64,000 nucleotides of DNA from contig NZ_JAIUFY010000015.1 of the NCBI RefSeq assembly GCF_020165855.1, positions 67,316 through 131,315 on the forward strand, given 5' to 3'. Shown here in pieces: positions 1-64,000 of the stretch. How positions within the stretch are numbered: position 1 is the stretch's first letter; every line of letters begins with the position of its first letter. Source of the DNA: Celeribacter litoreus. GTDB taxonomy: Bacteria; Pseudomonadota; Alphaproteobacteria; Rhodobacterales; Rhodobacteraceae. The position numbers were made by a program, and so were the translations under genes. Under the pieces are notes generated by a model. It did no database searches and was not told where the DNA came from. It saw only the letters and a program-made list of their open reading frames with translations.

Positions 1-1
1 A

Positions 2-97
2 GAAGCAGAAGCAGAAGCAGAAGCAGAAGCAGAAGCAGAAGCAGAAGCAGAAGCAGAAGCAGAAGCAGAAGCAGAAGCCGAAGCCGAAGCCGAAGCC
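2..97 (+). repeat. In-frame hexanucleotide tandem repeat (GAAGCA/GAAGCC)
   Basis: Twelve perfect GAAGCA copies (2-73) are followed by four GAAGCC copies (74-97), and the array continues off the left edge. Each unit encodes Glu-Ala, so slippage would change protein length by dipeptides without a frameshift. The third-position switch from A to C is synonymous, which suggests two separate expansions. Confidence 0.95.
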
Positions 98-1102
98 GAA
101 CTTGCCGTTGAGAGCGAAGTTGACGCGCCGAAGCCCGAGGGAATTGAGAACCCGTACGCGCGCTACACACCGCCGGTTGAAGACGGTTCCGGAGAGGAGG
201 CCGCGGAAAAGGTCGCCACCGCGGAAGAGCCTGCGCCAGAGGTCGCCGAAGTTGCGGAAGATTATTCCGATGATCTGACGGTCGAAGATGCCGCTCTTGA
301 TGACGAGCCGGAGGCGCTTGAGATCAGTGACGATGAGGCTGCGGCAGAAGCTGCCCTCCCTGAAGAGGCTGCCGAGACTGCGGACCTGATCGAAGAGACG
401 GACGCCGCACCAGAAGACGCCGCTCTGACGGAAGAGCCGAATGCGCTCGACGACGTGGAGATTGAAGAGATCGCTTTCGAAGGCGTTGAAGACAAGGCCG
501 AAGAAGTGTCGGAAGATGCGACAGTCGCGGAAGAGGCAGAGCCGGAAGCCGTCGCTGAGATCGAAAGCGCGGAGTCCGCGGAAGAAGAAGTCGTTGTCGA
601 AGAGACCTCCGAAGATGACGCCGAGATTGAGCTAGATACCACCTCGGAAGAGATTTCGGACTCTATTGAAGACTTCGAAGAGGAAACCGTCGAGGCGGCT
701 GCGCCCTTCGATGATCCGGAAAGCTACGCCGATAATGCGGAAGAGAGCGAGGAAGCCGACTTCGAGGATGAAAGCCTCCTGTCTTCGGTAATGCTCGGCG
801 CGAGCATTGAGCCGACGCACGACTTTGACGAGGAGACTGTCGAAGACGCATCGGAGACCGAAGAGGCCGTTGAAGACCCCATTGCGGAAGAGGTTGAAGA
901 CGCGACAGAGGAACCTGCGGACGCCGAAAATCTCTTCACTGCCGATGAGGACTTCATGGATGAGGCCGCGCTCCGCGATCTCGTGACGCAAGTCATCCGT
1001 GAGGAACTTCAGGGAGAACTGGGCCAGCGCATCACGCGCAATGTCCGTCTGCTCGTCCGTCGCGAAGTGCTCCGCGCGCTCAATCTGCGTGAGATGGAAT
1101 AA
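2..1102 (+). CDS. Acidic Glu/Ala-rich protein with a conserved helical C-terminus (5' end outside window)
   Basis: The frame is open from the first complete codon to TAA at 1100-1102, so this is the C-terminal 366 residues of a longer protein. It begins with a pure Glu-Ala repeat and continues as a low-complexity region dominated by Glu, Asp, Ala and Val, probably disordered. Only the last 45 or so residues look folded: an amphipathic helical tail rich in Arg and Leu (DLVTQVIREELQ, then ITRNVRLLVRREVLRAL). The plan of a long acidic linker plus short basic C-terminal helices resembles polar organizer proteins of the PopZ/DUF2497 type in alphaproteobacteria. That likeness is inference from architecture only, and a generic acidic scaffold protein is equally possible. 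The stop lies 2 bp from the convergent cobQ stop, with no terminator visible. Confidence 0.75.
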   Translation, partial: EAEAEAEAEAEAEAEAEAEAEAEAEAEAEAEAELAVESEVDAPKPEGIENPYARYTPPVEDGSGEEAAEKVATAEEPAPEVAEVAEDYSDDLTVEDAALDDEPEALEISDDEAAAEAALPEEAAETADLIEETDAAPEDAALTEEPNALDDVEIEEIAFEGVEDKAEEVSEDATVAEEAEPEAVAEIESAESAEEEVVVEETSEDDAEIELDTTSEEISDSIEDFEEETVEAAAPFDDPESYADNAEESEEADFEDESLLSSVMLGASIEPTHDFDEETVEDASETEEAVEDPIAEEVEDATEEPADAENLFTADEDFMDEAALRDLVTQVIREELQGELGQRITRNVRLLVRREVLRALNLREME

Positions 1103-1104
1103 CG

Positions 1105-2553
1105 CTAAATCTTACCTGCGAGACCCATCAGACCGTCAAGGTCGAGGTGGGTCTCCATATGATCGGCTAGAGCCTCTAGGGCCTTTTCCACGCCGCCTTC
1201 GAAATCGGTCAAACCGTCCGTGACGCCGAGGCGCGCCAGATAGGCGGCGCGAAACGCGTCCGACGCGAAAAGCCCGTGGAGATAACACCCGAGCACCTTT
1301 CCGTCCGCACTCATAGCGCCTTCGCTGCGTCCCTCAACTGTCAGCCAAGGTCGCGCATCCGGCCCGAAGGTGCGCCCGATATGTATTTCATAGGCGCTGA
1401 CCTCATGACCCGTCGCAAGATCAATGGCGCATACCGCGGCGAGGCGCTTATCCCCGCTCATCACCGTTTCGACGTCGAGTAGGCCCAGGCCCTCATGGCG
1501 CCCCGCATGGCCCTCAATCCCGTCGGGATCGTCGATCCAGCGTCCAAGCATCTGATACCCGCCACAAATTCCGAGGACATGCCCGCCACGTCGCACATGC
1601 GCCAAGAGATCAATGTCCCAGCCCTGCGCACGGAAGAATTTCAGATCGCCAATGGTGGATTTCGTGCCGGGGATGAGCACGAGATCGGCATCTCCGGGGA
1701 GCGGGTGCCCGGCTTCAATGATCTCGACAGTGATGTCCAACTCTGCGGCCAGGGGATCGAGGTCATCGAAGTTCGCGATACGAGAGAGGCGCGGGACAGC
1801 GATCTTGATCTCGCCGGTGCCGCGCGAGGAAATGTCCATCACATCTTCGGCGGGCAGTCGGTGGGCCTGATCGAACCACGGGAGCGTACCGAGATCGATC
1901 CAGCCGGTACGGCTCGCAATCTCGCGCGCGCCGTCTGCAAAGAGGCTCACATCGCCACGGAATTTGTTCACCGCAAAGCCCTTGATCCGCGCGCGGTCGC
2001 CCTCTGGCAGGACTGCGTGGGTGCCGACCAGTTGCGCGATCACGCCGCCACGGTCGATGTCGCCGATCAAGACGACAGGCACGTTGGCGGCCTCTGCAAA
2101 GCCCATGTTGGCAATGTCTCCGGTGCGGAGGTTGATTTCAGCGGGGCTGCCGGCGCCTTCTACTACGATGAGGTCGGCGGTGTCTGCGAGGCGCGTGAAG
2201 CTCTCCAGCACTTTCGGCATCAGCGTTGATTTCATCTTGCCGTAGTCGCGCGCCTTGAGGGTGGCGAGGCGTTTTCCCTGAACCACGACCTGTGCGCCGA
2301 CGTCGGTCTCTGGTTTGAGCAGGACAGGGTTCATGTCTGTGTGCGGCGATAGACGGCAGGCGCGTGCCTGGAGCGCCTGCGCGCGTCCGATCTCTCCGCC
2401 GTCCACGGTCACGGCGGCGTTGTTCGACATGTTCTGAGGTTTGAAAGGGGCGACGCGCAGACCGCGACGCGTCATCGCGCGACAGATGCCGGCGACCAAC
2501 ATGGACTTGCCCACGTTGGAACCTGCGCCTTGAATCATGATCGCCTTGGTCAT
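1105..2553 (-). CDS. cobQ: Cobyric acid synthase CobQ
   Basis: CobQ amidates the b, d, e and g side chains of adenosylcobyrinic acid a,c-diamide using glutamine and ATP, late in cobalamin synthesis. The 482-residue length is normal. The N-terminal synthetase domain carries the modified P-loop GAGSNVGKS at residues 9-17 and the segment [12 protein letters not shown] that follows it in the family. The C-terminal triad-type glutamine amidotransferase domain has its nucleophile in GICGGYQ (Cys330). No other cobalamin gene is in the window, so cobQ stands apart from the rest of the pathway here. The 60-bp upstream gap is too short to hold a cobalamin riboswitch. The gene runs in the same direction as the upstream cupin gene and may be cotranscribed with it. 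Confidence 0.95.
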
Positions 2554-2613
2554 GCTGCCTCTCCCTTGGTCGGGCTTATGAGTAAGCGAGTGACGAGAGA
2601 GAGAAAAGGGGGA

Positions 2614-3105
2614 TCAGTCCTCACCTGATCCACGACGGCGGATGTCTGGGTAGGGGGTGCCGTCGAGGTGATTGTAGAAGTTCTCTGATGCGGTATCCGC
2701 CATGAGATCAAGCCCCGGATAGAAGGCCCGTTCGCCGTCTCTGCGCGAACCAACCTCAAGCACAACAACGTCCGCCTTCGTGTCGTTGCGCAAGCAGTGA
2801 CCGATTTCTTCACCTGCCTTAAAGCCCGCGCAGTCACCGGGTGACAGATGCTCCTCGGTGTCGCCGTAAACGAGCGTGGGGTGGCCTTCCAGGATGTAGA
2901 CGAACTCGTCTTCTTTCTCATGCCAATGGGGCAGGGCAGAGGCGCAGCCCGGCGGTAGTGTTGTCAGGTTGACCCCGAACTGGGTGAGGCCCGCCTGATC
3001 GCCGAGGGCGCGCTTGATGCGGTCGCGGGTGCCGAGATGGTGAGGCGCCGGATAAAGAGTGCCGACTTTCGGAGTGATACTCGCAACATCAATTTTCTTA
3101 CTCAT
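2614..3105 (-). CDS. Cupin-domain protein
   Basis: A 163-residue single-domain cupin. The metal-binding first motif is visible as PHWHEKEDEFVYILEG, followed by the second-motif region GDCAGFKAGEEIGHCLRN, which supplies the third His. Small bacterial cupins of this form bind a divalent metal and act as isomerases, dioxygenases or sugar-binding proteins, and nothing here identifies the substrate. An in-frame ATG seven codons upstream (3126) exists, but AAGGAG lies just before the ATG at 3105, so 3105 is preferred. The gene precedes cobQ on the same strand by about 60 bp. A cytosolic location is expected because no signal peptide is seen. Confidence 0.8.
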   Translation of the reverse strand: MSKKIDVASITPKVGTLYPAPHHLGTRDRIKRALGDQAGLTQFGVNLTTLPPGCASALPHWHEKEDEFVYILEGHPTLVYGDTEEHLSPGDCAGFKAGEEIGHCLRNDTKADVVVLEVGSRRDGERAFYPGLDLMADTASENFYNHLDGTPYPDIRRRGSGED

Positions 3106-3142
3106 GAAACGCTCCTTTCCCTCCATCCTGCACGCAAACGAA

Positions 3143-3174
3143 AAGACGCGCCAGCAGTCAGCCAGGCGCGTCTT
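3143..3174 (-). terminator. Rho-independent terminator after the 3198-3518 gene
   Basis: Perfect 10-bp inverted repeat (AAGACGCGCC and GGCGCGTCTT) with a 12-nt loop. Read on the minus strand it ends in a T-rich stretch. It separates the small conserved gene from the cupin gene. Confidence 0.8.
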
Positions 3175-3197
3175 GTTCTAATGTGCAAAGGTGCGTT

Positions 3198-3518
3198 TTA
3201 AGCTGCTTCTGCAGCTTCCAATGCGTGACGGCGTTCGCTTTCCTCGCGCGACAGCGCGACGGAGGTACGAATGCCTTTGGAGACGAATTCCATCAGGCCG
3301 GAGACAACACGTTCAGACGGGTCGATTCCAGCACAGGACAGAACTTCGCGGCCATCACGGGAGCGTGCCCAACGGGCGATTTGCTCCGGACCATTGCCAT
3401 ATTTCTTGTCATCGGCAATCGCATCATCAAGAGCAGCCAACACAACTGCCGCAAACAGTTTGCGGGCGCGTTGTCCTTGCTCGTAATTGAATGCGGTGCC
3501 ATCCACGAACTCAGCCAT
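3198..3518 (-). CDS. Conserved small Rhodobacteraceae protein (DUF6280-like)
   Basis: A 106-residue soluble, charged protein beginning [11 protein letters not shown] and ending with a Glu/Ala-rich helix. I recognise it as a protein conserved in roseobacters (the DUF6280 assignment is from memory), with no known function. An upstream in-frame start at 3596 would add 26 residues of poor coding quality. The ATG at 3518 has AAGGA at good spacing and is preferred. Two cysteines are absent from any recognisable metal-site pattern. The gene is transcribed divergently from efp across a 235-bp region that contains a 19-bp palindrome, and it is followed by its own terminator. Confidence 0.75.
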
Positions 3519-3600
3519 GGTTTTTCCTTGTATTATTGCTCTTGTCTTTCTGGCGTGCGGGGCCTTATGGCACTTTTGTGACGATTCGGATACCATCCAT

Positions 3601-3619
3601 TTGCATATCTATTATGCAA
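3601..3619. promoter_or_regulatory. 19-bp palindrome in the divergent promoter region upstream of efp
   Basis: TTGCATA and TATGCAA form a perfect 7-bp inverted repeat with a 5-nt spacer. It lies in an AT-rich stretch between two divergent genes, as expected for an operator, but the regulator is unknown. Confidence 0.4.
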
Positions 3620-3753
3620 TATCATCATGCCTTGGGCGACAGCTTCAAATGAGCCAGACGGATGCCACGACGCGCGAGCGCCTTGTCAGCCGGCGACTGG
3701 ACAGATATAGGGTGCCCCAATCTATCTTCAACCAATTCCCACGGTTTAGTGAC

Positions 3754-4317
3754 ATGCCCAAAATCAACGGTAACGAAATCCGCCCCGGCAACGTGCTGGA
3801 ACATGACGGTGGCCTTTGGGCCGCAGTGAAAGTCGACCACGTGAAGCCCGGTAAAGGCGGCGCCTTTGCTCAGGTCGAAATGAAGAACCTGCGCGACGGT
3901 CGCAAGCTTAACGAACGCTTCCGCTCTGCCGACAAAGTCGAGCGCGTGCGCCTCGAGCAGAAAGACATGCAGTTCCTCTATGAGAGCGACGGCCTTCTGA
4001 ACATCATGGACACCGAGACCTACGATCAGGTCACGATCCCGGCCGACATTCTCGGCGAGCGTCGCCCGTTCCTGCAGGATGGTATGACCATCGTGGTTGA
4101 GTTCTACGAAGAAGAGGCGCTTAACGCGACTTTGCCGCAGAAAGTCACCTGCAAGATCGTGGAAACCGAGCCGGTCGTCAAAGGTCAGACTGCCGCGAAC
4201 TCCTTCAAACCGGCGATCCTTGATAATGGCGTCCGCGTCATGGTTCCGCCCTTCGTTGGCACCGACGAGGACATCGTCGTAAACACCGAAACGATGGAAT
4301 ACTCCGAGCGCGCCTAA
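3754..4317 (+). CDS. efp: Elongation factor P
   Basis: EF-P binds the ribosome between the P and E sites and relieves stalling at proline stretches. The 187-residue product has the three-barrel family layout. The loop [10 protein letters not shown] places Lys34 at the position that is beta-lysylated or otherwise modified in other bacteria. No epmA or epmB modification gene is in the window, so the modification route cannot be stated. The open frame extends upstream to 3487, but the family N-terminus [13 protein letters not shown] fixes the start at 3754, and the upstream extension has no homology-like character. No strong Shine-Dalgarno sequence is seen. A terminator follows directly. Confidence 0.97.
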
Positions 4318-4342
4318 TCGCGTCGCACGGAATGAATGACAA

Positions 4343-4368
4343 AGGCCGCCTCATCGGGCGGCCTTTTT
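4343..4368 (+). terminator. Rho-independent terminator after efp
   Basis: AAGGCCGCC pairs with GGCGGCCTT across a short loop and is followed by TTTTTGTTT on the plus strand. It may also serve the convergent gene ending at 4390. Confidence 0.9.
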
Positions 4369-4389
4369 GTTTGCAGTGGCTTTTTGCTT

Positions 4390-5076
4390 TCAAAGCACCA
4401 AGAGTTTCCGTTTGATCAGCTTCTCAATGACCTTCGCGCCATAGGCGGTCGAGCCATGATGCCCGTCTGCCAGGATATAACTTGGCGGACACAGGCCTGT
4501 TGATTTGTCGAAAATATCTTGCTGCGGATCGTAGGCGGACACACCTAGTTCGCGATAGTGCTCAATCACGATGTTGCGCGACATATCGGCATTCGTTGCT
4601 CTTGCTACCCGAGGCGGCGCAACAATGGTCAACGGCACTTTCTGCCGTATCAAGCGCCGCGCCAATCGAAAATGGCGCGCGCGACCATCGACCACGATGT
4701 CTCTAAGCATAGATTTGGACATGAAATTCTGATCGTCTTCATAGACCAGATCCTCTTGAAAGACGCGGTGTTTATTCCAGCCGATCGGCGCGGTCAGGCG
4801 TCCGAGGTGAAATCCGACCGTAGACAGTACAGGCAGGCCGCTCGCGAACACATCTTTCACGCCGAGTTCGGCCCGCAACGCATCAAGGCGCTTCTTCGCT
4901 GCGGGGACGGCACGGATTTCGAACCCGTTGTTGCCAATCACAAACCGTTTGTCGTGCCAGCCTGCACCGGAAAACTGGATCGTCGCGACGCGATACCCGA
5001 GTTTTTCCGCGCCATTCATGAGCGCGAGCGTATGGCTGTCCCCAAGGATGAGAAAGTCGTAGGGCTTATCGCTCAT
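4390..5076 (-). CDS. SGNH-fold hydrolase-like protein
   Basis: A 228-residue protein with an N-terminal block I motif, FLILGDSHTLAL, where Ser14 would be the nucleophile. Near the C-terminus the DGHHG segment is in the place of the catalytic Asp-x-x-His block. This arrangement is typical of SGNH acyl-esterases and acyltransferase-associated domains acting on surface polysaccharides. Its start overlaps the end of the GSCFA gene by 11 bp, so the two are translationally coupled and probably work on the same substrate. No signal peptide is seen, so a cytosolic location is likely. The exact substrate is unknown. Confidence 0.7.
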   Translation of the reverse strand: MSDKPYDFLILGDSHTLALMNGAEKLGYRVATIQFSGAGWHDKRFVIGNNGFEIRAVPAAKKRLDALRAELGVKDVFASGLPVLSTVGFHLGRLTAPIGWNKHRVFQEDLVYEDDQNFMSKSMLRDIVVDGRARHFRLARRLIRQKVPLTIVAPPRVARATNADMSRNIVIEHYRELGVSAYDPQQDIFDKSTGLCPPSYILADGHHGSTAYGAKVIEKLIKRKLLVL

Positions 5077-6169
5077 TGAACTTGTCCAAAATCATTTCTT
5101 CGCACACGAGTTCCTCTTGCGACAGTTCACGCTCAGAGGCGGCCTGTGCCTCCGCAACGGCATCTTTTTCCGAGCTGTGGCGTGCGCTTCCGGAGAGATC
5201 AAGACCGGAGAAGAAGTGCTTCATCACGAGTTCGACGCCTTGTGGCGCGATCGAGCGCATGTTCGGCTCAAAGAATGCGGCGCGGGTCGGGGGCGCTGCG
5301 ATAATCTCGTAGGACGGAAAGTAATCAACGGTGTCATCCGTCTGCGCCAGATGACCGGCCACCGCTCGCAGAACCGATTTGGAATACTGCGTCGCGACCA
5401 GAACATGGTCGCCAGATGCCGTCGCCACCAATGGCACGGGCGAGACAGTCAGAAGTACACGTAAATCCGCGTTCAGCCCGCGCATCGTTTCGAAGGCCTT
5501 CGTGAGACCTTCGAGGATTTCCGGGTAGGTGTAATTATGGAACTGATGGGCGTCGGGATCGAAGGTGCCGATGCCTGTTCCCGGACAGATCGAATAGGTT
5601 TGGCCCGTCTTCGAATTGATCCATCCCTCTGTCAGGCCCAGCGTGAATACGAACACGTCGCTCTGTGTAATGCAGCGCGCAAAAGAGCGTGCAGTAGAGG
5701 CGACGGATGCTTGGGCCTCTTCCTTGCTGATAAATCCGTTTGGTTCGATTCTGGGGCGGAGCATGTCGTGCCAGCGCCCGTTCCCGTCCTCCCAGTATTC
5801 GACTGAAGCCGCGTCCCGAAGGCCGGCCGCCAATTCAACCCAGACGAGAAGCTGGGCCGCCGTGTAGATGTTTCCTGTTCGTGCAGAGAAAACACCGTAG
5901 TTGTATTTACTGGCGATATGGTCAGGGGTCTTTCCGGGTGCGGGCTCTCCATTAAACCAATTCATTTCGCGCGACAGAAGTGCGCGGCTGATATGTTGGG
6001 CGAAGCAAGAGCCGAATGTTGAAAATCGCGCGTCTTTTGGCAGTTTCCAAGCGGAGGACCAGAGATTGCGGTAGCCGAAAAGCCCTGCTTCGGCGACCCC
6101 GGTCCGCCAAAAGGCACTGGGAGGCAAATCGCGATAAGGATTGTCCGGTTTGTCTGATTTGTGTGCCAT
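5066..6169 (-). CDS. GSCFA-domain protein
   Basis: The 367-residue product carries the family signature FSTFGSCFAQHI near residue 48, followed by a block ending SKYNYGVFSARTGNIYTA. GSCFA proteins have an SGNH-like fold and are often found with capsule or exopolysaccharide genes, but their chemistry is not established. A TTG at 6175 is possible. The ATG at 6169 is preferred because a GGAG lies nine bases before it. The gene overlaps the downstream SGNH gene and forms a two-gene unit with it. An 87-bp gap separates it from the fructosamine-kinase-like gene upstream. Confidence 0.85.
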   Translation of the reverse strand: MAHKSDKPDNPYRDLPPSAFWRTGVAEAGLFGYRNLWSSAWKLPKDARFSTFGSCFAQHISRALLSREMNWFNGEPAPGKTPDHIASKYNYGVFSARTGNIYTAAQLLVWVELAAGLRDAASVEYWEDGNGRWHDMLRPRIEPNGFISKEEAQASVASTARSFARCITQSDVFVFTLGLTEGWINSKTGQTYSICPGTGIGTFDPDAHQFHNYTYPEILEGLTKAFETMRGLNADLRVLLTVSPVPLVATASGDHVLVATQYSKSVLRAVAGHLAQTDDTVDYFPSYEIIAAPPTRAAFFEPNMRSIAPQGVELVMKHFFSGLDLSGSARHSSEKDAVAEAQAASERELSQEELVCEEMILDKFNER

Positions 6170-6262
6170 ACTCAAAAACTCCGGACATGAAATTCCCGAG
6201 CAGTATCGGCAAAGAAAATGACGGAACGCAACCGAAACATGGGCATATTTATGAAGCTTTTC

Positions 6263-7057
6263 TCACAGGTAGGGAACGAGGCAACGCTCTACGAGACCGC
6301 GATATCCATCACCGAAAAGGGCAAGGTGCACAAGGGCCGGGAAGAGTTGGTAGAGGGGGCGGCGCGCGTGCCAATCCGAGGCGGGCTCTCCATACCCTTC
6401 CCAGAACGCAGGGGGAGGGGCGCCAAAGAGGTGAAGCATTGCCAGATCGACTTCCGCATCTCCGTGGTAGCACGCCGGATCAATGAACTGTGCGCCTCGG
6501 GTCGAGAACAGAAGATTCCCGCTCCACAGATCGCCATGCAGAAGGTTAGTGGCATTGTGCGGGATAAGCTCCGGCAATCGGTCGCATACGCGCTCCAGAC
6601 GGGACCCTATGTCGGGGAATAGCTCTGCGAAGGGCAGGAGGCGCCGTTCCGCCCAGAATGACGGCCAGTCTGTTGCTGGACGATTGTTGAGCTTCACTGA
6701 CCCGAACGCGTAGTCTTCAGTCCAACCATTCTGCGGTGATTGCGTCTCGTGCAGCGTGCGCAGGGCTGCGCCTGCCTCGATCCAGCCCTGTGCCGTTGGC
6801 GGAACTTCACTGAGGTGCTCCATCACGATCAAGGTATCGGTGGCTGCGATAACCGCGGGCACCGGAGCGCCAGCCTTGGCCATCTCACGGAGCATCCGCG
6901 CCTCTATCCCGACGTGCTGACCTGATTTCGCGACAACGGTCTCGTGATCGCTCTCGAAACGGAAAACATCGGAGAGATCCCCGCCATGCAGCGGAGCAAT
7001 CGACCGGACCTGAAAACCAAGATGCTCAAGAGCGGTTCTCAGGTCCGTCGACGACAT
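6263..7057 (-). CDS. Fructosamine kinase family protein
   Basis: A 264-residue member of the fructosamine/ketosamine-3-kinase family, which has an aminoglycoside-phosphotransferase fold. The catalytic loop reads LLHGDLWSGNLLF and the metal-binding segment reads FIDPACYHGDAEVDLAM, both near residues 170-200. The N-terminal HGGDLSDVFRF and VVAKSG segments match the glycine-rich loop and the nucleotide-binding Lys. Family members phosphorylate protein-bound fructosamines or free ketosamines so that they break down (deglycation repair). The start codon is one base from the stop of the upstream BKACE gene, so the pair is an operon. Confidence 0.88.
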   Translation of the reverse strand: MSSTDLRTALEHLGFQVRSIAPLHGGDLSDVFRFESDHETVVAKSGQHVGIEARMLREMAKAGAPVPAVIAATDTLIVMEHLSEVPPTAQGWIEAGAALRTLHETQSPQNGWTEDYAFGSVKLNNRPATDWPSFWAERRLLPFAELFPDIGSRLERVCDRLPELIPHNATNLLHGDLWSGNLLFSTRGAQFIDPACYHGDAEVDLAMLHLFGAPPPAFWEGYGEPASDWHARRPLYQLFPALVHLALFGDGYRGLVERCLVPYL

Positions 7058-7058
7058 T

Positions 7059-7904
7059 TTATACAGCGCTCAACCCGAGGATCTCGCGGGCCTGAGCCGC
7101 TGTCGCGATCGGGCGCTCAACCTTTTCGGCCTCTTTGACAGCCAGCTCGACCAAGGCCGCGTTGGACGGCGCCAATGTGGTCTTGTTGATCCGGATGTTG
7201 TCCTCGAGCCCCGTGCGCAGGTGCCCCCCCGCGGCGGCGGCCCAAGAGTTCAGCTCAAGCTGATGACGCCCCACACCCGCTGCACACCACGGCGCGTCCT
7301 CGCCAAAGAGGTGTTTGACAGTCTCCACATAGAAATCAAACACGCGCTTCTCGGCGGGCATCGCGTTCTTCACGCCCATCACGAACTGCACATAGGGCGT
7401 GCCTTTGAGTTGTCCGCGATCTGCCATGAGCTTGGCGTGATAGATGTGGGACAGATCGAAGGCTTCGATCTCCGGCTTCACGCCGTAGGTGAGCATCTCG
7501 GAGGCGAGCCAATCCACAAGATCCGGCGGGTTCTCATAAACGCGGGTCGGGAAGTTGTTCGAGCCGACAGAGAGCGACGCCATCGGCGGACGCAAGGGCA
7601 GCATGCCACCGCGTGTCGTGCCCGCACCGGACCGGCCGCCCGTAGACATTTGCACGATCATACCCGGACAGTTTGCCTCGATGCCTTCTTTCAGGCGCGC
7701 AAATCGTTCCGGGTCCGAGGTCGGTTTGCCTTCGTCGTCACGGACGTGGCAGTGGGCGATGGTTGCGCCCGCTTCAAAAGCTTCCTGCGTGCTTTCGACC
7801 TGCTCCGCGATGGTGATCGGAACGGCGGGGTTGTCGGCTTTCGTGGGCAGAGAGCCCGTGATCGCGACGCAGATGATACATGGCTTTCCGGTGACTTCAC
7901 TCAT
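7059..7904 (-). CDS. BKACE family beta-keto acid cleavage enzyme (DUF849)
   Basis: A 281-residue TIM-barrel protein of the 3-keto-5-aminohexanoate cleavage family. These zinc enzymes condense a beta-keto acid with acetyl-CoA and release acetoacetate plus a new CoA ester. The zinc ligand pair is visible in IAHCHVRDDEG near residue 47, and the substrate-carboxylate loop in QMSTGGRSG. The family has many substrate classes, including kynurenine-, lysine- and carnitine-derived acids, and the class cannot be settled by eye. The ATG at 7904 has GGGGGA upstream. It is followed by the fructosamine-kinase-like gene with a 1-bp gap. Confidence 0.9.
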   Translation of the reverse strand: MSEVTGKPCIICVAITGSLPTKADNPAVPITIAEQVESTQEAFEAGATIAHCHVRDDEGKPTSDPERFARLKEGIEANCPGMIVQMSTGGRSGAGTTRGGMLPLRPPMASLSVGSNNFPTRVYENPPDLVDWLASEMLTYGVKPEIEAFDLSHIYHAKLMADRGQLKGTPYVQFVMGVKNAMPAEKRVFDFYVETVKHLFGEDAPWCAAGVGRHQLELNSWAAAAGGHLRTGLEDNIRINKTTLAPSNAALVELAVKEAEKVERPIATAAQAREILGLSAV

Positions 7905-8006
7905 GGCATCCCCCGAGGCACTGATTGACGGTCATTGGCTCCTCCCAGTCTGGTTCGAAGCCATCATGCCGCGTCCATTCCCTCTTGGAAAGCAAGAGTT
8001 TGGGTG

Positions 8007-8741
8007 TCAGGCGCTAACCTTGGCCTCGCCCGCGGTGAGCGGACCTTTCGCACGGTCGAACCGCAGATAGGCGATAGCCTTGTCGCCGGACTGGGTGAAC
8101 AGCGTGCCTGCCGTTTTGCCGCTCTCGGTCACGATTTCCGTGCCTACGGGTGCACTGCCGTCGATCGCGACAGTCTTGAGCCCCTTGCGCAATTCGGTTT
8201 TGTGCTTCATCCGCGCCGTGACTTCCTGACCGACGTAGCAGCCTTTTTTGAAATCGACGCCGTGAAGACGATCAAACCCGGCCTCGAGGATAAACGTATC
8301 GGGCGTCAGCTCTGCGCCGAACTCCGGAATGCAGTGTTCGACACGGATCGCATCCCAATCGGCCTCCTCGGACGGACGGCCATCATAGGCACGCCACCCC
8401 ATTTCGGGCGCACGCGGGTCCGCAAACGCTCCCTCTGGGACTGGTCCGACGCCACGCGATACACTCCGCTCCGTCGGGGTCAGGGTCACTTTGGAGCGCA
8501 GTTTGTACATGGAAAGACGTTTCAGGAGCATCTCTGCCTCGCTTGCGGGAGCATCGAGCAAGATCACGTCGCCCTCGGGGATGAGGAAGAAATCGACGAG
8601 AAATTTCCCCTGCGGCGTGAGCAGCGCGGCGTAGACAGCGCCGTTTTCGAGGCGTTTCACATCGTTTGTGATCAAGCCCTGCAGGAAGTGAACGCGGTCC
8701 TCGCCTGCAATTTCAATCACTTTGCGTGCCTGATTGGTCAT
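8007..8741 (-). CDS. ygfZ: YgfZ/GcvT-domain folate-binding protein
   Basis: A 244-residue relative of the glycine-cleavage T protein. The family hallmark K-G-C-Y-x-G-Q-E is present as KKGCYVGQE near residue 176. YgfZ proteins bind tetrahydrofolate and help maintain iron-sulfur enzymes such as MiaB. The conserved Cys of the signature is needed for function in E. coli. The product is shorter than the E. coli protein, as is usual in this family in alphaproteobacteria. It is transcribed divergently from the glycosyltransferase gene across about 80 bp. Confidence 0.9.
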   Translation of the reverse strand: MTNQARKVIEIAGEDRVHFLQGLITNDVKRLENGAVYAALLTPQGKFLVDFFLIPEGDVILLDAPASEAEMLLKRLSMYKLRSKVTLTPTERSVSRGVGPVPEGAFADPRAPEMGWRAYDGRPSEEADWDAIRVEHCIPEFGAELTPDTFILEAGFDRLHGVDFKKGCYVGQEVTARMKHKTELRKGLKTVAIDGSAPVGTEIVTESGKTAGTLFTQSGDKAIAYLRFDRAKGPLTAGEAKVSA

Positions 8742-8820
8742 CTGAGCCCTTTCCTCATTTACGCACCTTCATATAGGAATGGGGGAACCGAAGAGAAGCG
8801 ACAACTCTGCAGAGGGGCCT

Positions 8821-9507
8821 ATGCGCGCGCCAATTTCTGTCATCATCCCCACGCTGAATGCGACGCCGAAGCTGCGCGCAACGATGCTGTCTTTGATGGA
8901 GGGGCTGGACGCGGGACTGGTGCGGGAGTTGATCCTCTCGGATGGCGGCTCAACGGATGGCATTGAGAAGATGGCTGATTTCGTCGGTGCGGAGTTGATT
9001 ACCGGCCCTGCGGGGCGGGGCGGCCAACTCAAACGCGGCGTCGAAGCTTCCGAAGGGGACTGGGTTCTGTGCCTGCACGCCGATACCTGGATGCCGGAGG
9101 GCTGGGCCGAGGAAACCGTGCGCCACCTCGCAAAGGCACATGATGCTGCGCTGGTCTATTCGCTCTCATTCCGCGATGCGGAGGGAATGGGGCCAAAACT
9201 CGTGGCGAAATGGGCCAATCTGAGGACGAAGCTCTTCAATCTGCCCTATGGTGATCAAGCGCTCCTGATCTCCCGCGAGCTTTATGATGAGATCGGCGGG
9301 TATGCAGACATCCCGCTCATGGAAGATGTCGAGCTCGCAAAGCGCTTGAAGGGCAAAATTCGCCTCAGTCCCTTGAGCGTCCAAACAGACCCATCACGCT
9401 ACCAAACATCCGGCTGGTGGCGGCAAGGATGCCGGAACCTTTTCCGTCTTCTGCGCTTCTATCTTGGAGCTGATCCGGAGACGCTGGCAAAGAACTACCG
9501 TCGATAA
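8821..9507 (+). CDS. Family 2 glycosyltransferase (TIGR04283-like)
   Basis: A 228-residue GT-A fold protein. It has the nucleotide-sugar binding start ISVIIPTLNA, the segment LSDGGSTDG, and a metal-binding LHADTWMP in place of the usual DxD. The acceptor-side segment MEDVELAKRLK corresponds to the ED motif. The tail (NLFRLLRFYLGADPE) is typical of the subgroup named TIGR04283. An ATG at 8779 is in frame, but GAGGGG lies just before the ATG at 8821, so that start is preferred. The last 143 bp overlap the convergent exporter gene, which is unusual. Substrate unknown. Confidence 0.85.
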   Translation: MRAPISVIIPTLNATPKLRATMLSLMEGLDAGLVRELILSDGGSTDGIEKMADFVGAELITGPAGRGGQLKRGVEASEGDWVLCLHADTWMPEGWAEETVRHLAKAHDAALVYSLSFRDAEGMGPKLVAKWANLRTKLFNLPYGDQALLISRELYDEIGGYADIPLMEDVELAKRLKGKIRLSPLSVQTDPSRYQTSGWWRQGCRNLFRLLRFYLGADPETLAKNYRR

Positions 9508-11296
9508 CCGTTCGACCGTCGGCGTATTGGAGGCGATAGAGATCGGCGTAGAGACCACCCCGCGCCAGCAGTTCCTCGTGCGTGCCCTCATCGACAACCT
9601 GCCCTTTGTCCATCACGACGATCTTGTCCGCGTCACGGATGGTCGAAAGGCGGTGCGCGATCACGATGGTGGTGCGCCCTTCGGAGAGTTTCTCAAGCGC
9701 TTCCTGCACGATTTTCTCCGACTGCGCATCAAGTGCAGAGGTCGCCTCATCGAGCAACAGGACCGGACGATCCCGCAGAACGGCGCGGGCAATGGCCACA
9801 CGCTGACGCTGACCGCCGGAGAGGGCGGAGCCGCGTGGGCCAGCGGGTGTGTCGAGGCCGTGGTCCAGACGCGAGACGAAATCGTCGATATGGGCCGCTT
9901 TCAGTGCGGCGTTCAATTGCGCGTCCGAAACGTCTGCACCCATCAGGATATTGTCGCGGATGCTCTCGTCGAAGAGCAATGCATCCTGCGAGACAACAGA
10001 GAACATGTCGCGAAGCTCTGGGAGGCTGATACTCTTGGTCGGAACGCCACCAAATGTGATCTGTCCGTCGCTCGGATCGACGAGACGTGTGAGCAGGTGG
10101 AAGATAGTTGATTTGCCTGCACCCGATGCCCCGACAAGAGCAGTTGTCTTGCCCGCCTCCGCCACAAAACTCGTGCCGCGCAGAACCGGTGCCTCGGTAT
10201 AGGAGAATTGCACGTTGTCCAGACGGACATCGGCAGCCTTCGGATCTGTCGGCAGAGAGGTCGGAACAGGTGGTGAAGTGATCGCGGGACGCTCTTCAAA
10301 AATCGCATGCACACGCTCGAGGGAGGCCATGGCCATTTGCCAGATACCGGACACGTTCCCGAGCCTGCGTGCGGGCTCGAACACGAGCCCCATCGCGGTG
10401 AAGAACGCCATGAAATCGCCCACGCTTTTTTCGCCAGCAAGAATTTCCTGCGCCCCGAAATAAAGCACCGCGCAGAAACCGAGACCTGCCACGAAATCAA
10501 TCAGAGAAGGGATCGCCGCCTGACCCCGCACGGCGCGCAATTCGTTGCGCACGTAGGTATTGATCGCACTGCCAAAACGCTCTGCTTCGCGCGCCTCTGT
10601 CCCCGAGAGCTTGATCTGTGTTGAGCCGTGGAACACCTCATCAAGCCGGTTCGAAACGAGGCTAGAGGACTCCCGCGCCTCGCGGGAGTTCCGCCGGACG
10701 AGACGTTGCAAACGCGAGATCGGCATCGCGAGCAGCGGCGCAGCGACCAATACCACGAGCGTCCAAACCCAGTCGATCGTGATGGCCACGATCAACAGAG
10801 ACAAAAGCCCGATCACGTCCTTGATGAACGTGGAGAAAATCTGACCCCACTGAAAAGACGCCGCCTGACAATCGCCACGCGTGCGCTCGAGCAACACACC
10901 GGGCGGATATTTGTGAAAGAACGCGCCATCGAGTGTGAGAACATGCGCAACGAGATCCTTTTGCAGATGCGCGGCCGTTTTCTGACGCAACATCGTCATC
11001 AGAACGCGGTTGGCATAGGACGATGTCGCACGCACGAAAAATACGGCGAGAACAGCGAGAGAGACCCAGAGAACCGATTGCCCTTGCTGGGCGACGAGCA
11101 TGCTGTCGAACATCGGTTTGATCAGATAGGAGAGCGCGCCGAGCATCGAGCCCTCAAGAGCCATAAAGAAGAGTGCGCCGAAGAGTTTGGGGCTCTGAGG
11201 GCGCATATATCCCTTGAAAAACCAACGGAATAGCCCCTGTTTCGTCGCATGCGACGGGCTATCCTGTGTGTCTCGGGCCTGAGTGTCGGCGTTCAT
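9365..11296 (-). CDS. ABC exporter with fused membrane and ATPase domains (MsbA-like)
   Basis: A 643-residue half-transporter. An N-terminal transmembrane domain of about six helices (residues 25-330) is followed by an ATPase domain. Walker A is GASGAGKST, the signature is LSGGQRQ, and Walker B is VLLLDEATSALD. The sequence is closest to the MsbA/lipid A exporter and multidrug exporter subfamily, so a lipid or hydrophobic substrate is likely but unproven. The open frame extends to 11386, but TAGGAG six bases before the ATG at 11296 decides the start. After the ATPase domain comes a tail of about 50 residues rich in Ser, Asp and Gly. Part of this tail is encoded antisense to the glycosyltransferase gene. 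Confidence 0.92.
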   Translation of the reverse strand: MNADTQARDTQDSPSHATKQGLFRWFFKGYMRPQSPKLFGALFFMALEGSMLGALSYLIKPMFDSMLVAQQGQSVLWVSLAVLAVFFVRATSSYANRVLMTMLRQKTAAHLQKDLVAHVLTLDGAFFHKYPPGVLLERTRGDCQAASFQWGQIFSTFIKDVIGLLSLLIVAITIDWVWTLVVLVAAPLLAMPISRLQRLVRRNSREARESSSLVSNRLDEVFHGSTQIKLSGTEAREAERFGSAINTYVRNELRAVRGQAAIPSLIDFVAGLGFCAVLYFGAQEILAGEKSVGDFMAFFTAMGLVFEPARRLGNVSGIWQMAMASLERVHAIFEERPAITSPPVPTSLPTDPKAADVRLDNVQFSYTEAPVLRGTSFVAEAGKTTALVGASGAGKSTIFHLLTRLVDPSDGQITFGGVPTKSISLPELRDMFSVVSQDALLFDESIRDNILMGADVSDAQLNAALKAAHIDDFVSRLDHGLDTPAGPRGSALSGGQRQRVAIARAVLRDRPVLLLDEATSALDAQSEKIVQEALEKLSEGRTTIVIAHRLSTIRDADKIVVMDKGQVVDEGTHEELLARGGLYADLYRLQYADGRTVIDGSSLPASPDQLQDRSAEDGKGSGILAATSRMFGSVMGLFGRSRD

Positions 11297-11527
11297 TGAA
11301 GCTCCTATGATCACCACTGGGTCCGGTGACTGATGTTGCGTCGGTTTACCGAAGCGGCGCGTCTCCCGCAAGAAAACGCTTCTCATAGACTTTCCGGTAG
11401 ATCAAAAACCTGTGCGCCTTTGTGTCCCGACCTGCGCGATTGACCCGCTTCTTGGGCGAGGCTACCACTTTTGGAAAGGATGGGCGCGTCCCATTGATTT
11501 AACATTTCTCATTCGCAGGTCTGTTCC

Positions 11528-12727
11528 ATGTCTCTTGCCAACGGTCGCCACTATCTCGCAATCCCCGGTCCTTCCGTGATCCCTGATCCGGTCCTTCAGG
11601 CCATGCATCGCCCGGCGCCGAACATCTATACCGGTGAACTGGTGGAACTGACCCACGGCCTGATCCCCGATCTCAAAACGATTGCGGGCACCGAGGGCAA
11701 CGTAGCGCTCTACATCACGAACGGGCACGGTCTCTGGGAAGCGTCCCTCACCAATATGATCTCGCGCGGCGACAAGGTCCTGGTCTGTGTGACGGGTAAC
11801 TTCGGTCACGGCTGGGCGGATGTGGCACGGCGTCTTGGCGCGGATGTTGAGGTGCTCGACTTTGGCAAGCAGGCGCCCGTCGATCCCGCTCGTCTCGAAG
11901 AGGCTTTGAAAGCCGATACGGACCACAAAATCAAAGCCGTGCTGACCGTCCATGTCGACACCGCAACCTCGGTGCGTAACGACGTCGCCGCGATGCGCAA
12001 AGCGATTGATGCTGCTGGGCACCCCGCCGTGTTTGGCGTCGACTGCATCGCGTCTCTGGGCTGTGACCGTTTTGAGATGGATGCGTGGGGCGCGGATGTG
12101 ATGATCGCCGCCTCGCAAAAGGGTCTGATGACCCCGCCGGGCATGGGCTTTGTCTGGTTCTCGGAAAAGGCCCGCGCGGTCGGCATGGGCAACGACATGC
12201 GCACCCCATATTGGGACTGGGAAACCCGCGCGAACCCGGTCCACCTCTACGAATATTTCGACGGCACCCCGCCGACACACCACCTCTACGGCTTGCGCCA
12301 AGCCGTCGACATGATTCTAGAAGAAGGCCTTGAAAACGTCTGGTCCCGCCACTCCATTCTTGCGCGCGCCTATTGGGCCGCTGTCGAGCATTGGGGGCAG
12401 GGTGGCAACCTCAAGTTCAACATCGCGGAGCCGGAGTATCGCTCCCACGCAGTGACGACCCTGAGCCTCGGCGACGGGGACGGCACGCGCCTGCGGAGCT
12501 GGCTGACCGAGCATCTCGGGATCACCCTCGGCATCTCGCTCGGCTTTGGCGATATCGGCTCGTCCGAGTCGGACGGGTATTTCCGGATTGGTCACATGGG
12601 CCACATCAACGCGCACATGGTGCTCGGGATCATCGGGGCGATGGAGACGGCTTTCACTGCGCTGGACATCCCGCATAAAGAGGGCGGATCAGTTGCAGCG
12701 GCCAAGCTGCTCGCGGCGTCGGTCTGA
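11528..12727 (+). CDS. Class V aminotransferase (alanine/serine-glyoxylate type)
   Basis: A 399-residue fold-type I PLP enzyme. The N-terminal signature reads IPGPSVIPDPVL, and the cofactor-binding Lys198 lies in AASQKGL preceded by the Asp of GVDCIAS. The family contains alanine-glyoxylate, serine-glyoxylate and related aminotransferases used in photorespiration-like C1 metabolism and purine-derived ureidoglycine metabolism. The neighbours (an exporter, a HisC-like aminotransferase and valS) do not indicate which reaction applies. A strong terminator follows the stop, so the gene appears to be monocistronic. Confidence 0.88.
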   Translation: MSLANGRHYLAIPGPSVIPDPVLQAMHRPAPNIYTGELVELTHGLIPDLKTIAGTEGNVALYITNGHGLWEASLTNMISRGDKVLVCVTGNFGHGWADVARRLGADVEVLDFGKQAPVDPARLEEALKADTDHKIKAVLTVHVDTATSVRNDVAAMRKAIDAAGHPAVFGVDCIASLGCDRFEMDAWGADVMIAASQKGLMTPPGMGFVWFSEKARAVGMGNDMRTPYWDWETRANPVHLYEYFDGTPPTHHLYGLRQAVDMILEEGLENVWSRHSILARAYWAAVEHWGQGGNLKFNIAEPEYRSHAVTTLSLGDGDGTRLRSWLTEHLGITLGISLGFGDIGSSESDGYFRIGHMGHINAHMVLGIIGAMETAFTALDIPHKEGGSVAAAKLLAASV

Positions 12728-12750
12728 ACCAGACCTTAGCAGATGAAATT

Positions 12751-12776
12751 AAGGGGCCCTCGGGGCCCCTTTTTTA
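12751..12776 (+). terminator. Rho-independent terminator after the class V aminotransferase
   Basis: AAGGGGCCC and GGGCCCCTT form a stem with a 3-nt loop, followed by six T residues on the plus strand. Its 3' end overlaps the stop codon of the convergent hisC-like gene. Confidence 0.93.
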
Positions 12777-13877
12777 TCCGACGTCTGCAATCGCTTTGGG
12801 CAGGGTCTCGGCGAAAATCTCGATCTCCTGCGGCAGGCCCACAGAGACGCGAATGCAGCGGTCGAGCGGCGCCATGCCGGGCATCCGAACGAAGACGCCA
12901 CGGGCGTCGAGAGCCTTCAGTATCGCACGCGCATAGTCCCCGTCACGGCCGCAATCCATGGTGACAAAATTGGTCGCGGACGGAAGCGGGGAGAATCCGT
13001 TCTGTTGTGCGATTTGTCCAATTTTCTCGCGACCCTCTCGAACGCATTCCAAGGTTTGCGCGAGGTAAGACTGATCGCCCAAAGCCGCCAGCGCGCCGGC
13101 TTGGGCGACGCGATTGACCCCGAAGTGGTTGCGGATTTTGTCAAAAGATTGGGCGATATCGCGATGGGCTATGCCGTATCCGACCCGCGCGCCTGCCATC
13201 CCGTATGCCTTTGAAAAAGTGCGGAAACGGATGACTTTCTTCGAAGACGTATCGAGCGCCGGGTGCGTGCTATCCGGTGCGAACTCCGTATAGGCTTCAT
13301 CGAGGATCATCAGACACCCATCCGGCACAGCGTCGATCATATTCTGAACGGTGTCGGCAGAGTGGACGGAGCCCATCGGATTGTTCGGATTGGACAAGTA
13401 GACGAGCTTCGCCCCGACCTCTGTTGCCTTCGCAATGAGGGCCTCTGGGTCCTCGTGTTCGCCTTTGTAGGGCACGGTATGGAGCGCGCCGCCAAAGCCT
13501 GCGACGTGGTAGTTGAACGTCGGGTAAGACCCCGCCGAGGTCACGACCGCATCGCCCTGACCGACATAGAGACGCACGAGATTTCCGAGCAGGCCGTCTA
13601 TGCCTTCGCCGACTGTGATCTCCTCGGGCGCTACTCCGTGATGCGCGGCGAGCGCGAGGCGCAGATCACGGTTTTCCGGTTCGCCGTATTTCCAAATCCC
13701 TGTCACGCTCTCTTGCATGGCCTCGATCGCTTTGGGCGAGGGACCAAAGGGCAACTCGTTCGCGCCCATGCGGGCAGCAAAAGGTTCGCCCCGTAATTCT
13801 TCCATGCGTTCAGGCGCCACGAAGGGCACGGTTGCAGGAAGGCTTTGAGCGAGCGGGGTTTGGCGCAGATCTGTCAT
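12774..13877 (-). CDS. HisC-family PLP-dependent aminotransferase
   Basis: A 367-residue class I/II aminotransferase. Visible motifs are SNPNNPMGS, DEAYTEF and the Schiff-base segment FRTFSKAYGMAGARVGYG. This is the histidinol-phosphate/aromatic aminotransferase group. Since no histidine or aromatic biosynthesis gene is nearby, it could be HisC or a paralogue acting on phenylalanine, tyrosine or a related amino acid, and I do not assign a symbol. The ATG at 13877 is preceded by AGGAAAG. It lies just downstream of the valS terminator and should have its own promoter. Confidence 0.88.
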   Translation of the reverse strand: MTDLRQTPLAQSLPATVPFVAPERMEELRGEPFAARMGANELPFGPSPKAIEAMQESVTGIWKYGEPENRDLRLALAAHHGVAPEEITVGEGIDGLLGNLVRLYVGQGDAVVTSAGSYPTFNYHVAGFGGALHTVPYKGEHEDPEALIAKATEVGAKLVYLSNPNNPMGSVHSADTVQNMIDAVPDGCLMILDEAYTEFAPDSTHPALDTSSKKVIRFRTFSKAYGMAGARVGYGIAHRDIAQSFDKIRNHFGVNRVAQAGALAALGDQSYLAQTLECVREGREKIGQIAQQNGFSPLPSATNFVTMDCGRDGDYARAILKALDARGVFVRMPGMAPLDRCIRVSVGLPQEIEIFAETLPKAIADVG

Positions 13878-13931
13878 GACGGCTTTCCTGCCTCAAACTT
13901 CGGGGGCGTGCAAGCGCCCTCGTATCAACGA

Positions 13932-13959
13932 AAAAGGCCCGCCGGAGGGGCGGGCCTTT
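13932..13959 (-). terminator. Rho-independent terminator after valS
   Basis: AAAGGCCCGCC pairs with GGCGGGCCTTT. On the minus strand the hairpin is followed by TT and CGTT, giving a T-rich exit. It sits between valS and the downstream aminotransferase gene. Confidence 0.88.
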
Positions 13960-13986
13960 GAATGAGTATTTTTGCCAAGAAGAAGA

Positions 13987-16900
13987 TCAGGCGATTTCTG
14001 CGAGGCGGGCAAGCGCCGCTTTGAGTTTGGCCTCTTCCTCTTCGCGGGCCGCGAGGTTTTCCTGAGCTTCCGCCACAACCTCTTCCGGCGCGGAGGCGAC
14101 GAATTTCGGGTTGTTCAGACGACCGCGCAGACCACCGAGTTCTTTCGCCAGCTTGCCGAGCGCTTTTTCGAGGCGGGCTTTTTCCTCGGCGATGTCGATC
14201 ACGCCTTCGAGCGGCAGGGCAAAGGTGCCACCGGCGACAGAAATCGTGATCGCGCCTTTCGGCATCGGTCCTTCGGAGAGGCTGTCGAGGCGCGCGAGTT
14301 TCATGATCATCGCTTCATTGTTGGCCCAGGCGGTTTTGCCTGCGTCATCCAGTTCGACCTGAACCATCGGGATTTTGAGGCCCGCCGGCACGTGCACTTC
14401 GGCGCGGGACGAACGGATGGACTCGATGAGGTCGATGACCCAGTTCATTTCCGCGTCGGCGGCCGGATCAATCAGATCATCGCCATAGGTCGGCCAATCG
14501 GAGACCGCCAACATGTCGCGCGCGCCGTGGACCGTGCCCCAGAGCTCTTCCGTGATGAACGGCATGATCGGGTGCAGCATGGTGAGCGCTTGGTCGAGGA
14601 CCCAGCCCATGGTCTGACGGGTTTCGGCCTTTGTCGCGTCGTCGCCGTCGTAGAACAGCGGTTTCGACAGTTCGACATACCAGTCACAGAACTTGCCCCA
14701 AACGAAGGCATAGAGGGCGTTGGCGGCGTCGTTGAAGCGGTAATCCGCAAAGGCTGCGTCGACCTCTTTGAGGACTTTCGCGGTCTCGCCGACGATCCAT
14801 TTGTTGACCGTTGCCTCGGGCGTCGGGATCACGGTCGGATCGTAGTTTTCAAAGACTTCGTTCATCTCGGCAAAGCGCGCGGCGTTCCAGATCTTCGTGG
14901 TGAAGTTCCGGTAACCTTTGATGCGGTCCACGGAGAGTTTCAGAACGCCACCGATGGAGGCCATGGATGCGTTCGTGAAGCGCAGGGCGTCCGCACCGAA
15001 TTCGTCAATGATTTCGAGCGGATCGATCACGTTGCCCGTGGTTTTGGACATCTTCTTGCCCTTCTCGTCGCGGACGAGCTGGTGCAGGTAGACTGTGTGG
15101 AACGGCACTTCGCCGGTCACCGCAAGCTGCATCATCATCATCCGGGCGACCCAGAAGAAGAGAATGTCGAAACCGGTGACGAGTACGTCGGTCGGGAAGT
15201 ATTTCGAGGTGCTCTCGTCCCAGTTCGGCCAGCCGAGCGTGCCGATCGGCCAAAGGCCGGAAGAGAACCACGTGTCGAGCACGTCTGCATCGCGCCAGAT
15301 CGGGTAGACGAGTTTTGTCGGATCCTGCGTGACGTTGTATTCCGCGAGGCTGCTGGCAAACAGTTCGTTGGCCTCGTGACGGTTGGCGACCTCGACAACG
15401 CGGCAGTGGTTGAGCGGGGTCGGCAGGTCGGCCATGTCTGCGAAGAACTTGCCATGGACGGCCTCAAAATCCGCCGCGCAGTGGTGCACGGTGCCGGAGT
15501 GGAGCATGCCGCCTTCGGTCAAAAGCTTGATCAGTTCGACTTCATCAAGCGCGCCGTCGCCTTCGTCGTCCTGGAAGTTCGGAGCGGACAGGTCGAGACC
15601 ATACCAGACCGGAATCTGGTGGCCCCACCAGAGCTGGCGTGAGATACACCACGGTTCGATGTTCTCGAGCCAGTGGTAATAGGTCTTTTCACCGCTTTCC
15701 GGCATGATTTTGGTGCGGCCGGAGCGCACGGCGTCGAGGGCCGGTCCGACGACTTTCTCGGCATCCACATACCATTGGTCGGTGAGCATCGGCTCGATGA
15801 CGACTTTGGAGCGGTCACCGAACGGCTGCATGATCGGTTTGTCTTCGACATAGGGAACGGTTTCCGAGACCTCGGATTCTTTGCCGTCCTCGTCTTTCAC
15901 CTTCTTCGTCACCGTCGTCATCACGGCGAGGCCTTCGGCGTTGATCTCTGCGATCACCTGTTTGCGGGCCTCGAAGCGGTCGAGGCCGCGCAGGTGGTCG
16001 GGCACGAGGTTGATGCTATCCACTTCGGTCTCGGTGAACGGTTTGCCCGCGAGGATTTCGGCGGCGAGGAGCGCGCTGTCCTGATAGGAGAGACCGTCCT
16101 CACGCATCGCGCCTTTGGTGTCCATGAGGCGATACATCGGCAGGTTGCCACGTTTTGCGACCTGATAGTCGTTGAAATCGTGCGCACCGGTGATTTTCAC
16201 CGCACCGGAGCCGAAGGTCATGTCCGGATATTCGTCGGTGATGATCGGGATCAGGCGGCGGTGCTCTTTCGGGCCGACCGGAATTTCGCAGAGCTTGCCA
16301 ACGATCGGCGCATAGCGTTCGTCATCGGGGTGCACGGCGACAGCGCCGTCACCGAGCATGGTTTCCGGACGGGTCGTCGCGATGGAGATGTAGTCGCGCT
16401 CTTCGGAGAACACGACGTTGCCGTCCTCGTCTTTCTCGACATAGGTGTAGGTTTCCCCACCGGCGAGCGGGTATTTGAAGTGCCACATGTGACCGGCGAC
16501 TTCGATGTTCTCGACTTCCAGATCGGAAATCGCGGTCTCGAAATGCGGGTCCCAGTTCACGAGGCGCTTGCCGCGATAGATGAGACCTTTCTCGTACATA
16601 TCGACGAAGACCTTGATCACGGCGTCGTGGAAGTTGCCTTCCTCACCTGCGGGCGCACCTGGTGCGCCGGACATGGTGAAGGCGTTGCGCGACCAGTCGC
16701 AGGAGGAGCCGAGGCGCTTGAGCTGGTTGATGATGGTGGAGCCGTATTTGCCCTTCCATTCCCAGACCTTCTCGAGGAAGGCTTCACGCCCAAGCTCGGC
16801 GCGGGACGGTTGCTGCGTCTTGGCGAGTTCTTTCTCGACCATGAGCTGCGTCGCGATGCCTGCGTGGTCCTGACCCGGCTGCCATAGCGTGTCGAAGCCG

Positions 16901-17115
16901 CGCATCCGGTGCCAGCGGACGAGGATATCCTGAATGGTGTTGTTGAACGCGTGGCCGACGTGGAGGGCACCCGTGACGTTCGGCGGCGGGATCATGATGG
17001 TGAAGGTTTCATCACGCTTTTTGTGCGCGCCTGCCTTGAACGCACCGGCTTCTTCCCAAGCCTTGTAGATGCGTGCTTCCGCTTCTTGTGCGTCAAACGT
17101 CTTTTCCAGTGCCAT
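13987..17115 (-). CDS. valS: Valyl-tRNA synthetase
   Basis: ValS charges tRNA-Val. The 1042-residue product has the class I HIGH motif as ALHVGHAF near residue 50 and the KMSKS motif as [10 protein letters not shown], with a Thr at the last position. Between them lies the CP1 editing domain with [12 protein letters not shown]-terminal coiled-coil typical of ValS ([20 protein letters not shown]) is clear. An upstream in-frame ATG at 17136 would add seven residues. The ATG at 17115 gives the usual N-terminus and has a weak purine-rich ribosome site. Strong antisense open frames in this gene are composition artefacts. Confidence 0.97.
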
Positions 17116-17249
17116 GTCGCTTTTCCGTCCAAACAAATACGTCTCGCTCCGCCGGAGCGGAGGGTCCCGCGCTATGTAGCCTTTGGGACGCTTAAGGGAA
17201 AGGGTGAAAGACCTTGGAATCGGGCATCTCGGCCCGTGTGCGCAGGGTC

Positions 17250-17681
17250 TTAGATGGATCGGTCGAATTTCACCGAGAGGTGCAGGAGGCTTTCAATGTC
17301 CTGCACGCCCGTAATGGCCGTGATCTGTTCGAGGGTTTGGTCGAGTTCTTCGGTCGAGTCACAGGCGACCTGAGCAATGAGGTCGATCCGTCCCGTCGAA
17401 GTCGCGACCATTTCCACCTCAGGCAGCGCCTTGAGCTTGCTCACGATCCCGGCAGAGGACCGTGGCTCGACCTGCAAGAGCACCGTGGCCCTGATCCGGC
17501 GGGCGAGAGCAACGTCCCCGAGCTTGATCGTGTAGCCCGCGATCGTGCCGTTGGTCTCCATCCGCTCCAGTCGGGCCTGCACGGTTGAGCGCGCAACTTT
17601 GAAACGGCGGGAAAGACGCGACACGGATGTCGAGGAATCGGCAGCCAGAGCCATCAGAATTTTTTGATCAAGTTCGTCCAT
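17250..17681 (-). CDS. Lrp/AsnC family transcriptional regulator
   Basis: A 143-residue regulator. The N-terminal helix-turn-helix covers residues 1-60 ([24 protein letters not shown]), and the C-terminal RAM ligand-binding domain ends in [18 protein letters not shown]. Members sense amino acids. It is divergent from the ornithine decarboxylase gene with a 297-bp gap, so decarboxylase control by an amino acid such as ornithine or arginine is a reasonable inference. The ATG at 17681 has AGGCG upstream. Nothing is obviously missing. Confidence 0.92.
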
Positions 17682-17743
17682 TTTCGCCTGCCTGTTTCGT
17701 TCCAGAATGCCGCGCGTGGGGCGCCGAGAATGCGGATGTCAAT

Positions 17744-17818
17744 TTAGCCGAGGATTTCGTCAAAATGACCGACCGTATGCACGATTTTACCCTTTTCATC
17801 GGCAAATTCAACACGCAT
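17744..17818 (-). CDS. Possible 24-residue micro-protein between the lrp and odc genes
   Basis: From the ATG at 17818 a short frame encodes MRVEFADEKGKIVHTVGHFD and four more residues before TAA. The peptide has protein-like composition. The frame stays open upstream to 18028, but that extension overlaps the decarboxylase start. I do not recognise it. A chance frame in the divergent promoter region remains quite possible. Confidence 0.2.
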   Translation of the reverse strand: MRVEFADEKGKIVHTVGHFDEILG

Positions 17819-17978
17819 ATAGCGCTCATGAAATGACAGGAACACAGGACGGCGAGACGGCCAAATATCGGCCCTCAAATCGCACCTGGCCTGGTTAGGA
17901 TAACCGCGTAAGCGCAATCCCAACCGGACTTTTCCCGGGCAAGATGTGGCTGCGCTCTGTTGGTAAAGGACACGACCA

Positions 17979-19121
17979 ATGGGGCTCTCAAAAACCATCT
18001 GGGCATCGCCCAGCGAATACCTGCGCACTCATGCTCCCGAGCATCCGGTGCTGTTCTTCTCTCCGGCGATTCTGCAGGCCACTGCACGCCGCTTTCAAAA
18101 GGGCTTTCCGGGCCTCGTCACCTATGCGGTGAAATCTAACCCAGACGAAGAAGTGCTCGCCAACCTCGTTGCCGCTGGCATCCGTGGTTTTGACGTGGCC
18201 TCTCCTGTTGAGATGGACACCATTGCCCGTATCGCACCCGGTGCAGCCATGCACTACAACAACCCGGTTCGCTCCCGCACCGAGATCCTTCATGCCGTCA
18301 AAGTCGGCGTGAAATCCTACTCCGTGGACAGCCACTCCGAGCTCGTGAAACTCGGCGAACTCGTTCCGGCCGATGGTGTGGAAATCTCCGTGCGTTTCAA
18401 ACTGCCGGTTGAAGGTGCTGCATACAACTTCGGCGCCAAATTCGGTGCAACCGTCGAAAACGCGGCTGAGCTTCTGCTCCTCGCGTCCCAACTCGGCTTC
18501 ACCCCGTCTCTGACCTTCCACCCGGGCACCCAGTGCACCGATCCGCACGCATGGGACAAATACATCCGTGCAGCGGCCGAGATTGCTCAGATGGCTGGCG
18601 TTCAAATCGCACGTCTCAACGTCGGTGGCGGCTTCCCGTCCCACCGCCTGAACGAAGTGACCCCGCAGCTTGAGCCGACCTTCGACCTCATCGGTCGCGT
18701 CGCCCGCGAAGCTTTTGGTGATGACATGCCGGCGCTCGTTTGTGAGCCGGGTCGTGGTCTCGTGGCCGAGAGCTACTCTCTCGTGACCCGCGTCAAAGCG
18801 ATCCGCGACGATGCGCACGTGTTCCTCAACGACGGCGTCTACGGCGCGCTCTCCGAGCTGCACCTCGTAGGTGTCATCGACCGCATCGGCGTGTTCGGCC
18901 CGCAAGGCGTCAAACGCGAAGGTGCAACTGTAGACCGGACCGTTTTCGGCCCGACCTGCGACAGCCTCGACAAACTTCCGTCCGAGCTCGCGTTCCCGCT
19001 CAGCATGGAAGAAGAGGATCACGTCGTGTTCTACGGTCTCGGTGCCTACTCCGTGGCGACGGCTACGAAATTCAACGGTTTCGGTCAGATCACCGTCGAA
19101 ACCGTTCAGCGCCACATCTGA
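17979..19121 (+). CDS. Ornithine/lysine decarboxylase-type enzyme (fold type III, short form)
   Basis: A 380-residue alanine-racemase-fold decarboxylase. The PLP Lys52 lies in YAVKSNP, the glycine-rich phosphate loop in NVGGGFPS, and the conserved CEPGRG and GPTCDSLD segments supply the phosphate-binding Arg and the active-site Cys. This short eukaryote-like form makes putrescine from ornithine or cadaverine from lysine. The sequence alone does not settle substrate preference. The start has AAAGGA a few bases upstream. The gene lies opposite a Lrp-type regulator and is followed by unusual tandem hairpins and a terminator. Functionally it links to the amine uptake locus at 50-58 kb. Confidence 0.92.
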   Translation: MGLSKTIWASPSEYLRTHAPEHPVLFFSPAILQATARRFQKGFPGLVTYAVKSNPDEEVLANLVAAGIRGFDVASPVEMDTIARIAPGAAMHYNNPVRSRTEILHAVKVGVKSYSVDSHSELVKLGELVPADGVEISVRFKLPVEGAAYNFGAKFGATVENAAELLLLASQLGFTPSLTFHPGTQCTDPHAWDKYIRAAAEIAQMAGVQIARLNVGGGFPSHRLNEVTPQLEPTFDLIGRVAREAFGDDMPALVCEPGRGLVAESYSLVTRVKAIRDDAHVFLNDGVYGALSELHLVGVIDRIGVFGPQGVKREGATVDRTVFGPTCDSLDKLPSELAFPLSMEEEDHVVFYGLGAYSVATATKFNGFGQITVETVQRHI

Positions 19122-19134
19122 TCGGCCTCCCTGC

Positions 19135-19189
19135 CGTCGAAGAGCCACGACGCAATTTCCCCCCCTTTGCGTCGAAGTGTCCACGACGC
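19135..19189 (+). repeat. Tandem hairpin repeat downstream of the decarboxylase gene
   Basis: Two similar units of about 35 bp are arranged in tandem: CGTCGAAGAGCCACGACGCA, then CGTCGAAGTGTCCACGACGC, each followed by a C-rich tract. Each unit contains an inverted repeat (CGTCG/CGACG, then GCGTCG/CGACGC). They precede the terminator hairpin. Confidence 0.6.
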
Positions 19190-19192
19190 ATC

Positions 19193-19217
19193 TCCCCTCC
19201 CGAAATTCGGGAGGGGA
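19193..19217 (+). terminator. Probable terminator after the decarboxylase gene
   Basis: A perfect 12-bp inverted repeat (TCCCCTCCCGAA and TTCGGGAGGGGA) with a single-base centre, followed about ten bases later by TTTTT. The tight loop and displaced T run make it less typical than the other terminators in this window. Confidence 0.6.
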
Positions 19218-19247
19218 CTTTCCGCGTTTTTGTGCTAATTAATTGAG

Positions 19248-20297
19248 ATGCAAGAGCGAATGAGTGTCTTGTCGCGGCTTGGGCCGCTGTTCAAATTCCG
19301 CCAGAGGGTCCGCACCTCAGGCGGCCATCACTCTCGTGGTCCGCTCACCCATGTTATTCTCATGGATGGGACGTTGTCCTCGCTCACCCCCGGTTTGGAG
19401 ACAAACGCGGGCCTCGCCTACAAACTCCTCACAGAAGTTGCCCAGCACGAAAACATGCTCGTGCGCTATGAGGCGGGCATTCAGTGGAACGGCCTCCGCG
19501 ACACGATGGACGTGATAGAGGGGCGTGGAATCAACCGGCAAATCCGTCGTGTCTACGGCGCACTGGCCTCTCGCTACCGCCCTGGCGACCGTATCTTTCT
19601 CTTTGGATATTCGCGCGGAGCCTATGCCGTGCGCTCACTGTCGGGTTTCATCGACATGATTGGGCTGCTCACGCCCGATCAAGCGACGGAACGCAACATT
19701 CGCGTGGCCTATCGGCACTACCAAATGGCGCCGCACAGCCACTCTTCCCAGCGTTTCAAAGAGACGCACTGCTACCCCGAGACGCCGATCGAATTCCTCG
19801 GGGTCTGGGACACTGTGTCGGCGGTCGGTCTCCACATGCCTGTGCTCTGGCGCTATTCGACGGTCTTCCATGAATTCCACGACTACATGCCCGCCACAAA
19901 CGTGAAGAAGGTCTATCACGCGCTCGCCTACAACGAACGACGGAGCGCCTATGCGCCCGTTCTGTTCGAGACGAATCCTGAGCCACCAATGTTCGACGGG
20001 CGCAAACAGGTGCTCCAACAGATGTGGTTCCCCGGCACGCATGGCGATGTCGGCGGGCAGCTTTCGGGCTATATCCCTGAACGCCGCCTCTCGAACGCCT
20101 CACTGGTCTGGATGCTCGACAAGGCCGAGGGCGCAGGACTTCAATTGCCGGAGGGGTGGCGGATGCGCTTTCTCGCGGACCCGCATGGTCCATCGGTCGG
20201 TCAGAACCGTGGTTGGGGAAAGTTCTTCATGATGCGCCGGACGCGCAAGGTCGGGCATGACCCGTCCGAAGTGCTCCATCCGGCGCTGAAGTTTTAG
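19248..20297 (+). CDS. DUF2235 alpha/beta hydrolase
   Basis: A 349-residue protein with the DUF2235 nucleophile motif GYSRGAYAVR near residue 125 (G-x-S-x-G followed by a conserved Arg). A preceding ILMDGTLSS and a later LGVWDTVSAVG supply the other family blocks. The family includes Tle1-type phospholipase effectors of type VI secretion, but there is no type VI gene here. Many roseobacters carry free-standing copies of unknown role. An alternative ATG lies four codons downstream (19260). Neither start has a strong ribosome site. The stop overlaps the convergent metF stop by 4 bp. Confidence 0.85.
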   Translation: MQERMSVLSRLGPLFKFRQRVRTSGGHHSRGPLTHVILMDGTLSSLTPGLETNAGLAYKLLTEVAQHENMLVRYEAGIQWNGLRDTMDVIEGRGINRQIRRVYGALASRYRPGDRIFLFGYSRGAYAVRSLSGFIDMIGLLTPDQATERNIRVAYRHYQMAPHSHSSQRFKETHCYPETPIEFLGVWDTVSAVGLHMPVLWRYSTVFHEFHDYMPATNVKKVYHALAYNERRSAYAPVLFETNPEPPMFDGRKQVLQQMWFPGTHGDVGGQLSGYIPERRLSNASLVWMLDKAEGAGLQLPEGWRMRFLADPHGPSVGQNRGWGKFFMMRRTRKVGHDPSEVLHPALKF

Positions 20298-21127
20298 ATC
20301 ACGCCGAGGTTCTCGCAGACAGCTTTCGTCAGCGTCGGGCGGTTCAGCGTATAGAAGTGCAGGTCCTCAACACCCTCTGCGAGCAGCTTTTCACAGAGCT
20401 TGGTGCAGAGGTCGATCGAGAGCTGGTGATGATCCTGAGAGTGCTCGAAAGCCGCCTCATAGCTGATCGGGATCGGCGTGCCGCAGCTCGAAGCGAATCT
20501 CTGAATGCCCTTCCAGCTCGTGATCGGCAGAATGCCGGGGATGATCTTGCCGGTGATGCCAGCGCGTTCGCAGCGCTCGCGGAAGCGGAAGAAGTTCTCC
20601 GGCTCAAAGAAGAACTGTGTGATTGCGGAATCCGCGCCCGCTTCGAATTTGCGCTTCAGCCAGAAAATATCGGCATCCGAATCTGCGGCCTCGGGGTGCG
20701 GGTCAGGGTAGGCGCCCACGCGGATTTTGAAGTCACCGGTCGCGGAAAGCGCTTCGATCAACTCGATAGAGTTGGCAAACCCGCCCTCAGCCGGTGTAAA
20801 GCCGCCCGAACCTTTCGGCGGATCGCCCCGCAGCGCCACGATTTCGTTAACGCCCACCTCTTTATAGCTGTTCGCGATGGCGAGGGTTTCTTCCTTCGTG
20901 GCGTTCACGCAGGTCAGGTGCGCCGCGACGTTCCAGCCGTATTTGCGATGGAGGAGAGCAACCGCGTCGTGGGTCAATTCCCGAGTCGTGCCGCCCGCGC
21001 CGTAAGTCACGGATGCAAATTCCGGTGACATATTCCCAAGCACCTGCAGAGTCTCGAACAGGCTAAAGCAGGCCTCGATATTCTTCGGCGGGAAGAATTC
21101 GAACGAAATTTTGGGCGCATTGGTCAT
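20294..21127 (-). CDS. metF: 5,10-Methylenetetrahydrofolate reductase
   Basis: MetF reduces methylene-THF to methyl-THF for methionine synthesis using FAD. The 277-residue length is normal for bacteria. Diagnostic segments include SFEFFPPKN at the start, ASVTYGAGGTTRE, and IVALRGDPPKG. The ATG at 21127 follows GAGG at about nine bases. ATGs at 21133 and 21163 are also in frame. The gene is divergent from a MetR-type regulator, and the shared intergenic region has a MetR-like site. Confidence 0.95.
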   Translation of the reverse strand: MTNAPKISFEFFPPKNIEACFSLFETLQVLGNMSPEFASVTYGAGGTTRELTHDAVALLHRKYGWNVAAHLTCVNATKEETLAIANSYKEVGVNEIVALRGDPPKGSGGFTPAEGGFANSIELIEALSATGDFKIRVGAYPDPHPEAADSDADIFWLKRKFEAGADSAITQFFFEPENFFRFRERCERAGITGKIIPGILPITSWKGIQRFASSCGTPIPISYEAAFEHSQDHHQLSIDLCTKLCEKLLAEGVEDLHFYTLNRPTLTKAVCENLGVI

Positions 21128-21154
21128 TGTCATATCCTCTTGGGTCGGCGGCCC

Positions 21155-21187
21155 TTGTCTCACGAAGGGGCATGTGAGACAAATTCA
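21155..21187. promoter_or_regulatory. Candidate MetR site and overlapping palindrome in the metF-metR intergenic region
   Basis: TTGTCTCAC (21155-21163) and GTGAGACAA (21174-21182) form a perfect 9-bp inverted repeat. The right arm overlaps TGAGACAAATTCA (21175-21187), which matches the enterobacterial MetR consensus TGAA-N5-TTCA with one mismatch. The position between divergent metF and metR fits activation and autoregulation. Confidence 0.55.
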
Positions 21188-21220
21188 TAATTCTCAAGAT
21201 CAACATGAGGCGCGTTCAAG

Positions 21221-22126
21221 ATGCATCTCGAATTCCGACATCTCCGGACGATCAAGGCCATCCATGAGGAGGGCGGCCTCGCGCGTGCCGCCGACCGGCT
21301 CAACATCACGCAATCTGCCCTGTCGCATCAGGTCAAAGGGCTTGAGGATCAGGCGGGTGTCGAGTTGTTCGTGCGCCGCTCCAAGCCGCTGAAACTGTCG
21401 GCTGCTGGGATGAAGCTCTTGGCGCTCGCCGAAGAGGTCTTGCCAAAGGTGGAGGCCCTAGAAGCCGAATTTCGCGGGATCGAAGAGGGCACGACCGGAC
21501 GCCTTCACATTGCTATGGAATGCCACGCCTGTTTCGATTGGCTCTTTCCGGTCCTTAACAAATTCCGTCAGGCCTGGCCCGAGGTCGATGTCGATATCCG
21601 CCTGCGCCTCGCCTTTGGGGCGCTTCCCGCGCTCGAACGCGAAGAGGTCGATTTCGTCATTTCCTCGGACCCCGACGACATCGACGGCGTCACCTTTGTC
21701 CCACTGTTCGACTACGCCCCGATGTGTGTCATGTCGTCCAAATCGCCACTCGCAGCGAAACAGTATATCGAGGCAGAGGATCTGCGCGATCAGACGTTGA
21801 TCACCTATCCGATGGATCGCTCCCGTCTTGATGTGTTCAAAGACCTTCTGACCCCCGCCGGCGTCGAACCCGCGAAGCAGCGCCAAGTCGAACTGACAGA
21901 CGTCATCCTCATGCTGGTCGCCGCTGGACGTGGCGTGGCTGTCCTCCCTGATTGGGTCATGCGCGACATCCGGAATCATCCTGATTACGCCGTCCGCCCA
22001 CTCACGGCCAAGGGCGTCACCCGCCGCATGTATGCGGCCGTTCGGAGCGACGACGCGACCAAACCCTACATGGCCCACGTCCTGCGGATTGCGAAAACAG
22101 AAGCCGTGAAGCTCCAACGCGGCTGA
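21221..22126 (+). CDS. metR: LysR-family regulator, MetR-type
   Basis: A 301-residue LysR-type activator. The N-terminal winged helix includes ARAADRLNITQSALSHQVKGLE, and the rest is a periplasmic-binding-like effector domain. The segment MECHACFDWLFPVLNKFR is characteristic of MetR, which uses homocysteine as coinducer for methionine genes. Its position divergent from metF with an 87-bp gap supports this assignment. The C-terminus is of normal length and nothing is broken. Confidence 0.92.
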   Translation: MHLEFRHLRTIKAIHEEGGLARAADRLNITQSALSHQVKGLEDQAGVELFVRRSKPLKLSAAGMKLLALAEEVLPKVEALEAEFRGIEEGTTGRLHIAMECHACFDWLFPVLNKFRQAWPEVDVDIRLRLAFGALPALEREEVDFVISSDPDDIDGVTFVPLFDYAPMCVMSSKSPLAAKQYIEAEDLRDQTLITYPMDRSRLDVFKDLLTPAGVEPAKQRQVELTDVILMLVAAGRGVAVLPDWVMRDIRNHPDYAVRPLTAKGVTRRMYAAVRSDDATKPYMAHVLRIAKTEAVKLQRG

Positions 22127-22256
22127 ATTCCGGCCACAGGTGCGGAGGGAAATGCGCAATAGACGGTAATTCTTTGCCCCGAGACCCTTGGCAGAAACGG
22201 ATTGGCGGCGTATACGCCCGCTTTGAACATCCCACATCCGCCCGGAGACCGGTCCC

Positions 22257-23045
22257 ATGCAAGGCAGTGCCAACCTCAACGTTATGATCAAAGCCGCCCG
22301 TTCGGCAGGCCGCTCGCTCGTCAAGGATTTCCGTGAGGTCGAGAACCTTCAGGTCTCCTCGAAAGGTGCGGGCGACTTCGTGTCTCGCGCCGACATCCGC
22401 GCCGAGGAAATCATCTACGAAATTCTGACCGAAGCGCGCCCGACCTACGGTTGGCTCGGCGAGGAAAGCAAGGCCAAAGAAGGTCAGGACCCGACCCGTC
22501 GCTGGATCGTCGATCCGCTCGATGGCACGACCAACTTCCTGCACGGTCTGCCGCACTGGGCGATCTCTATCGCGCTTGAGCACAAGGGCGAAATCGTGTC
22601 CGGCGTCGTGTTCGATCCGGCAAAAGGCGAATTGTTCTGGGCCGAAAAGGGCGCAGGCGCCTGGATGAACGACCAGCGGATCCGCGTGTCTGACCGTTCC
22701 AAAATGATCGAGTCGATCTTCGCGACCGGCCTGCCGTTCGGTGGCCGTGCCGATCTGCCGGAAACGCTCAAGGACCTCGCTCGCCTCCTGCCCGCGACCG
22801 CAGGTGTCCGTCGCTGGGGCGCTGCTGCGCTCGACCTCGCGTATGTTGCGGCTGGCCGTTACGACGGGTTCTGGGAACGTCGCTTGAACGCTTGGGACAT
22901 GGCCGCTGGCATCCTGCTCGTGAAAGAAGCGGGCGGTTTCGTCGAATCCATCACCCCGGAAGGCAACCCGCTCACCGATGGCGAAGTGGTTTGCGCAAAC
23001 GAAGTGATGTTCGAGCGATTCTCTAAGGTTATTCGCGGCGCGTAA
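22257..23045 (+). CDS. suhB: Inositol monophosphatase family protein SuhB
   Basis: A 262-residue Mg-dependent phosphatase. The metal-binding motif reads WIVDPLDGTTNFLHGLPHWAIS near residue 82, with the second motif ERRLNAWDMAAGILLVKEAGG. SuhB-type enzymes hydrolyse inositol or related sugar phosphates, and in E. coli the protein also takes part in rRNA transcription. The start has GGAGA upstream. It lies 130 bp after metR on the same strand and is probably separately transcribed. Confidence 0.93.
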   Translation: MQGSANLNVMIKAARSAGRSLVKDFREVENLQVSSKGAGDFVSRADIRAEEIIYEILTEARPTYGWLGEESKAKEGQDPTRRWIVDPLDGTTNFLHGLPHWAISIALEHKGEIVSGVVFDPAKGELFWAEKGAGAWMNDQRIRVSDRSKMIESIFATGLPFGGRADLPETLKDLARLLPATAGVRRWGAAALDLAYVAAGRYDGFWERRLNAWDMAAGILLVKEAGGFVESITPEGNPLTDGEVVCANEVMFERFSKVIRGA

Positions 23046-23257
23046 TCCGGCAGGATCACCGCGATCGGCAGACGTGTTGGGCGGTTTCTGTCGAATTTTA
23101 CGCAATAATTCCGCCCGATCGTTTCCAAAATCGAACCTAACCTCGCTGCAATCGGATTAGTGTTGGCTGTTTGGTGAAAAACCCCTGATTTTGCCGTATT
23201 GTTGCCCAGTTTCATTGTAAATTTTGCTGCAACGCCGAAACCTTCGGAGAAAACCGC

Positions 23258-23455
23258 GTGCGTAATATGTTGAAATCACACTCTAAAGACTTTTTGAACG
23301 ATGATGATGGCGCGGTCACCGTCGATTTTGTTGTGCTGACGTCGGCAATTATCGGTATGGGTATTATGGTTATCGGAATTATCTGGGAAGGCGCGTTTGG
23401 CTTCACTGAGCAGCTTGATGCTGACATTCAGCAGATTTCGGTTCTCGTCCACTGA
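23258..23455 (+). CDS. Flp/TadE-like small pilin protein
   Basis: A 65-residue protein with a charged N-terminus, the segment DDGAVTVDFVVLTSAIIG, and one strongly hydrophobic helix (residues 22-44). Glu/Asp at the start of the hydrophobic helix and the GAVTVDFVVL pattern match Flp/Fap pilins and related pseudopilins in Rhodobacteraceae. The GTG at 23258 has GGAG eight bases upstream. An ATG at 23267 is also in frame. No tad assembly gene is nearby, so this is an orphan pilin-like gene that would rely on assembly genes elsewhere. It is convergent with the rhomboid protease gene. Confidence 0.75.
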   Translation: MRNMLKSHSKDFLNDDDGAVTVDFVVLTSAIIGMGIMVIGIIWEGAFGFTEQLDADIQQISVLVH

Positions 23456-23513
23456 TACAGCAGCCTGTCCTATCGATCTTTTCGTTGATCTCAATACGCG
23501 GCTGAGATTTCGC

Positions 23514-24260
23514 TTACCGGCGGCGTCTTACGTTTGGAACTGATGTTTTCGAAAAGCGATAGCGAGCCTCTGCATGTGTCGGGTGGCCACGTGTGCGATC
23601 CCAAAACGCAGCACCTCCCAAACGTTTCCAGATCGGAAATGCAGCGATCACGCCAGCTGCGAAGCCGCCCACATGCGCAAGGTAGGCCACGCCGCCGAGT
23701 TGGCCGCCGTTCCCCATTTCGCCCAGCACTTGAAACGCGAACCAAGCGCCGAGCATGAGCCACGCGGGCAGGGGGATGACTTTGAAAAAGATGATGAAGA
23801 TGAAGAGCACGTCGACGCGGGCTCTCGGGAAGAGCAACAGATAGCCCCCCATAACTCCTGCAATCGCGCCGGATGCGCCAACCATTGGCACCATGGCGGA
23901 CGGCGCAGCAGCATACTGCGCGAGTCCCGCAGCAATGCCACAGAGTAAATAGAACCCGAGATACCGAAGATGCCCCATCTCATCTTCGAGATTGTCCCCG
24001 AATATCCAAAGAAAGAGCATGTTCCCCGCGATATGCATGAACCCGCCGTGCATGAACATTGAGGTCAGGAAGGTGTAGTATCCTTCCCCGTAACTGATCC
24101 GCGCAGGGATCAGGGCCCAGTCCGAAAACACAGACACGAGCGCACGATCATCGCCATAGGACGGCAGCATCGCGAGAAAGACCGCGATATTCAGGCCCAT
24201 CAGCAGATAGGTCACGAACGCCGGATTGCGTGAGGGATTATGATCGCGGATCGGAAACAT
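23514..24260 (-). CDS. Rhomboid intramembrane serine protease
   Basis: A 248-residue integral membrane protease with six or more helices. The catalytic Ser130 lies in GASGAIAG, the catalytic His196 in LAHVGG, and the oxyanion-side HGGFMHIAGN segment (His76, Asn80) is intact. Rhomboids cut single-pass membrane proteins inside the bilayer. Substrates here are unknown. The cytoplasmic tail is Arg-rich (NVRRRR). The gene stands opposite the small pilin gene and is divergent from tRNA-Leu. Confidence 0.93.
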   Translation of the reverse strand: MFPIRDHNPSRNPAFVTYLLMGLNIAVFLAMLPSYGDDRALVSVFSDWALIPARISYGEGYYTFLTSMFMHGGFMHIAGNMLFLWIFGDNLEDEMGHLRYLGFYLLCGIAAGLAQYAAAPSAMVPMVGASGAIAGVMGGYLLLFPRARVDVLFIFIIFFKVIPLPAWLMLGAWFAFQVLGEMGNGGQLGGVAYLAHVGGFAAGVIAAFPIWKRLGGAAFWDRTRGHPTHAEARYRFSKTSVPNVRRRR

Positions 24261-24348
24261 GGCTTCTATTTGGGGGCGCTTTGGAAGAGGTCAAGGAAAA
24301 CCGATCTTTACACCAGGGACCTCTCGACTATAGTCCTCAAGCCGCGTT

Positions 24349-24435
<87 letters not shown>

Positions 24436-24485
24436 CCTTTCAGATCAGTTTGCAGGTGTTCCTCGATTGGGGAAGGTCTTTGTGC

Positions 24486-24535
24486 CCGACAAAAAGTCCG
24501 ACAAAAGTCAGACACTTGCCCGACGAAAGTCCGAC
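24486..24535 (+). repeat. Short 11-bp direct repeats downstream of tRNA-Leu
   Basis: Units of the form CCGACAAAAGT recur at 24486 (12 bp), 24498, 24520 and partly 24531, with a diverged unit at 24509. The spacing of 11-12 bp is regular, about one helical turn. No integrase gene accompanies the tRNA. Confidence 0.6.
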
Positions 24536-24562
24536 CGGCAATTTTCGGGACTTTTACGAAAG

Positions 24563-24592
24563 AAGCCGCCACTCCGGTGGGAGAGGCGGCTT
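24563..24592 (-). terminator. Probable terminator after metG
   Basis: AAGCCGCC and GGCGGCTT form an 8-bp stem. On the minus strand it is followed by CTTTC, a weak T tract. It lies between metG and the repeats next to tRNA-Leu. Confidence 0.55.
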
Positions 24593-24623
24593 GTCTCATT
24601 CGAACATAGCGTATGGCTGGGTG

Positions 24624-26342
24624 TTAGGTCCGCGTACCCGCGAATTTTTCCTGCCATTCCTCGCGCTGCTCATCGGCAATCTTGGTGAACAGGTTGTCCG
24701 GAACAGCAAAGGTGTGACCTGCGGGCAGCGCGCTCAGAGCCGCTGCGACATCTTCCGGCCAGTCGAGGGTGTCGAGGCCGAGCGCGGTCTGGAGTTTGCC
24801 AGCCGCATCCGGAATGAACGGTGCGGAGAGACGGGCGTAGAGGCCGATGAGGTTGAGGCCAAGGCGCACTTGTGCGGCGGCTTTCTCGGGGTCTTCCTTG
24901 AAGGTCGCCCACGGAGCTGCGGATTGCAGATATTCGTTGCCCGCGACCCAGATGGCGCGGAGCGCTGTTGCGCCCTTACGGACCTCGATGGCGTCCATAT
25001 GTGTCTGATATTCAGCAACTTTCGCGGTCAGGTCGGCGATAAGAGACTGTTCCTGTTCGCCGTATTCGCCGCCTTCAGGTACGGCCTCAGAAAACTTGGA
25101 GCGGCAGAACTTCGTGATCCGCGAGACGAAGTTGCCAAGCACGTCTGCGAGGTCTTTGTTCACGGACTGTTGGAAGTTTTCCCAAGTAAACTCGGAGTCA
25201 GAGCTCTCCGGCGCATGGCTCAGGAGCCACCAACGCCAGTAATCAGACGGCAGGATCGAAAGGGCCTGATCCATGAACACGCCGCGACCGCGAGAGGTAG
25301 AGAACTGACCGCCATCATAGTTCAGATAGTTGAACGATTTGATGTAGTCGACCATCTTCCACGGCTCGTCCGAGCCGAGCATCGTGACCGGGAAGGAGAG
25401 GGTATGGAACGGCACGTTGTCCTTGCCCATGAATTGAACATATCGAACATCGTCCGCGCCTTTGTCGGTTCGCCACCAGCGTTCCCAATCCGCATCCGAA
25501 AGCCCTTGAGCCTGCGCCCACTCAGCCCCACATGCGATATATTCAATCGGCGCATCGAACCAAACATAGAAGACTTTTCCGTCCATGCCGTCCCAAGGTG
25601 CGCCCTCGAATTGTACCGGCACACCCCAGCTCAGATCGCGGGTGATGCCGCGGTCTTGCAGGCCGTCACCGTCATTGAGCCACTTCTTCGCAATGGAGGT
25701 CGTCAGAACCGGCCAGTCGGTCTTGCTGTCGATCCACTCATTGAGCGCATCGCGCATGTTGGACTGCTTGAGGTAGAGGTGCTTCGTGCTGCGCTGTTCA
25801 AGGTCCGTCGCGCCGGAAATCGTCGAGTGCGGCTCAATCAGGTCGGTCGGGTCGAGCTGTTTGGTGCAGTTGTCACACTGGTCCCCGCGGGCGGAGTCAT
25901 AGCCGCAGTTCGGGCAGGTGCCCTCGATGTAGCGGTCGGGCAGGAAGCGACCGTCGGTGTTGGAATAGATCTGCGTCTCCTCAACGACCTCAATGAGGCC
26001 CGCATCATAGAGGCGCTTTGCCAAATGCTGCGTTAGCGCATGGTTCGCGGCAGCCGAGGAGCGTCCGAAGTGGTCGAAGGACAGGCGGAAACCAGCGGCA
26101 ATTTCGGACTGAACGTCGTGCATTTCCTGACAGTAATCCGCGACGGGCTTGCCAGCCTTTTGTGCGGCGATCTCTGCAGGCGTCCCGTGTTCGTCGGTTG
26201 CGCAGAGGAACAACACCTCATCACCGCGAGAGCGACGGTAGCGGGCATAGAGATCGGCTGGCAATTGCGAGCCAACGAGGTTGCCGAGGTGTTTGATGCC
26301 GTTGATATAAGGCAGGGCGGAAGTGATGAGCGTGCGTGCCAT
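24624..26342 (-). CDS. metG: Methionyl-tRNA synthetase
   Basis: MetG charges both initiator and elongator tRNA-Met. The 572-residue product starts [20 protein letters not shown], which includes the class I HIGH-like motif (HLGN). It has one CxxC...CxxC zinc knuckle ([17 protein letters not shown]). The KMSKS position reads [11 protein letters not shown], so the usual lysines are replaced, as in the archaeal-like FSTS variant. There is no C-terminal dimerisation domain. An in-frame ATG at 26405 is present, but 26342 matches the family start. Confidence 0.95.
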
Positions 26343-26552
26343 GAGGGTCTCGTCCGAACGTCCGTTGCATGAGGGTTTCAGCTTCTCTATCGCGCCCGCG
26401 CTCAAAGGGCCAGAGGTGAGGGGCGTGCCTGCCTAAAAAGACCCCAAATCGACGCTGGCATTTTTGTGGGAGGTGGGTGTGCAGCCCACGGGGTTGCCCT
26501 CGGAGGGGGCTCCGCTAGTGTGTGCCCAAATCAAGATCAGGACAAAAATTCC

Positions 26553-27593
26553 ATGAAAATGCGCAAAATTGGCCAGAGTGACCTTCTGGTTTCCGAAATT
26601 TGTCTCGGCTCTATGACTTGGGGCAGCCAGAACACCCAACAAGAAGGCTTCGATCAGATCGACCGTGCAAAAGAGGTCGGGATCAATTTTATCGATACGG
26701 CCGAGATGTATCCGGTGAACCCGGTGAAGAAAGAAACGGCGGGTGACACGGAAACGATTATCGGGAATTACGTCGCCGACCGTGGCGGTCGTGAGGATTG
26801 GATCATCGCATCCAAAATCGCTGGCGGCGGGAACATCAATGAGGACGGCATCCATGCGCACAATTTCGAGGCGCGTCTGGATGAGACCCTGAAGCGGCTG
26901 CGAACGGACTACGTCGATCTCTTCCAACTGCACTGGCCGAACCGCGGCTCCTATGCGTTCCGCCAAAACTGGAAATTCGATCCGTCGAAACAGCCGTCGA
27001 AAGCAGAGATTGAGGACAACATGCGTGGGGTCCTCGAGGTCATGGGCGAGGTCCAGAAAAAGGGCAAAGTGCGCGAGTTCGGGACCTCGAACGAGAGCGC
27101 TTGGGGGATGGCACAGTGGCTGCGTCTGGCCACTGAAATGGGTGCGCCGCGGATGCAGTCCATCCAGAACGAATATTCTCTGATGTACCGCTTGTATGAT
27201 GTCGATCTGTCGGAACTCGCCGTGCATGAAGACATCACGCTGCTCGCATACTCGACCCTCGCTGCCGGTCTGTTGACCGATAAATACAAGGGCGGCACCG
27301 TGGTTCCCAAAGGATCGCGCATGGATTTGAATGGGAATTTGGGCGGACGTGTTACTGATCGCGCGTGGCCTGCTGTCGCGGCTTATGTGGAGCTCGCTCA
27401 GAAACATGGTCTTGATCCGGCGACAATGGCTGTCGCCTGGACAATGACGCGGCCGTTTGATGTCATGCCGATCATCGGGGCGACTTCGGTGGAGCAACTC
27501 GAAAAATCGCTTGATGCGGCTGAGCTCACTCTGTCAGAAGACCTTCTGAAAGAGATTGAAGTGGTGCACCGCGCACATCCGCTTCCATTCTAA
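26553..27593 (+). CDS. Aldo/keto reductase
   Basis: A 346-residue NADPH-dependent TIM-barrel oxidoreductase. The family core is visible in INFIDTAEMYP (Asp/Tyr of the catalytic tetrad), IIASKIAG (Lys) and VDLFQLHWPNRG (His). It resembles the Tas and YhdN/YdhF group of bacterial reductases. The physiological substrate is unknown. An in-frame upstream start at 26466 adds 29 residues with poor coding character. The ATG at 26553 begins the conserved MKMRKIGQSDL start. A lipoprotein gene follows 11 bp after the stop, so cotranscription is likely. Confidence 0.9.
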   Translation: MKMRKIGQSDLLVSEICLGSMTWGSQNTQQEGFDQIDRAKEVGINFIDTAEMYPVNPVKKETAGDTETIIGNYVADRGGREDWIIASKIAGGGNINEDGIHAHNFEARLDETLKRLRTDYVDLFQLHWPNRGSYAFRQNWKFDPSKQPSKAEIEDNMRGVLEVMGEVQKKGKVREFGTSNESAWGMAQWLRLATEMGAPRMQSIQNEYSLMYRLYDVDLSELAVHEDITLLAYSTLAAGLLTDKYKGGTVVPKGSRMDLNGNLGGRVTDRAWPAVAAYVELAQKHGLDPATMAVAWTMTRPFDVMPIIGATSVEQLEKSLDAAELTLSEDLLKEIEVVHRAHPLPF

Positions 27594-27604
27594 GGAAAAC
27601 CCGC

Positions 27605-27955
27605 ATGAAGCACCTCGGCCTATTCACGATCCTCTGCCTCGGTCTGGCGGCCTGTCAGCCGACAGACGCAGAGCAAGAGGAGGTCGGGGGCTTTTCCTCG
27701 CAGATGAGCGTGATGGATTCCCAGCGCGCCGCCTGTGAGGCCCGTGGTGGACGCTGGGGGACGGGCGGCGTTGCGGGATTCATGACCTGCATCGAAACCC
27801 CGCGAGACGCAGGGAAATCGTGTGAGCGGTCTACGGATTGTTCGACCAACATGTGTCTCGCTCGGTCCAAATCCTGCTCGCCGATTTCGCCCCTCTTCGG
27901 GTGTAACGAAGTGCTCGATGCCGCGGGTCGCCGTGTGACGCTATGCGTGGATTGA
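27605..27955 (+). CDS. Small cysteine-rich lipoprotein
   Basis: A 116-residue protein with a short hydrophobic signal and lipobox LAAC at residues 14-17, so mature Cys17 should be lipidated. The mature part holds about nine further cysteines in a pattern suggesting several disulfides (SCERSTDCSTNMCLARSKSC). I do not recognise the family. The gene overlaps the downstream lipocalin gene by 13 bp, so the two are probably translationally coupled and work in the same compartment. Confidence 0.75.
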   Translation: MKHLGLFTILCLGLAACQPTDAEQEEVGGFSSQMSVMDSQRAACEARGGRWGTGGVAGFMTCIETPRDAGKSCERSTDCSTNMCLARSKSCSPISPLFGCNEVLDAAGRRVTLCVD

Positions 27956-28437
27956 TTGCGGCTCTGGCCCTTGTCGCGTTGAGCGGATGTCTCTCTCCGA
28001 CGGCGACCGGGTTCAGAGACCAAGATGTTCCGATGTCCTCAATCGTGACGCTCGACCTGATCCAGTTCTCCGGTCGTTGGTATGAGGTTGAGGCCTTTGT
28101 GCCGGACGGAAAATCCTGTGTGATTGGGGCGGTGACTTTCACCCGCCAAAAGAATGGTGATCTCACCGTGACGGAAGGTCCGTGCGCCGATGGAGCGCCG
28201 CGCTCCGGTCTTGCGCGGTCGATTGGTCCGGGCCGGTTTGCCTTCGCGGGGGATGAATTGTGGGTGTTGTGGGTTGATGCGACTTACCACACCGCAGTGA
28301 TCGGGACACCAAGCGGGGCGGCGCATGTGCTTTCGCGTGAGCTGACGCTGCCGCCGGACCGCCAAATTGCGGTTCATGAAATCCTGGCGTGGAATGGCTT
28401 CGACGTCTCCAAATTGCGCCCGTCCAGACGTCGCTAG
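27943..28437 (+). CDS. Lipocalin-like lipoprotein
   Basis: A 164-residue protein with signal and lipobox LSGC (Cys16). The GRWYEVEAFVP segment near residue 45 matches the first conserved block of lipocalins, where the Gly-x-Trp lies at the closed barrel end. Bacterial lipocalins (Blc type) bind fatty acids or lysophospholipids in the outer membrane. The frame starts inside the preceding lipoprotein gene, which indicates coupling. The end is Arg-rich. Family assignment is good, ligand unknown. Confidence 0.8.
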   Translation: MRGLIAALALVALSGCLSPTATGFRDQDVPMSSIVTLDLIQFSGRWYEVEAFVPDGKSCVIGAVTFTRQKNGDLTVTEGPCADGAPRSGLARSIGPGRFAFAGDELWVLWVDATYHTAVIGTPSGAAHVLSRELTLPPDRQIAVHEILAWNGFDVSKLRPSRRR

Positions 28438-28519
28438 GCACGATCGATCACAGTTTGGCATGAGGGCCTCCCTCAAATTTGACTAGGCGGTCGAAGAAAA
28501 GCACCCTATAGGCCAAGGT

Positions 28520-29878
28520 ATGACCATGGAGCGCACATACTTCGAACACGCCAAGAAAGTTCTCATTCTTGGCCTGCCGCTGGCGGGAAGCCAGATCGCG
28601 CAGTTTGCTGTGCATATGACCGATGTCATCATGATGGGCTGGTATGGCCTTGATGAGCTTGCAGCGTTGGTGCTCGCGTCCGGTTTCTGGTTTATCCTAT
28701 TCATCCTGCTCGCGGGCTTTGCGTTCGCAGTGATGCCGCTCGTCGCAACTGCTGCGGGGCGGGGGGATTCCACGATGGTGCGCCGCGCGACGCGGATGGC
28801 GATCTGGATTTCGATCTTGGCCGCGATTGTGATCTATCCGATCTTCGGCTTCTCGGATGACATCCTTGTGGCTCTGGGCCAACAGCCCCACATCGCGGCC
28901 CAGGCGCGGCCCTATCTGGCGGTGGCGGGGATCGAGATGGTGCCTGCCCTGATCGTCGCTGTGTTCCGGAGCTACTTTTCCGCGCTGGAGCGCACGCGGG
29001 TCGTCCTGATTGCCGTGATTGGTGCGGTCATTCTCAATGCGGGCCTCAACTACATTTTCATTTTCGGCAATTTCGGTGCGCCGGAACTCGGGGTTCTCGG
29101 GTCTGCGATTGCCTCACTGATCGTCAATTTCGTGATGCTCATCGTGCTCGCGGTCTATGCGGCAAAGGCCACGCCCGAAAACGATCTGTTCCGTAATCCG
29201 CTCAAGCCAGACTGGTCCATGTTCGCAACGGTCTTTCGGATGGGCGTGCCGATCGGGATCACGTCACTGTCCGAGGTGGGCCTGTTCAACGCTGCTGCCC
29301 TGATGATGGGGTGGATCGGCACTGCCGAACTCGCCGCGCACGGGATCGTTCTGCAACTCACAGCCATCGCGTTTATGACCCAGATCGGGCTGTCTCAGGC
29401 GGGCACCATTCGGGCCGGAAACGCAATGGGGCGCGAGGACGAGGCGGATCTTCGCAAGGGGGCCATTGTCGTCGTCGGACTTTCGTTGTGTATGGCCGCG
29501 ATCTCTTCGGCGCTCTTCCTGCTCTTTCCGGATTTTCTCATCGGGCTGTTCATCGCGCCGGATGAACCCGCGCGGGATGAAGTTCTTGCCATCGGCGGCA
29601 TGCTGATTGTGATCGCCGCGATGCTCCAGTTTTCGGACGGTGGACAGGTGGTCGCCCTGTCGCTGCTACGCGGGCTGCACGACACAGCCGTGCCGATGTG
29701 GCTCGCCGCATTCAGCTACTGGGCGCTCGGGATGCCCGCGTCCTACGTCTTCGGCTTTGTCCTCGATTGGGGCGCAAAGGGCATCTGGATGGGCTTTGTC
29801 TTCGGCCTCACAACTGCATGGCTGACGATGAGCTTCCGGTTCTGGAAGTATAAGTCGCGCATCTCGCGGAGCGCTTGA
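28520..29878 (+). CDS. MATE family efflux transporter
   Basis: A 452-residue integral membrane protein with about twelve helices. Two similar halves are visible, both starting with segments of the form GxPLAGSQIAQFAVHMTD and later GVPIGITSLSEVGLFN. This is a NorM-type multidrug and toxic compound exporter driven by Na+ or H+. The conserved VDMMMVG-like segment is represented by TDVIMMGW in the first helix. An alternative ATG lies two codons later. The gene appears independent of neighbours. Confidence 0.92.
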   Translation: MTMERTYFEHAKKVLILGLPLAGSQIAQFAVHMTDVIMMGWYGLDELAALVLASGFWFILFILLAGFAFAVMPLVATAAGRGDSTMVRRATRMAIWISILAAIVIYPIFGFSDDILVALGQQPHIAAQARPYLAVAGIEMVPALIVAVFRSYFSALERTRVVLIAVIGAVILNAGLNYIFIFGNFGAPELGVLGSAIASLIVNFVMLIVLAVYAAKATPENDLFRNPLKPDWSMFATVFRMGVPIGITSLSEVGLFNAAALMMGWIGTAELAAHGIVLQLTAIAFMTQIGLSQAGTIRAGNAMGREDEADLRKGAIVVVGLSLCMAAISSALFLLFPDFLIGLFIAPDEPARDEVLAIGGMLIVIAAMLQFSDGGQVVALSLLRGLHDTAVPMWLAAFSYWALGMPASYVFGFVLDWGAKGIWMGFVFGLTTAWLTMSFRFWKYKSRISRSA

Positions 29879-29898
29879 TCACGCTCGCGCGCCGCGTT

Positions 29899-31925
<2,027 letters not shown>

Positions 31926-31998
31926 TCAAGGCACTTAACGATATCTTCGGATATTTCGCCCAATCTGTCCTCCGACGAACCATTATGCGGAGTGACAG

Positions 31999-32496
31999 AT
32001 GAGCATCCATTCAGCATTTCCAGCGCCCGTGGAAAGCCCGTTTATGGTGCAATACCTCGACGCGCTGTCTCTTGTGGAGCGCCTGCACAGGCTTCTTCTT
32101 GATGTGATCAAGGACGAGTTTGAGCGGATCGGCGTTCTCGAAATCAATGCCGTTCAGGCCCTGCTACTTTTTAATGTCGGTGAAAACGAGGTGACGGCCG
32201 GCGAATTGAAAACGCGCGGCTACTATCAGGGCTCGAATGTCTCCTACAATCTTAAGAAGTTGGTGGAGATGGGCTACATGCACCATCAACGGTGCGAGAT
32301 CGACCGCCGTTCCGTGCGTGTGAAACTCACGGATAAAGGCGATCTCGTGCGGCGCACCGTGGCGGAACTGTTTTCCCGCCACGCTGAGGGCCTCTTGGCG
32401 AAGAATGTCATCAGCACAGAGGGTATCGAGTCGATCAATGCCGCTCTGAAACGGGTCGAGCGCTATTGGACCGACCAGATCCGCTACATCTACTGA
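31999..32496 (+). CDS. petP: MarR-family regulator, PetP/LdtR-like
   Basis: A 165-residue winged-helix regulator. The start is VQYLDALSLVERLHRLLLDVIKDEFER and the recognition region NVSYNLKKLVEMGYM is followed by the wing with RRSVRVKLT. This matches the PetP group of Rhodobacter (and LdtR of Liberibacter). PetP affects cytochrome bc1 expression in R. capsulatus, while LdtR controls cell wall genes. The local context (sdhE, gloA) does not distinguish. Confidence in the family is high, in the symbol moderate. Confidence 0.8.
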   Translation: MSIHSAFPAPVESPFMVQYLDALSLVERLHRLLLDVIKDEFERIGVLEINAVQALLLFNVGENEVTAGELKTRGYYQGSNVSYNLKKLVEMGYMHHQRCEIDRRSVRVKLTDKGDLVRRTVAELFSRHAEGLLAKNVISTEGIESINAALKRVERYWTDQIRYIY

Positions 32497-32509
32497 CGAC
32501 AGCCTGTGC

Positions 32510-32932
32510 TCACCAGTGGCCAGTGTTTTCCATCGACGCCCACGGCTCCGCCGGAGCGAGGTTTTCACCTTTTTGAAGCAGTTCAATGGACACGTTATCG
32601 GGCGAGCGGACGAAGGCCATGTGCCCGTCTCGCGGCGGACGGTTGATCACGACGCCATTGTCCATGAGCTTTTGACAGAGCGCATAGATGTCTTCGACCT
32701 CATAGGCGAGGTGGCCGAAATGGCGGCTGTCTGACGGGAGGCCGTCGTCACCATCCCAGTTGTATGTCAACTCGACAGGGCATTCTTCCTGTCCCTCGGG
32801 TGCCATGAATACGAGGCTGAAACGGCCGCCCTCGTTGTCGATCCGGCGGGTTTCCTTGAGGCCAAGCAATTCGTAGAACGCCATCGATTTTTCCAAATCC
32901 TTGACGCGGACCATCGTGTGTAAATAGCGCAT
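32510..32932 (-). CDS. gloA: Lactoylglutathione lyase (glyoxalase I)
   Basis: A 140-residue vicinal-oxygen-chelate protein. It starts MRYLHTMVRVKDLEKSMAFYE, where the His is a metal ligand. The later ligands are the Glu in VELTYNWD, the His in GHLAYEVED, and Glu in VSIELLQKG. GloA converts the methylglyoxal-glutathione adduct to lactoylglutathione. The start has GAGGAG upstream. Convergent with petP. Confidence 0.93.
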   Translation of the reverse strand: MRYLHTMVRVKDLEKSMAFYELLGLKETRRIDNEGGRFSLVFMAPEGQEECPVELTYNWDGDDGLPSDSRHFGHLAYEVEDIYALCQKLMDNGVVINRPPRDGHMAFVRSPDNVSIELLQKGENLAPAEPWASMENTGHW

Positions 32933-33071
32933 GTGAGTTTCTCCTCTGTCGCATTTCCTCCCGAGTCTAAAGCAAGGGGGCCTGATTTCAATTCGGACGT
33001 CGATGCACCTTTGCGAATCCCCCGTTGCATTCGTATAGATGGAGGATGACCACTATATCTTGGGGGCAGGC

Positions 33072-33866
33072 ATGCATCAGTACCACGAGCAGTTGAAAAC
33101 CATCTTGGCGCATGGGGTTGATACGACTGACCGCACAGGGACCGGAACCCGCTCCTATTTCGGCTTGCAGGCCCGTTATGACCTCGCTGATGGATTCCCG
33201 ATGGTCACGACCAAAAAACTCCACCTGCGGTCGATCATCCATGAACTTTTGTGGTTTCTCTCTGGTGACACCAACATCCGCTATCTGAAAGAGAACGGTG
33301 TTTCGATCTGGGACGAGTGGGCCGATGAGAATGGCGATCTCGGGCCGGTCTATGGCGCACAATGGCGGAAATGGCCAGGTGGTGAGCGTGGCTCGATTGA
33401 CCAGATCAAGACACTCTTGAACTCCATAGAGAAAAGCCCCGATTCCCGTCGTCTGATCGTGTCCGCATGGAACCCCGCCGAGGTGGACAACATGGCGCTG
33501 CCGCCGTGTCATACGCTATGGCAGGTGAAAATCCTCGGCGGCAAAATGCATCTCCAACTCTATCAACGCTCTGCCGACATGTTCCTCGGCGTGCCGTTCA
33601 ACATTGCGTCCTATTCTCTTCTGCTCGCCATGCTCGCACAGGTGACTGGCTACGAAGCAGGCACCTTCGTCCACTCCATCGGCGATGCGCATATCTACTC
33701 CAACCACATGGAGCAGGTGGATCTGCAACTGTCGCGCACGCCGAAAACCTTGCCGAAACTGCGTCTTAATCCGGACGTGAAAGACCTCTTCGCGTTCACC
33801 TATGACGACATCGAAATTCTCGACTACGATCCGGACGGTGCGATCAAAGCGCCTGTCGCTGTCTGA
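33072..33866 (+). CDS. thyA: Thymidylate synthase ThyA
   Basis: ThyA methylates dUMP with methylene-THF, giving dTMP and dihydrofolate. From the ATG at 33072 the protein has 264 residues and begins [10 protein letters not shown], as in E. coli, and the catalytic Cys146 in LPPCHTLWQ falls on the E. coli position. Other signatures: [12 protein letters not shown] and [13 protein letters not shown]. An in-frame ATG at 33039 is less likely. It is 9 bp from folA and together they form a functional operon. Confidence 0.96.
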
Positions 33867-33875
33867 GGGCAAACG

Positions 33876-34349
33876 ATGATTACGCTTATCGCTGCACGCG
33901 ACCGCAATGGCGCCATTGGCAAAGACAACACAATCCCGTGGGAAGCGCCTGAGGATTTGAAGTTCTTCATGCGCGAAACCATGGGGGGCGCGGTCATCAT
34001 GGGGCGTCATACGTGGGATAGCCTGCCGTTCAAACCTTTGAAAAACCGCCTGAACATCGTCGTCTCGCGCCAAGGTGTCGACCATGAGCACGTCTTCCCG
34101 ACCGTTGAGGCAGCGATTGAATTCGCGCAGTCCGAAGGGCGCGCTCGGATATATGCGATGGGGGGCTTTCGCATTTATGAGGCCATGTTGCCACTTGCCG
34201 ACCGTTTGGTGATCACCGAAGTGGATACAGAGGTGCATGAGCCGGACACATGGTTCCCGACCTTTGACCCGGCGGAGTGGCGAGAGGTCTCACGGATGGT
34301 GGTGCGGGACGCCAGCCCGCGCTGTGAAGTTGTGGAATGGGTTCGCTAA
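33876..34349 (+). CDS. folA: Dihydrofolate reductase
   Basis: FolA regenerates THF from the dihydrofolate that ThyA makes. The 157-residue product has IAARDRNGAIGKDNTIPWEAPEDLKFF at its start (with the Trp and the active-site acidic residue), IMGRHTWDSLP and later GGFRIYEAMLPLADRLVITEV. Length is standard. It is 9 bp downstream of thyA and likely translated from the same mRNA. The C-terminal stop is convergent to an esterase gene. Confidence 0.96.
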   Translation: MITLIAARDRNGAIGKDNTIPWEAPEDLKFFMRETMGGAVIMGRHTWDSLPFKPLKNRLNIVVSRQGVDHEHVFPTVEAAIEFAQSEGRARIYAMGGFRIYEAMLPLADRLVITEVDTEVHEPDTWFPTFDPAEWREVSRMVVRDASPRCEVVEWVR

Positions 34350-34356
34350 GCGGACC

Positions 34357-34992
34357 TCACTCCTCAATCTCGGAGAGAATGAACTCTGCGATGGCCTTGC
34401 CGAGTGTTTCGTGCGCGGCGGCGTCGAAGTGCACGCCATCGGTCTCTGACACGGAAATCACGGAATTCGCATCGAAAACAGCGACGTCGCGAGCCTGGGC
34501 CTCAGCACACATGGCGGCCTGAACCGCATCGACCTTTGCTGATGCGCCGACATAAATTTCTTCGAGAACACCCGCGCCTTGTGCACGAGGCGGCAGGATG
34601 ACAATCGGCTCAAAGCCGCCGTGCCGCGTCTGCATCTCTTCAGAGAGCGCGACGTCGAGGTGGAACCCGAGCGCGGCGGCGATCTCCTCAGGACTTGCCT
34701 CGAAGTGCGCTTTGAGATCATTGGTGCCGAGCATGATTGTCAGTGCATCAATCGGCCCGTGGCTTTCGAGCGCGATGAACAGCCCAAGACGGCCATCCAT
34801 ATGCGGTCCCATCTCGGGATCGGGAAAGGCAAAGGTACGACCGGGGAGACCTTCTTCTACGAGATCCCAGCCCAGTTTTTCCGCCATTACGACAGGCCAA
34901 CGACGGGCGTGTCTCGGGCGATCAGAGGGCCGCGTCTCCATCGGCTGGGTGCCGTGGGTGTTGCTGTCGCCGAAAGTGAGGATCACAGGCAT
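34357..34992 (-). CDS. SGNH/GDSL hydrolase (arylesterase-like)
   Basis: A 211-residue cytosolic esterase. Block I is FGDSNTHG (Ser10), block III is LGTNDLK, and the catalytic Asp/His are in DGVHFD near the C-terminus. The group is related to arylesterase and lysophospholipase-like enzymes. Substrate unknown. The ATG at 34992 has GGAG seven bases upstream, while an ATG at 35004 would include that ribosome site. The gene is convergent with folA. Confidence 0.87.
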   Translation of the reverse strand: MPVILTFGDSNTHGTQPMETRPSDRPRHARRWPVVMAEKLGWDLVEEGLPGRTFAFPDPEMGPHMDGRLGLFIALESHGPIDALTIMLGTNDLKAHFEASPEEIAAALGFHLDVALSEEMQTRHGGFEPIVILPPRAQGAGVLEEIYVGASAKVDAVQAAMCAEAQARDVAVFDANSVISVSETDGVHFDAAAHETLGKAIAEFILSEIEE

Positions 34993-35012
34993 GGGTCTCT
35001 CCAAAAAGTAAA

Positions 35013-35040
35013 GCGGCTCCGAACGTGCGTCCGGAACCGC
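35013..35040 (-). terminator. Probable terminator after the cold-shock gene
   Basis: GCGGTTCCG and CGGAGCCGC (minus-strand reading) form a 9-bp stem with one G-U pair, followed by TTTACTTTTT. Confidence 0.75.
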
Positions 35041-35062
35041 CGACTTTCAAGAAAAAGATTTC

Positions 35063-35269
35063 TCAGAGCGCCTGAAGTTCGGTCGCGGACGCGCGGCCAT
35101 CACGGCCTTCGCGAAGTTCGTAGCCGATTTTCATGTTGTCTGCGAGGCCAGTCATGCCCGCACGTTCTACGGCAGAAATATGTACAAAAACATCTTTTCC
35201 GCCCTCGTCAGGGGCGATGAAACCATAACCTTTGGTCGTGTTGAACCATTTGACGGTGCCGGTGGGCAT
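35063..35269 (-). CDS. Cold-shock domain protein
   Basis: A 68-residue single CSD protein. RNA-binding motif RNP1 reads KGYGFIAPD and RNP2 reads VFVHIS. CspA-type proteins are RNA chaperones. The ATG at 35269 has AGGAG upstream and begins MPTGTVKWFN. The frame stays open upstream to 35506 but without family sequence. The leader holds a small hairpin (TGCTCC and GGAGCA at 35346-35361), perhaps part of a regulated 5' UTR as in other csp genes. Divergent from the ArsC-like gene. Confidence 0.93.
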   Translation of the reverse strand: MPTGTVKWFNTTKGYGFIAPDEGGKDVFVHISAVERAGMTGLADNMKIGYELREGRDGRASATELQAL

Positions 35270-35498
35270 AGTCCGAAGTCTCCTATTTTGTTCGGCCGCT
35301 ACGTGCGGCAGGTCCGGTGCAGCCAGGTCTTCCAAGTCAGCTAGCTGCTCCGTGAGGAGCAATCGTTCTAGAAAGTCAGCAGTCACACTTTCGAGTTTGC
35401 CGCAGTTCGATATAAAGGCAAGCGACAATATCGTAACGCATCTGGACACACCATTTTTTCGGGGAATGTCCATAATTTGCGCCACTTGTGAGGGCAAA

Positions 35499-35813
35499 AT
35501 GACCAAAATTTATGGAATCAAAACCTGTGACAGCTGCCGTAAAGCGTCGAAAGCACTCGGTGTTGCGCTGCACGATATTCGCATAGAGCCGCTGTCACGC
35601 GCGGAGATTGAGCGATTCCATAGGGAATTTGGCGCAGCTTTGGTGAATACCCGTTCGACGACATGGCGTGGTCTCTCGGAGGCGGAGCGCGACGAAGACC
35701 CGATTTCTCTCCTGATGGCGCACCCGACTTTGATGAAACGTCCGGTGATCGAGCGGGACGGCAAACTTTTGCTCGGATGGGGCAAGGATGTTCAGGCTGA
35801 ATTGCTAGGCTGA
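35499..35813 (+). CDS. ArsC/Spx-family thioredoxin-fold protein
   Basis: A 104-residue protein starting MTKIYGIKTCDSCRKASKAL, with a CxxC (Cys10, Cys13). The family includes glutaredoxin-dependent arsenate reductase, Spx and the YffB-like proteins. The Arg triad for arsenate reductase is not clear to me, and without other ars genes I do not assign a role. The end VIERDGKLLLGWG is typical of YffB. Its stop overlaps the convergent DoxX gene by 9 bp. Confidence 0.85.
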   Translation: MTKIYGIKTCDSCRKASKALGVALHDIRIEPLSRAEIERFHREFGAALVNTRSTTWRGLSEAERDEDPISLLMAHPTLMKRPVIERDGKLLLGWGKDVQAELLG

Positions 35814-36323
35814 CAGACCGGGCAGTCGCTTCGCAATCACCCGATCTAAAGAGAACCATCCACCACCTAGCCCCACAATGGATAGGAGGAGGAACATCCA
35901 AAGTGCGCGTTGGTCGAGGATCAGGCCGTCTGAGGCGCGATCAAACAAGGCGCCGATTGTGGCCGCGCCAACGCCATGCCCGATGATGTCCGTCAGAGAT
36001 TGGACGATGACAAAGCCGATCATGCCGAGGGCGGCAAGCCTCGTCGCGAGCCCCAAGAGGATGAGGAGCGGCAGGACAAGTTCTGCGTAGCTACCGGCCA
36101 TGATCACCGCCCAATGCCAGAGGCCAAAACCGGAAATGTCGTACCCTGCGGCCTCCATCTGTCGCGGAAAGATCTGCGCATAGGCGTTGAAGGTCGGGGT
36201 GAAGGGGCCGTCGAGTTTCGTGAGCGCTGACGACCAGAAATAGCGCAGGAGAACAGCGGCGAAGGTCAATCTGGCGAGGAGCGGCAATGCGTGGACGGAT
36301 GCGCGGGTGATCGGGGCAAACAT
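35805..36323 (-). CDS. bufD: DoxX family membrane protein (BufD-like)
   Basis: A 172-residue DoxX-family protein with about four membrane helices. The first helix carries LLRYFWSSALTKLDG, the family pattern for a quinone/heme-associated membrane protein, and LILLGLATRLAALG is typical. The start at 36323 has AGGAGG, perfectly placed. It is the last of four minus-strand genes (bufA to bufD), with a 1-bp gap to bufC. In bufferin operons a DoxX gene often comes last; its role is not established. The symbol is by operon context. Confidence 0.78.
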   Translation of the reverse strand: MFAPITRASVHALPLLARLTFAAVLLRYFWSSALTKLDGPFTPTFNAYAQIFPRQMEAAGYDISGFGLWHWAVIMAGSYAELVLPLLILLGLATRLAALGMIGFVIVQSLTDIIGHGVGAATIGALFDRASDGLILDQRALWMFLLLSIVGLGGGWFSLDRVIAKRLPGLSA

Positions 36324-36324
36324 G

Positions 36325-37047
36325 TCAGACCTCCTGAATGGCGGTGATTGCCGCGCCGTCGAGAAGGGCGCGGAGAAAAAGTGAGAGATCGAGTTGTTTT
36401 GGAGCGGCCTCAATCGCGTGTTCGAGCGCATCTCCTGCCGCCAGCTTCTCCAAAACATTGATGGTTCCGCGCGGAAATGAGGTCGCAACTGGATCAAACG
36501 CGCGGCGTGTGATCAGAATGTCCTCTGCTCCTCCCTCCGGCTTTGGCCCGCCAAGGGCGAAGGCGTGGATCGAGGTGATCGGGAAGTCGCTCGACATCCA
36601 CCGAACACTGGGCGCGAGTTTGACGGCGCGGGTAAAGAGCAGAGGATCGGACAGGTCTCCGGCATCGACAGGCGCGCTATCCGCCGCGTGGTAGCTTTCG
36701 CGGAGCGCGTATTCGAGCCGAGCGACGTCGGGTAAATAAGGGACCGGTTGGGCAGGGGCGAAGCCTGCAATGAACTCTGCGAACCCTGCGCCATAGAGCG
36801 GAAGCCGGGGGGCGGACGGTGGGTGCGATCTGAGAAATGCGTCGCTTAGTGCGGAGAAGAACTCGTCGCCGACGAGCGATTTGACTGCCGGAAACCCCTG
36901 TGCGAGGGCGTCTTTCAAGCCGACGACGATGTTGTTGCGATAGACCGCAAATCGTTTGGTCGCAGGGGCTCCTTCCGGTGTCACGAGGCCTGCAGGGAGG
37001 GGCGCGGTCGGGTCCAATGCGGCTTTGATGAAAGTTGCCTGTGTCAT
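36325..37047 (-). CDS. bufC: DUF2063 partner protein of the MNIO enzyme (BufC-like)
   Basis: A 240-residue protein. The N-terminal half (RFAVYRNNIVVGLKDALAQGFPAVKSLVG) is the DUF2063 domain, wrongly called DNA-binding in many annotations. Known examples (HvfC, MbnC-like, TglI-like roles) act as recognition or activation partners of DUF692 enzymes. The ATG overlaps the bufB stop (ATGA), so the two proteins are made together, fitting a complex. The C-terminal half is more variable and is of the BufC/HvfC type. Confidence 0.87.
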   Translation of the reverse strand: MTQATFIKAALDPTAPLPAGLVTPEGAPATKRFAVYRNNIVVGLKDALAQGFPAVKSLVGDEFFSALSDAFLRSHPPSAPRLPLYGAGFAEFIAGFAPAQPVPYLPDVARLEYALRESYHAADSAPVDAGDLSDPLLFTRAVKLAPSVRWMSSDFPITSIHAFALGGPKPEGGAEDILITRRAFDPVATSFPRGTINVLEKLAAGDALEHAIEAAPKQLDLSLFLRALLDGAAITAIQEV

Positions 37048-37892
37048 GCGGGCACCTTTTCAAGACGCTCGGCCGCGCGGATGACCTCTCCCTCCAGTTC
37101 CGGCCATTCGGGGACATCCGTATCCCATTCGATGAGGGTCGGTTTTGGGCCGCCTGTCGCGAGGGTGTAGGTGTAGAGATGCCAGACCGGGTCGACGATT
37201 TTCTGCCCGTGGCTGTCAATCAGAAGCGGCGCACCGTTTTCATCTTCGTCCTCGCTGTGCCCGCCGAGGTGTAGCTCTCCGACGGCGTCATGGGGGAAGT
37301 GGTCGATATATTCGAACGCGTCGAGCCGGAGGTTTGTTGCTGACACAAAGACGTTGTTGACGTCGAGAAGGAGGCCGCAGCCCGTACGCTTGACGATCTC
37401 TCTGAGGAAATCGACCTCGCCATATGTGCTCTCCGCGAAGGCGAGATAGGAGGAGGGATTTTCGAGGAGCATTCGTCGTCCAAGGGTCTCTTGCACGTGG
37501 TCGATGTGGTCACAAACGCGGTTCAGCGTGGCGTCCGTATAGGGCAGGGGCAGAAGGTCATTGTAGAAGCCGCCGTCGTGCGTGGACCAAGCGAGGTGTT
37601 CGGAAAACGATGCGGGCTCGAGCCAGTCGATCAGGTGCTTAAGGCGCTTCAGATGGTCCGCGTCGAGGTCTCTTTCGCCGCCGATCGAGAGGCCGACCCC
37701 ATGGACGGAGATCGGTAATTTCTCATAAAGGCTCCGCAATTGCGCGAGAGGGCGTCCACCCGCGCCCATGTAGTTTTCCGCATGGATTTCGACCCATTTG
37801 ACAGGGGTATTCCCGCTCATAATGTTCGAAAAGTGCGCGGATTTGTATCCGACGCCAACCGCCGTCGGCAGGAATTTGTGTTGGTCCAACAT
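37044..37892 (-). CDS. bufB: DUF692 multinuclear non-heme iron enzyme (BufB-like)
   Basis: A 282-residue TIM-barrel protein of the MNIO family, related to MbnB. Metal ligand segments are visible: WVEIHAENYMG, SVHGVGLSIGG, FSEHLAWSTH, LENPSSYL, LLLDVNNVFVS, GELHLGGH and LLIDSHG. MNIOs oxidise Cys in ribosomal peptides. In the related bufferins, Cys residues become thiooxazoles that bind copper. The gene lies 60 bp after the precursor, beyond a hairpin, and has GAGGGAGAG upstream. Confidence 0.93.
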   Translation of the reverse strand: MLDQHKFLPTAVGVGYKSAHFSNIMSGNTPVKWVEIHAENYMGAGGRPLAQLRSLYEKLPISVHGVGLSIGGERDLDADHLKRLKHLIDWLEPASFSEHLAWSTHDGGFYNDLLPLPYTDATLNRVCDHIDHVQETLGRRMLLENPSSYLAFAESTYGEVDFLREIVKRTGCGLLLDVNNVFVSATNLRLDAFEYIDHFPHDAVGELHLGGHSEDEDENGAPLLIDSHGQKIVDPVWHLYTYTLATGGPKPTLIEWDTDVPEWPELEGEVIRAAERLEKVPA

Positions 37893-37914
37893 CTTTCTCT
37901 CCCTCTTTGAATTG

Positions 37915-37943
37915 GGTCCGGCATCGTGGGGAGATGCCGGACC
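37915..37943 (-). promoter_or_regulatory. Intercistronic stem-loop between bufA and bufB
   Basis: GGTCCGGCATC and GATGCCGGACC form a perfect 11-bp inverted repeat with a 7-nt loop. There is no T run, so it looks like an mRNA-stabilising or attenuating structure rather than a terminator. It would favour precursor over enzyme levels. Confidence 0.75.
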
Positions 37944-37952
37944 AGAGTTTGA

Positions 37953-38258
37953 TTAGCTTTCCATCGGCAGGTCGCGATCGAGGGCTTCGAGAGAGCCCAT
38001 GCGTTCAGAGCCGTCAGCCATCGCGGGAAGTTCGATGTCCATGCAGGTGCCGGCGGGAACGAGGGTCCATGCGTTGCCTTGGTAGTCGACTTTCGATGTG
38101 CCTGCGCAGGTCGTTCCCGGACCTGCCGCACAGCCGTTCTCACCGGCGAGAGCGACGCCGAAGCATTTTTCCTGACCGTCTGCGTGGGCCACGCCAGCGA
38201 AAGAAAGTGCAGTTGTCATTGCGCCGAGAAGGGCGAGGGTTTTGGATTGAGTGCTCAT
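37953..38258 (-). CDS. bufA: DUF2282 precursor peptide (bufferin-like)
   Basis: A 101-residue precursor. Residues 1-27 are a signal peptide (hydrophobic [19 protein letters not shown]), so the product is secreted to the periplasm, unusual for RiPPs. The core has four Cys (32, 43, 51, 72) in a DUF2282 pattern: [20 protein letters not shown], then [14 protein letters not shown] and GTCM. The product ends with an acidic tail of about 25 residues ([20 protein letters not shown]) that appears longer than what I recall for the family. The start at 38258 has GGAG. It is the first gene of the operon. Confidence 0.9.
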
Positions 38259-38556
38259 GTGTGTGTCTCCGTTTCATGCGTTTCCGCCGTGAGGGGCGGT
38301 GACACAACGATGGCAGACAGGTTAGCTCACAGACCATTCACGGGCGCGTCACATGACGCGTGTGTCAGGATTTGAAACATACGATTTTGTGACTTGATCT
38401 GGCGTGCGGCGGTGGCGCGGACGGTCGCAAAATATACGATTTTCCGAATGCAAGCGCTGTGATCCGCGAAAACGTGGGTGTTTTTGAGTGATCTCTCTAA
38501 AACTGGCGCTGTAACAATTCTCACGCGTGCTCACGCACTCGGTGTAGAGCAAAAGA
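38259..38556. other. Gene-free region upstream of the buf operon with repeats
   Basis: About 300 bp with no supportable gene. It holds a 16-bp interrupted palindrome (CGCGTCA, CA, TGACGCG; 38345-38360) and a perfect 10-bp direct repeat ATACGATTTT at 38379-38388 and 38434-38443, 55 bp apart. This is expected to hold the buf operon promoter and its control sites. Confidence 0.55.
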
Positions 38557-38579
38557 AAAGCCCCCTGGGCGGGGGCTTT
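38557..38579 (-). terminator. Rho-independent terminator after thrS
   Basis: AAAGCCCCC and GGGGGCTTT pair with a 5-nt loop. On the minus strand it is followed by TCTTTTG. Confidence 0.85.
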
Positions 38580-38601
38580 CATATTTCAGATTTTGGCCTG
38601 T

Positions 38602-40548
38602 TTATTTCAGATCTGGCGCGAGAGCGGCGTCTTTCAGCTCAGCCACGATGTCATCAAGTGACATAACTGCGGTCTGTTTTTCGCCGAGACGACGGACAGA
38701 GACGGTCTTTTCTTCGACTTCACGCGCGCCAACGGCGAGGATCACCGGCACTTTCGCAAGCGAGTGTTCGCGGACCTTATAGTTGATCTTCTCGTTGCGG
38801 GTGTCCGCCTCTGCACGCACACCGGCGGCTTTGAGGGCTGCGACGACCTCATCCGCGTAACCGTCGGCCTCGGAGATAATCGTGGTCACGACCACCTGAC
38901 GCGGGGCGAGCCAGAAGGGCAGTTTGCCTGCGTGGGACTCGATCAGGATGCCGATGAAGCGTTCAAACGATCCAAGAACCGCGCGGTGCAGCATGACAGG
39001 GCGGTGTTTTGCGCCATCCTGGCCGACGAAGTTCGCGTCGAGACGCTCCGGCAGGTTCGGGTCCACCTGAAGCGTGCCGCACTGCCACTCACGGCCAATT
39101 GCGTCGGTGAGAACGAACTCAAGCTTCGGTCCGTAGAACGCACCTTCGCCTTCTTGGATTTCATAGTCGTAGCCAGCTGCTTTACACGCGTTGCCGAGCG
39201 ACTCCTCTGCGTGATCCCAGCTCTCTTCAGTCCCGATCCGTTTTTCCGGACGGGTGGAGAGTTTGATTGACCAGTCGTGGAACCCGAGGTCGGCGTAGAT
39301 GGCTGCGAGAAATTCGATGAATTTCTTCGTTTCGCTTTCGATGTGCGACTCTTCGCAGAAGATATGCGCGTCATCTTGAGTAAAGCCGCGCACACGCATG
39401 ATGCCGTGGAGCGCGCCCGACGGTTCATAGCGGTTACAGGAACCGAATTCTGCCATGCGCAGCGGCAGGTCACGGTAGGATTTCAGGCCCTGATTGAAGA
39501 CCTGCACGTGACACGGGCAGTTCATCGGCTTGAGCGCGTTGACGGTCTTTTCGCGGGCATGGTCTTCGTCCACTTCGACGATGAACATGTTTTCCTGATA
39601 GTTGTCCCAGTGACCGGACGCTTCCCAGAGTTTGCGGTTCACGACCTGCGGGGTGTTCACCTCGACATAGCCGTCGCGTTCCTGCTGGCGACGCATGTAG
39701 TCCTGCAGCGTGGTGTAGATTTTCCAGCCGTTCGGGTGCCAGAAGATCTGACCCGGGGCCTCTTCCTGCATGTGGAACAGGTCCATTTCTCGGCCGAGTT
39801 TACGGTGATCGCGCTTGGCGGCCTCTTCCATCATGGTTTCCCATGCTTTGAGGTCCTTGCGGTTTTTGAACGCAACGCCGTAGATACGCTGAAGCATCGG
39901 ACGATCGCTGTCGCCGAGCCAGTAGGCACCTGCCACGTGGGTCAGTTTGAACGCATCTGCCGGAAGCTGACCGGTGTGCTGGAGGTGCGGGCCACGGCAA
40001 AGGTCCTGCCAGTCGCCGTGCCAGTACATACGGATGTTTTCGCCCTCGGGAATGCGGTTCACGAGTTCGACTTTAAAGCTCTCGCCACGGGACTCGTAAT
40101 ATTCGATGGCTTCGTCGCGGCCCCAAACTTCGGTCTTCACAGCGTCGCGGGCGTTGATGATGTCTTTCATCTTCGCTTCAATCGCGCCGAGGTCTTCGGG
40201 CGTGAACGGCTCTGCGCGGTCGAAGTCATAGAACCAGCCGTTGTCACGCACCGGCCCGATGGTCACTTTGACGTCCGGCCAGATTTCCTGAACCGCACGC
40301 GCCATGACGTGGGCGAGGTCGTGGCGGATGAGTTCGAGCGCCTGCTCGTCGTCCTGCATCGTGTGGATCGCGACGGTTGCATCGTCTTCGATCGGCCATT
40401 GAAGGTCCCAGTGGGCACCGTTCACGGTCGCGGAGATGGCTTTTTTGGAGAGAGACTTGGAAATGCTTTCAGCGACTTCTGCAGGGGTGATACCCTTGTC
40501 ATAGTCGCGTGCATTGCCGTCGGGGAAAGTGAGAGAGATCTGGGACAT
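38602..40548 (-). CDS. thrS: Threonyl-tRNA synthetase
   Basis: ThrS charges tRNA-Thr. The 648-residue product has an N-terminal TGS domain ([18 protein letters not shown]), an editing domain with [17 protein letters not shown], and the class II core with [21 protein letters not shown]. The C-terminal anticodon-binding domain starts around [10 protein letters not shown]. Zinc ligands are visible as Cys in MNCPCHV and His in the core. The ATG at 40548 has AGGAGG upstream. Confidence 0.97.
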
Positions 40549-40655
40549 CACGGTCCTCCTCGTCAGTTTGGCGCCCACGGAACGCCCGGTTGCGGGTTAT
40601 GTTTCGCGCCCTATGTCCTTCTTTGGGCGGGGTAAGTCAATGTGAAAGGATCACC

Positions 40656-41960
40656 ATGAGCTGGGTAAATGACGCGTTTCGCCGCCTTTCGGGTGCGAAC
40701 GGAGACGCGAATGGCCTCACAGAGCACGCGCAGACGGCCGAACCCGCGAATTTCATTCGTCATATCGGCTCACTGTCGATGACCAAATCCGCAGACGGCC
40801 TGTTTGATCCGAAGCTCGTATTGTCTTGGCTCATGTCGCATCTGGGCGCGCCTGCAGCCCTGATCGGTTTGTTGGTTCCGATCCGCGAGGCCGGTGCGCT
40901 ATTGCCGCAACTTTTCACCGCGCCCTACATTCATAGAATGCCGCGTCGGAAATGGGCATGGGCCTTTGCGTGCCTCGGGCAGGGGGCTGCCGCCGCGCTT
41001 CTCGTGCTCATCGGACTGACGCTCACTGGATGGGCCGCAGGGATGGCTGCGTGTTTCGCGGTGGCGCTTTTGGCGCTGTCGCGGTCCGTCGCTTCGGTGA
41101 GTTACAAAGACATCCTCGGCAAGACCATCGCCAAAACGCGACGCGGGGCCGTCACTGGGACATCCGCCTCGGTTTCCGCGACCATCGTCGTCGTGTTCGC
41201 GCTCTTGCTCATGCTCGCACCGGTTGAGCGTTTTGCCTTGGTCATCGGGGCGCTCGCTGTGTCGGCGCTACTTTGGGGCGCGGCGTTCATTCTCTTTTCG
41301 ACCATTGACGAAGAGGCTGATCCTGGAAAATCCCGTGGTGAAATCTTTACCCAGATGCATTTGCTACGGGAAAAGCCGATGCTGCGTCGCTTTATCTATG
41401 CGCGCGGGCTTTTGACCGGAACCGCGCTCGCCCCGCCGTATCTGATCGTGCTCGGTTCGACTGCCGGAAATGGCGCGTTTGAGGCGCTTGGTGCGTCTGT
41501 CTTGGCGTCGGCTTTGGCGTCTTTTCTATCGTCCTATGTTTGGGGGCGGCTTGCAGATAAGTCGTCGAAAACCGTGCTCGCGCTCTCTGGGTTCTTTGGC
41601 GCGGGGGCTTTGGTGTTGGGCGTTGTGCTCGACTTGCTCGGCCTGTCGTCAACGGCTTGGGCGATCCCGCTGTCTCTCTTCTTTTTGATGATCTGCTATC
41701 ACGGTGTGCGGCAGGGGCGGTCGACCTACCTCGTAGACCTCGCGCCCGAAGATCAACGCACGGCCTATACGGCGGTCGCGAATACGGTCATCGGAGGTAT
41801 TCTCCTCTTCTCGGGCGTCATCGGGGCCGCCGCCGCAGTCATCGGTCCGCATGCGTCGCTGGTCGCCTTTGCGGTCCTCGCGTTCTTCGGTGCGTTGGTC
41901 GCGCTTCGGCTCGAAGAGGTCGAGACGGGGGTGACACTTTTCGCAATGGAAAAAGACTAA
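40656..41960 (+). CDS. Major facilitator superfamily transporter
   Basis: A 434-residue transporter with about 12 helices. It starts SWVNDAFRRLSG and has a cytosolic N-terminal tail of about 50 residues. The loop PYIHRMPRRKWAWAF between helices 2 and 3 is where MFS motif A lies. AGGA lies before the ATG at 40656. Substrate unknown. It is divergent from thrS across about 107 bp. Confidence 0.85.
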   Translation: MSWVNDAFRRLSGANGDANGLTEHAQTAEPANFIRHIGSLSMTKSADGLFDPKLVLSWLMSHLGAPAALIGLLVPIREAGALLPQLFTAPYIHRMPRRKWAWAFACLGQGAAAALLVLIGLTLTGWAAGMAACFAVALLALSRSVASVSYKDILGKTIAKTRRGAVTGTSASVSATIVVVFALLLMLAPVERFALVIGALAVSALLWGAAFILFSTIDEEADPGKSRGEIFTQMHLLREKPMLRRFIYARGLLTGTALAPPYLIVLGSTAGNGAFEALGASVLASALASFLSSYVWGRLADKSSKTVLALSGFFGAGALVLGVVLDLLGLSSTAWAIPLSLFFLMICYHGVRQGRSTYLVDLAPEDQRTAYTAVANTVIGGILLFSGVIGAAAAVIGPHASLVAFAVLAFFGALVALRLEEVETGVTLFAMEKD

Positions 41961-42114
41961 GCGGAGGAAATGCCGTTTTTCTCAGCGGATAGGGCAGCAT
42001 TTCTGCCTCGAAATTCCCCAAATCACGCGATGATCGCGCTCACGGGTGTCGTTTCTCTTGATCGGAGCAAGCTGTGCTTTGCACTCTGGGGGCGACCAAT
42101 CAGGGAGTCGTGCG

Positions 42115-42786
42115 ATGCGAAGCTACGAGGAAATTCTGGCCATCGCGGCCGAGCGTAAAGGTGGTGTCGAGGCCGTGTTGGCCGATGTTTACATTCCCAA
42201 GCTGCCACATGAGATGGCGGCGACGCCGGATGATCGCTGGCTGTCCGAGATGGCGCGGCACATTTTCCAGACGGGCATGTCGTGGCAGGTGGTGAATTCA
42301 AAATGGGATGACATTGAAGATGCCTTCTCTGGCTTTGATGTCGCAAAGCTCGCGAACATGTCCGAGGACTGGTTCGACGAGTTGCTCAAAGACACCCGCA
42401 TCATCCGCTCTGCGCCCAAGATTAAGGCCATTCAGGAGAACGCCGAGTTCATCATGAAGGTGAGCGAGGAGAGCGGTGGCTTCGGCAACAAGATCGCCTA
42501 TTGGCCCGCAGAAGAGTATTTTGACCTGCTCGACTGGCTCAAGAAAGAAGGCTCCCGCCTCGGAGGCAATACCGGCGCTCAAGCGATGCGTTGGAGCGGG
42601 CGCGATGGGTTCATTATGACGAAGGATGTGGTCGCGCGTCTGATCGAAGAAGGCATTGTGGAAAAGGCGCCGACGTCGAAAGCCGCGAAGAAAGCGGTGC
42701 AGGAGGCGTTCAACGCTTGGCGCACCGAATCCGGTCAGACCCTGAACACCATCTCGCGCGTCTTGGCCCAGAGCATCGACGCCTGA
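42115..42786 (+). CDS. DNA-3-methyladenine glycosylase I (Tag) family protein
   Basis: A 223-residue helical protein. The segment RWLSEMARHIFQTGMSWQVV and the following VNSKWDDIEDAFSGFDVAKLA then RIIRSAPKIKAIQENAEF match Tag, a base-excision enzyme that removes 3-methyladenine. The N-terminal Cys/zinc motif of E. coli Tag is missing, as in a divergent subgroup of the family. The ATG at 42115 has GGGAG. It could be a Tag-like protein with altered specificity. Confidence 0.8.
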   Translation: MRSYEEILAIAAERKGGVEAVLADVYIPKLPHEMAATPDDRWLSEMARHIFQTGMSWQVVNSKWDDIEDAFSGFDVAKLANMSEDWFDELLKDTRIIRSAPKIKAIQENAEFIMKVSEESGGFGNKIAYWPAEEYFDLLDWLKKEGSRLGGNTGAQAMRWSGRDGFIMTKDVVARLIEEGIVEKAPTSKAAKKAVQEAFNAWRTESGQTLNTISRVLAQSIDA

Positions 42787-42871
42787 AGACAGGCGCGCAA
42801 TGCCTTTTCAAGGGGTTGGCTTTGCCGCGCTCGGGTCTATGTTGGTCACGGAATGCCTTTGGGAGCCTGCT

Positions 42872-43615
42872 ATGACTGACTATCTCGATACCCCGTCCGG
42901 TCGCCGGATCGCCTATAATCGTCTCGACGGGGATGGAACAGGCGTGGTGTTTCTCGGTGGGTTCATGTCGGATATGGCCGGGACCAAGGCCGTCGCGCTC
43001 GAAGATTGGGCGCGGCTACAAGGGCGTCCTTTCCTCCGTTTCGATTACTCTGGTCATGGCGAGAGCGATGGCGCGTTTCGGGACGGCTGTATCGGGGATT
43101 GGGCCGAAGATGCGCAGGCGGTGATCGAGGCGCTGACGGACGGTCCGCAAATCCTCGTGGGATCGTCCATGGGCGGCTGGATTTCCCTCCTTCTGTGCCA
43201 ACGCATGCAGGAACGCGTTGCCGGCCTCGTGACAATCGCCGCCGCGCCCGATTTCACCGAAGACGGATTTTGGGCGGGCTTTGATGAAGCTCAGCGGTCC
43301 GCGCTCGAGATCGAAGGCGTCGTCATGGTCCCGTCCGGTTATGAGGACGACTACCCGATCACGCGCCGCCTGATCGAAGACGGGCGTGAGAACCTGATCC
43401 TGCGTTCGTCTTTGCCTCTGCCGTTTCCGGTGCGGTTCCTGCAGGGCACCGAAGATACGTCGGTCTCCGTTGAGACGGCGCTCGCTCTTTTTGAACACGC
43501 CGAAGGGGAGGATATCCGCCTGACGTTGGTCAAGGGGGCGGATCATTCGTTCTCGACGGTCGATTGCCTCAAAACGATCGAAGTCGCCATTTTCGACGTG
43601 CTCGCGAGGGTTTAG
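42872..43615 (+). CDS. Alpha/beta hydrolase (ABHD10-like)
   Basis: A 247-residue serine hydrolase. The nucleophile Ser99 is in VGSSMGGW. The segment FLRFDYSGHGESDG gives the oxyanion strand-turn, and the acid/His are in GTEDTSV and GADHSFS. Mammalian ABHD10 is a thioesterase or acyl-glucuronidase. GGGAG precedes the ATG at 42872. It is followed by a second hydrolase gene after 85 bp. Confidence 0.85.
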   Translation: MTDYLDTPSGRRIAYNRLDGDGTGVVFLGGFMSDMAGTKAVALEDWARLQGRPFLRFDYSGHGESDGAFRDGCIGDWAEDAQAVIEALTDGPQILVGSSMGGWISLLLCQRMQERVAGLVTIAAAPDFTEDGFWAGFDEAQRSALEIEGVVMVPSGYEDDYPITRRLIEDGRENLILRSSLPLPFPVRFLQGTEDTSVSVETALALFEHAEGEDIRLTLVKGADHSFSTVDCLKTIEVAIFDVLARV

Positions 43616-43700
43616 GCCTATACAAATCGAACACATCCGTCGCATCATTGGGGAAATACTCCCTCAAACGTGACATATCAGAACATTTCACAGGTGGTCC

Positions 43701-44399
43701 GTGACACTCGAGAGCGTCGTGCTTTTACCCGGCTTTCTGGCCGATGGCCGCGTCTTCGCGGATCAGGTCAGTGATCTCAGCCGCGATCATGCCGTGATGG
43801 TTGCACCGCTAAAGGGCGCCACCCTCACCGATATGGCGGATCACGTCCTCTCTGTTGCGCCAGCGAAATTTGCGGTGGTTGGTCATGATCTTGGGGCCTC
43901 TGTCGCCACTGAAATTCTCAAGCGTGCACCGGGGCGGGTGACGCGCATTGCCCTCATCAGCGGAACTGCGCAGCCCGAGACACCGGCGTCAGCGGCCATT
44001 CGGGAACCGCGAATGATCAAGGCGAAGACCGGTCGGCTTGGTGAAGTTCTTATGGAGGAACTTCCGTCAACTGCGCTTCACGAAAGCCCCTACCGAAACG
44101 CGATCCGCGATCACTGGATTGATATGGCATTGGAGGCGGGGCTCGAGACCTATCTAAATCAGTCCCGCATTCTGCAGCGGAGGCCGGATCATCAGAATGT
44201 TTTGAGACGTGCGCGCATTCCCGGACTGGTGATCGGAGGGGCGAAGGACAGCCTTTGCCCGCCGCGTCGACAGGAGTTTATCGCAGAACTCATGCCCCGT
44301 TGCGAATTGCGAGTGATTGAAAAGGCGGGGCACCTGCCGATGCTCGAAGCGCCTCAAAGCGTTTCCGCCGCTCTGAAGGCTTGGCTGGCTGCGGTCTAA
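43701..44399 (+). CDS. Alpha/beta hydrolase with Asp in the nucleophile position
   Basis: A 232-residue protein beginning LESVVLLPGFLADGRVF. At the nucleophile elbow it has VVGHDLGASVA, with Asp63 where most have Ser. Asp is the nucleophile in epoxide hydrolases and haloalkane dehalogenases. The supporting His lies in KAGHLPMLEAP and acid in GGAKDSLC. The size is smaller than most epoxide hydrolases. The start is GTG with a weak ribosome site. A terminator for the convergent phaZ follows. Confidence 0.82.
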   Translation: MTLESVVLLPGFLADGRVFADQVSDLSRDHAVMVAPLKGATLTDMADHVLSVAPAKFAVVGHDLGASVATEILKRAPGRVTRIALISGTAQPETPASAAIREPRMIKAKTGRLGEVLMEELPSTALHESPYRNAIRDHWIDMALEAGLETYLNQSRILQRRPDHQNVLRRARIPGLVIGGAKDSLCPPRRQEFIAELMPRCELRVIEKAGHLPMLEAPQSVSAALKAWLAAV

Positions 44400-44412
44400 G
44401 CAAGCCAAAGAA

Positions 44413-44432
44413 AAACGGCGCCGAAGCGCCGT
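44413..44432 (-). terminator. Terminator after phaZ
   Basis: AACGGCGC and GCGCCGTT stem with a 4-nt loop. On the minus strand it is followed by TTTCTTT. It lies between two convergent genes. Confidence 0.8.
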
Positions 44433-44458
44433 TCATCATTCAATCTGTCTATGAAAGA

Positions 44459-45742
44459 TCAGCTCGCTTTGGACTTCTTTGCGACCGTATCTTTGCCGCC
44501 GACGACGCGCGGGCCTGAGTTCTGATCGATGAACTCGAGAACCAACGGGCGAATGTTGTTGCGCCAGCTTTGGCCTGCGAAAATGCCGTAGTGACCCGCG
44601 CCCGGTTCCAAGTGAGAGGCTTTCTTCTCGTCCGGCAGGCCGGTGCAGAGTTCAAGCGCTGCAACACACTGGCCAGGTGCTGTGATGTCGTCTTCTTCGC
44701 CTTCCACCGTTTTCACGGCGACGTCGGTGATTTTGCCAATGTCGACTTTGCGGCCTGCGACGACGAACTCATTCTTCGCGATTTCACAGGATTTGAAAAT
44801 GCGATCGACCGTGGACAGGTAGAACTCCGCAGTCATGTCCATAACGGCGAGATACTCGTCGTAGAACTTGTTGTGCTTGTCGTGTTCGGACGCTTCGCCT
44901 TGTGCGACGCGCTGAATCTGGTTCGAAAATGCCGTGGCGTGTTTGTCCGCATTCATTGCGATGAAAGAACTGAGTTGGAGCAGGCCTGGGTACACCTTGC
45001 GGCCAACGCCCTCGTATTTAAAGCCGACGCGTTGGATCATTGCCTGTTCCAGTTGGCCCATGGTGACGCGGTTGCCGAAATCGGTGACCTCGGTCGGGGT
45101 CGCGTCAGGATCGATCGGGCCGCCGATCAAGGTCAGGGAGCGCGGCTGAGCCTTCGGGTCTTCTTCGGCGAGATATGCGGTCGCCGCGAGTGTGAGCGGC
45201 GCAGGCTGACACACAGCAATCACGTGAGTATTCGGCCCGAGATATTTCATGAAATCGACGAGATAGAGCGTGTAATCCTCCACATCGAATTTGCCCTCGG
45301 AGACCGGAATGTCACGCGCATTGTGCCAGTCGGTGATGTAGACTTCGCAGTCCGGCAACAGAGAGATGACTGTAGAGCGCAGCAGCGTCGCGTAGTGGCC
45401 CGACATAGGTGCCACCAGCATCACGCGGCGTTTCATTTCTTCGCGGCCCTGGACCTTGAAGTGGATGAGGTCACCAAAGGGACGCGCAACTTCGACCACG
45501 ATGTCGACTAGATGGTCACGACCGTCTTCACCAACGACGGAACCGATGCCCCAATCGGGCTTTGTCACCATACGCGCGAAAGACCGCTCCGTAACTTCGC
45601 CCCATGCGCGCATCCAGGAAACGACCGGAGACGGCACCATCGCCATCGCAGGATAGGAACCGAGAGCGCTCGCGGTTGCGCCAAGCCATTGGTTCGTGTT
45701 GCGGATGGTCTCCATGAGGTCATAGGTCGCCATGTAGCGCAT
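44459..45742 (-). CDS. phaZ: Intracellular polyhydroxyalkanoate depolymerase
   Basis: PhaZ breaks down stored polyhydroxybutyrate. The 427-residue product has a Cys nucleophile in HVIAVCQPAPL, in place of a lipase Ser. This is the type known from Cupriavidus PhaZ and Paracoccus. Other conserved parts are APMSGHYATLLR and the C-terminal His region in PGAGHYGIF. The ATG at 45742 has GGAG nine bases upstream, better than 45772. Divergent from phaC. Confidence 0.95.
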   Translation of the reverse strand: MRYMATYDLMETIRNTNQWLGATASALGSYPAMAMVPSPVVSWMRAWGEVTERSFARMVTKPDWGIGSVVGEDGRDHLVDIVVEVARPFGDLIHFKVQGREEMKRRVMLVAPMSGHYATLLRSTVISLLPDCEVYITDWHNARDIPVSEGKFDVEDYTLYLVDFMKYLGPNTHVIAVCQPAPLTLAATAYLAEEDPKAQPRSLTLIGGPIDPDATPTEVTDFGNRVTMGQLEQAMIQRVGFKYEGVGRKVYPGLLQLSSFIAMNADKHATAFSNQIQRVAQGEASEHDKHNKFYDEYLAVMDMTAEFYLSTVDRIFKSCEIAKNEFVVAGRKVDIGKITDVAVKTVEGEEDDITAPGQCVAALELCTGLPDEKKASHLEPGAGHYGIFAGQSWRNNIRPLVLEFIDQNSGPRVVGGKDTVAKKSKAS

Positions 45743-45885
45743 GTAACTCTCCAAAGTATAATGTTTGCGCATGAGCTCGTCCTCGAAGCCCTTTACGTCG
45801 AGGTCACTCTGTCGCTATCGTTGGTGACATAATCTTACAGCATACCATAGTGCTGCAAGTGCAAAGTGAGGGAGAGGGCACGAAA

Positions 45886-47688
45886 GTGGCAGACGGAGAC
45901 ATCAAAACGCAAGATAATTTGCAGGATCTCGACAAGTTGAATGAGAACATCTCGAAGATCGAAGCACTCTCGGCGCGTTTGGTTGCTGCACTTGCAGAAA
46001 AGAAACCGATTCCTCAGAGCCTGCAGGGCCCAGGTCAGGAACTGTTTCTCAAGGCCGCATCGGCCTACCTTTCAGAGATGGTCAACAATCCGGCCCGTAT
46101 AATCGAACATCAGGTTGGATACTGGGGCAAGACACTCAAACACTATGTGGATGCTCAGCATCGCCTCATGCATGGGGATATGTCGCCGCCTGAGGACGAA
46201 ACGCCGAAGGACCGGCGTTTCGACAATCCGGTTTGGGACAGCAATCCGTTCTTCAACTTCATCAAGCAGCAATACATGATGAATTCCGAAGCTATGGAAA
46301 CTGCCGTCGGGGGTCTCTCGGGTATCGAAGAACGTGATCGCCAGCGCGTCGATTACTTCACCCGCCAGATCATCGACATGATGGCACCTACGAATTTCCT
46401 AGCGACCAATCCGGACGCATTGCAGCAGGCGGTCGATACCAACGGGGAGAGCCTCGTCAGAGGGCTTGAGAACCTCGTCAACGATCTCGAAGAGCATCAC
46501 GGCGAGATGATCGTCAATCTCTCGGATAAATCGGCCTTCCATCTGGGCGAGAATATCGCGACCTCCAAAGGTGAGGTGGTCTTCCGGAACCGGATGTTCG
46601 AACTCATCCAGTATGCGCCGACAACGGAAACGGTCCATCGCATACCGCTGCTGATCTTCCCGCCGTGGATCAACAAGTACTACATTCTCGATCTGCGTGA
46701 GCAGAACTCCTTCATCAAATGGGTCGTCGATCAGGGCTACACGGTTTTCATCGTGTCCTGGGTCAATCCGGACGAGAGCTATGCCGAAGTCGGAATGGAC
46801 GAATACGTCGAAGAGGGGTTCCTGACAGCGATCGAACAGGTGAAAGAGATCACCAACGAACAAAAGATCAACGCCATTGGCTATTGCATCGCGGGGACGA
46901 CGCTATCGATCACGCTCGGCCTCATGAAGCAGCGCAAGAACCACTCGGTGCGATCCGCGACTTTCTTCACGACGCTGACGGATTTCTCTGATCAGGGTGA
47001 GGTTGGCGTTTTCCTTGATGACGATTTCGTCGACGGGATCGAGGCAGAGGCCAAGCGGACGGGACTGATGAAGTCTCTCTACATGAACCGGACATTCTCC
47101 TATCTCCGGTCGAATGATCTCATCTATAAGCCTGCCATCCGCAGCTATATGATGGGTGAAGCGCCTCCGGCCTTTGATCTTCTGTATTGGAACGGGGACG
47201 CAACGAACCTGCCGGGCAAGATGGCCGTCGAGTATCTGCGCGGCCTGTGTCAGCGTGACGAACTGGCGACGATTGGCTTCCCGATCTGCGGCACGCGGGT
47301 GCATCTCTCTGAAGTGTCGCTTCCGCTATATGCGATCGGCTGCGAGACCGACCACATTGCCGCATGGAAATCTTCCTATACTGGTGTTCAACAGATGGGA
47401 TCGCGCAACAAAACTTTTGTGCTCTCCCAGAGTGGCCATATCGCGGGCATCGTGAATCCGCCGTCCAAGAAGAAGTATGGACACTATACGAATGAGGATC
47501 TGACTCTCGATCCTCAGGCATGGAAAGACAGCGCTGTTTTCCATGAAGGCTCTTGGTGGCCGCGTTGGGAAGAATGGCTGTCGACCCGCTCTGGAAAGCA
47601 GATTCCGGCGCGCGTTCCCGGAGATTCGGGGCGTAAAACGCTCGGGGCTGCGCCAGGTAGCTACGCGACGGTTGTTGCAACTGTCTGA
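45886..47688 (+). CDS. phaC: Class I poly(3-hydroxyalkanoate) synthase
   Basis: PhaC polymerises 3-hydroxyacyl-CoA. From the GTG at 45886 the product has 600 residues. The lipase-like box is GYCIAGT, with the nucleophile Cys334, and the other triad residues are in CETDHIAAW and SGHIAGI. The GTG at 45850 is in frame and would add 12 residues. The AGGGAGAGGG just before 45886 supports the later start. The upstream region has a CTGC-N4-GCAA half-match to the PhaR site. Divergent from phaZ. Confidence 0.95.
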   Translation: MADGDIKTQDNLQDLDKLNENISKIEALSARLVAALAEKKPIPQSLQGPGQELFLKAASAYLSEMVNNPARIIEHQVGYWGKTLKHYVDAQHRLMHGDMSPPEDETPKDRRFDNPVWDSNPFFNFIKQQYMMNSEAMETAVGGLSGIEERDRQRVDYFTRQIIDMMAPTNFLATNPDALQQAVDTNGESLVRGLENLVNDLEEHHGEMIVNLSDKSAFHLGENIATSKGEVVFRNRMFELIQYAPTTETVHRIPLLIFPPWINKYYILDLREQNSFIKWVVDQGYTVFIVSWVNPDESYAEVGMDEYVEEGFLTAIEQVKEITNEQKINAIGYCIAGTTLSITLGLMKQRKNHSVRSATFFTTLTDFSDQGEVGVFLDDDFVDGIEAEAKRTGLMKSLYMNRTFSYLRSNDLIYKPAIRSYMMGEAPPAFDLLYWNGDATNLPGKMAVEYLRGLCQRDELATIGFPICGTRVHLSEVSLPLYAIGCETDHIAAWKSSYTGVQQMGSRNKTFVLSQSGHIAGIVNPPSKKKYGHYTNEDLTLDPQAWKDSAVFHEGSWWPRWEEWLSTRSGKQIPARVPGDSGRKTLGAAPGSYATVVATV

Positions 47689-47712
47689 TATAGCGGGATT
47701 TTAAAATTTATT

Positions 47713-47778
47713 CTGCAGCGCAGCAAAAATCCATTGATTTTCTGCACTGCAGCATACATATTCTTAGTGCAAGCGCAG
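47713..47778 (+). promoter_or_regulatory. Candidate PhaR operators upstream of phaP
   Basis: Two exact CTGC-N3-GCAG palindromes lie at 47713-47723 (CTGCAGCGCAG) and 47742-47752 (CTGCACTGCAG). A third, GTGCAAGCGCAG (47767-47778), differs by one base from the N4 form. This matches the Paracoccus PhaR target. The sites are 29 and 25 bp apart and directly upstream of phaP. Confidence 0.75.
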
Positions 47779-47878
47779 CAACGGCTCGGCGTTACCCAAT
47801 GCGAAAGCCAGCCCGAGACTCCTCCCTCTGCCGCTTTCGCAACAACTGCCTAACGGCAAACTGAAAAGGATATGTGAC

Positions 47879-48322
47879 ATGGCCAAGACCGACGACTTCA
47901 CCAAGATGATGAAAGACATGATGGGCAACATGCCGTTTGATATGTCTGCAATGCAGGAAGGTTTCAAAACCCAGGCGTCCTTCGCCGAGAAACTCTCCAA
48001 AGTTGCTATCGAAGCTGCTGAGAAATCCTCCGAGATCTCTTCCAAGTGGACCAAAGACACCCTCGCAAAAGTGACGGAAGTCGCCACCGTGAAAGAAGAG
48101 CCGGCTGACTACCCGAAAGCGATGACCGACTTCGCGTCCGCTCAAGCTGAACTCGCAGCTGAAAACATCGCTGCTTTCGCTGAAATCGCGAAAAAGGTTC
48201 AGATGGAAACCATCGAACTGATGCTCGCTGCTGGCAAAGACATGGGCGAAGACATGACCGCCGCTGCCAAAAAAGCGACGACCGAGATGTCCAAAGCAGC
48301 GAAAAAAGCGACTGCTAAGTAA
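47879..48322 (+). CDS. phaP: Phasin
   Basis: A 147-residue granule-associated protein. It is helical, starting with Met-rich MMKDMMGNMPFDMSAMQ and followed by the amphipathic core KTQASFAEKLSKVAIEAAEKS, and a Lys/Ala-rich tail (KKATTEMSKAAKKATAK). Phasins coat PHB granules and are among the most abundant proteins when PHB is stored. Codon use is highly biased, as in abundant proteins. AAAGGA precedes the ATG. Expected to be repressed by PhaR. Confidence 0.92.
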   Translation: MAKTDDFTKMMKDMMGNMPFDMSAMQEGFKTQASFAEKLSKVAIEAAEKSSEISSKWTKDTLAKVTEVATVKEEPADYPKAMTDFASAQAELAAENIAAFAEIAKKVQMETIELMLAAGKDMGEDMTAAAKKATTEMSKAAKKATAK

Positions 48323-48369
48323 TCGAACCTCACCGCGGTTTTCCGACCTCCCTGGAAAACGTGGATCGC

Positions 48370-48404
48370 AAACGGGCTCTCCTCGCGAGAGCCCGTTTTT
48401 TCGT
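48370..48404 (+). terminator. Rho-independent terminator after phaP
   Basis: AACGGGCTCTC and GAGAGCCCGTT form an 11-bp stem with a run of T residues (TTTT) after it. One of the strongest in the window. Confidence 0.93.
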
Positions 48405-48618
48405 TTTTCTAGTTATGAGAAACATTTACGATGATGCTGTGCTGCGGAAAGCCTTTGCTTTTGCAAAATCGCTCGCATAGGCTTGCTGCATTGCGAATAA
48501 AACCGCTGTGCTGAAACGAGTCTGCGGTTCATGTGCGAAATGCGCAAAAGATGTCGAAAGCTTGCCTGTTTCGTATCTTCTGCCTGTTTCGTTTAACGCC
48601 TTAGGGAGGGGAGCCCAA

Positions 48619-49149
48619 ATGGCCGAAAAAACTGATCCTTTGCTGATCAAACGTTATGCATCACGTCGTCTCTACAACACCGAGACGTCCGATTATGTCA
48701 CGCTCGAAGATATCGCCGGATTCATCCGCGAAGGTCGCGACGTGCAGATTGTCGATCTCAAATCCGGAGACGACCTGACCCGCCAATACCTGCTTCAGAT
48801 CATTGCCGAACATGAGAGCCGCGGTGAGAGCGTTTTGCCGCTCGATGTGCTCACCGATCTCGTGCGCAGCTACACGACAGACATTCAATCGGTTGTTCCG
48901 CAATTCCTGGAGCAGAGCTTTGAAATGCTCCGCCAGGGTCAGGAACAGATGATGCAGAACTTCGGCACGCAGATTCCTGGCTTCGAAGCGCTTCAGGCGC
49001 AACAAGAGGCCTTCCTCAAGGCCATGACCGGTGGCATGGGGAAAAACTGGTCCGGCCCCTCGAAAGAGGAGGCGGAAGGCAGCGAGGATCTCAGCGATAT
49101 AAAGAAACAGCTCGCTGAACTACAGGACAAGCTGTCCAAGTTGCAGTGA
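48619..49149 (+). CDS. phaR: Polyhydroxyalkanoate synthesis repressor PhaR
   Basis: PhaR represses phasin and its own gene and is released when it binds growing PHB. The 176-residue product has the family start KRYASRRLYNTETSDYVTLEDIAG and the PHB accumulation regulatory domain VLPLDVLTDLVRSY. The C-terminus is a coiled coil. GGGAGGGGAG precedes the ATG at 48619. Upstream TGC-rich boxes (CTGC-N3-GCGA at 48486-48496) fit autoregulation. Confidence 0.95.
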   Translation: MAEKTDPLLIKRYASRRLYNTETSDYVTLEDIAGFIREGRDVQIVDLKSGDDLTRQYLLQIIAEHESRGESVLPLDVLTDLVRSYTTDIQSVVPQFLEQSFEMLRQGQEQMMQNFGTQIPGFEALQAQQEAFLKAMTGGMGKNWSGPSKEEAEGSEDLSDIKKQLAELQDKLSKLQ

Positions 49150-49170
49150 GCTAAAACAAGAGTTTGAGAA

Positions 49171-49196
49171 AGCCCCGCAATACGCGGGGTTTTCTT
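49171..49196 (+). terminator. Rho-independent terminator after phaR
   Basis: CCCCGC and GCGGGG pair across a 5-nt loop, with flanking AA and TTTTCTTTT. Confidence 0.85.
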
Positions 49197-49248
49197 TTGT
49201 CTGTCGCATGGATCGGATATCAAGGCTAGGTAGCGGGAGGAGCGCAGT

Positions 49249-50193
49249 ATGAGTGATAAGGTCGGCAAATTGACCCTATGGGGCGTCGAGGTCTTTCTCG
49301 CCGTGTCAGAAGAGGGGTCGGTGTCTGCTGCGGCCAAACGGCTTGGCGCATCTCCGTCGGCTGTCTCCCAACAGATTTCCAATCTTGAAACCGCCCTTGG
49401 AACAGAGTTGATCAACCGGCGCGAACGCCCGATGAGTCTTACGCCAGCGGGGCGCGTTATGCGGCGACGGGCGCAGGCAATCCTCGTGGAGGCTGCGCGC
49501 GCTCGGTCCGAAATCGCGGGGCTGGACCTGAGCCATCTCGGACAACTGCGCCTCGGGATGGTCGAAGACTTTGAGGCCTCTGTGACCCCGCAACTGATCA
49601 CGGCCATGGCTGGTCGGTTAACCAACACGCGCTTTGAGTTGGAAACAGGGCCGTCGCACCGTTTGCTTGATCGTCTGGAAAACAGGGCGCTCGACGTTAT
49701 CGTTGCGGCGGATTTCGATGGAGGTGCGGACTGGTGTGATCGATATCCGTTGCTGCAGGATCCGTTCGTCGCTGTTGTGCCGAAAGGCAGCGAGGAGGCG
49801 AGCAAAACGCTCCCCCTTATTCAGTACACGCGTCGTCATGCGATGGGGCGTCTTTTGCTCGAACATCTGACCACGCACGGGATCGCCCTCACACATCGGT
49901 TCGAACTCGACAGCTACCGCGCGATCATCGCGATGGTGGCGGGTGGGGCGGGTTGGACGATCTTGTCTTCTCTCGGTGTGCTCAATGCGGGGCGGTATGC
50001 GGATGAGGTGGATGTGCTTCCTCTGCCAGTTGCGCCTCTGTCGCGTCGTTTGAGCCTCACCGTCAGGCGGGATGGTATGTCCGAGATGGCGCGCGAGGTT
50101 GCGGAACAATTGACGCCGCTGCTTCAGGAACAGGTGGTCGACATCATGGTGGACCGCCATCCGTGGCTCGGCGGATATCTCAAAGTTCTCTAA
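49249..50193 (+). CDS. LysR-family transcriptional regulator
   Basis: A 314-residue regulator with an N-terminal winged helix (VSAAAKRLGASPSAVSQQISNLE) and a periplasmic-binding-like effector domain. No close relative of known function is recognised. It is separated from PHB genes by a terminator and faces the DegT aminotransferase gene convergently, with a shared hairpin between. The target is unknown. Confidence 0.88.
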   Translation: MSDKVGKLTLWGVEVFLAVSEEGSVSAAAKRLGASPSAVSQQISNLETALGTELINRRERPMSLTPAGRVMRRRAQAILVEAARARSEIAGLDLSHLGQLRLGMVEDFEASVTPQLITAMAGRLTNTRFELETGPSHRLLDRLENRALDVIVAADFDGGADWCDRYPLLQDPFVAVVPKGSEEASKTLPLIQYTRRHAMGRLLLEHLTTHGIALTHRFELDSYRAIIAMVAGGAGWTILSSLGVLNAGRYADEVDVLPLPVAPLSRRLSLTVRRDGMSEMAREVAEQLTPLLQEQVVDIMVDRHPWLGGYLKVL

Positions 50194-50197
50194 CAAA

Positions 50198-50225
50198 AAA
50201 CGCCGCCCCGAGTGGAGCGGCGTTT
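50198..50225 (-). terminator. Terminator after the DegT-family aminotransferase gene
   Basis: AAACGCCGC and GCGGCGTTT stem. On the minus strand it is followed by TTTTTT, so it serves the minus-strand gene ending at 50249. Confidence 0.88.
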
Positions 50226-50248
50226 GAAAGTCAAAAGACGAAGCCGTC

Positions 50249-51451
50249 TTATTCGGCGGCGACCTTCACGGCTTTTACTTCCTGAGCTGCTGACAGCAGC
50301 GCGTCCGCGATGAAATCGCAATCCTCTTCGGTGAGGCGCGCAGGCAGGCGGGTGTCGCAGGCTTTCGAGAGCATCTCGCGTGTTTTCGGAAGCTCCGGCG
50401 TTTCGCCGAGGAACTGCCAGTTCCAGAAGGCACGCGCGTTATCTGTCGAGAGGCCGAACACCTGAACCGACACACCCCGAGCTTTTGCAGCGGCTTGAAA
50501 GGCGATGGCTTCCTCAGGGGTGAAGTCCACGAGGTTGAACTGCAGGCTGTCTGGCGCGCGCACTTCTTTTTCGAGCTTCGCAGGCACGGTCAGATACGGC
50601 GAGCTTTCGAGACGCGCGGCGGTGTAATCGTGATTGCGGCGACCGTCTGCGACACGGCGCGGCACTTCATTGAGCTGCGGGCGCACGAGAACGGCGGACA
50701 TGTTCGAGAGGCGAGTGTTATAGAGCGGCAGCTGGTTCTGCCATTTCGCGAAGGCCTCCGTGAGCGCGTTGTCGCGCTGCGGGTTATGTTTGCCCCAGTT
50801 GTGCTCGTAGGCGCCGGACATGATCACGGCACGGGCCATGATCTCCGGATCGTCGGTGATCATGATGCCACCTTCGCCTGCGTTCAGAAGTTTGTAGGAC
50901 TGGAAGGAAAAACAGCCGATCTTGCCGATCGTGCCGATGTTCTGACCGTCCCAAACAGTGCCGAGGCTGTGCGCTGCGTCTTCAACGAGCGGAATTCCTT
51001 TCGCATCACAGGCGGCCTTGATCGCGTCCATGTCGGAGGTGTGACCGCGCATGTGGGAGATCATCACGGCATCGGCGTCTTCGATCTTCGCGTGGAAATC
51101 GTCGAGGTCGATGCGGTAGTTGTCGCCACATTCGACGAGAACCGGTTTGCAGTCGGCGTGCACGATGGAGGAGGGCACAGCGGCAAAGGTGAAGGCGGGT
51201 ATCAGGACCTTCGCATCGCGCGGCAGGTTCAGAGCCTTGAGCGACAGGAAGAGCGCGGCGGAGCATGACGCCACGGCGAGCGCGTATTTCGCGCCAAGCA
51301 TCTCGGCAAATTCCTGTTCGAGGAGCGTCACAGGCGCGTTCTCGGGACGGGTGTAGCGGAACAGGTCGCCGGATTTCAGAAGCTGTTCGACAATTTCTCG
51401 CGCTTCTTCGGGGATCGGTTCGGCATCGTAGACGTTGGGCCCGAGACTCAT
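50249..51451 (-). CDS. DegT/DnrJ/EryC1/StrS-family aminotransferase
   Basis: A 400-residue PLP enzyme with the internal aldimine Lys in FSFQSYKLLNAGEGG and the segment LVEDAAHSLGT. The family usually makes amino sugars, but no sugar genes are near. A homologous context with glutamine-synthetase-like genes suggests amine metabolism, though this is inference. It is the gene downstream of the amine operon, separated by a 176-bp gap with a hairpin, so it may have its own promoter. Confidence 0.88.
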   Translation of the reverse strand: MSLGPNVYDAEPIPEEAREIVEQLLKSGDLFRYTRPENAPVTLLEQEFAEMLGAKYALAVASCSAALFLSLKALNLPRDAKVLIPAFTFAAVPSSIVHADCKPVLVECGDNYRIDLDDFHAKIEDADAVMISHMRGHTSDMDAIKAACDAKGIPLVEDAAHSLGTVWDGQNIGTIGKIGCFSFQSYKLLNAGEGGIMITDDPEIMARAVIMSGAYEHNWGKHNPQRDNALTEAFAKWQNQLPLYNTRLSNMSAVLVRPQLNEVPRRVADGRRNHDYTAARLESSPYLTVPAKLEKEVRAPDSLQFNLVDFTPEEAIAFQAAAKARGVSVQVFGLSTDNARAFWNWQFLGETPELPKTREMLSKACDTRLPARLTEEDCDFIADALLSAAQEVKAVKVAAE

Positions 51452-51583
51452 GATTTCACCTTTTTGAAATTCTATTTTCGGATTTACTGTAAATAAGGGG
51501 AGGCCGAAAATCTATAGGCCTGCCCATTGGGCGGCAAAATTTCGCAAAAACGTCATGAATCTGAATTTTTGTCCCTAAATGCG

Positions 51584-51609
51584 AAACGGGGGCGCGACGG
51601 CCCCCGTTT
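51584..51609 (-). terminator. Probable terminator after the second glutamine-synthetase-like gene
   Basis: AAACGGGGGC and GCCCCCGTTT form a 10-bp stem with a 6-nt loop. The minus-strand T tract is short (only the stem's own TTT), so termination may be partial. Confidence 0.6.
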
Positions 51610-51627
51610 GTTTGGTGTTTCGTCGCC

Positions 51628-52983
51628 TTAGACGTTGAGCAAGAGGTGCTCACGTTCCCACGGGCTAATGACCTGTAGGAAGGCATCATTTTCCGCGCGT
51701 TTGACCTGAAGGTAAACGCGGACGAAATCCGGTCCGAGGACCTCCTGCATCTGGGTTGCCTCCTCGAGGAGATCGAGCGCACCGGAGAGCGTATCCGGAA
51801 TGCCATCCGCAGAGGCATAGGCATCGCCCACATACTCGTCGCGCGGTTCACGGCGTTCCATCAGTCCGAGGTAGCCGCAGGCCAAAGAAGCCGCAATCGA
51901 CAGGTAAGGGTTCACGTCCATACCGGGCAGGCGGTTTTCGATGCGACGCGCCTCTGGACCGGACACCGGCACGCGTAGGCCCGTCGTGCGGTTGTCGCGG
52001 CCCCATTCGAGGTTGATCGGCGCGGCAAAGTCGCGAACGTAGCGCCGATAGCTGTTCACATAGGGAGCGTGAATGGCAATCGTAGACGGCAGGTGGTTCT
52101 GAAGGCCTGCGATGAAGTAGTGGAACTCGGGGCTCTCAGATCCGTCTGCCGTGGAGAAGATGTTCTCTCCGGTTTTGAGATCCACGACCGAGTGGTGGAT
52201 GTGCATGGCGGAGCCGGGCTCATCCTGAATCGGTTTGGCCATGAAGGTCGCAAAGCAGTCGTGGCGGAGCGCCGCTTCGCGGATCAGGCGTTTGAAGTAG
52301 AACATCTCATCGGCGAGTTTGACCGGATCGCCATGGCGGAGGTTCATCTCGATCTGACCTGCGCCGCCTTCTTGGAGGATGCCGTCGATCTCGAGGCCCT
52401 GTGCCTCGGCAAAATCGTAAATGTCATCAATGACAGGGCCATATTCATCGACCGCCGACATGGAATAGGCTTGACGTTGGGCTGCGCGGCGACCGGTGCG
52501 ACCGATGGGCGGCTCGACGGGTTGGTTCGGGTCGGTATTGCGCGCCACGAGGAAGAATTCCATCTCCGGTGCAACGATCGGGTCCCAGCCCTGCTCATGG
52601 TAAAGTTGCACCACGCGTTTGAGCACGTTCCGCGGCGCGACGGGGACCATTCCCCCTTGTTGGTCGAGGACGTCGTGGATCACCTGCAAAGTGCAGTCCG
52701 CTGTCCAAGGTGCCGCCGTTGCGGTCTCGAAATCCGGCACGAGGACCATGTCGGGTTCGGTGAACGGCGCATCCGCGTCATCAACCCAATCGCCGTTGAT
52801 CGTCTGGAGAAAAATCGAGTTCGGCAGATAGAAATGGCTCTGCTTGGCAAACTTCGGCCCCGGCATGGCTTTGCCGCGGGCGATGCCCGAGAGGTCCGCG
52901 ACGATACATTCCACTTCGTCGACCTTGCGTCCGTCCATGAACTCGATGGCCGCTTCGGGAATCTTGTCCAAATAGTCGCTCAT
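51628..52983 (-). CDS. Glutamine synthetase family protein (gamma-glutamyl-amine ligase-like) 1
   Basis: A 451-residue GS-fold ligase. Motifs: APEMEFFLVA, GQIEMNLRHGDP, MHIHHSVVD, RDNRTTGLRVP and RRIENRLPGMDVNPYL. This is the PuuA-like class, which links glutamate to amines such as putrescine. The neighbouring transporter, amidotransferase and a second GS fit such a pathway. The start overlaps the stop of the amidotransferase gene by 4 bp (translational coupling). Confidence 0.9.
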   Translation of the reverse strand: MSDYLDKIPEAAIEFMDGRKVDEVECIVADLSGIARGKAMPGPKFAKQSHFYLPNSIFLQTINGDWVDDADAPFTEPDMVLVPDFETATAAPWTADCTLQVIHDVLDQQGGMVPVAPRNVLKRVVQLYHEQGWDPIVAPEMEFFLVARNTDPNQPVEPPIGRTGRRAAQRQAYSMSAVDEYGPVIDDIYDFAEAQGLEIDGILQEGGAGQIEMNLRHGDPVKLADEMFYFKRLIREAALRHDCFATFMAKPIQDEPGSAMHIHHSVVDLKTGENIFSTADGSESPEFHYFIAGLQNHLPSTIAIHAPYVNSYRRYVRDFAAPINLEWGRDNRTTGLRVPVSGPEARRIENRLPGMDVNPYLSIAASLACGYLGLMERREPRDEYVGDAYASADGIPDTLSGALDLLEEATQMQEVLGPDFVRVYLQVKRAENDAFLQVISPWEREHLLLNV

Positions 52984-53675
52984 TTGAGGGCCTCTCTGCC
53001 TTGGATCAGGAACTCCGCCATCAGATCGGCAAAGCGCTTGTCATCGGTGGGTTTCGTATTCTCGTCACGCGCGAGGGCGATCAGGTCTGCAGGATAGGCC
53101 GGATCATTCGCGCGGGCCTTGAGGTAGTCCGCGATAATGGGGTTCGACAACTCGGGGTGGGGCTGAATCGTCAGAATGCGATCATCATAGACCAGCGCTG
53201 CATTTTCACAAAAATCATTGCCGCCGAGAACGTCTGCGCCGGGTGGAGCCTCAGTCACCTGATCCTGATGCCAGGCATTGAGATGGATGTCGCCGAGCGG
53301 TGCGATGGAGTATGGGCGACGCCCCACAGCCCAACCGCCTGCGAATTTCTCGACCTTGCCGCCCATGGCTTTGGCGATGATCTGATGGCCGAAGCAGATG
53401 CCGAGCATCCGTTTGCCTTCCGCGTGGCTCGCGCGGATGAAATCTTCGAGTGGGGGGATGAACGGATGATCTTCATAGGCCCCATGTTTCGAGCCGGTCA
53501 AAAGCCAAGCATCCGCATCAGACGGGCTCTCGGGGAATTCCATGTCCACGACGTTCCAGACTTTGTAGTCGAAATCGTCACGGTCAAAGAGCCGTTGGAA
53601 CATCAAGTAGAAATCCCCGTGAATAAGCGCGACGGGGTCGGGCGCGTGTCCGCATTGCAGAATGCCGATTTTCAT
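52980..53675 (-). CDS. Class I glutamine amidotransferase-like hydrolase
   Basis: A 231-residue protein with triad nucleophile in MLGICFGHQIIAKA (Cys near residue 95), His/Glu in QPHPELSN. It is a single-domain GATase. In a PuuA-like setting it could hydrolyse a gamma-glutamyl intermediate to release glutamate, as PuuD does, but it belongs to a different subgroup. It is first gene of a two-gene unit with GS1. An exact palindromic motif lies 70 nt upstream. Confidence 0.87.
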   Translation of the reverse strand: MKIGILQCGHAPDPVALIHGDFYLMFQRLFDRDDFDYKVWNVVDMEFPESPSDADAWLLTGSKHGAYEDHPFIPPLEDFIRASHAEGKRMLGICFGHQIIAKAMGGKVEKFAGGWAVGRRPYSIAPLGDIHLNAWHQDQVTEAPPGADVLGGNDFCENAALVYDDRILTIQPHPELSNPIIADYLKARANDPAYPADLIALARDENTKPTDDKRFADLMAEFLIQGREALK

Positions 53676-53745
53676 AAGTCACCAAATCTAGGTTATGCCG
53701 CGAAGGTAACGATGCCATCGCGCCCAAACAAGAGGGGCGCGATAA

Positions 53746-53759
53746 TTTGATCAAATATT
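53746..53759 (-). promoter_or_regulatory. Shared palindromic element (copy B) upstream of the amidotransferase gene
   Basis: AATATTTGATCAAA (minus strand), containing the palindrome TTTGATCAAA. It is identical to the copy at 58488-58501 and at nearly the same distance (70 nt) from the start codon. Confidence 0.6.
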
Positions 53760-53772
53760 TTCGAGCACAAAA

Positions 53773-55116
53773 CTAGACCGTGTCGAGGTAAAGCTCGACC
53801 TGCTCTTCCGGTGTCAATTCCGTGGAGTCGCGGAGTTCCTGCCGTTTCGTGAGCGTCAGGTTGCGGACCAATTCATCGGGGAAAATCCGGCGCATGATTT
53901 CCGAGGTCTCAAAATGCGCAAGGGCCGTGCCCCAGTCGCCCGGCATCTCCGGAAACTTTTGGGAATAGGCGTTGCCTGTCATCGCAGGCGGGGCCACCAT
54001 TTCGTCTTCCATGCCGATCAGGGCTGCGCCGAGGATTGCCGCGATCATCAGGTACGGGTTCACGTCGCCACCAGAGACTCGGTGTTCGATCCGGCGCGCT
54101 TTGTGGGACCCGCCGGGAACGCGGACTGCGGCTGTCCGGTTGTCATACCCCCAACAAATCCGCGTTGGTGCGTGGGCGCCGGGGACAAGGCGGTCAAAGG
54201 AGTTGCCGTGCGGAGCGAACAAAAGCGTTGAGTCCGGGATCGCAGAGAGACAGCCCGCGATCGCGTGCCGCATCATGTCCGTGCCTTTTTCCGTGCCATC
54301 GTCAAAGATGTTGTCGCCATCTTCGTTGAGCATCGAGAAATGGGTGTGCATCCCGTTGCCCGCGTAATCGTCGTAGGGCTTCGCCATGAACGATGCGGCA
54401 AATCCATGCTTGCGAGCCAGCCCCTTGACGAGAAGCTTGAACAGCCACGCGTCGTCGGCGGCTTTGAGGGCGTCAGGGCTGTAGACGAGATTGATCTCGA
54501 ATTGTCCAAGGCCCGCCTCGGAGATCGCAGTGTCGGCGGGAATGTCCATTGCTTCGCAGGCCTCATAGAGGTCAGTGAAAAAACGGTCGAACGCGTCGAG
54601 CGCACGAAGCGCGAGGGTTTCAGCCCCTGGGCGACGTTTGCCAGAGCGCGGTGAGCGTGGGATGCGCAGCTGACGGGAGCTGTCGTCGATCAGGTAGAAC
54701 TCAAGCTCTGTGGCGACGACGGGGGTCAGGCCCTTCGTCTTATACCGCTCCAGAACGCGGGCAAGCGCCTGACGCGGGTCGCCGTCAAAGGGGCGGCCGT
54801 CCTCATGGAACATCCACATCGGGAGGAGGGCGGTCGGCCCCTCCAGCCAAGGCATCGGGAGGAACCCGCGTTCGGTTGGCAGAAGCACTCCGTCCTGATC
54901 GCCGGACTCGAACACGAGCGGGCTGTCCTCAATGTCTTCGCCCCAGATGTCGAGATTGAGCACCGAGAGCGGAAAGCGTGTGCCCTCCACTTCGACCTTA
55001 TCGGCGTATCGCGCGGACATCCGTTTGCCTCTGGCCTGACCGTTCAGGTCTGCGGCGGCGACACGGATGGTTTTGACATCGGGGTTCTGGGCGAGCCAGC
55101 TATGGGGGGTAATCAT
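53773..55116 (-). CDS. Glutamine synthetase family protein (gamma-glutamyl-amine ligase-like) 2
   Basis: A 447-residue GS-fold ligase, clearly divergent from copy 1. Motifs: ATELEFYLID, GQFEINLVYSPD, MHTHFSMLNEDG, YDNRTAAVRVPGG and RRIEHRVSGGDVNPYL. It overlaps the permease gene by 4 bp, so it belongs to the transporter operon. The two ligases probably act on different amines. True nitrogen-assimilation GlnA is not suggested because the N-terminus and adenylylation-loop Tyr region differ. Confidence 0.9.
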   Translation of the reverse strand: MITPHSWLAQNPDVKTIRVAAADLNGQARGKRMSARYADKVEVEGTRFPLSVLNLDIWGEDIEDSPLVFESGDQDGVLLPTERGFLPMPWLEGPTALLPMWMFHEDGRPFDGDPRQALARVLERYKTKGLTPVVATELEFYLIDDSSRQLRIPRSPRSGKRRPGAETLALRALDAFDRFFTDLYEACEAMDIPADTAISEAGLGQFEINLVYSPDALKAADDAWLFKLLVKGLARKHGFAASFMAKPYDDYAGNGMHTHFSMLNEDGDNIFDDGTEKGTDMMRHAIAGCLSAIPDSTLLFAPHGNSFDRLVPGAHAPTRICWGYDNRTAAVRVPGGSHKARRIEHRVSGGDVNPYLMIAAILGAALIGMEDEMVAPPAMTGNAYSQKFPEMPGDWGTALAHFETSEIMRRIFPDELVRNLTLTKRQELRDSTELTPEEQVELYLDTV

Positions 55117-55919
55117 CTGAACACTTGTGCTGAGAATTTAGGCCGCTTGACGCGCGCCTGAGGGAGGTGGCGGTTAAGCCGTTTTCCGACCAGCGAGAAA
55201 ATCGTGATGATGCAAAGAGTCACGAGCACGAAATAGCCCGCAAGGATCGGGTAGGGAATGAACGGGTTGAAGGTCTTGTCCGCAAAGTAAGAAGCGTAAT
55301 AAAGCGCGTCGCCCTGCTGTTTGAGCGCAGGGAAGCCGGAGAAGAATACGAGCGTCGTCGAATGGAAGATAAAGATCGCTTCGTTCGTATAGGCCGGCCA
55401 CGCAAGGCGGAGCATGGTGGGCCAGACGATGCGGCGGAACCGTTTGAAACCTGTGAACCCGTAGGCATCGGCGGCCTCCAGATCACCTTTCGGGATCGCC
55501 ATGAGAGCGCCGTAGAAGATCTCTGCGGAGTAAGCGGTCGTGTTGAGCCAGAGAACAATCCCCGCGCCGAGCCATGCGTCCGTCAGGTTGTCGAGACCCG
55601 GAACGGCTTTCTTGAGGCTCAGGAACAGGAAGTAGGCGAAGAAGAACTGGATGAAGAGCGGCGACCCGCGGAAGACAAAGATGAACCACTCGGCGGGCTT
55701 GCGCGCGAACGGGCTCGGCGACGCTTTGGCGAGTGCGACGGCTTGTGCGGTGAAGAAGCCCGCGAGGATGGCGAGGAAGCCGAAATAGATGTTCCAGAGC
55801 ATACCGGAGCCGATCAGGACCACTTGATCACAGACGGTGATATCCGTGCGCGGCAACAGGCGCTCGCCAATTCCGATGGAGCGGAAAGCGTAGTTGGAGA
55901 TGGTATCGACGCAGCTCAT
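55113..55919 (-). CDS. ABC transporter permease (HisM/ArtM-type)
   Basis: A 268-residue polar-amino-acid type permease with about five helices. The EAA loop that contacts the ATPase is AADAYGFTGFKRFRRIVWP near residue 158. It overlaps its partner by 4 bp upstream and the GS gene by 4 bp downstream, so all are tightly coupled. Substrate: basic amino acid or amine is inferred from the neighbours. Confidence 0.92.
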   Translation of the reverse strand: MSCVDTISNYAFRSIGIGERLLPRTDITVCDQVVLIGSGMLWNIYFGFLAILAGFFTAQAVALAKASPSPFARKPAEWFIFVFRGSPLFIQFFFAYFLFLSLKKAVPGLDNLTDAWLGAGIVLWLNTTAYSAEIFYGALMAIPKGDLEAADAYGFTGFKRFRRIVWPTMLRLAWPAYTNEAIFIFHSTTLVFFSGFPALKQQGDALYYASYFADKTFNPFIPYPILAGYFVLVTLCIITIFSLVGKRLNRHLPQARVKRPKFSAQVFR

Positions 55920-56728
55920 GCCTTTGCCCCCGCTTTACGCATTTTCTCTCCGGCGGCTGTGGCCTGACCATGAGACAGATTGCGGGTGATCCGGGACAGA
56001 ACGGCTTCGGAAACCTTTGTGAACAGGAGGTAGAAAACCAGAAGCCCGAAGAAGTAATACATCCGCCAGTCGCCGTGCGGGTAGTCAGTGAAGCGTGCCG
56101 TTTTTGTGCCGCCGAGTTCACGGGCCCAGTAAACGATGTCCTCAACGCCGAGCAGAAAGAGGAGTGGGGTGGCCTTGATCAAAACCATCCAGAGGTTCGA
56201 CAGGCCGGGCAGGGCATAGGTCCACATCTGCGGGACCATGATGCGCCAGAAGGTCTGGCGCTTGGTCATGCCATAGGCCTCTGCGGTTTCGATCTGGCTA
56301 TGCGGGACGGCCCGAAAAGCGCCGGCAAGGACGTTGCCAGCAAATGCGCCGAAAACGATCGCAAATGTCAGAACCGCGAGGGCAAAACCGTAGATTTGGT
56401 GAATAATCTCCGGCGCGGAGTTGTTCGGAAGCTTCGCGGCCGCACATACGATAAAGTCATTGCCCTGTCGGATCGGTTGATCCCAGTCGGAACAGAGCAC
56501 CTGATGGCGCATCCATTCGAACCCTTGGTCCAAGGCAATGACGAAAAACAGGAAGAATGCGATGTCGGGCACGCCACGGACGATCGCCATATAGATGTTC
56601 GAGAGCCACTTGAGTGGCGGGATATGAGAGCGAGAGCCAGCCGCCGCGAAAAAGCCGAAACCCAAGGCAAGGGGGGCTGTGATCGCCAAGAGCAACAGAA
56701 CCGTCCCGAAGGAGGTGTAGAAAGCCAT
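55916..56728 (-). CDS. ABC transporter permease (HisQ-type)
   Basis: A 270-residue permease. The EAA loop reads ETAEAYGMTKRQTFWRIMVP near residue 163. It begins MAFYTSFGTVLLLLAITAPLALGFG. A periplasmic loop of about 60 residues contains two Cys (VLCSDWD... and VCAAAK). It pairs with the downstream permease as a heterodimer. The gap to the binding protein gene contains a strong hairpin. Confidence 0.92.
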   Translation of the reverse strand: MAFYTSFGTVLLLLAITAPLALGFGFFAAAGSRSHIPPLKWLSNIYMAIVRGVPDIAFFLFFVIALDQGFEWMRHQVLCSDWDQPIRQGNDFIVCAAAKLPNNSAPEIIHQIYGFALAVLTFAIVFGAFAGNVLAGAFRAVPHSQIETAEAYGMTKRQTFWRIMVPQMWTYALPGLSNLWMVLIKATPLLFLLGVEDIVYWARELGGTKTARFTDYPHGDWRMYYFFGLLVFYLLFTKVSEAVLSRITRNLSHGQATAAGEKMRKAGAKA

Positions 56729-56823
56729 GTGCTTTCCGGTCGTCAGATAGCAACTCAGCCAAGCGAGGCCATCGAGCGTATCAGGTTCGGCGCAGAAGGA
56801 AAAAATGGGACACCTCTCGAGTA

Positions 56824-56852
56824 GGGCGGGGCCACTGCTCGCGGCCCCGCCC
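56824..56852 (-). promoter_or_regulatory. Intercistronic stem-loop between binding-protein and permease genes
   Basis: GGGCGGGGCC and GGCCCCGCCC form a perfect 10-bp GC stem with a 9-nt loop. No T run follows. This position is common in ABC operons, where it stabilises the binding-protein mRNA and keeps permease levels lower. Confidence 0.7.
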
Positions 56853-56873
56853 GATGGATGTTATGCCAGACGA

Positions 56874-57593
56874 TCATTCGAAGACAGGGCTGTCCTCGCC
56901 GAGGTATTCTTTGATCATCTCGTTGAGAGTGCCGTCCGCCTTTACAGAGGCGATGGCTGCATCGAATTTCTCGCGAAGTTCCGGATCGGATTTGCGGAAG
57001 GCCATGCCGATGCCGACGGAGAGCGCGATATCGTCACCTGCGAACATGGCGGTGCCTTCTTCGACAACGGGAACCAGCGTGTCTTTGTCAGCGAAAACAG
57101 CGTCGGCTTCGCCAGAGAGCATGGCGGCAAGGCTATCTTCGAAAGACGGGAACTCCAACAGGGTCGCGCCGGTGTCTACAACGTGTTGTGACTGGATGGT
57201 GGAGGATTGCGCAGCAATCACACCGCCTTCGAGATCGACGCCCTCAGCGGTCGCAGCGTAGGAGGAATACGAAGGCGGGGTGTAGTTTTGCGAGAAGTCG
57301 ACCTTCTCTGCACGTTCCTCGGTGATGGACATGCCTGCAATGATGACGTCGTAGTTGCCGGAGAGAAGGTTCGGGATGATGGAATCCCAATCGTTGGTGA
57401 CCCACTCGCAGTCAAGCTCTGCACGTTTGCAAAGTTCGTCGCCGAGCACCCGCTCGAACCCGTCAACTTCGCCATCGTCGTTCAGGTAGTTGTATGGAGG
57501 GTAAGCGCCCTCGGTGCCGAGGCGGACGGTTTCAGCCGAAGCAGCGCCAGCCAGAAGGGCGAGGCTTGCAGCGGTCAGGATCAGTTTCTTCAT
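56874..57593 (-). CDS. Periplasmic amino-acid/amine-binding protein (SBP family 3)
   Basis: A 239-residue binding protein. Signal peptide residues 1-20 (ILTAASLALLAGAASA). Family-3 segment: RLGTEGAYPPYNYLNDDGEVDGFE, followed by VIIAGMSITEERAEKVDFSQ. Related to lysine/arginine/ornithine and histidine binding proteins. The ligand Asp/Arg residues appear conserved, fitting a basic ligand. 30 bp from the ATPase gene. Confidence 0.92.
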   Translation of the reverse strand: MKKLILTAASLALLAGAASAETVRLGTEGAYPPYNYLNDDGEVDGFERVLGDELCKRAELDCEWVTNDWDSIIPNLLSGNYDVIIAGMSITEERAEKVDFSQNYTPPSYSSYAATAEGVDLEGGVIAAQSSTIQSQHVVDTGATLLEFPSFEDSLAAMLSGEADAVFADKDTLVPVVEEGTAMFAGDDIALSVGIGMAFRKSDPELREKFDAAIASVKADGTLNEMIKEYLGEDSPVFE

Positions 57594-57623
57594 AAGATAT
57601 CTCCCTTGGAAATCGTTAATTAT

Positions 57624-58415
57624 TTATGCCGGAGCAGTTGCACTCAGGAACTGCTTCAGACGTTCGGATTTTGGATTGCCGAAGAGTTCGGTCGGATGAC
57701 CTTCCTCTTCGATCAGACCTTTGTGCAGAAACACAACGTGGTCGGAAATATCGGCCGCCATGCGCATGTCGTGGGTCACGATGATCATCGTGCGACCTTC
57801 TTCGGCGAGCGCTTTGATCACCTTGATCACCTCTTGCTCTAGCTCGGGATCGAGTGCCGAGGTCGGCTCGTCGAACAAGAGTGCCTGCGGCTCCATGCAG
57901 AGTGCGCGGGCGATGGCGGCGCGTTGCTGTTGGCCGCCGGACATCTGCGCGGGGTAGACGTCGCATTTGTCGCCGATCCCGACCTTGTCGAGATACATGC
58001 GCGCCTTTTCCTCAACCTCTTTGCGATCACGGCCCATGACGGTAACGGGCGCCTCCATGACGTTTTGAAGGATCGTCATGTGGGACCAGAGGTTGAACTG
58101 CTGGAACACCATCGACAGGTTCGTGCGAATGCGCATGACCTGTTTGCTGTCGCCAGGCCGCCGGTTCAGGCCTTCACCTTTCCAGATGATCGGTTCGCCA
58201 TTGAACAGGATGTCGCCCTGTTGGCTGTCCTCCAAAAGGTTCGCGCAGCGCAAAAGTGTGGACTTGCCCGATCCGGAGGACCCGATGAGAGAGGTCACGT
58301 GACCACGCGGCGCGGTCATCGAAACACCTTTCAAGACTTCGAGGTCGCCGTAGGATTTATGCAATCCACGGATTTCGATGACGGGTGTCGCGGGATTTGA
58401 TTCATTGGTCAACAT
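57624..58415 (-). CDS. ABC transporter ATP-binding protein (HisP-type)
   Basis: A 263-residue ATPase. Walker A GSSGSGKST (residues 42-50), signature MSGGQQQRAAIARAL, Walker B ALLFDEPTSALD and switch His in VTHDM. HisP-type proteins also have the inserted segment RRPGDSKQVMRIRTNLSMVFQQFNLW. It is the first gene of the operon, and a 14-bp element shared with the amidotransferase gene lies 72 nt upstream. Confidence 0.94.
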   Translation of the reverse strand: MLTNESNPATPVIEIRGLHKSYGDLEVLKGVSMTAPRGHVTSLIGSSGSGKSTLLRCANLLEDSQQGDILFNGEPIIWKGEGLNRRPGDSKQVMRIRTNLSMVFQQFNLWSHMTILQNVMEAPVTVMGRDRKEVEEKARMYLDKVGIGDKCDVYPAQMSGGQQQRAAIARALCMEPQALLFDEPTSALDPELEQEVIKVIKALAEEGRTMIIVTHDMRMAADISDHVVFLHKGLIEEEGHPTELFGNPKSERLKQFLSATAPA

Positions 58416-58487
58416 CGCCCCGAGTTAGGGCTAGAATTTCGGCAGATGCAATGATCTTTGGCGAAATGCCGCGACGTTCCTTGAAAC

Positions 58488-58501
58488 TTTTGATCAAATA
58501 T
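58488..58501 (-). promoter_or_regulatory. Shared palindromic element (copy A) upstream of the amine ABC operon
   Basis: AATATTTGATCAAA (minus strand), identical in all 14 positions to 53746-53759. It lies 72 nt upstream of the ATPase start. Candidate operator for an unidentified regulator. Confidence 0.6.
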
Positions 58502-58546
58502 TGGGGCGACGCCTATGGCTTGGGCGGAACTCGGGGCGTGTCGCCG

Positions 58547-59329
58547 TCAGGCTGTGCAGGATTTCACCGCCGCTCTGTGCCATTCGGTCGGGTGAGGAGG
58601 GACAGGCAGGTCGTATGCCTCCCGTGGGAGCGCAACGATTCCCCGAAGGCCGAGACGAGATCTATGGGCCGCAGGTAGCGCGTCGATTGCGGACGATATC
58701 GCTTCGAAATAGGGGCGCGGTTCCACTCCCGCGCGGGTGCAAAAGGTCTGCCCCGGTGAGGTTTCTGTTGCGCCGATCACGTGGACCTGACGGGCTTCAG
58801 GTGTATCGATGAGGAATTCGCGAAAGCTCTGGGCGTCGATCACTGCGAAATCCACGTCGCCGTTTACAACGGCCATGAGCGAGCCGTGATGCGCGCCCGT
58901 TCGTAGGGCCGGATTGAACCACAGGCCACGCCGAGAGGCCCAAAACCATGCAGCCCCCCAACCCGAATGCGATTGCGCATCGTTATACGCCATCGTGAGG
59001 CCATCAAGCGCTTCGGGGGCCTCTGCGCGATGGTCCTCGCGGACGACGAAAAGGCTGCGGTAATAGCCGGGCTCACATCCTTCGAGACCGTAGTCACACG
59101 CACCAATGAGTGTAAGTTTGTCCTTGAGTGTGTCGCGGAGCGGGAGGTTGCAGACCTGAGACAGGCAGAGGTCGCGGTCACTCCATACCTCGTCGTATTC
59201 AGTGGTCAGGTCGAGCGCATCGGGCGCCGAGAGGCCAGCGGACCGCAACTCATCTCGGATCAACTCCCAAAGCGCGATGTGCGCGTCGAGGTTTCCCGAA
59301 CGCAGATACATAGGCAATTGAGCGATCAT
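58547..59329 (-). CDS. PhnD-like soluble binding protein without signal peptide
   Basis: A 260-residue member of the phosphonate/phosphite-binding family (PF12974-like). Segments YNDAQSHSGWGAAWFWASRRG and DFAVIDAQSFREF match the two-lobe fold. No signal peptide is seen: the protein begins MIAQLPMYLRSG directly at the fold. It is therefore predicted cytosolic, unlike transport binding proteins. Its role is unknown; it may be a sensor or carrier. Confidence 0.78.
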   Translation of the reverse strand: MIAQLPMYLRSGNLDAHIALWELIRDELRSAGLSAPDALDLTTEYDEVWSDRDLCLSQVCNLPLRDTLKDKLTLIGACDYGLEGCEPGYYRSLFVVREDHRAEAPEALDGLTMAYNDAQSHSGWGAAWFWASRRGLWFNPALRTGAHHGSLMAVVNGDVDFAVIDAQSFREFLIDTPEARQVHVIGATETSPGQTFCTRAGVEPRPYFEAISSAIDALPAAHRSRLGLRGIVALPREAYDLPVPPHPTEWHRAAVKSCTA

Positions 59330-59338
59330 GCGCGCGCG

Positions 59339-59779
59339 TCAGGATTTTGCGGCAACGCGTTGGCGTGCTTTCGCGCTGTCTTGGTCCTTGATCCCCAGCA
59401 GGTTCGCGACGAGGCGCAAAAGGGCGTCCTCGTGTTCATCACGTTCGCCATCGGCGAGCACGACGGACCACAATCCCTCGATCACCGAAATACGCTCTTC
59501 ATAAGGAACCGCATCCTTGATCGCGCGGGTAAATCGCACGGTGTCCGGAGCCTCTGCTTCAAGCTGTTCAGCGTCACCACGCAGTTTGCTCGCCTCAAAC
59601 GGCGAGAGACCGTAACGCGTGCTTAGAACTTTGGCGATCCGATCCGCCTCCTCAGGGTCATAGCGCCCGTCGGCACGTGCAACCCGCACCAAGAGGGCTG
59701 CCAAAGCGAGACGTGCATCTGTATCTGCGAGCGGGGCGGGCTCCGGCTGAAGGAGCGTTTTCAGGAAATCACCAAACAT
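59339..59779 (-). CDS. TerB-like protein
   Basis: A 146-residue helical protein of the tellurite-resistance TerB/co-chaperone DjlA N-terminal type. The segment ALAALLVRVARADGRYDPEEADRI and SVVLADGERDEHEDALLRLVANLLGI are the two acidic helix repeats of this fold. Start 59779 (ATG) begins MFGDFLKTLLQ. A TTG at 59806 is possible but lacks a ribosome site. Free-standing copies are common in Rhodobacteraceae. Function unknown. Confidence 0.8.
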   Translation of the reverse strand: MFGDFLKTLLQPEPAPLADTDARLALAALLVRVARADGRYDPEEADRIAKVLSTRYGLSPFEASKLRGDAEQLEAEAPDTVRFTRAIKDAVPYEERISVIEGLWSVVLADGERDEHEDALLRLVANLLGIKDQDSAKARQRVAAKS

Positions 59780-59813
59780 AGGGTCGATATAGGGGAGGTG
59801 CCCCAAAAGGAAA

Positions 59814-59835
59814 AGGCCGCCTGCGGTGGCGGCCT
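59814..59835 (-). terminator. Rho-independent terminator after ppk2
   Basis: AGGCCGCC and GGCGGCCT stem with a 6-nt loop. On the minus strand it is followed by TTTCCTTTT. It lies between ppk2 and the TerB gene start. Confidence 0.85.
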
Positions 59836-59846
59836 ATCACATTCGC

Positions 59847-60758
59847 TTAATATTTGCGGGGGACGTAGAGTTCGGGCGGCAAAACGGCCCGCTCATAGTC
59901 CTTTTTGTAAATCCGCTCAGGAAGATAGACTTCCTCGTGCTCGATCTCCCCGTAATCGAACAGGGACAAGAGGTGGTCGATGCAGTTGAGACGGGCGCGT
60001 TTTTTATCGTTGCCCTCCACGATGTACCACGGCGCCTCGGGAATGTTGGTGCGGAAGAACGTGTCTTCCTTCGCCTTGGTGTAATCCTCCCAACGCACGC
60101 GGGATTGGAGGTCCATCGGCGAAAGCTTCCACTGTTTCATCGGGTCGTGGATACGCATGAGGAAGCGCATCTGTTGTTCTTCGTCCGTAATGGAGAACCA
60201 GTATTTCACCACTTTCACGCCGGAACGCACGAGCATCCGTTCGAACTCCGGAACGTCCTGGAAAAACTGTTCGACCTGATCCTCATCGGCAAATCCCATG
60301 ACCCGCTCGACGCCTGAGCGGTTGTACCAGGAACGGTCGAAGAGAACGACTTCGCCCGCCGCCGGCAGGTGCGGGACATAGCGCTGAAAATACCATTGCG
60401 ATTTTTCGCGCTCGGACGGCGCGGGCAGAGCCACAACGCGCACGACGCGCGGGTTCAGGCGCTGGGTGATGCGCTTGATCACGCCCCCTTTGCCTGCGGC
60501 ATCGCGACCTTCGAAAATGACGACGACCTTCTGACCGGTTGCCTGCACCCAGTCGTGAAACTTGATGAGTTCGGCCTGAAGGCGAAGCAACTCGCGGAAA
60601 TAGACCGAGCGTTCGAGCATGTCTGGATGCTCTTTCAGGTAAATCTTCTTGATTTCCCGCGACAGGATAGAGTCCTCGAGCTCGATCTCCCATTCTTCGT
60701 CCAGCGCGTCTGCAAGTTCTGCTTCCAGCCAGTCTTGGGCGTCTTTGTCAAAGCTCAT
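59847..60758 (-). CDS. ppk2: Polyphosphate kinase 2
   Basis: PPK2 transfers phosphate between polyphosphate and nucleotides. The 303-residue product has Walker A EGRDAAGKGG, Walker B VVLFDRSWYNRSG and the lid segment RWEDYTKAKEDTFFRTNIPEAPW. This is the one-domain type, class I, which usually phosphorylates nucleoside diphosphates. The N-terminal acidic helix (residues 1-30) is variable. Start at 60758 ATG. Confidence 0.93.
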   Translation of the reverse strand: MSFDKDAQDWLEAELADALDEEWEIELEDSILSREIKKIYLKEHPDMLERSVYFRELLRLQAELIKFHDWVQATGQKVVVIFEGRDAAGKGGVIKRITQRLNPRVVRVVALPAPSEREKSQWYFQRYVPHLPAAGEVVLFDRSWYNRSGVERVMGFADEDQVEQFFQDVPEFERMLVRSGVKVVKYWFSITDEEQQMRFLMRIHDPMKQWKLSPMDLQSRVRWEDYTKAKEDTFFRTNIPEAPWYIVEGNDKKRARLNCIDHLLSLFDYGEIEHEEVYLPERIYKKDYERAVLPPELYVPRKY

Positions 60759-61057
60759 TCTCTGCTCCGTCTTCCACGTAGGTCATGCCGGTTTTCGCGG
60801 CCATAAGTTTGCCGCGTTAAATCACGCATACATGACGGTTTCTTGATGGAAAAGGATCGGCAGCAAAGACGCGACCAAAAGCGCAGTCAATGTTCAGTTA
60901 AACGCCGTCAATCGGCGGGGATTGGCTAAAAAACGACGGATTTTCTGACTGGGACAGGGGCCCTAGCGGCGGGGGAAAGGCGCTTACGGACTGGGAAACA
61001 TCGTGCACCTAGGCGAGGCCCGTGTTACGCGGGATGCATTAACAAGGTAGTCCTCCC
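60759..61057. other. Gene-free divergent region between ppk2 and the PaiB-like gene
   Basis: About 300 bp with no supportable gene. It contains the small inverted repeats CGCCG-TCAAT-CGGCG (around 60903) and is expected to hold promoters for ppk2 and the PaiB-like gene. No recognisable operator was found. Confidence 0.5.
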
Positions 61058-61690
61058 ATGTATCGACCGAATAATTCCGCAATTGACGATCCGAGGGTTC
61101 TTCGCAGCGCGATGGACCAAATCGCGTTCGGTGCGCTCGTGACTCCGCATGCTGAGGGGATCGAGATTTCGCATGTGCCGTTCGTCGTGCGCGAGGAGAA
61201 TGGCGAGACGATCCTCGAAACCCACGTCGCGCGGGCTAATCCGCATTGGAAGCTTGCCGGAGCTTCGTCTGTCGTGATTTTTCAGGGGCCGCACGCCTAT
61301 GTGTCGCCGTCCTTCTACCCGTCGAAACAGGAACACGGCAAAGCCGTCCCGACGTGGGCCTATATTGTGGTCCATGCGCACGGGGTGTTCGAGACGTTCT
61401 CTGACTCAGCGGAGCTTGGGGCCCACCTCAACGCACTCACCGACCGGAACGAGGCGGGGCGTGAAGAGCCGTGGAAAGTTGCTGATGCCCCCGCGCCATT
61501 TGTCGCCGCGCTTAAACGCGGGATTGTCGGGATGCGGCTGACCGTCTCGAAATTAGAAGGCAAGTGGAAGGTGAACCAGCACAAGTCCGAGCAGGACCGC
61601 CAAGGCACCTATGAGGGCCTGATGAGATCGGGCGAGCAGGGCGTGGATCTCGCGCAGGCCTTGGCGAGCTTTCCCGCGCCGCTCGACTGA
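61058..61690 (+). CDS. FMN-binding PaiB-like protein
   Basis: A 210-residue split-barrel flavoprotein-like protein. Family blocks: MYRPNNSAIDDP at the start, HVARANPHWKL, VIFQGPHAYVSPSFY and VPTWAYIVVHAHG; then GKWKVNQHKSEQDR. PaiB is a repressor of sporulation and protease genes in Bacillus, but these proteins bind FMN or heme and may have enzymatic roles. Function here is not known. A bidirectional terminator follows. Confidence 0.9.
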   Translation: MYRPNNSAIDDPRVLRSAMDQIAFGALVTPHAEGIEISHVPFVVREENGETILETHVARANPHWKLAGASSVVIFQGPHAYVSPSFYPSKQEHGKAVPTWAYIVVHAHGVFETFSDSAELGAHLNALTDRNEAGREEPWKVADAPAPFVAALKRGIVGMRLTVSKLEGKWKVNQHKSEQDRQGTYEGLMRSGEQGVDLAQALASFPAPLD

Positions 61691-61712
61691 GATCAGAGAC
61701 ATGACCAAAGAA

Positions 61713-61740
61713 AAAGGCGCTCTGAAGAGCGCCTTTTTTG
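61713..61740. terminator. Bidirectional terminator between the PaiB-like gene and pyrG
   Basis: AAGGCGCTC and GAGCGCCTT stem with T runs on both sides (TTTTTT on plus, TTTTTC on minus). It can stop both convergent transcripts. Confidence 0.92.
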
Positions 61741-61755
61741 ATTTCTGGTCGGTGA

Positions 61756-63399
61756 TTACACCAGCCGCGAGTTCTCTTTCGCCGCGCGCACGAAATCGCG
61801 GAAGAGCGGGGCGGGGGCGAAGGGTTTGGACTTCAGCTCCGGGTGATATTGCACGCCGATATACCACGGGTGATCTTTCGCCTCGACGATTTCCGGCAGA
61901 CGTCCATCCGGCGACATGCCGGAGAAGATCAGGCCGCACTCTTCGAGTTTCTCACGGTATTTCGTGTCCACCTCATAGCGGTGACGGTGACGTTCCTCAA
62001 TCTCGGTCGTGCCGTAAATCTCGGCCACTTTGGACCCTTCTTTGAGCGTCGCCGTATAAGCGCCGAGGCGCATGGTGCCGCCTTTGTCGTCGGTGGATTT
62101 GCGGCGCACGGTATGATTGCCCTGCACCCATTCCTTGAGGTGATACACAACCGGCTCAAAGCGTTTCTTGCCTGCTTCGTGGTCGAACTCTTCGGAGCCT
62201 GCGGCCTCGATACCTGCAAGGTTGCGGGCCGCTTCGATCACGGCCATCTGCATGCCAAGGCAAATGCCGAGATACGGCACTTTGCGCTCGCGGGCGAATT
62301 GGGCCGCTTTGATCTTGCCTTCAGTGCCGCGCTCGCCAAAACCGCCCGGCACGAGAATAGCGTCATAGCCTTCGAGATAGGGGGCAGCGTCTTCGCGATC
62401 AAAAGTTTCGGCATCAACCCATTCGACTTTGACCTTCACACGGTTGGCCATGCCGCCGTGGGTAAGGGCCTCTGCAATGGACTTGTAGGCGTCTTCGAGT
62501 TGGACGTATTTGCCGACGATGGCGATTTTGACTTCGCCTTCCGGATTGAACACGCGATCTGCCACGTCGTTCCAAACGCTGAGGTCCGGTTTCGGAGCAG
62601 GAGCAATGTTGAACGCATCGAGCACAGCCTGATCGAGACCTTCACGGTGATAGGCGAGCGGGGCCTCGTAGATGGATTTGAGATCAGGCGCTGCGATCAC
62701 GTCCTCTTTGCGGACGTTACAGAACAGGGCGATTTTCTCGCGCTCTTTTTCCGGGATCGGGTGTTCGGAACGGCAGACCAGCACGTTCGGCTGAAGGCCG
62801 ATCGTGCGCAGCTCTTTCACGGAGTGCTGGGTCGGTTTGGTTTTCAGCTCGCCGGATGCAGAGATGTAGGGCAGCAGCGTCAGGTGCATGAAGATACACT
62901 GACCGCGCGGACGGTCCTGCGCGAACTGGCGGATGGCCTCAAAGAACGGGAGACCTTCGATGTCGCCCACAGTGCCACCGATCTCGCAGAGCATGAAATC
63001 GACTTCGTCGTCGCCAATCTCGATGAAATCTTTGATTTCGTTCGTGACGTGCGGGATCACCTGAATGGTTTTGCCGAGGTAATCACCGCGGCGCTCTTTT
63101 TCGAGCACGTTGGTGTAGATGCGACCCGACGACACGGAATCGGTCATGCGGGCGGACACACCGGTGAAGCGCTCATAGTGACCGAGGTCGAGGTCGGTTT
63201 CTGCACCGTCGTCGGTGACAAACACTTCGCCGTGTTCGAACGGGGACATCGTGCCCGGATCGACGTTCAGGTAGGGGTCGAGTTTGCGCAGGCGGACGGA
63301 GTATCCGCGAGCTTGCAACAAGGCGCCGAGAGCGGCGGACGCAAGGCCTTTGCCGAGCGAAGAAACCACACCGCCGGTGATGAAAACGTAACGTGCCAT
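61756..63399 (-). CDS. pyrG: CTP synthase
   Basis: PyrG makes CTP from UTP, ATP and glutamine. The 547-residue product starts [21 protein letters not shown] (P-loop), with [20 protein letters not shown]. The C-terminal amidotransferase has LGICLGMQ (Cys) and QYHPEL. The ATG at 63399 begins the family start, although the frame is open to 63516. The 170-bp gap to secG contains two inverted repeats. Confidence 0.97.
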
Positions 63400-63440
63400 G
63401 GCTGGAGAGGCTCCCGTGATAGTCCAAAAAATAGTTCGTT

Positions 63441-63542
63441 CACGGCACTTTTGATGCCGTGGTTCACGGGATTTAAGAGTTATCAGATTCGGTCGTCCCG
63501 CGCAACCAAACCGCAAGATGTTGAGGAGCTTTCCTCCTCAAC
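63441..63542 (-). promoter_or_regulatory. Two inverted repeats in the secG-pyrG gap
   Basis: CACGGCA/TGCCGTG (63441-63461, 7-nt loop) and GTTGAGGAG/CTCCTCAAC (63520-63542, 5-nt loop). The first is flanked by direct repeats GTTCACGG. Neither has a terminator T run. They could be pyrG leader structures. Confidence 0.5.
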
Positions 63543-63569
63543 TTCAAGGTTTTGACATTTTCGAGATGT

Positions 63570-63932
63570 TTAGTCGGCGCGCGGCGGTGCAACCGGAGCG
63601 TCCGAAGAGGACGGCGGTAGCAGGTCCGAGCCAAGCGGTAGCGCAGGGGCGTTCTCTTCCGTCTCAGTAACGGTATCAACGGAAACGCCGTCCATTACAG
63701 AGGAGTTCGCCGCATCTTTGCGCGCAAGAACGGTCAGTGTCACGGATGTGATGATGAAACCGATTGCGAAAATCCATGTCAGTTTGCCGAGCGCAGTTGC
63801 TGCCGCACGGCCCGTCATGACGTCACCGCCGCCGCCCATTCCGAGGCCGCCGCCTTCCGAACGCTGCAGCAGCACGACTCCGATAAGGCAGAGCGCGAGG
63901 ATCAGGTGGATGACGAGGATGACGTTTTCCAT
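63570..63932 (-). CDS. secG: Protein translocase subunit SecG
   Basis: SecG is the third subunit of SecYEG. The 120-residue product has two helices (ILVIHLILALCLIGVVLLQ and LTWIFAIGFIITSVTLTVL), joined by the glycine-rich loop SEGGGLGMGGGGDVMTGRAAAT. The C-terminal tail of about 45 residues is Pro/Ser-rich and longer than in E. coli, as usual in alphaproteobacteria. Upstream of pyrG on the same strand. Confidence 0.95.
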   Translation of the reverse strand: MENVILVIHLILALCLIGVVLLQRSEGGGLGMGGGGDVMTGRAAATALGKLTWIFAIGFIITSVTLTVLARKDAANSSVMDGVSVDTVTETEENAPALPLGSDLLPPSSSDAPVAPPRAD

Positions 63933-64000
63933 GGATAAATCTCTTGGGTCGTTCGATGGCGCTACTTAAAAGCTCTCGCTCCATCACGCAACCCGCAATT

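Follow-up and report, generated by a model that had tools for sequence, protein, structure and literature searches.

Gene arrangement at the locus

The window, meaning the whole stretch of 64,000 nucleotides that was analysed, carried four adjacent genes, bufABCD, on the minus strand from 38258 to 35805, all with intact reading frames. The first gene, bufA (37953..38258, 101 aa), encoded a Buf1-type bufferin precursor of the Pfam family DUF2282, and was followed by bufB (37044..37892, 282 aa) for an MNIO (DUF692) enzyme, bufC (36325..37047, 240 aa) for a DUF2063 partner (PME type 1) and bufD (35805..36323, 172 aa counted from the ATG) for a DoxX membrane protein. A gap of 60 bases separated bufA and bufB, the stop codon of bufB and the start codon of bufC had ATGA (37047-37044) in common and the ATG of bufD (36323) lay one base past the stop codon of bufC. 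The order of precursor, MNIO, DUF2063 and DoxX genes had been described in an earlier sequence-only reading of the stretch, and its coordinates and both close junctions were found to be correct. For bufD, a 230-aa frame starting at TTG was a mechanical ORF call and the ATG start was taken instead.

Three further minus-strand features were located around these genes. A stem-loop with an 11-bp stem occupied the space between bufA and bufB (37915..37943), a conserved palindromic block was found 5' of bufA (38327..38368) as a possible regulator-binding or promoter region, and a terminator-like hairpin with a T tail was placed by a terminator scan after thrS and before the buf operon (38556..38580). 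The stem-loop and the palindromic block are additions to the first reading.

On the other side of the operon, bufD and a plus-strand ArsC/Spx-like gene (approximately 35499-35813, start set by eye; PF03960, 44.8 bits) were arranged tail to tail with a 9-base overlap at 35805-35813. Elsewhere in the window, the plus strand carried adjoining genes at 33039-34349 which, by their sequences, are presumably those of thymidylate synthase and dihydrofolate reductase.

Family identity of the four products

Searches against Pfam gave scores above the cut-offs for all four products, which rules out chance. BufA matched DUF2282 (PF10048) with 80.8 bits (cut-off 22.4), BufB matched MbnB_TglH_ChrH (PF05114), the MNIO family formerly named DUF692, with 342.3 bits (cut-off 25), BufC matched DUF2063 (PF09836) over residues 2-93 with 84.9 bits (cut-off 27.2) and BufD matched DoxX (PF07681) with 39.0 bits (cut-off 23.6). 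The profiles by which the earlier reading had proposed to check its assignments, DUF2282, PF05114 and PF09836, were among these matches. With NCBIfam, BufB passed the curated equivalog NF050167 (MNIO_BufB, "MNIO family bufferin maturase") with 372.3 bits (cut-off 310), which bears out the bufferin-type interpretation that had been made from the letters. The scores of BufB with the HvfB and MbnB equivalogs were 237.4 bits (cut-off 360) and 56.2 bits (cut-off 325), and the ApyH and ChrH models likewise stayed under their own cut-offs. BufA had zero NCBIfam matches, while BufC and BufD showed weak scores, far below the cut-offs, with the HvfC (42 bits, cut-off 142) and HvfX (24 bits, cut-off 80) equivalogs. 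The genome of the strain contained one MNIO match and one DUF2282 match.

BufB could be aligned over residues 12-270 to 3BWW, a solved MNIO structure. A comparison of BufC with solved structures by sequence produced no credible match, the best E value of 0.7 being at the level of chance. In an alignment of eight BufB rows, namely the window and seven relatives hand-chosen from the loci in hand, H64, H99, E144, D177, N179, N180, H208, H212, D226, H228 and E255 were invariant, and the earlier statement that the metal-ligand segments of the enzyme are intact agrees with this. These 11 residues are taken here to be the iron pocket, by analogy with the ligands of MbnB, TglH and HvfB. D226 and H228 formed a D-x-H motif that was also present in 3BWW. 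The third-site residues described for HvfB are N175, D242 and H244 (PMC13419390). BufD had several hydrophobic stretches and zero Cys.

The precursor BufA contained, as had been noted before, four Cys; these were residues 32, 43, 51 and 72, with the spacing C-x10-C-x7-C-x20-C. All 104 distinct BufA sequences examined had a core of C-x10-C-x7-C-x18-24-C and exactly four Cys past the first 22 residues; this set included the BufA of the window, was chosen throughout by similarity to it and held one copy per locus. The N-terminus showed a single hydrophobic stretch (residues 8-26) with AHA before residue 27, as judged by eye, and is likely a signal peptide. The dN/dS of bufA was approximately 0.09-0.15 against the five compared genus relatives of equal length, so that the gene looks to be under purifying selection. 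Residues 73-101 made up a lineage-typical C-terminal tail with D/E-R-D-[L/I/M/V], present in 88 of 102 distinct tails. This tail was considered as a recognition element and is kept as a lead only, because preliminary published results favour the signal peptide in that role (PMC12452194, PMC13419390). Tandem bufA copies ahead of one bufB were found in three of the 80 best relatives (L090, L105 and L107) and also in L020.

Conservation and putative control region of the operon

A BufB relative was present in 40 of the 61 genomes searched, the strain's own included. Within the genus, represented by 20 genomes, BufB and DUF2282 matches occurred together in the same 16 and were both missing from the same four. 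In a first set of 29 relatives (L004-L032), matches to bufA and bufC were found around bufB in all 29 and to bufD in 28. A second set consisted of the best 80 of at least 593 BufB relatives and overlapped with the first, since L016/L075, L012/L082 and L019/L154 look identical. By their recognised names these best 80 were nearly all Rhodobacterales, with some unplaced metagenome bins, one Maritalea mobilis (Hyphomicrobiales per NCBI) and one entry labelled Pseudomonadota only; the placement of the operon in a roseobacter is in line with this. The complete bufABCD was present in 78 of the 80, the other two being L118, which ends at a contig edge before bufA, and L148, which had no BufD match. 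Of the 80 loci, 77 had the thrS gene upstream in the same orientation, as did all 74 loci that offered room of more than 2500 bases; its distance from bufB was at most approximately 1100 bases in 66 cases and larger in the other 11. Overall, many marine roseobacters have this operon next to one and the same housekeeping gene.

For nine more distant alphaproteobacterial loci (L155-L163), tblastn showed BufA in eight, BufC in eight, BufD in five and thrS in none. In one of them, L161, the BufA match was on the opposite strand some 570 bases off, and a short six-Cys frame with CKG-like repeats stood directly before the distant MNIO gene. A plasmid search with a 5.2-kb query returned two Tritonibacter records that matched approximately 37% of it on the thrS side, and the operon was found in none of the records.

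The stem-loop between bufA and bufB varied in sequence among relatives and its stem persisted in most of them. Of the 30 loci L003-L032 (own included), 27 had a perfect stem of 8 bp or more, and the folding-energy z was below -2 in 22 of the 30. In the best-relative set, stems of 9 bp or more were seen in 70 of the 79 loci with bufA, compared with an average of 6.0 for the best stem in shuffled sequences, and z was below -2 in 55 of the 79, the other 24 missing that level. In the tandem arrangement of L020 the stem-loop followed the second bufA copy, and in that of L105 the gap between bufA and bufB held no comparable stem. Outside the family, where six of nine loci were examined, four loci had best stems of 4-5 bp behind bufA, L155 had one of 7 bp and L157 had one of 11 bp that fell inside the bufB frame. 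A search of positions 35000-39000 against Rfam gave zero matches. Plain termination was rejected as the general reading of the stem-loop because in only 17 of the 70 best-relative loci with stems of 9 bp or longer did the following 8 bases contain at least four T. In other peptide operons, a stem-loop that favours the precursor message over the enzyme genes is a familiar layout, and the stem-loop found here may favour the bufA message in the same manner.

Stacking of the regions upstream of bufA revealed the shared pattern TcACg-N4-CGTG-N3-CACG-N4-YGTGA-N-TGG, the last part of which starts 78-116 bases ahead of the start codon in the best-relative set. The copy in the window deviates somewhat, with one extra base and GACG instead of CACG. 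The YGTGANTGG core was exact in 37 of 78 best-relative loci (shuffled mean 0.3, maximum 3) and in 20 of the 30 loci L003-L032, own included; of the loci without the exact core, many showed a near form by eye and others showed none. For a sequence-only model, R1, 45 of the 57 core-bearing loci were used and 12 were omitted to thin near kin. At E < 1e-3, R1 placed the block in 21 of the 61 genomes, always within approximately 700 bases upstream of bufB; ten of these 21 genomes apparently gave R1 no row, though close kin of theirs did. The 19 remaining bufB genomes of the 40 had no R1 match at this level, including all 10 outside the family. No second place was found by R1 at E < 1e-3 in the 61 genomes, a search in which stricter filters lose some weak matches. 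The next-best match (E 0.006, genome G046) fell in a coding frame. This frame looks like dapF.

A short form of the block pattern gave 27 matches in the 20 genus genomes and five with the reversed control; ten of the 27 were the bufA site and 17 lay elsewhere. Five of the 17 recur at one place, the end of a conserved opposite-strand frame which we take to be coaX, and were not accepted as a second regulated site for that reason. Another two pairs were shared by G010 and G011, two genomes close to each other. The block before bufA is a possible candidate for a regulator-binding site. In one genus member (L007), an insert of approximately 120 bases separates the block from the bufA ribosome site, with both left in place. 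A 5'-UTR hairpin (CCGCC...GGCGG) before this ribosome site seemed to be kept among genus members and is not claimed, because over 108 upstream regions the longest stem averaged 5.6 bp, compared with 5.2 bp for shuffled sequences.

The terminator scan found seven terminator-like sites in the scanned stretch against a shuffled mean of 3.3, and these include the hairpin at 38580-38556 after thrS. Since thrS has this terminator-like hairpin of its own, the buf operon likely has its own promoter in 38259-38555; a sigma-70 consensus scan gave zero sites with a shuffled mean of 1.0. NrsF had zero matches in the genome of the strain, and the Caulobacter vibrioides control genome gave a match. None of the three profiled neighbours (thrS, the ArsC-like gene and a GDSL gene) was a sigma factor. 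Copper induction is not transferable to this operon from clusters that bear a sigma factor and NrsF, because NrsF is missing from the genome and a sigma factor from the profiled neighbours.

Interpretation and comparison with known systems

Bufferins are a recently described and widespread class of modified copper-binding peptides. The core of a bufferin cluster is made up of precursor, MNIO, DUF2063 and DoxX genes (PMC12452194), DoxX being common without occurring in every cluster, and because the four genes found here are this published core, the operon is a real and standard bufferin operon of an already known kind. The reading adopted, with a probability of about 93%, is that of a Buf1-type bufferin operon, which by homology would make a modified, exported copper-binding peptide. 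In the mechanism proposed by analogy with described systems, translation of bufA would yield a precursor bearing a Sec signal peptide. The multi-iron oxidase BufB together with BufC as partner and recogniser would turn Cys 43 and Cys 51 of this precursor into 5-thiooxazoles in the cytoplasm, after which the modified peptide would be exported and its signal peptide cut off. Cys 32 and Cys 72 would form a disulphide, the mature peptide would bind and buffer copper in the periplasm and BufD would serve as a membrane accessory. At the level of control, the comparison of sequences suggests that the stem-loop would hold the bufA transcript at a higher level than the enzyme transcripts and that a regulator may bind the palindromic block.

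The choice of Cys residues follows Buf1, for which modification of the two central Cys and a disulphide between the first and the last are described (PMC12452194). Since the modification is placed on the two central Cys, a mass loss is expected per central Cys and the sequence-only reading, which had looked for one per pair of Cys, needs correction on this point. The same reading had regarded the secreted precursor and the DoxX partner as unusual; this holds in comparison with most RiPPs and fails in comparison with other bufferins, where both are standard (PMC12452194).

The alternative that survives best keeps the same genes and chemistry and is compatible with the bufferin identity, but gives the peptide a different main task, against gold, mercury-like soft metals, or oxidative or sulphur stress via DoxX, with copper binding secondary. 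In favour of it, MNIO clusters include bufferin-type operons induced by gold (gig) and fusions to MerC, DoxX has been linked to oxidative or sulphur stress (PMC12452194), a Legionella operon promoter answers gold and copper (PMC5413113) and an ArsC/Spx-like gene lies convergently beside bufD. However, Buf1 of Caulobacter vibrioides is said to protect against copper (PMC12452194) and Pfam and NCBIfam placed none of the four products in a different metal-resistance family, so a main role other than copper is considered unlikely, if still worth keeping in view. An oxazolin (HvfA) or methanobactin-type system instead of a bufferin is suggested by the scores that BufB obtained with the HvfB and MbnB models, but both are under the cut-offs while the bufferin-maturase model was passed, BufA is a DUF2282 match without EGKCG repeats and the partner is a DUF2063 protein with no MbnC match in Pfam or NCBIfam, which makes such a system very improbable. 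Retention of the genes as a decayed relic with an unmodified product is hardly credible given four intact frames, 11 invariant BufB pocket positions in the window and seven relatives, a bufA dN/dS of about 0.1 and a complete operon in nearly all of the best relatives.

A wider proposal can be made tentatively, at somewhat less than even odds. One ancestral bufferin operon may have become fixed behind thrS in roseobacters, with a dedicated palindromic operator ahead of bufA and a regulator for this operon alone, and a stem-loop that sets the peptide far above the enzyme, these together replacing the control by a sigma factor and NrsF known from other Buf1 clusters. The putative regulator would be copper- or stress-sensing, which is proposed jointly with the rest and just as tentatively. 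The retention of this operon at a single site across many genera of roseobacters suggests that marine bacteria have a lasting demand for metal buffering in the periplasm, and the block and stem-loop offer a handle on operon control where there is no adjacent sigma factor. No study of a roseobacter bufferin operon or of its stem-loop was found among the matches listed from the open-licence literature.

The Caulobacter operon itself is bufABCD. Among the known systems, the gig operons of Cupriavidus and Legionella are stated to be bufferin clusters (PMC12452194), and the Legionella study mentions DoxX and DUF2282 and describes a response to copper and gold (PMC5413113); they differ in belonging to these other lineages. 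The oxazolin HvfABC, fontiphorin and gonophorin systems (EGKCG captophorins) share a related MNIO, a DUF2063 partner and 5-thiooxazole chemistry (PMC13097082) as well as a precursor with a signal peptide (PMC12452194), which is likely for BufA too, but their precursor carries EGKCG repeats, whereas that of the present operon is a DUF2282 protein and its bufB is under the HvfB cut-off. The Buf1 system of Caulobacter vibrioides, compared by description only, has a DUF2282 precursor with four Cys, a bufferin-type MNIO, DUF2063 and DoxX in common with the operon found here, and its signal peptide has a likely counterpart in BufA; some Buf1 clusters also contain genes for a sigma factor and an anti-sigma factor, without these being obligatory (PMC12452194). 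In contrast to the Caulobacter system, NrsF is absent from the genome of the present strain, the profiled neighbours of the operon include no sigma factor and the operon, as in the best relatives, stands behind thrS.
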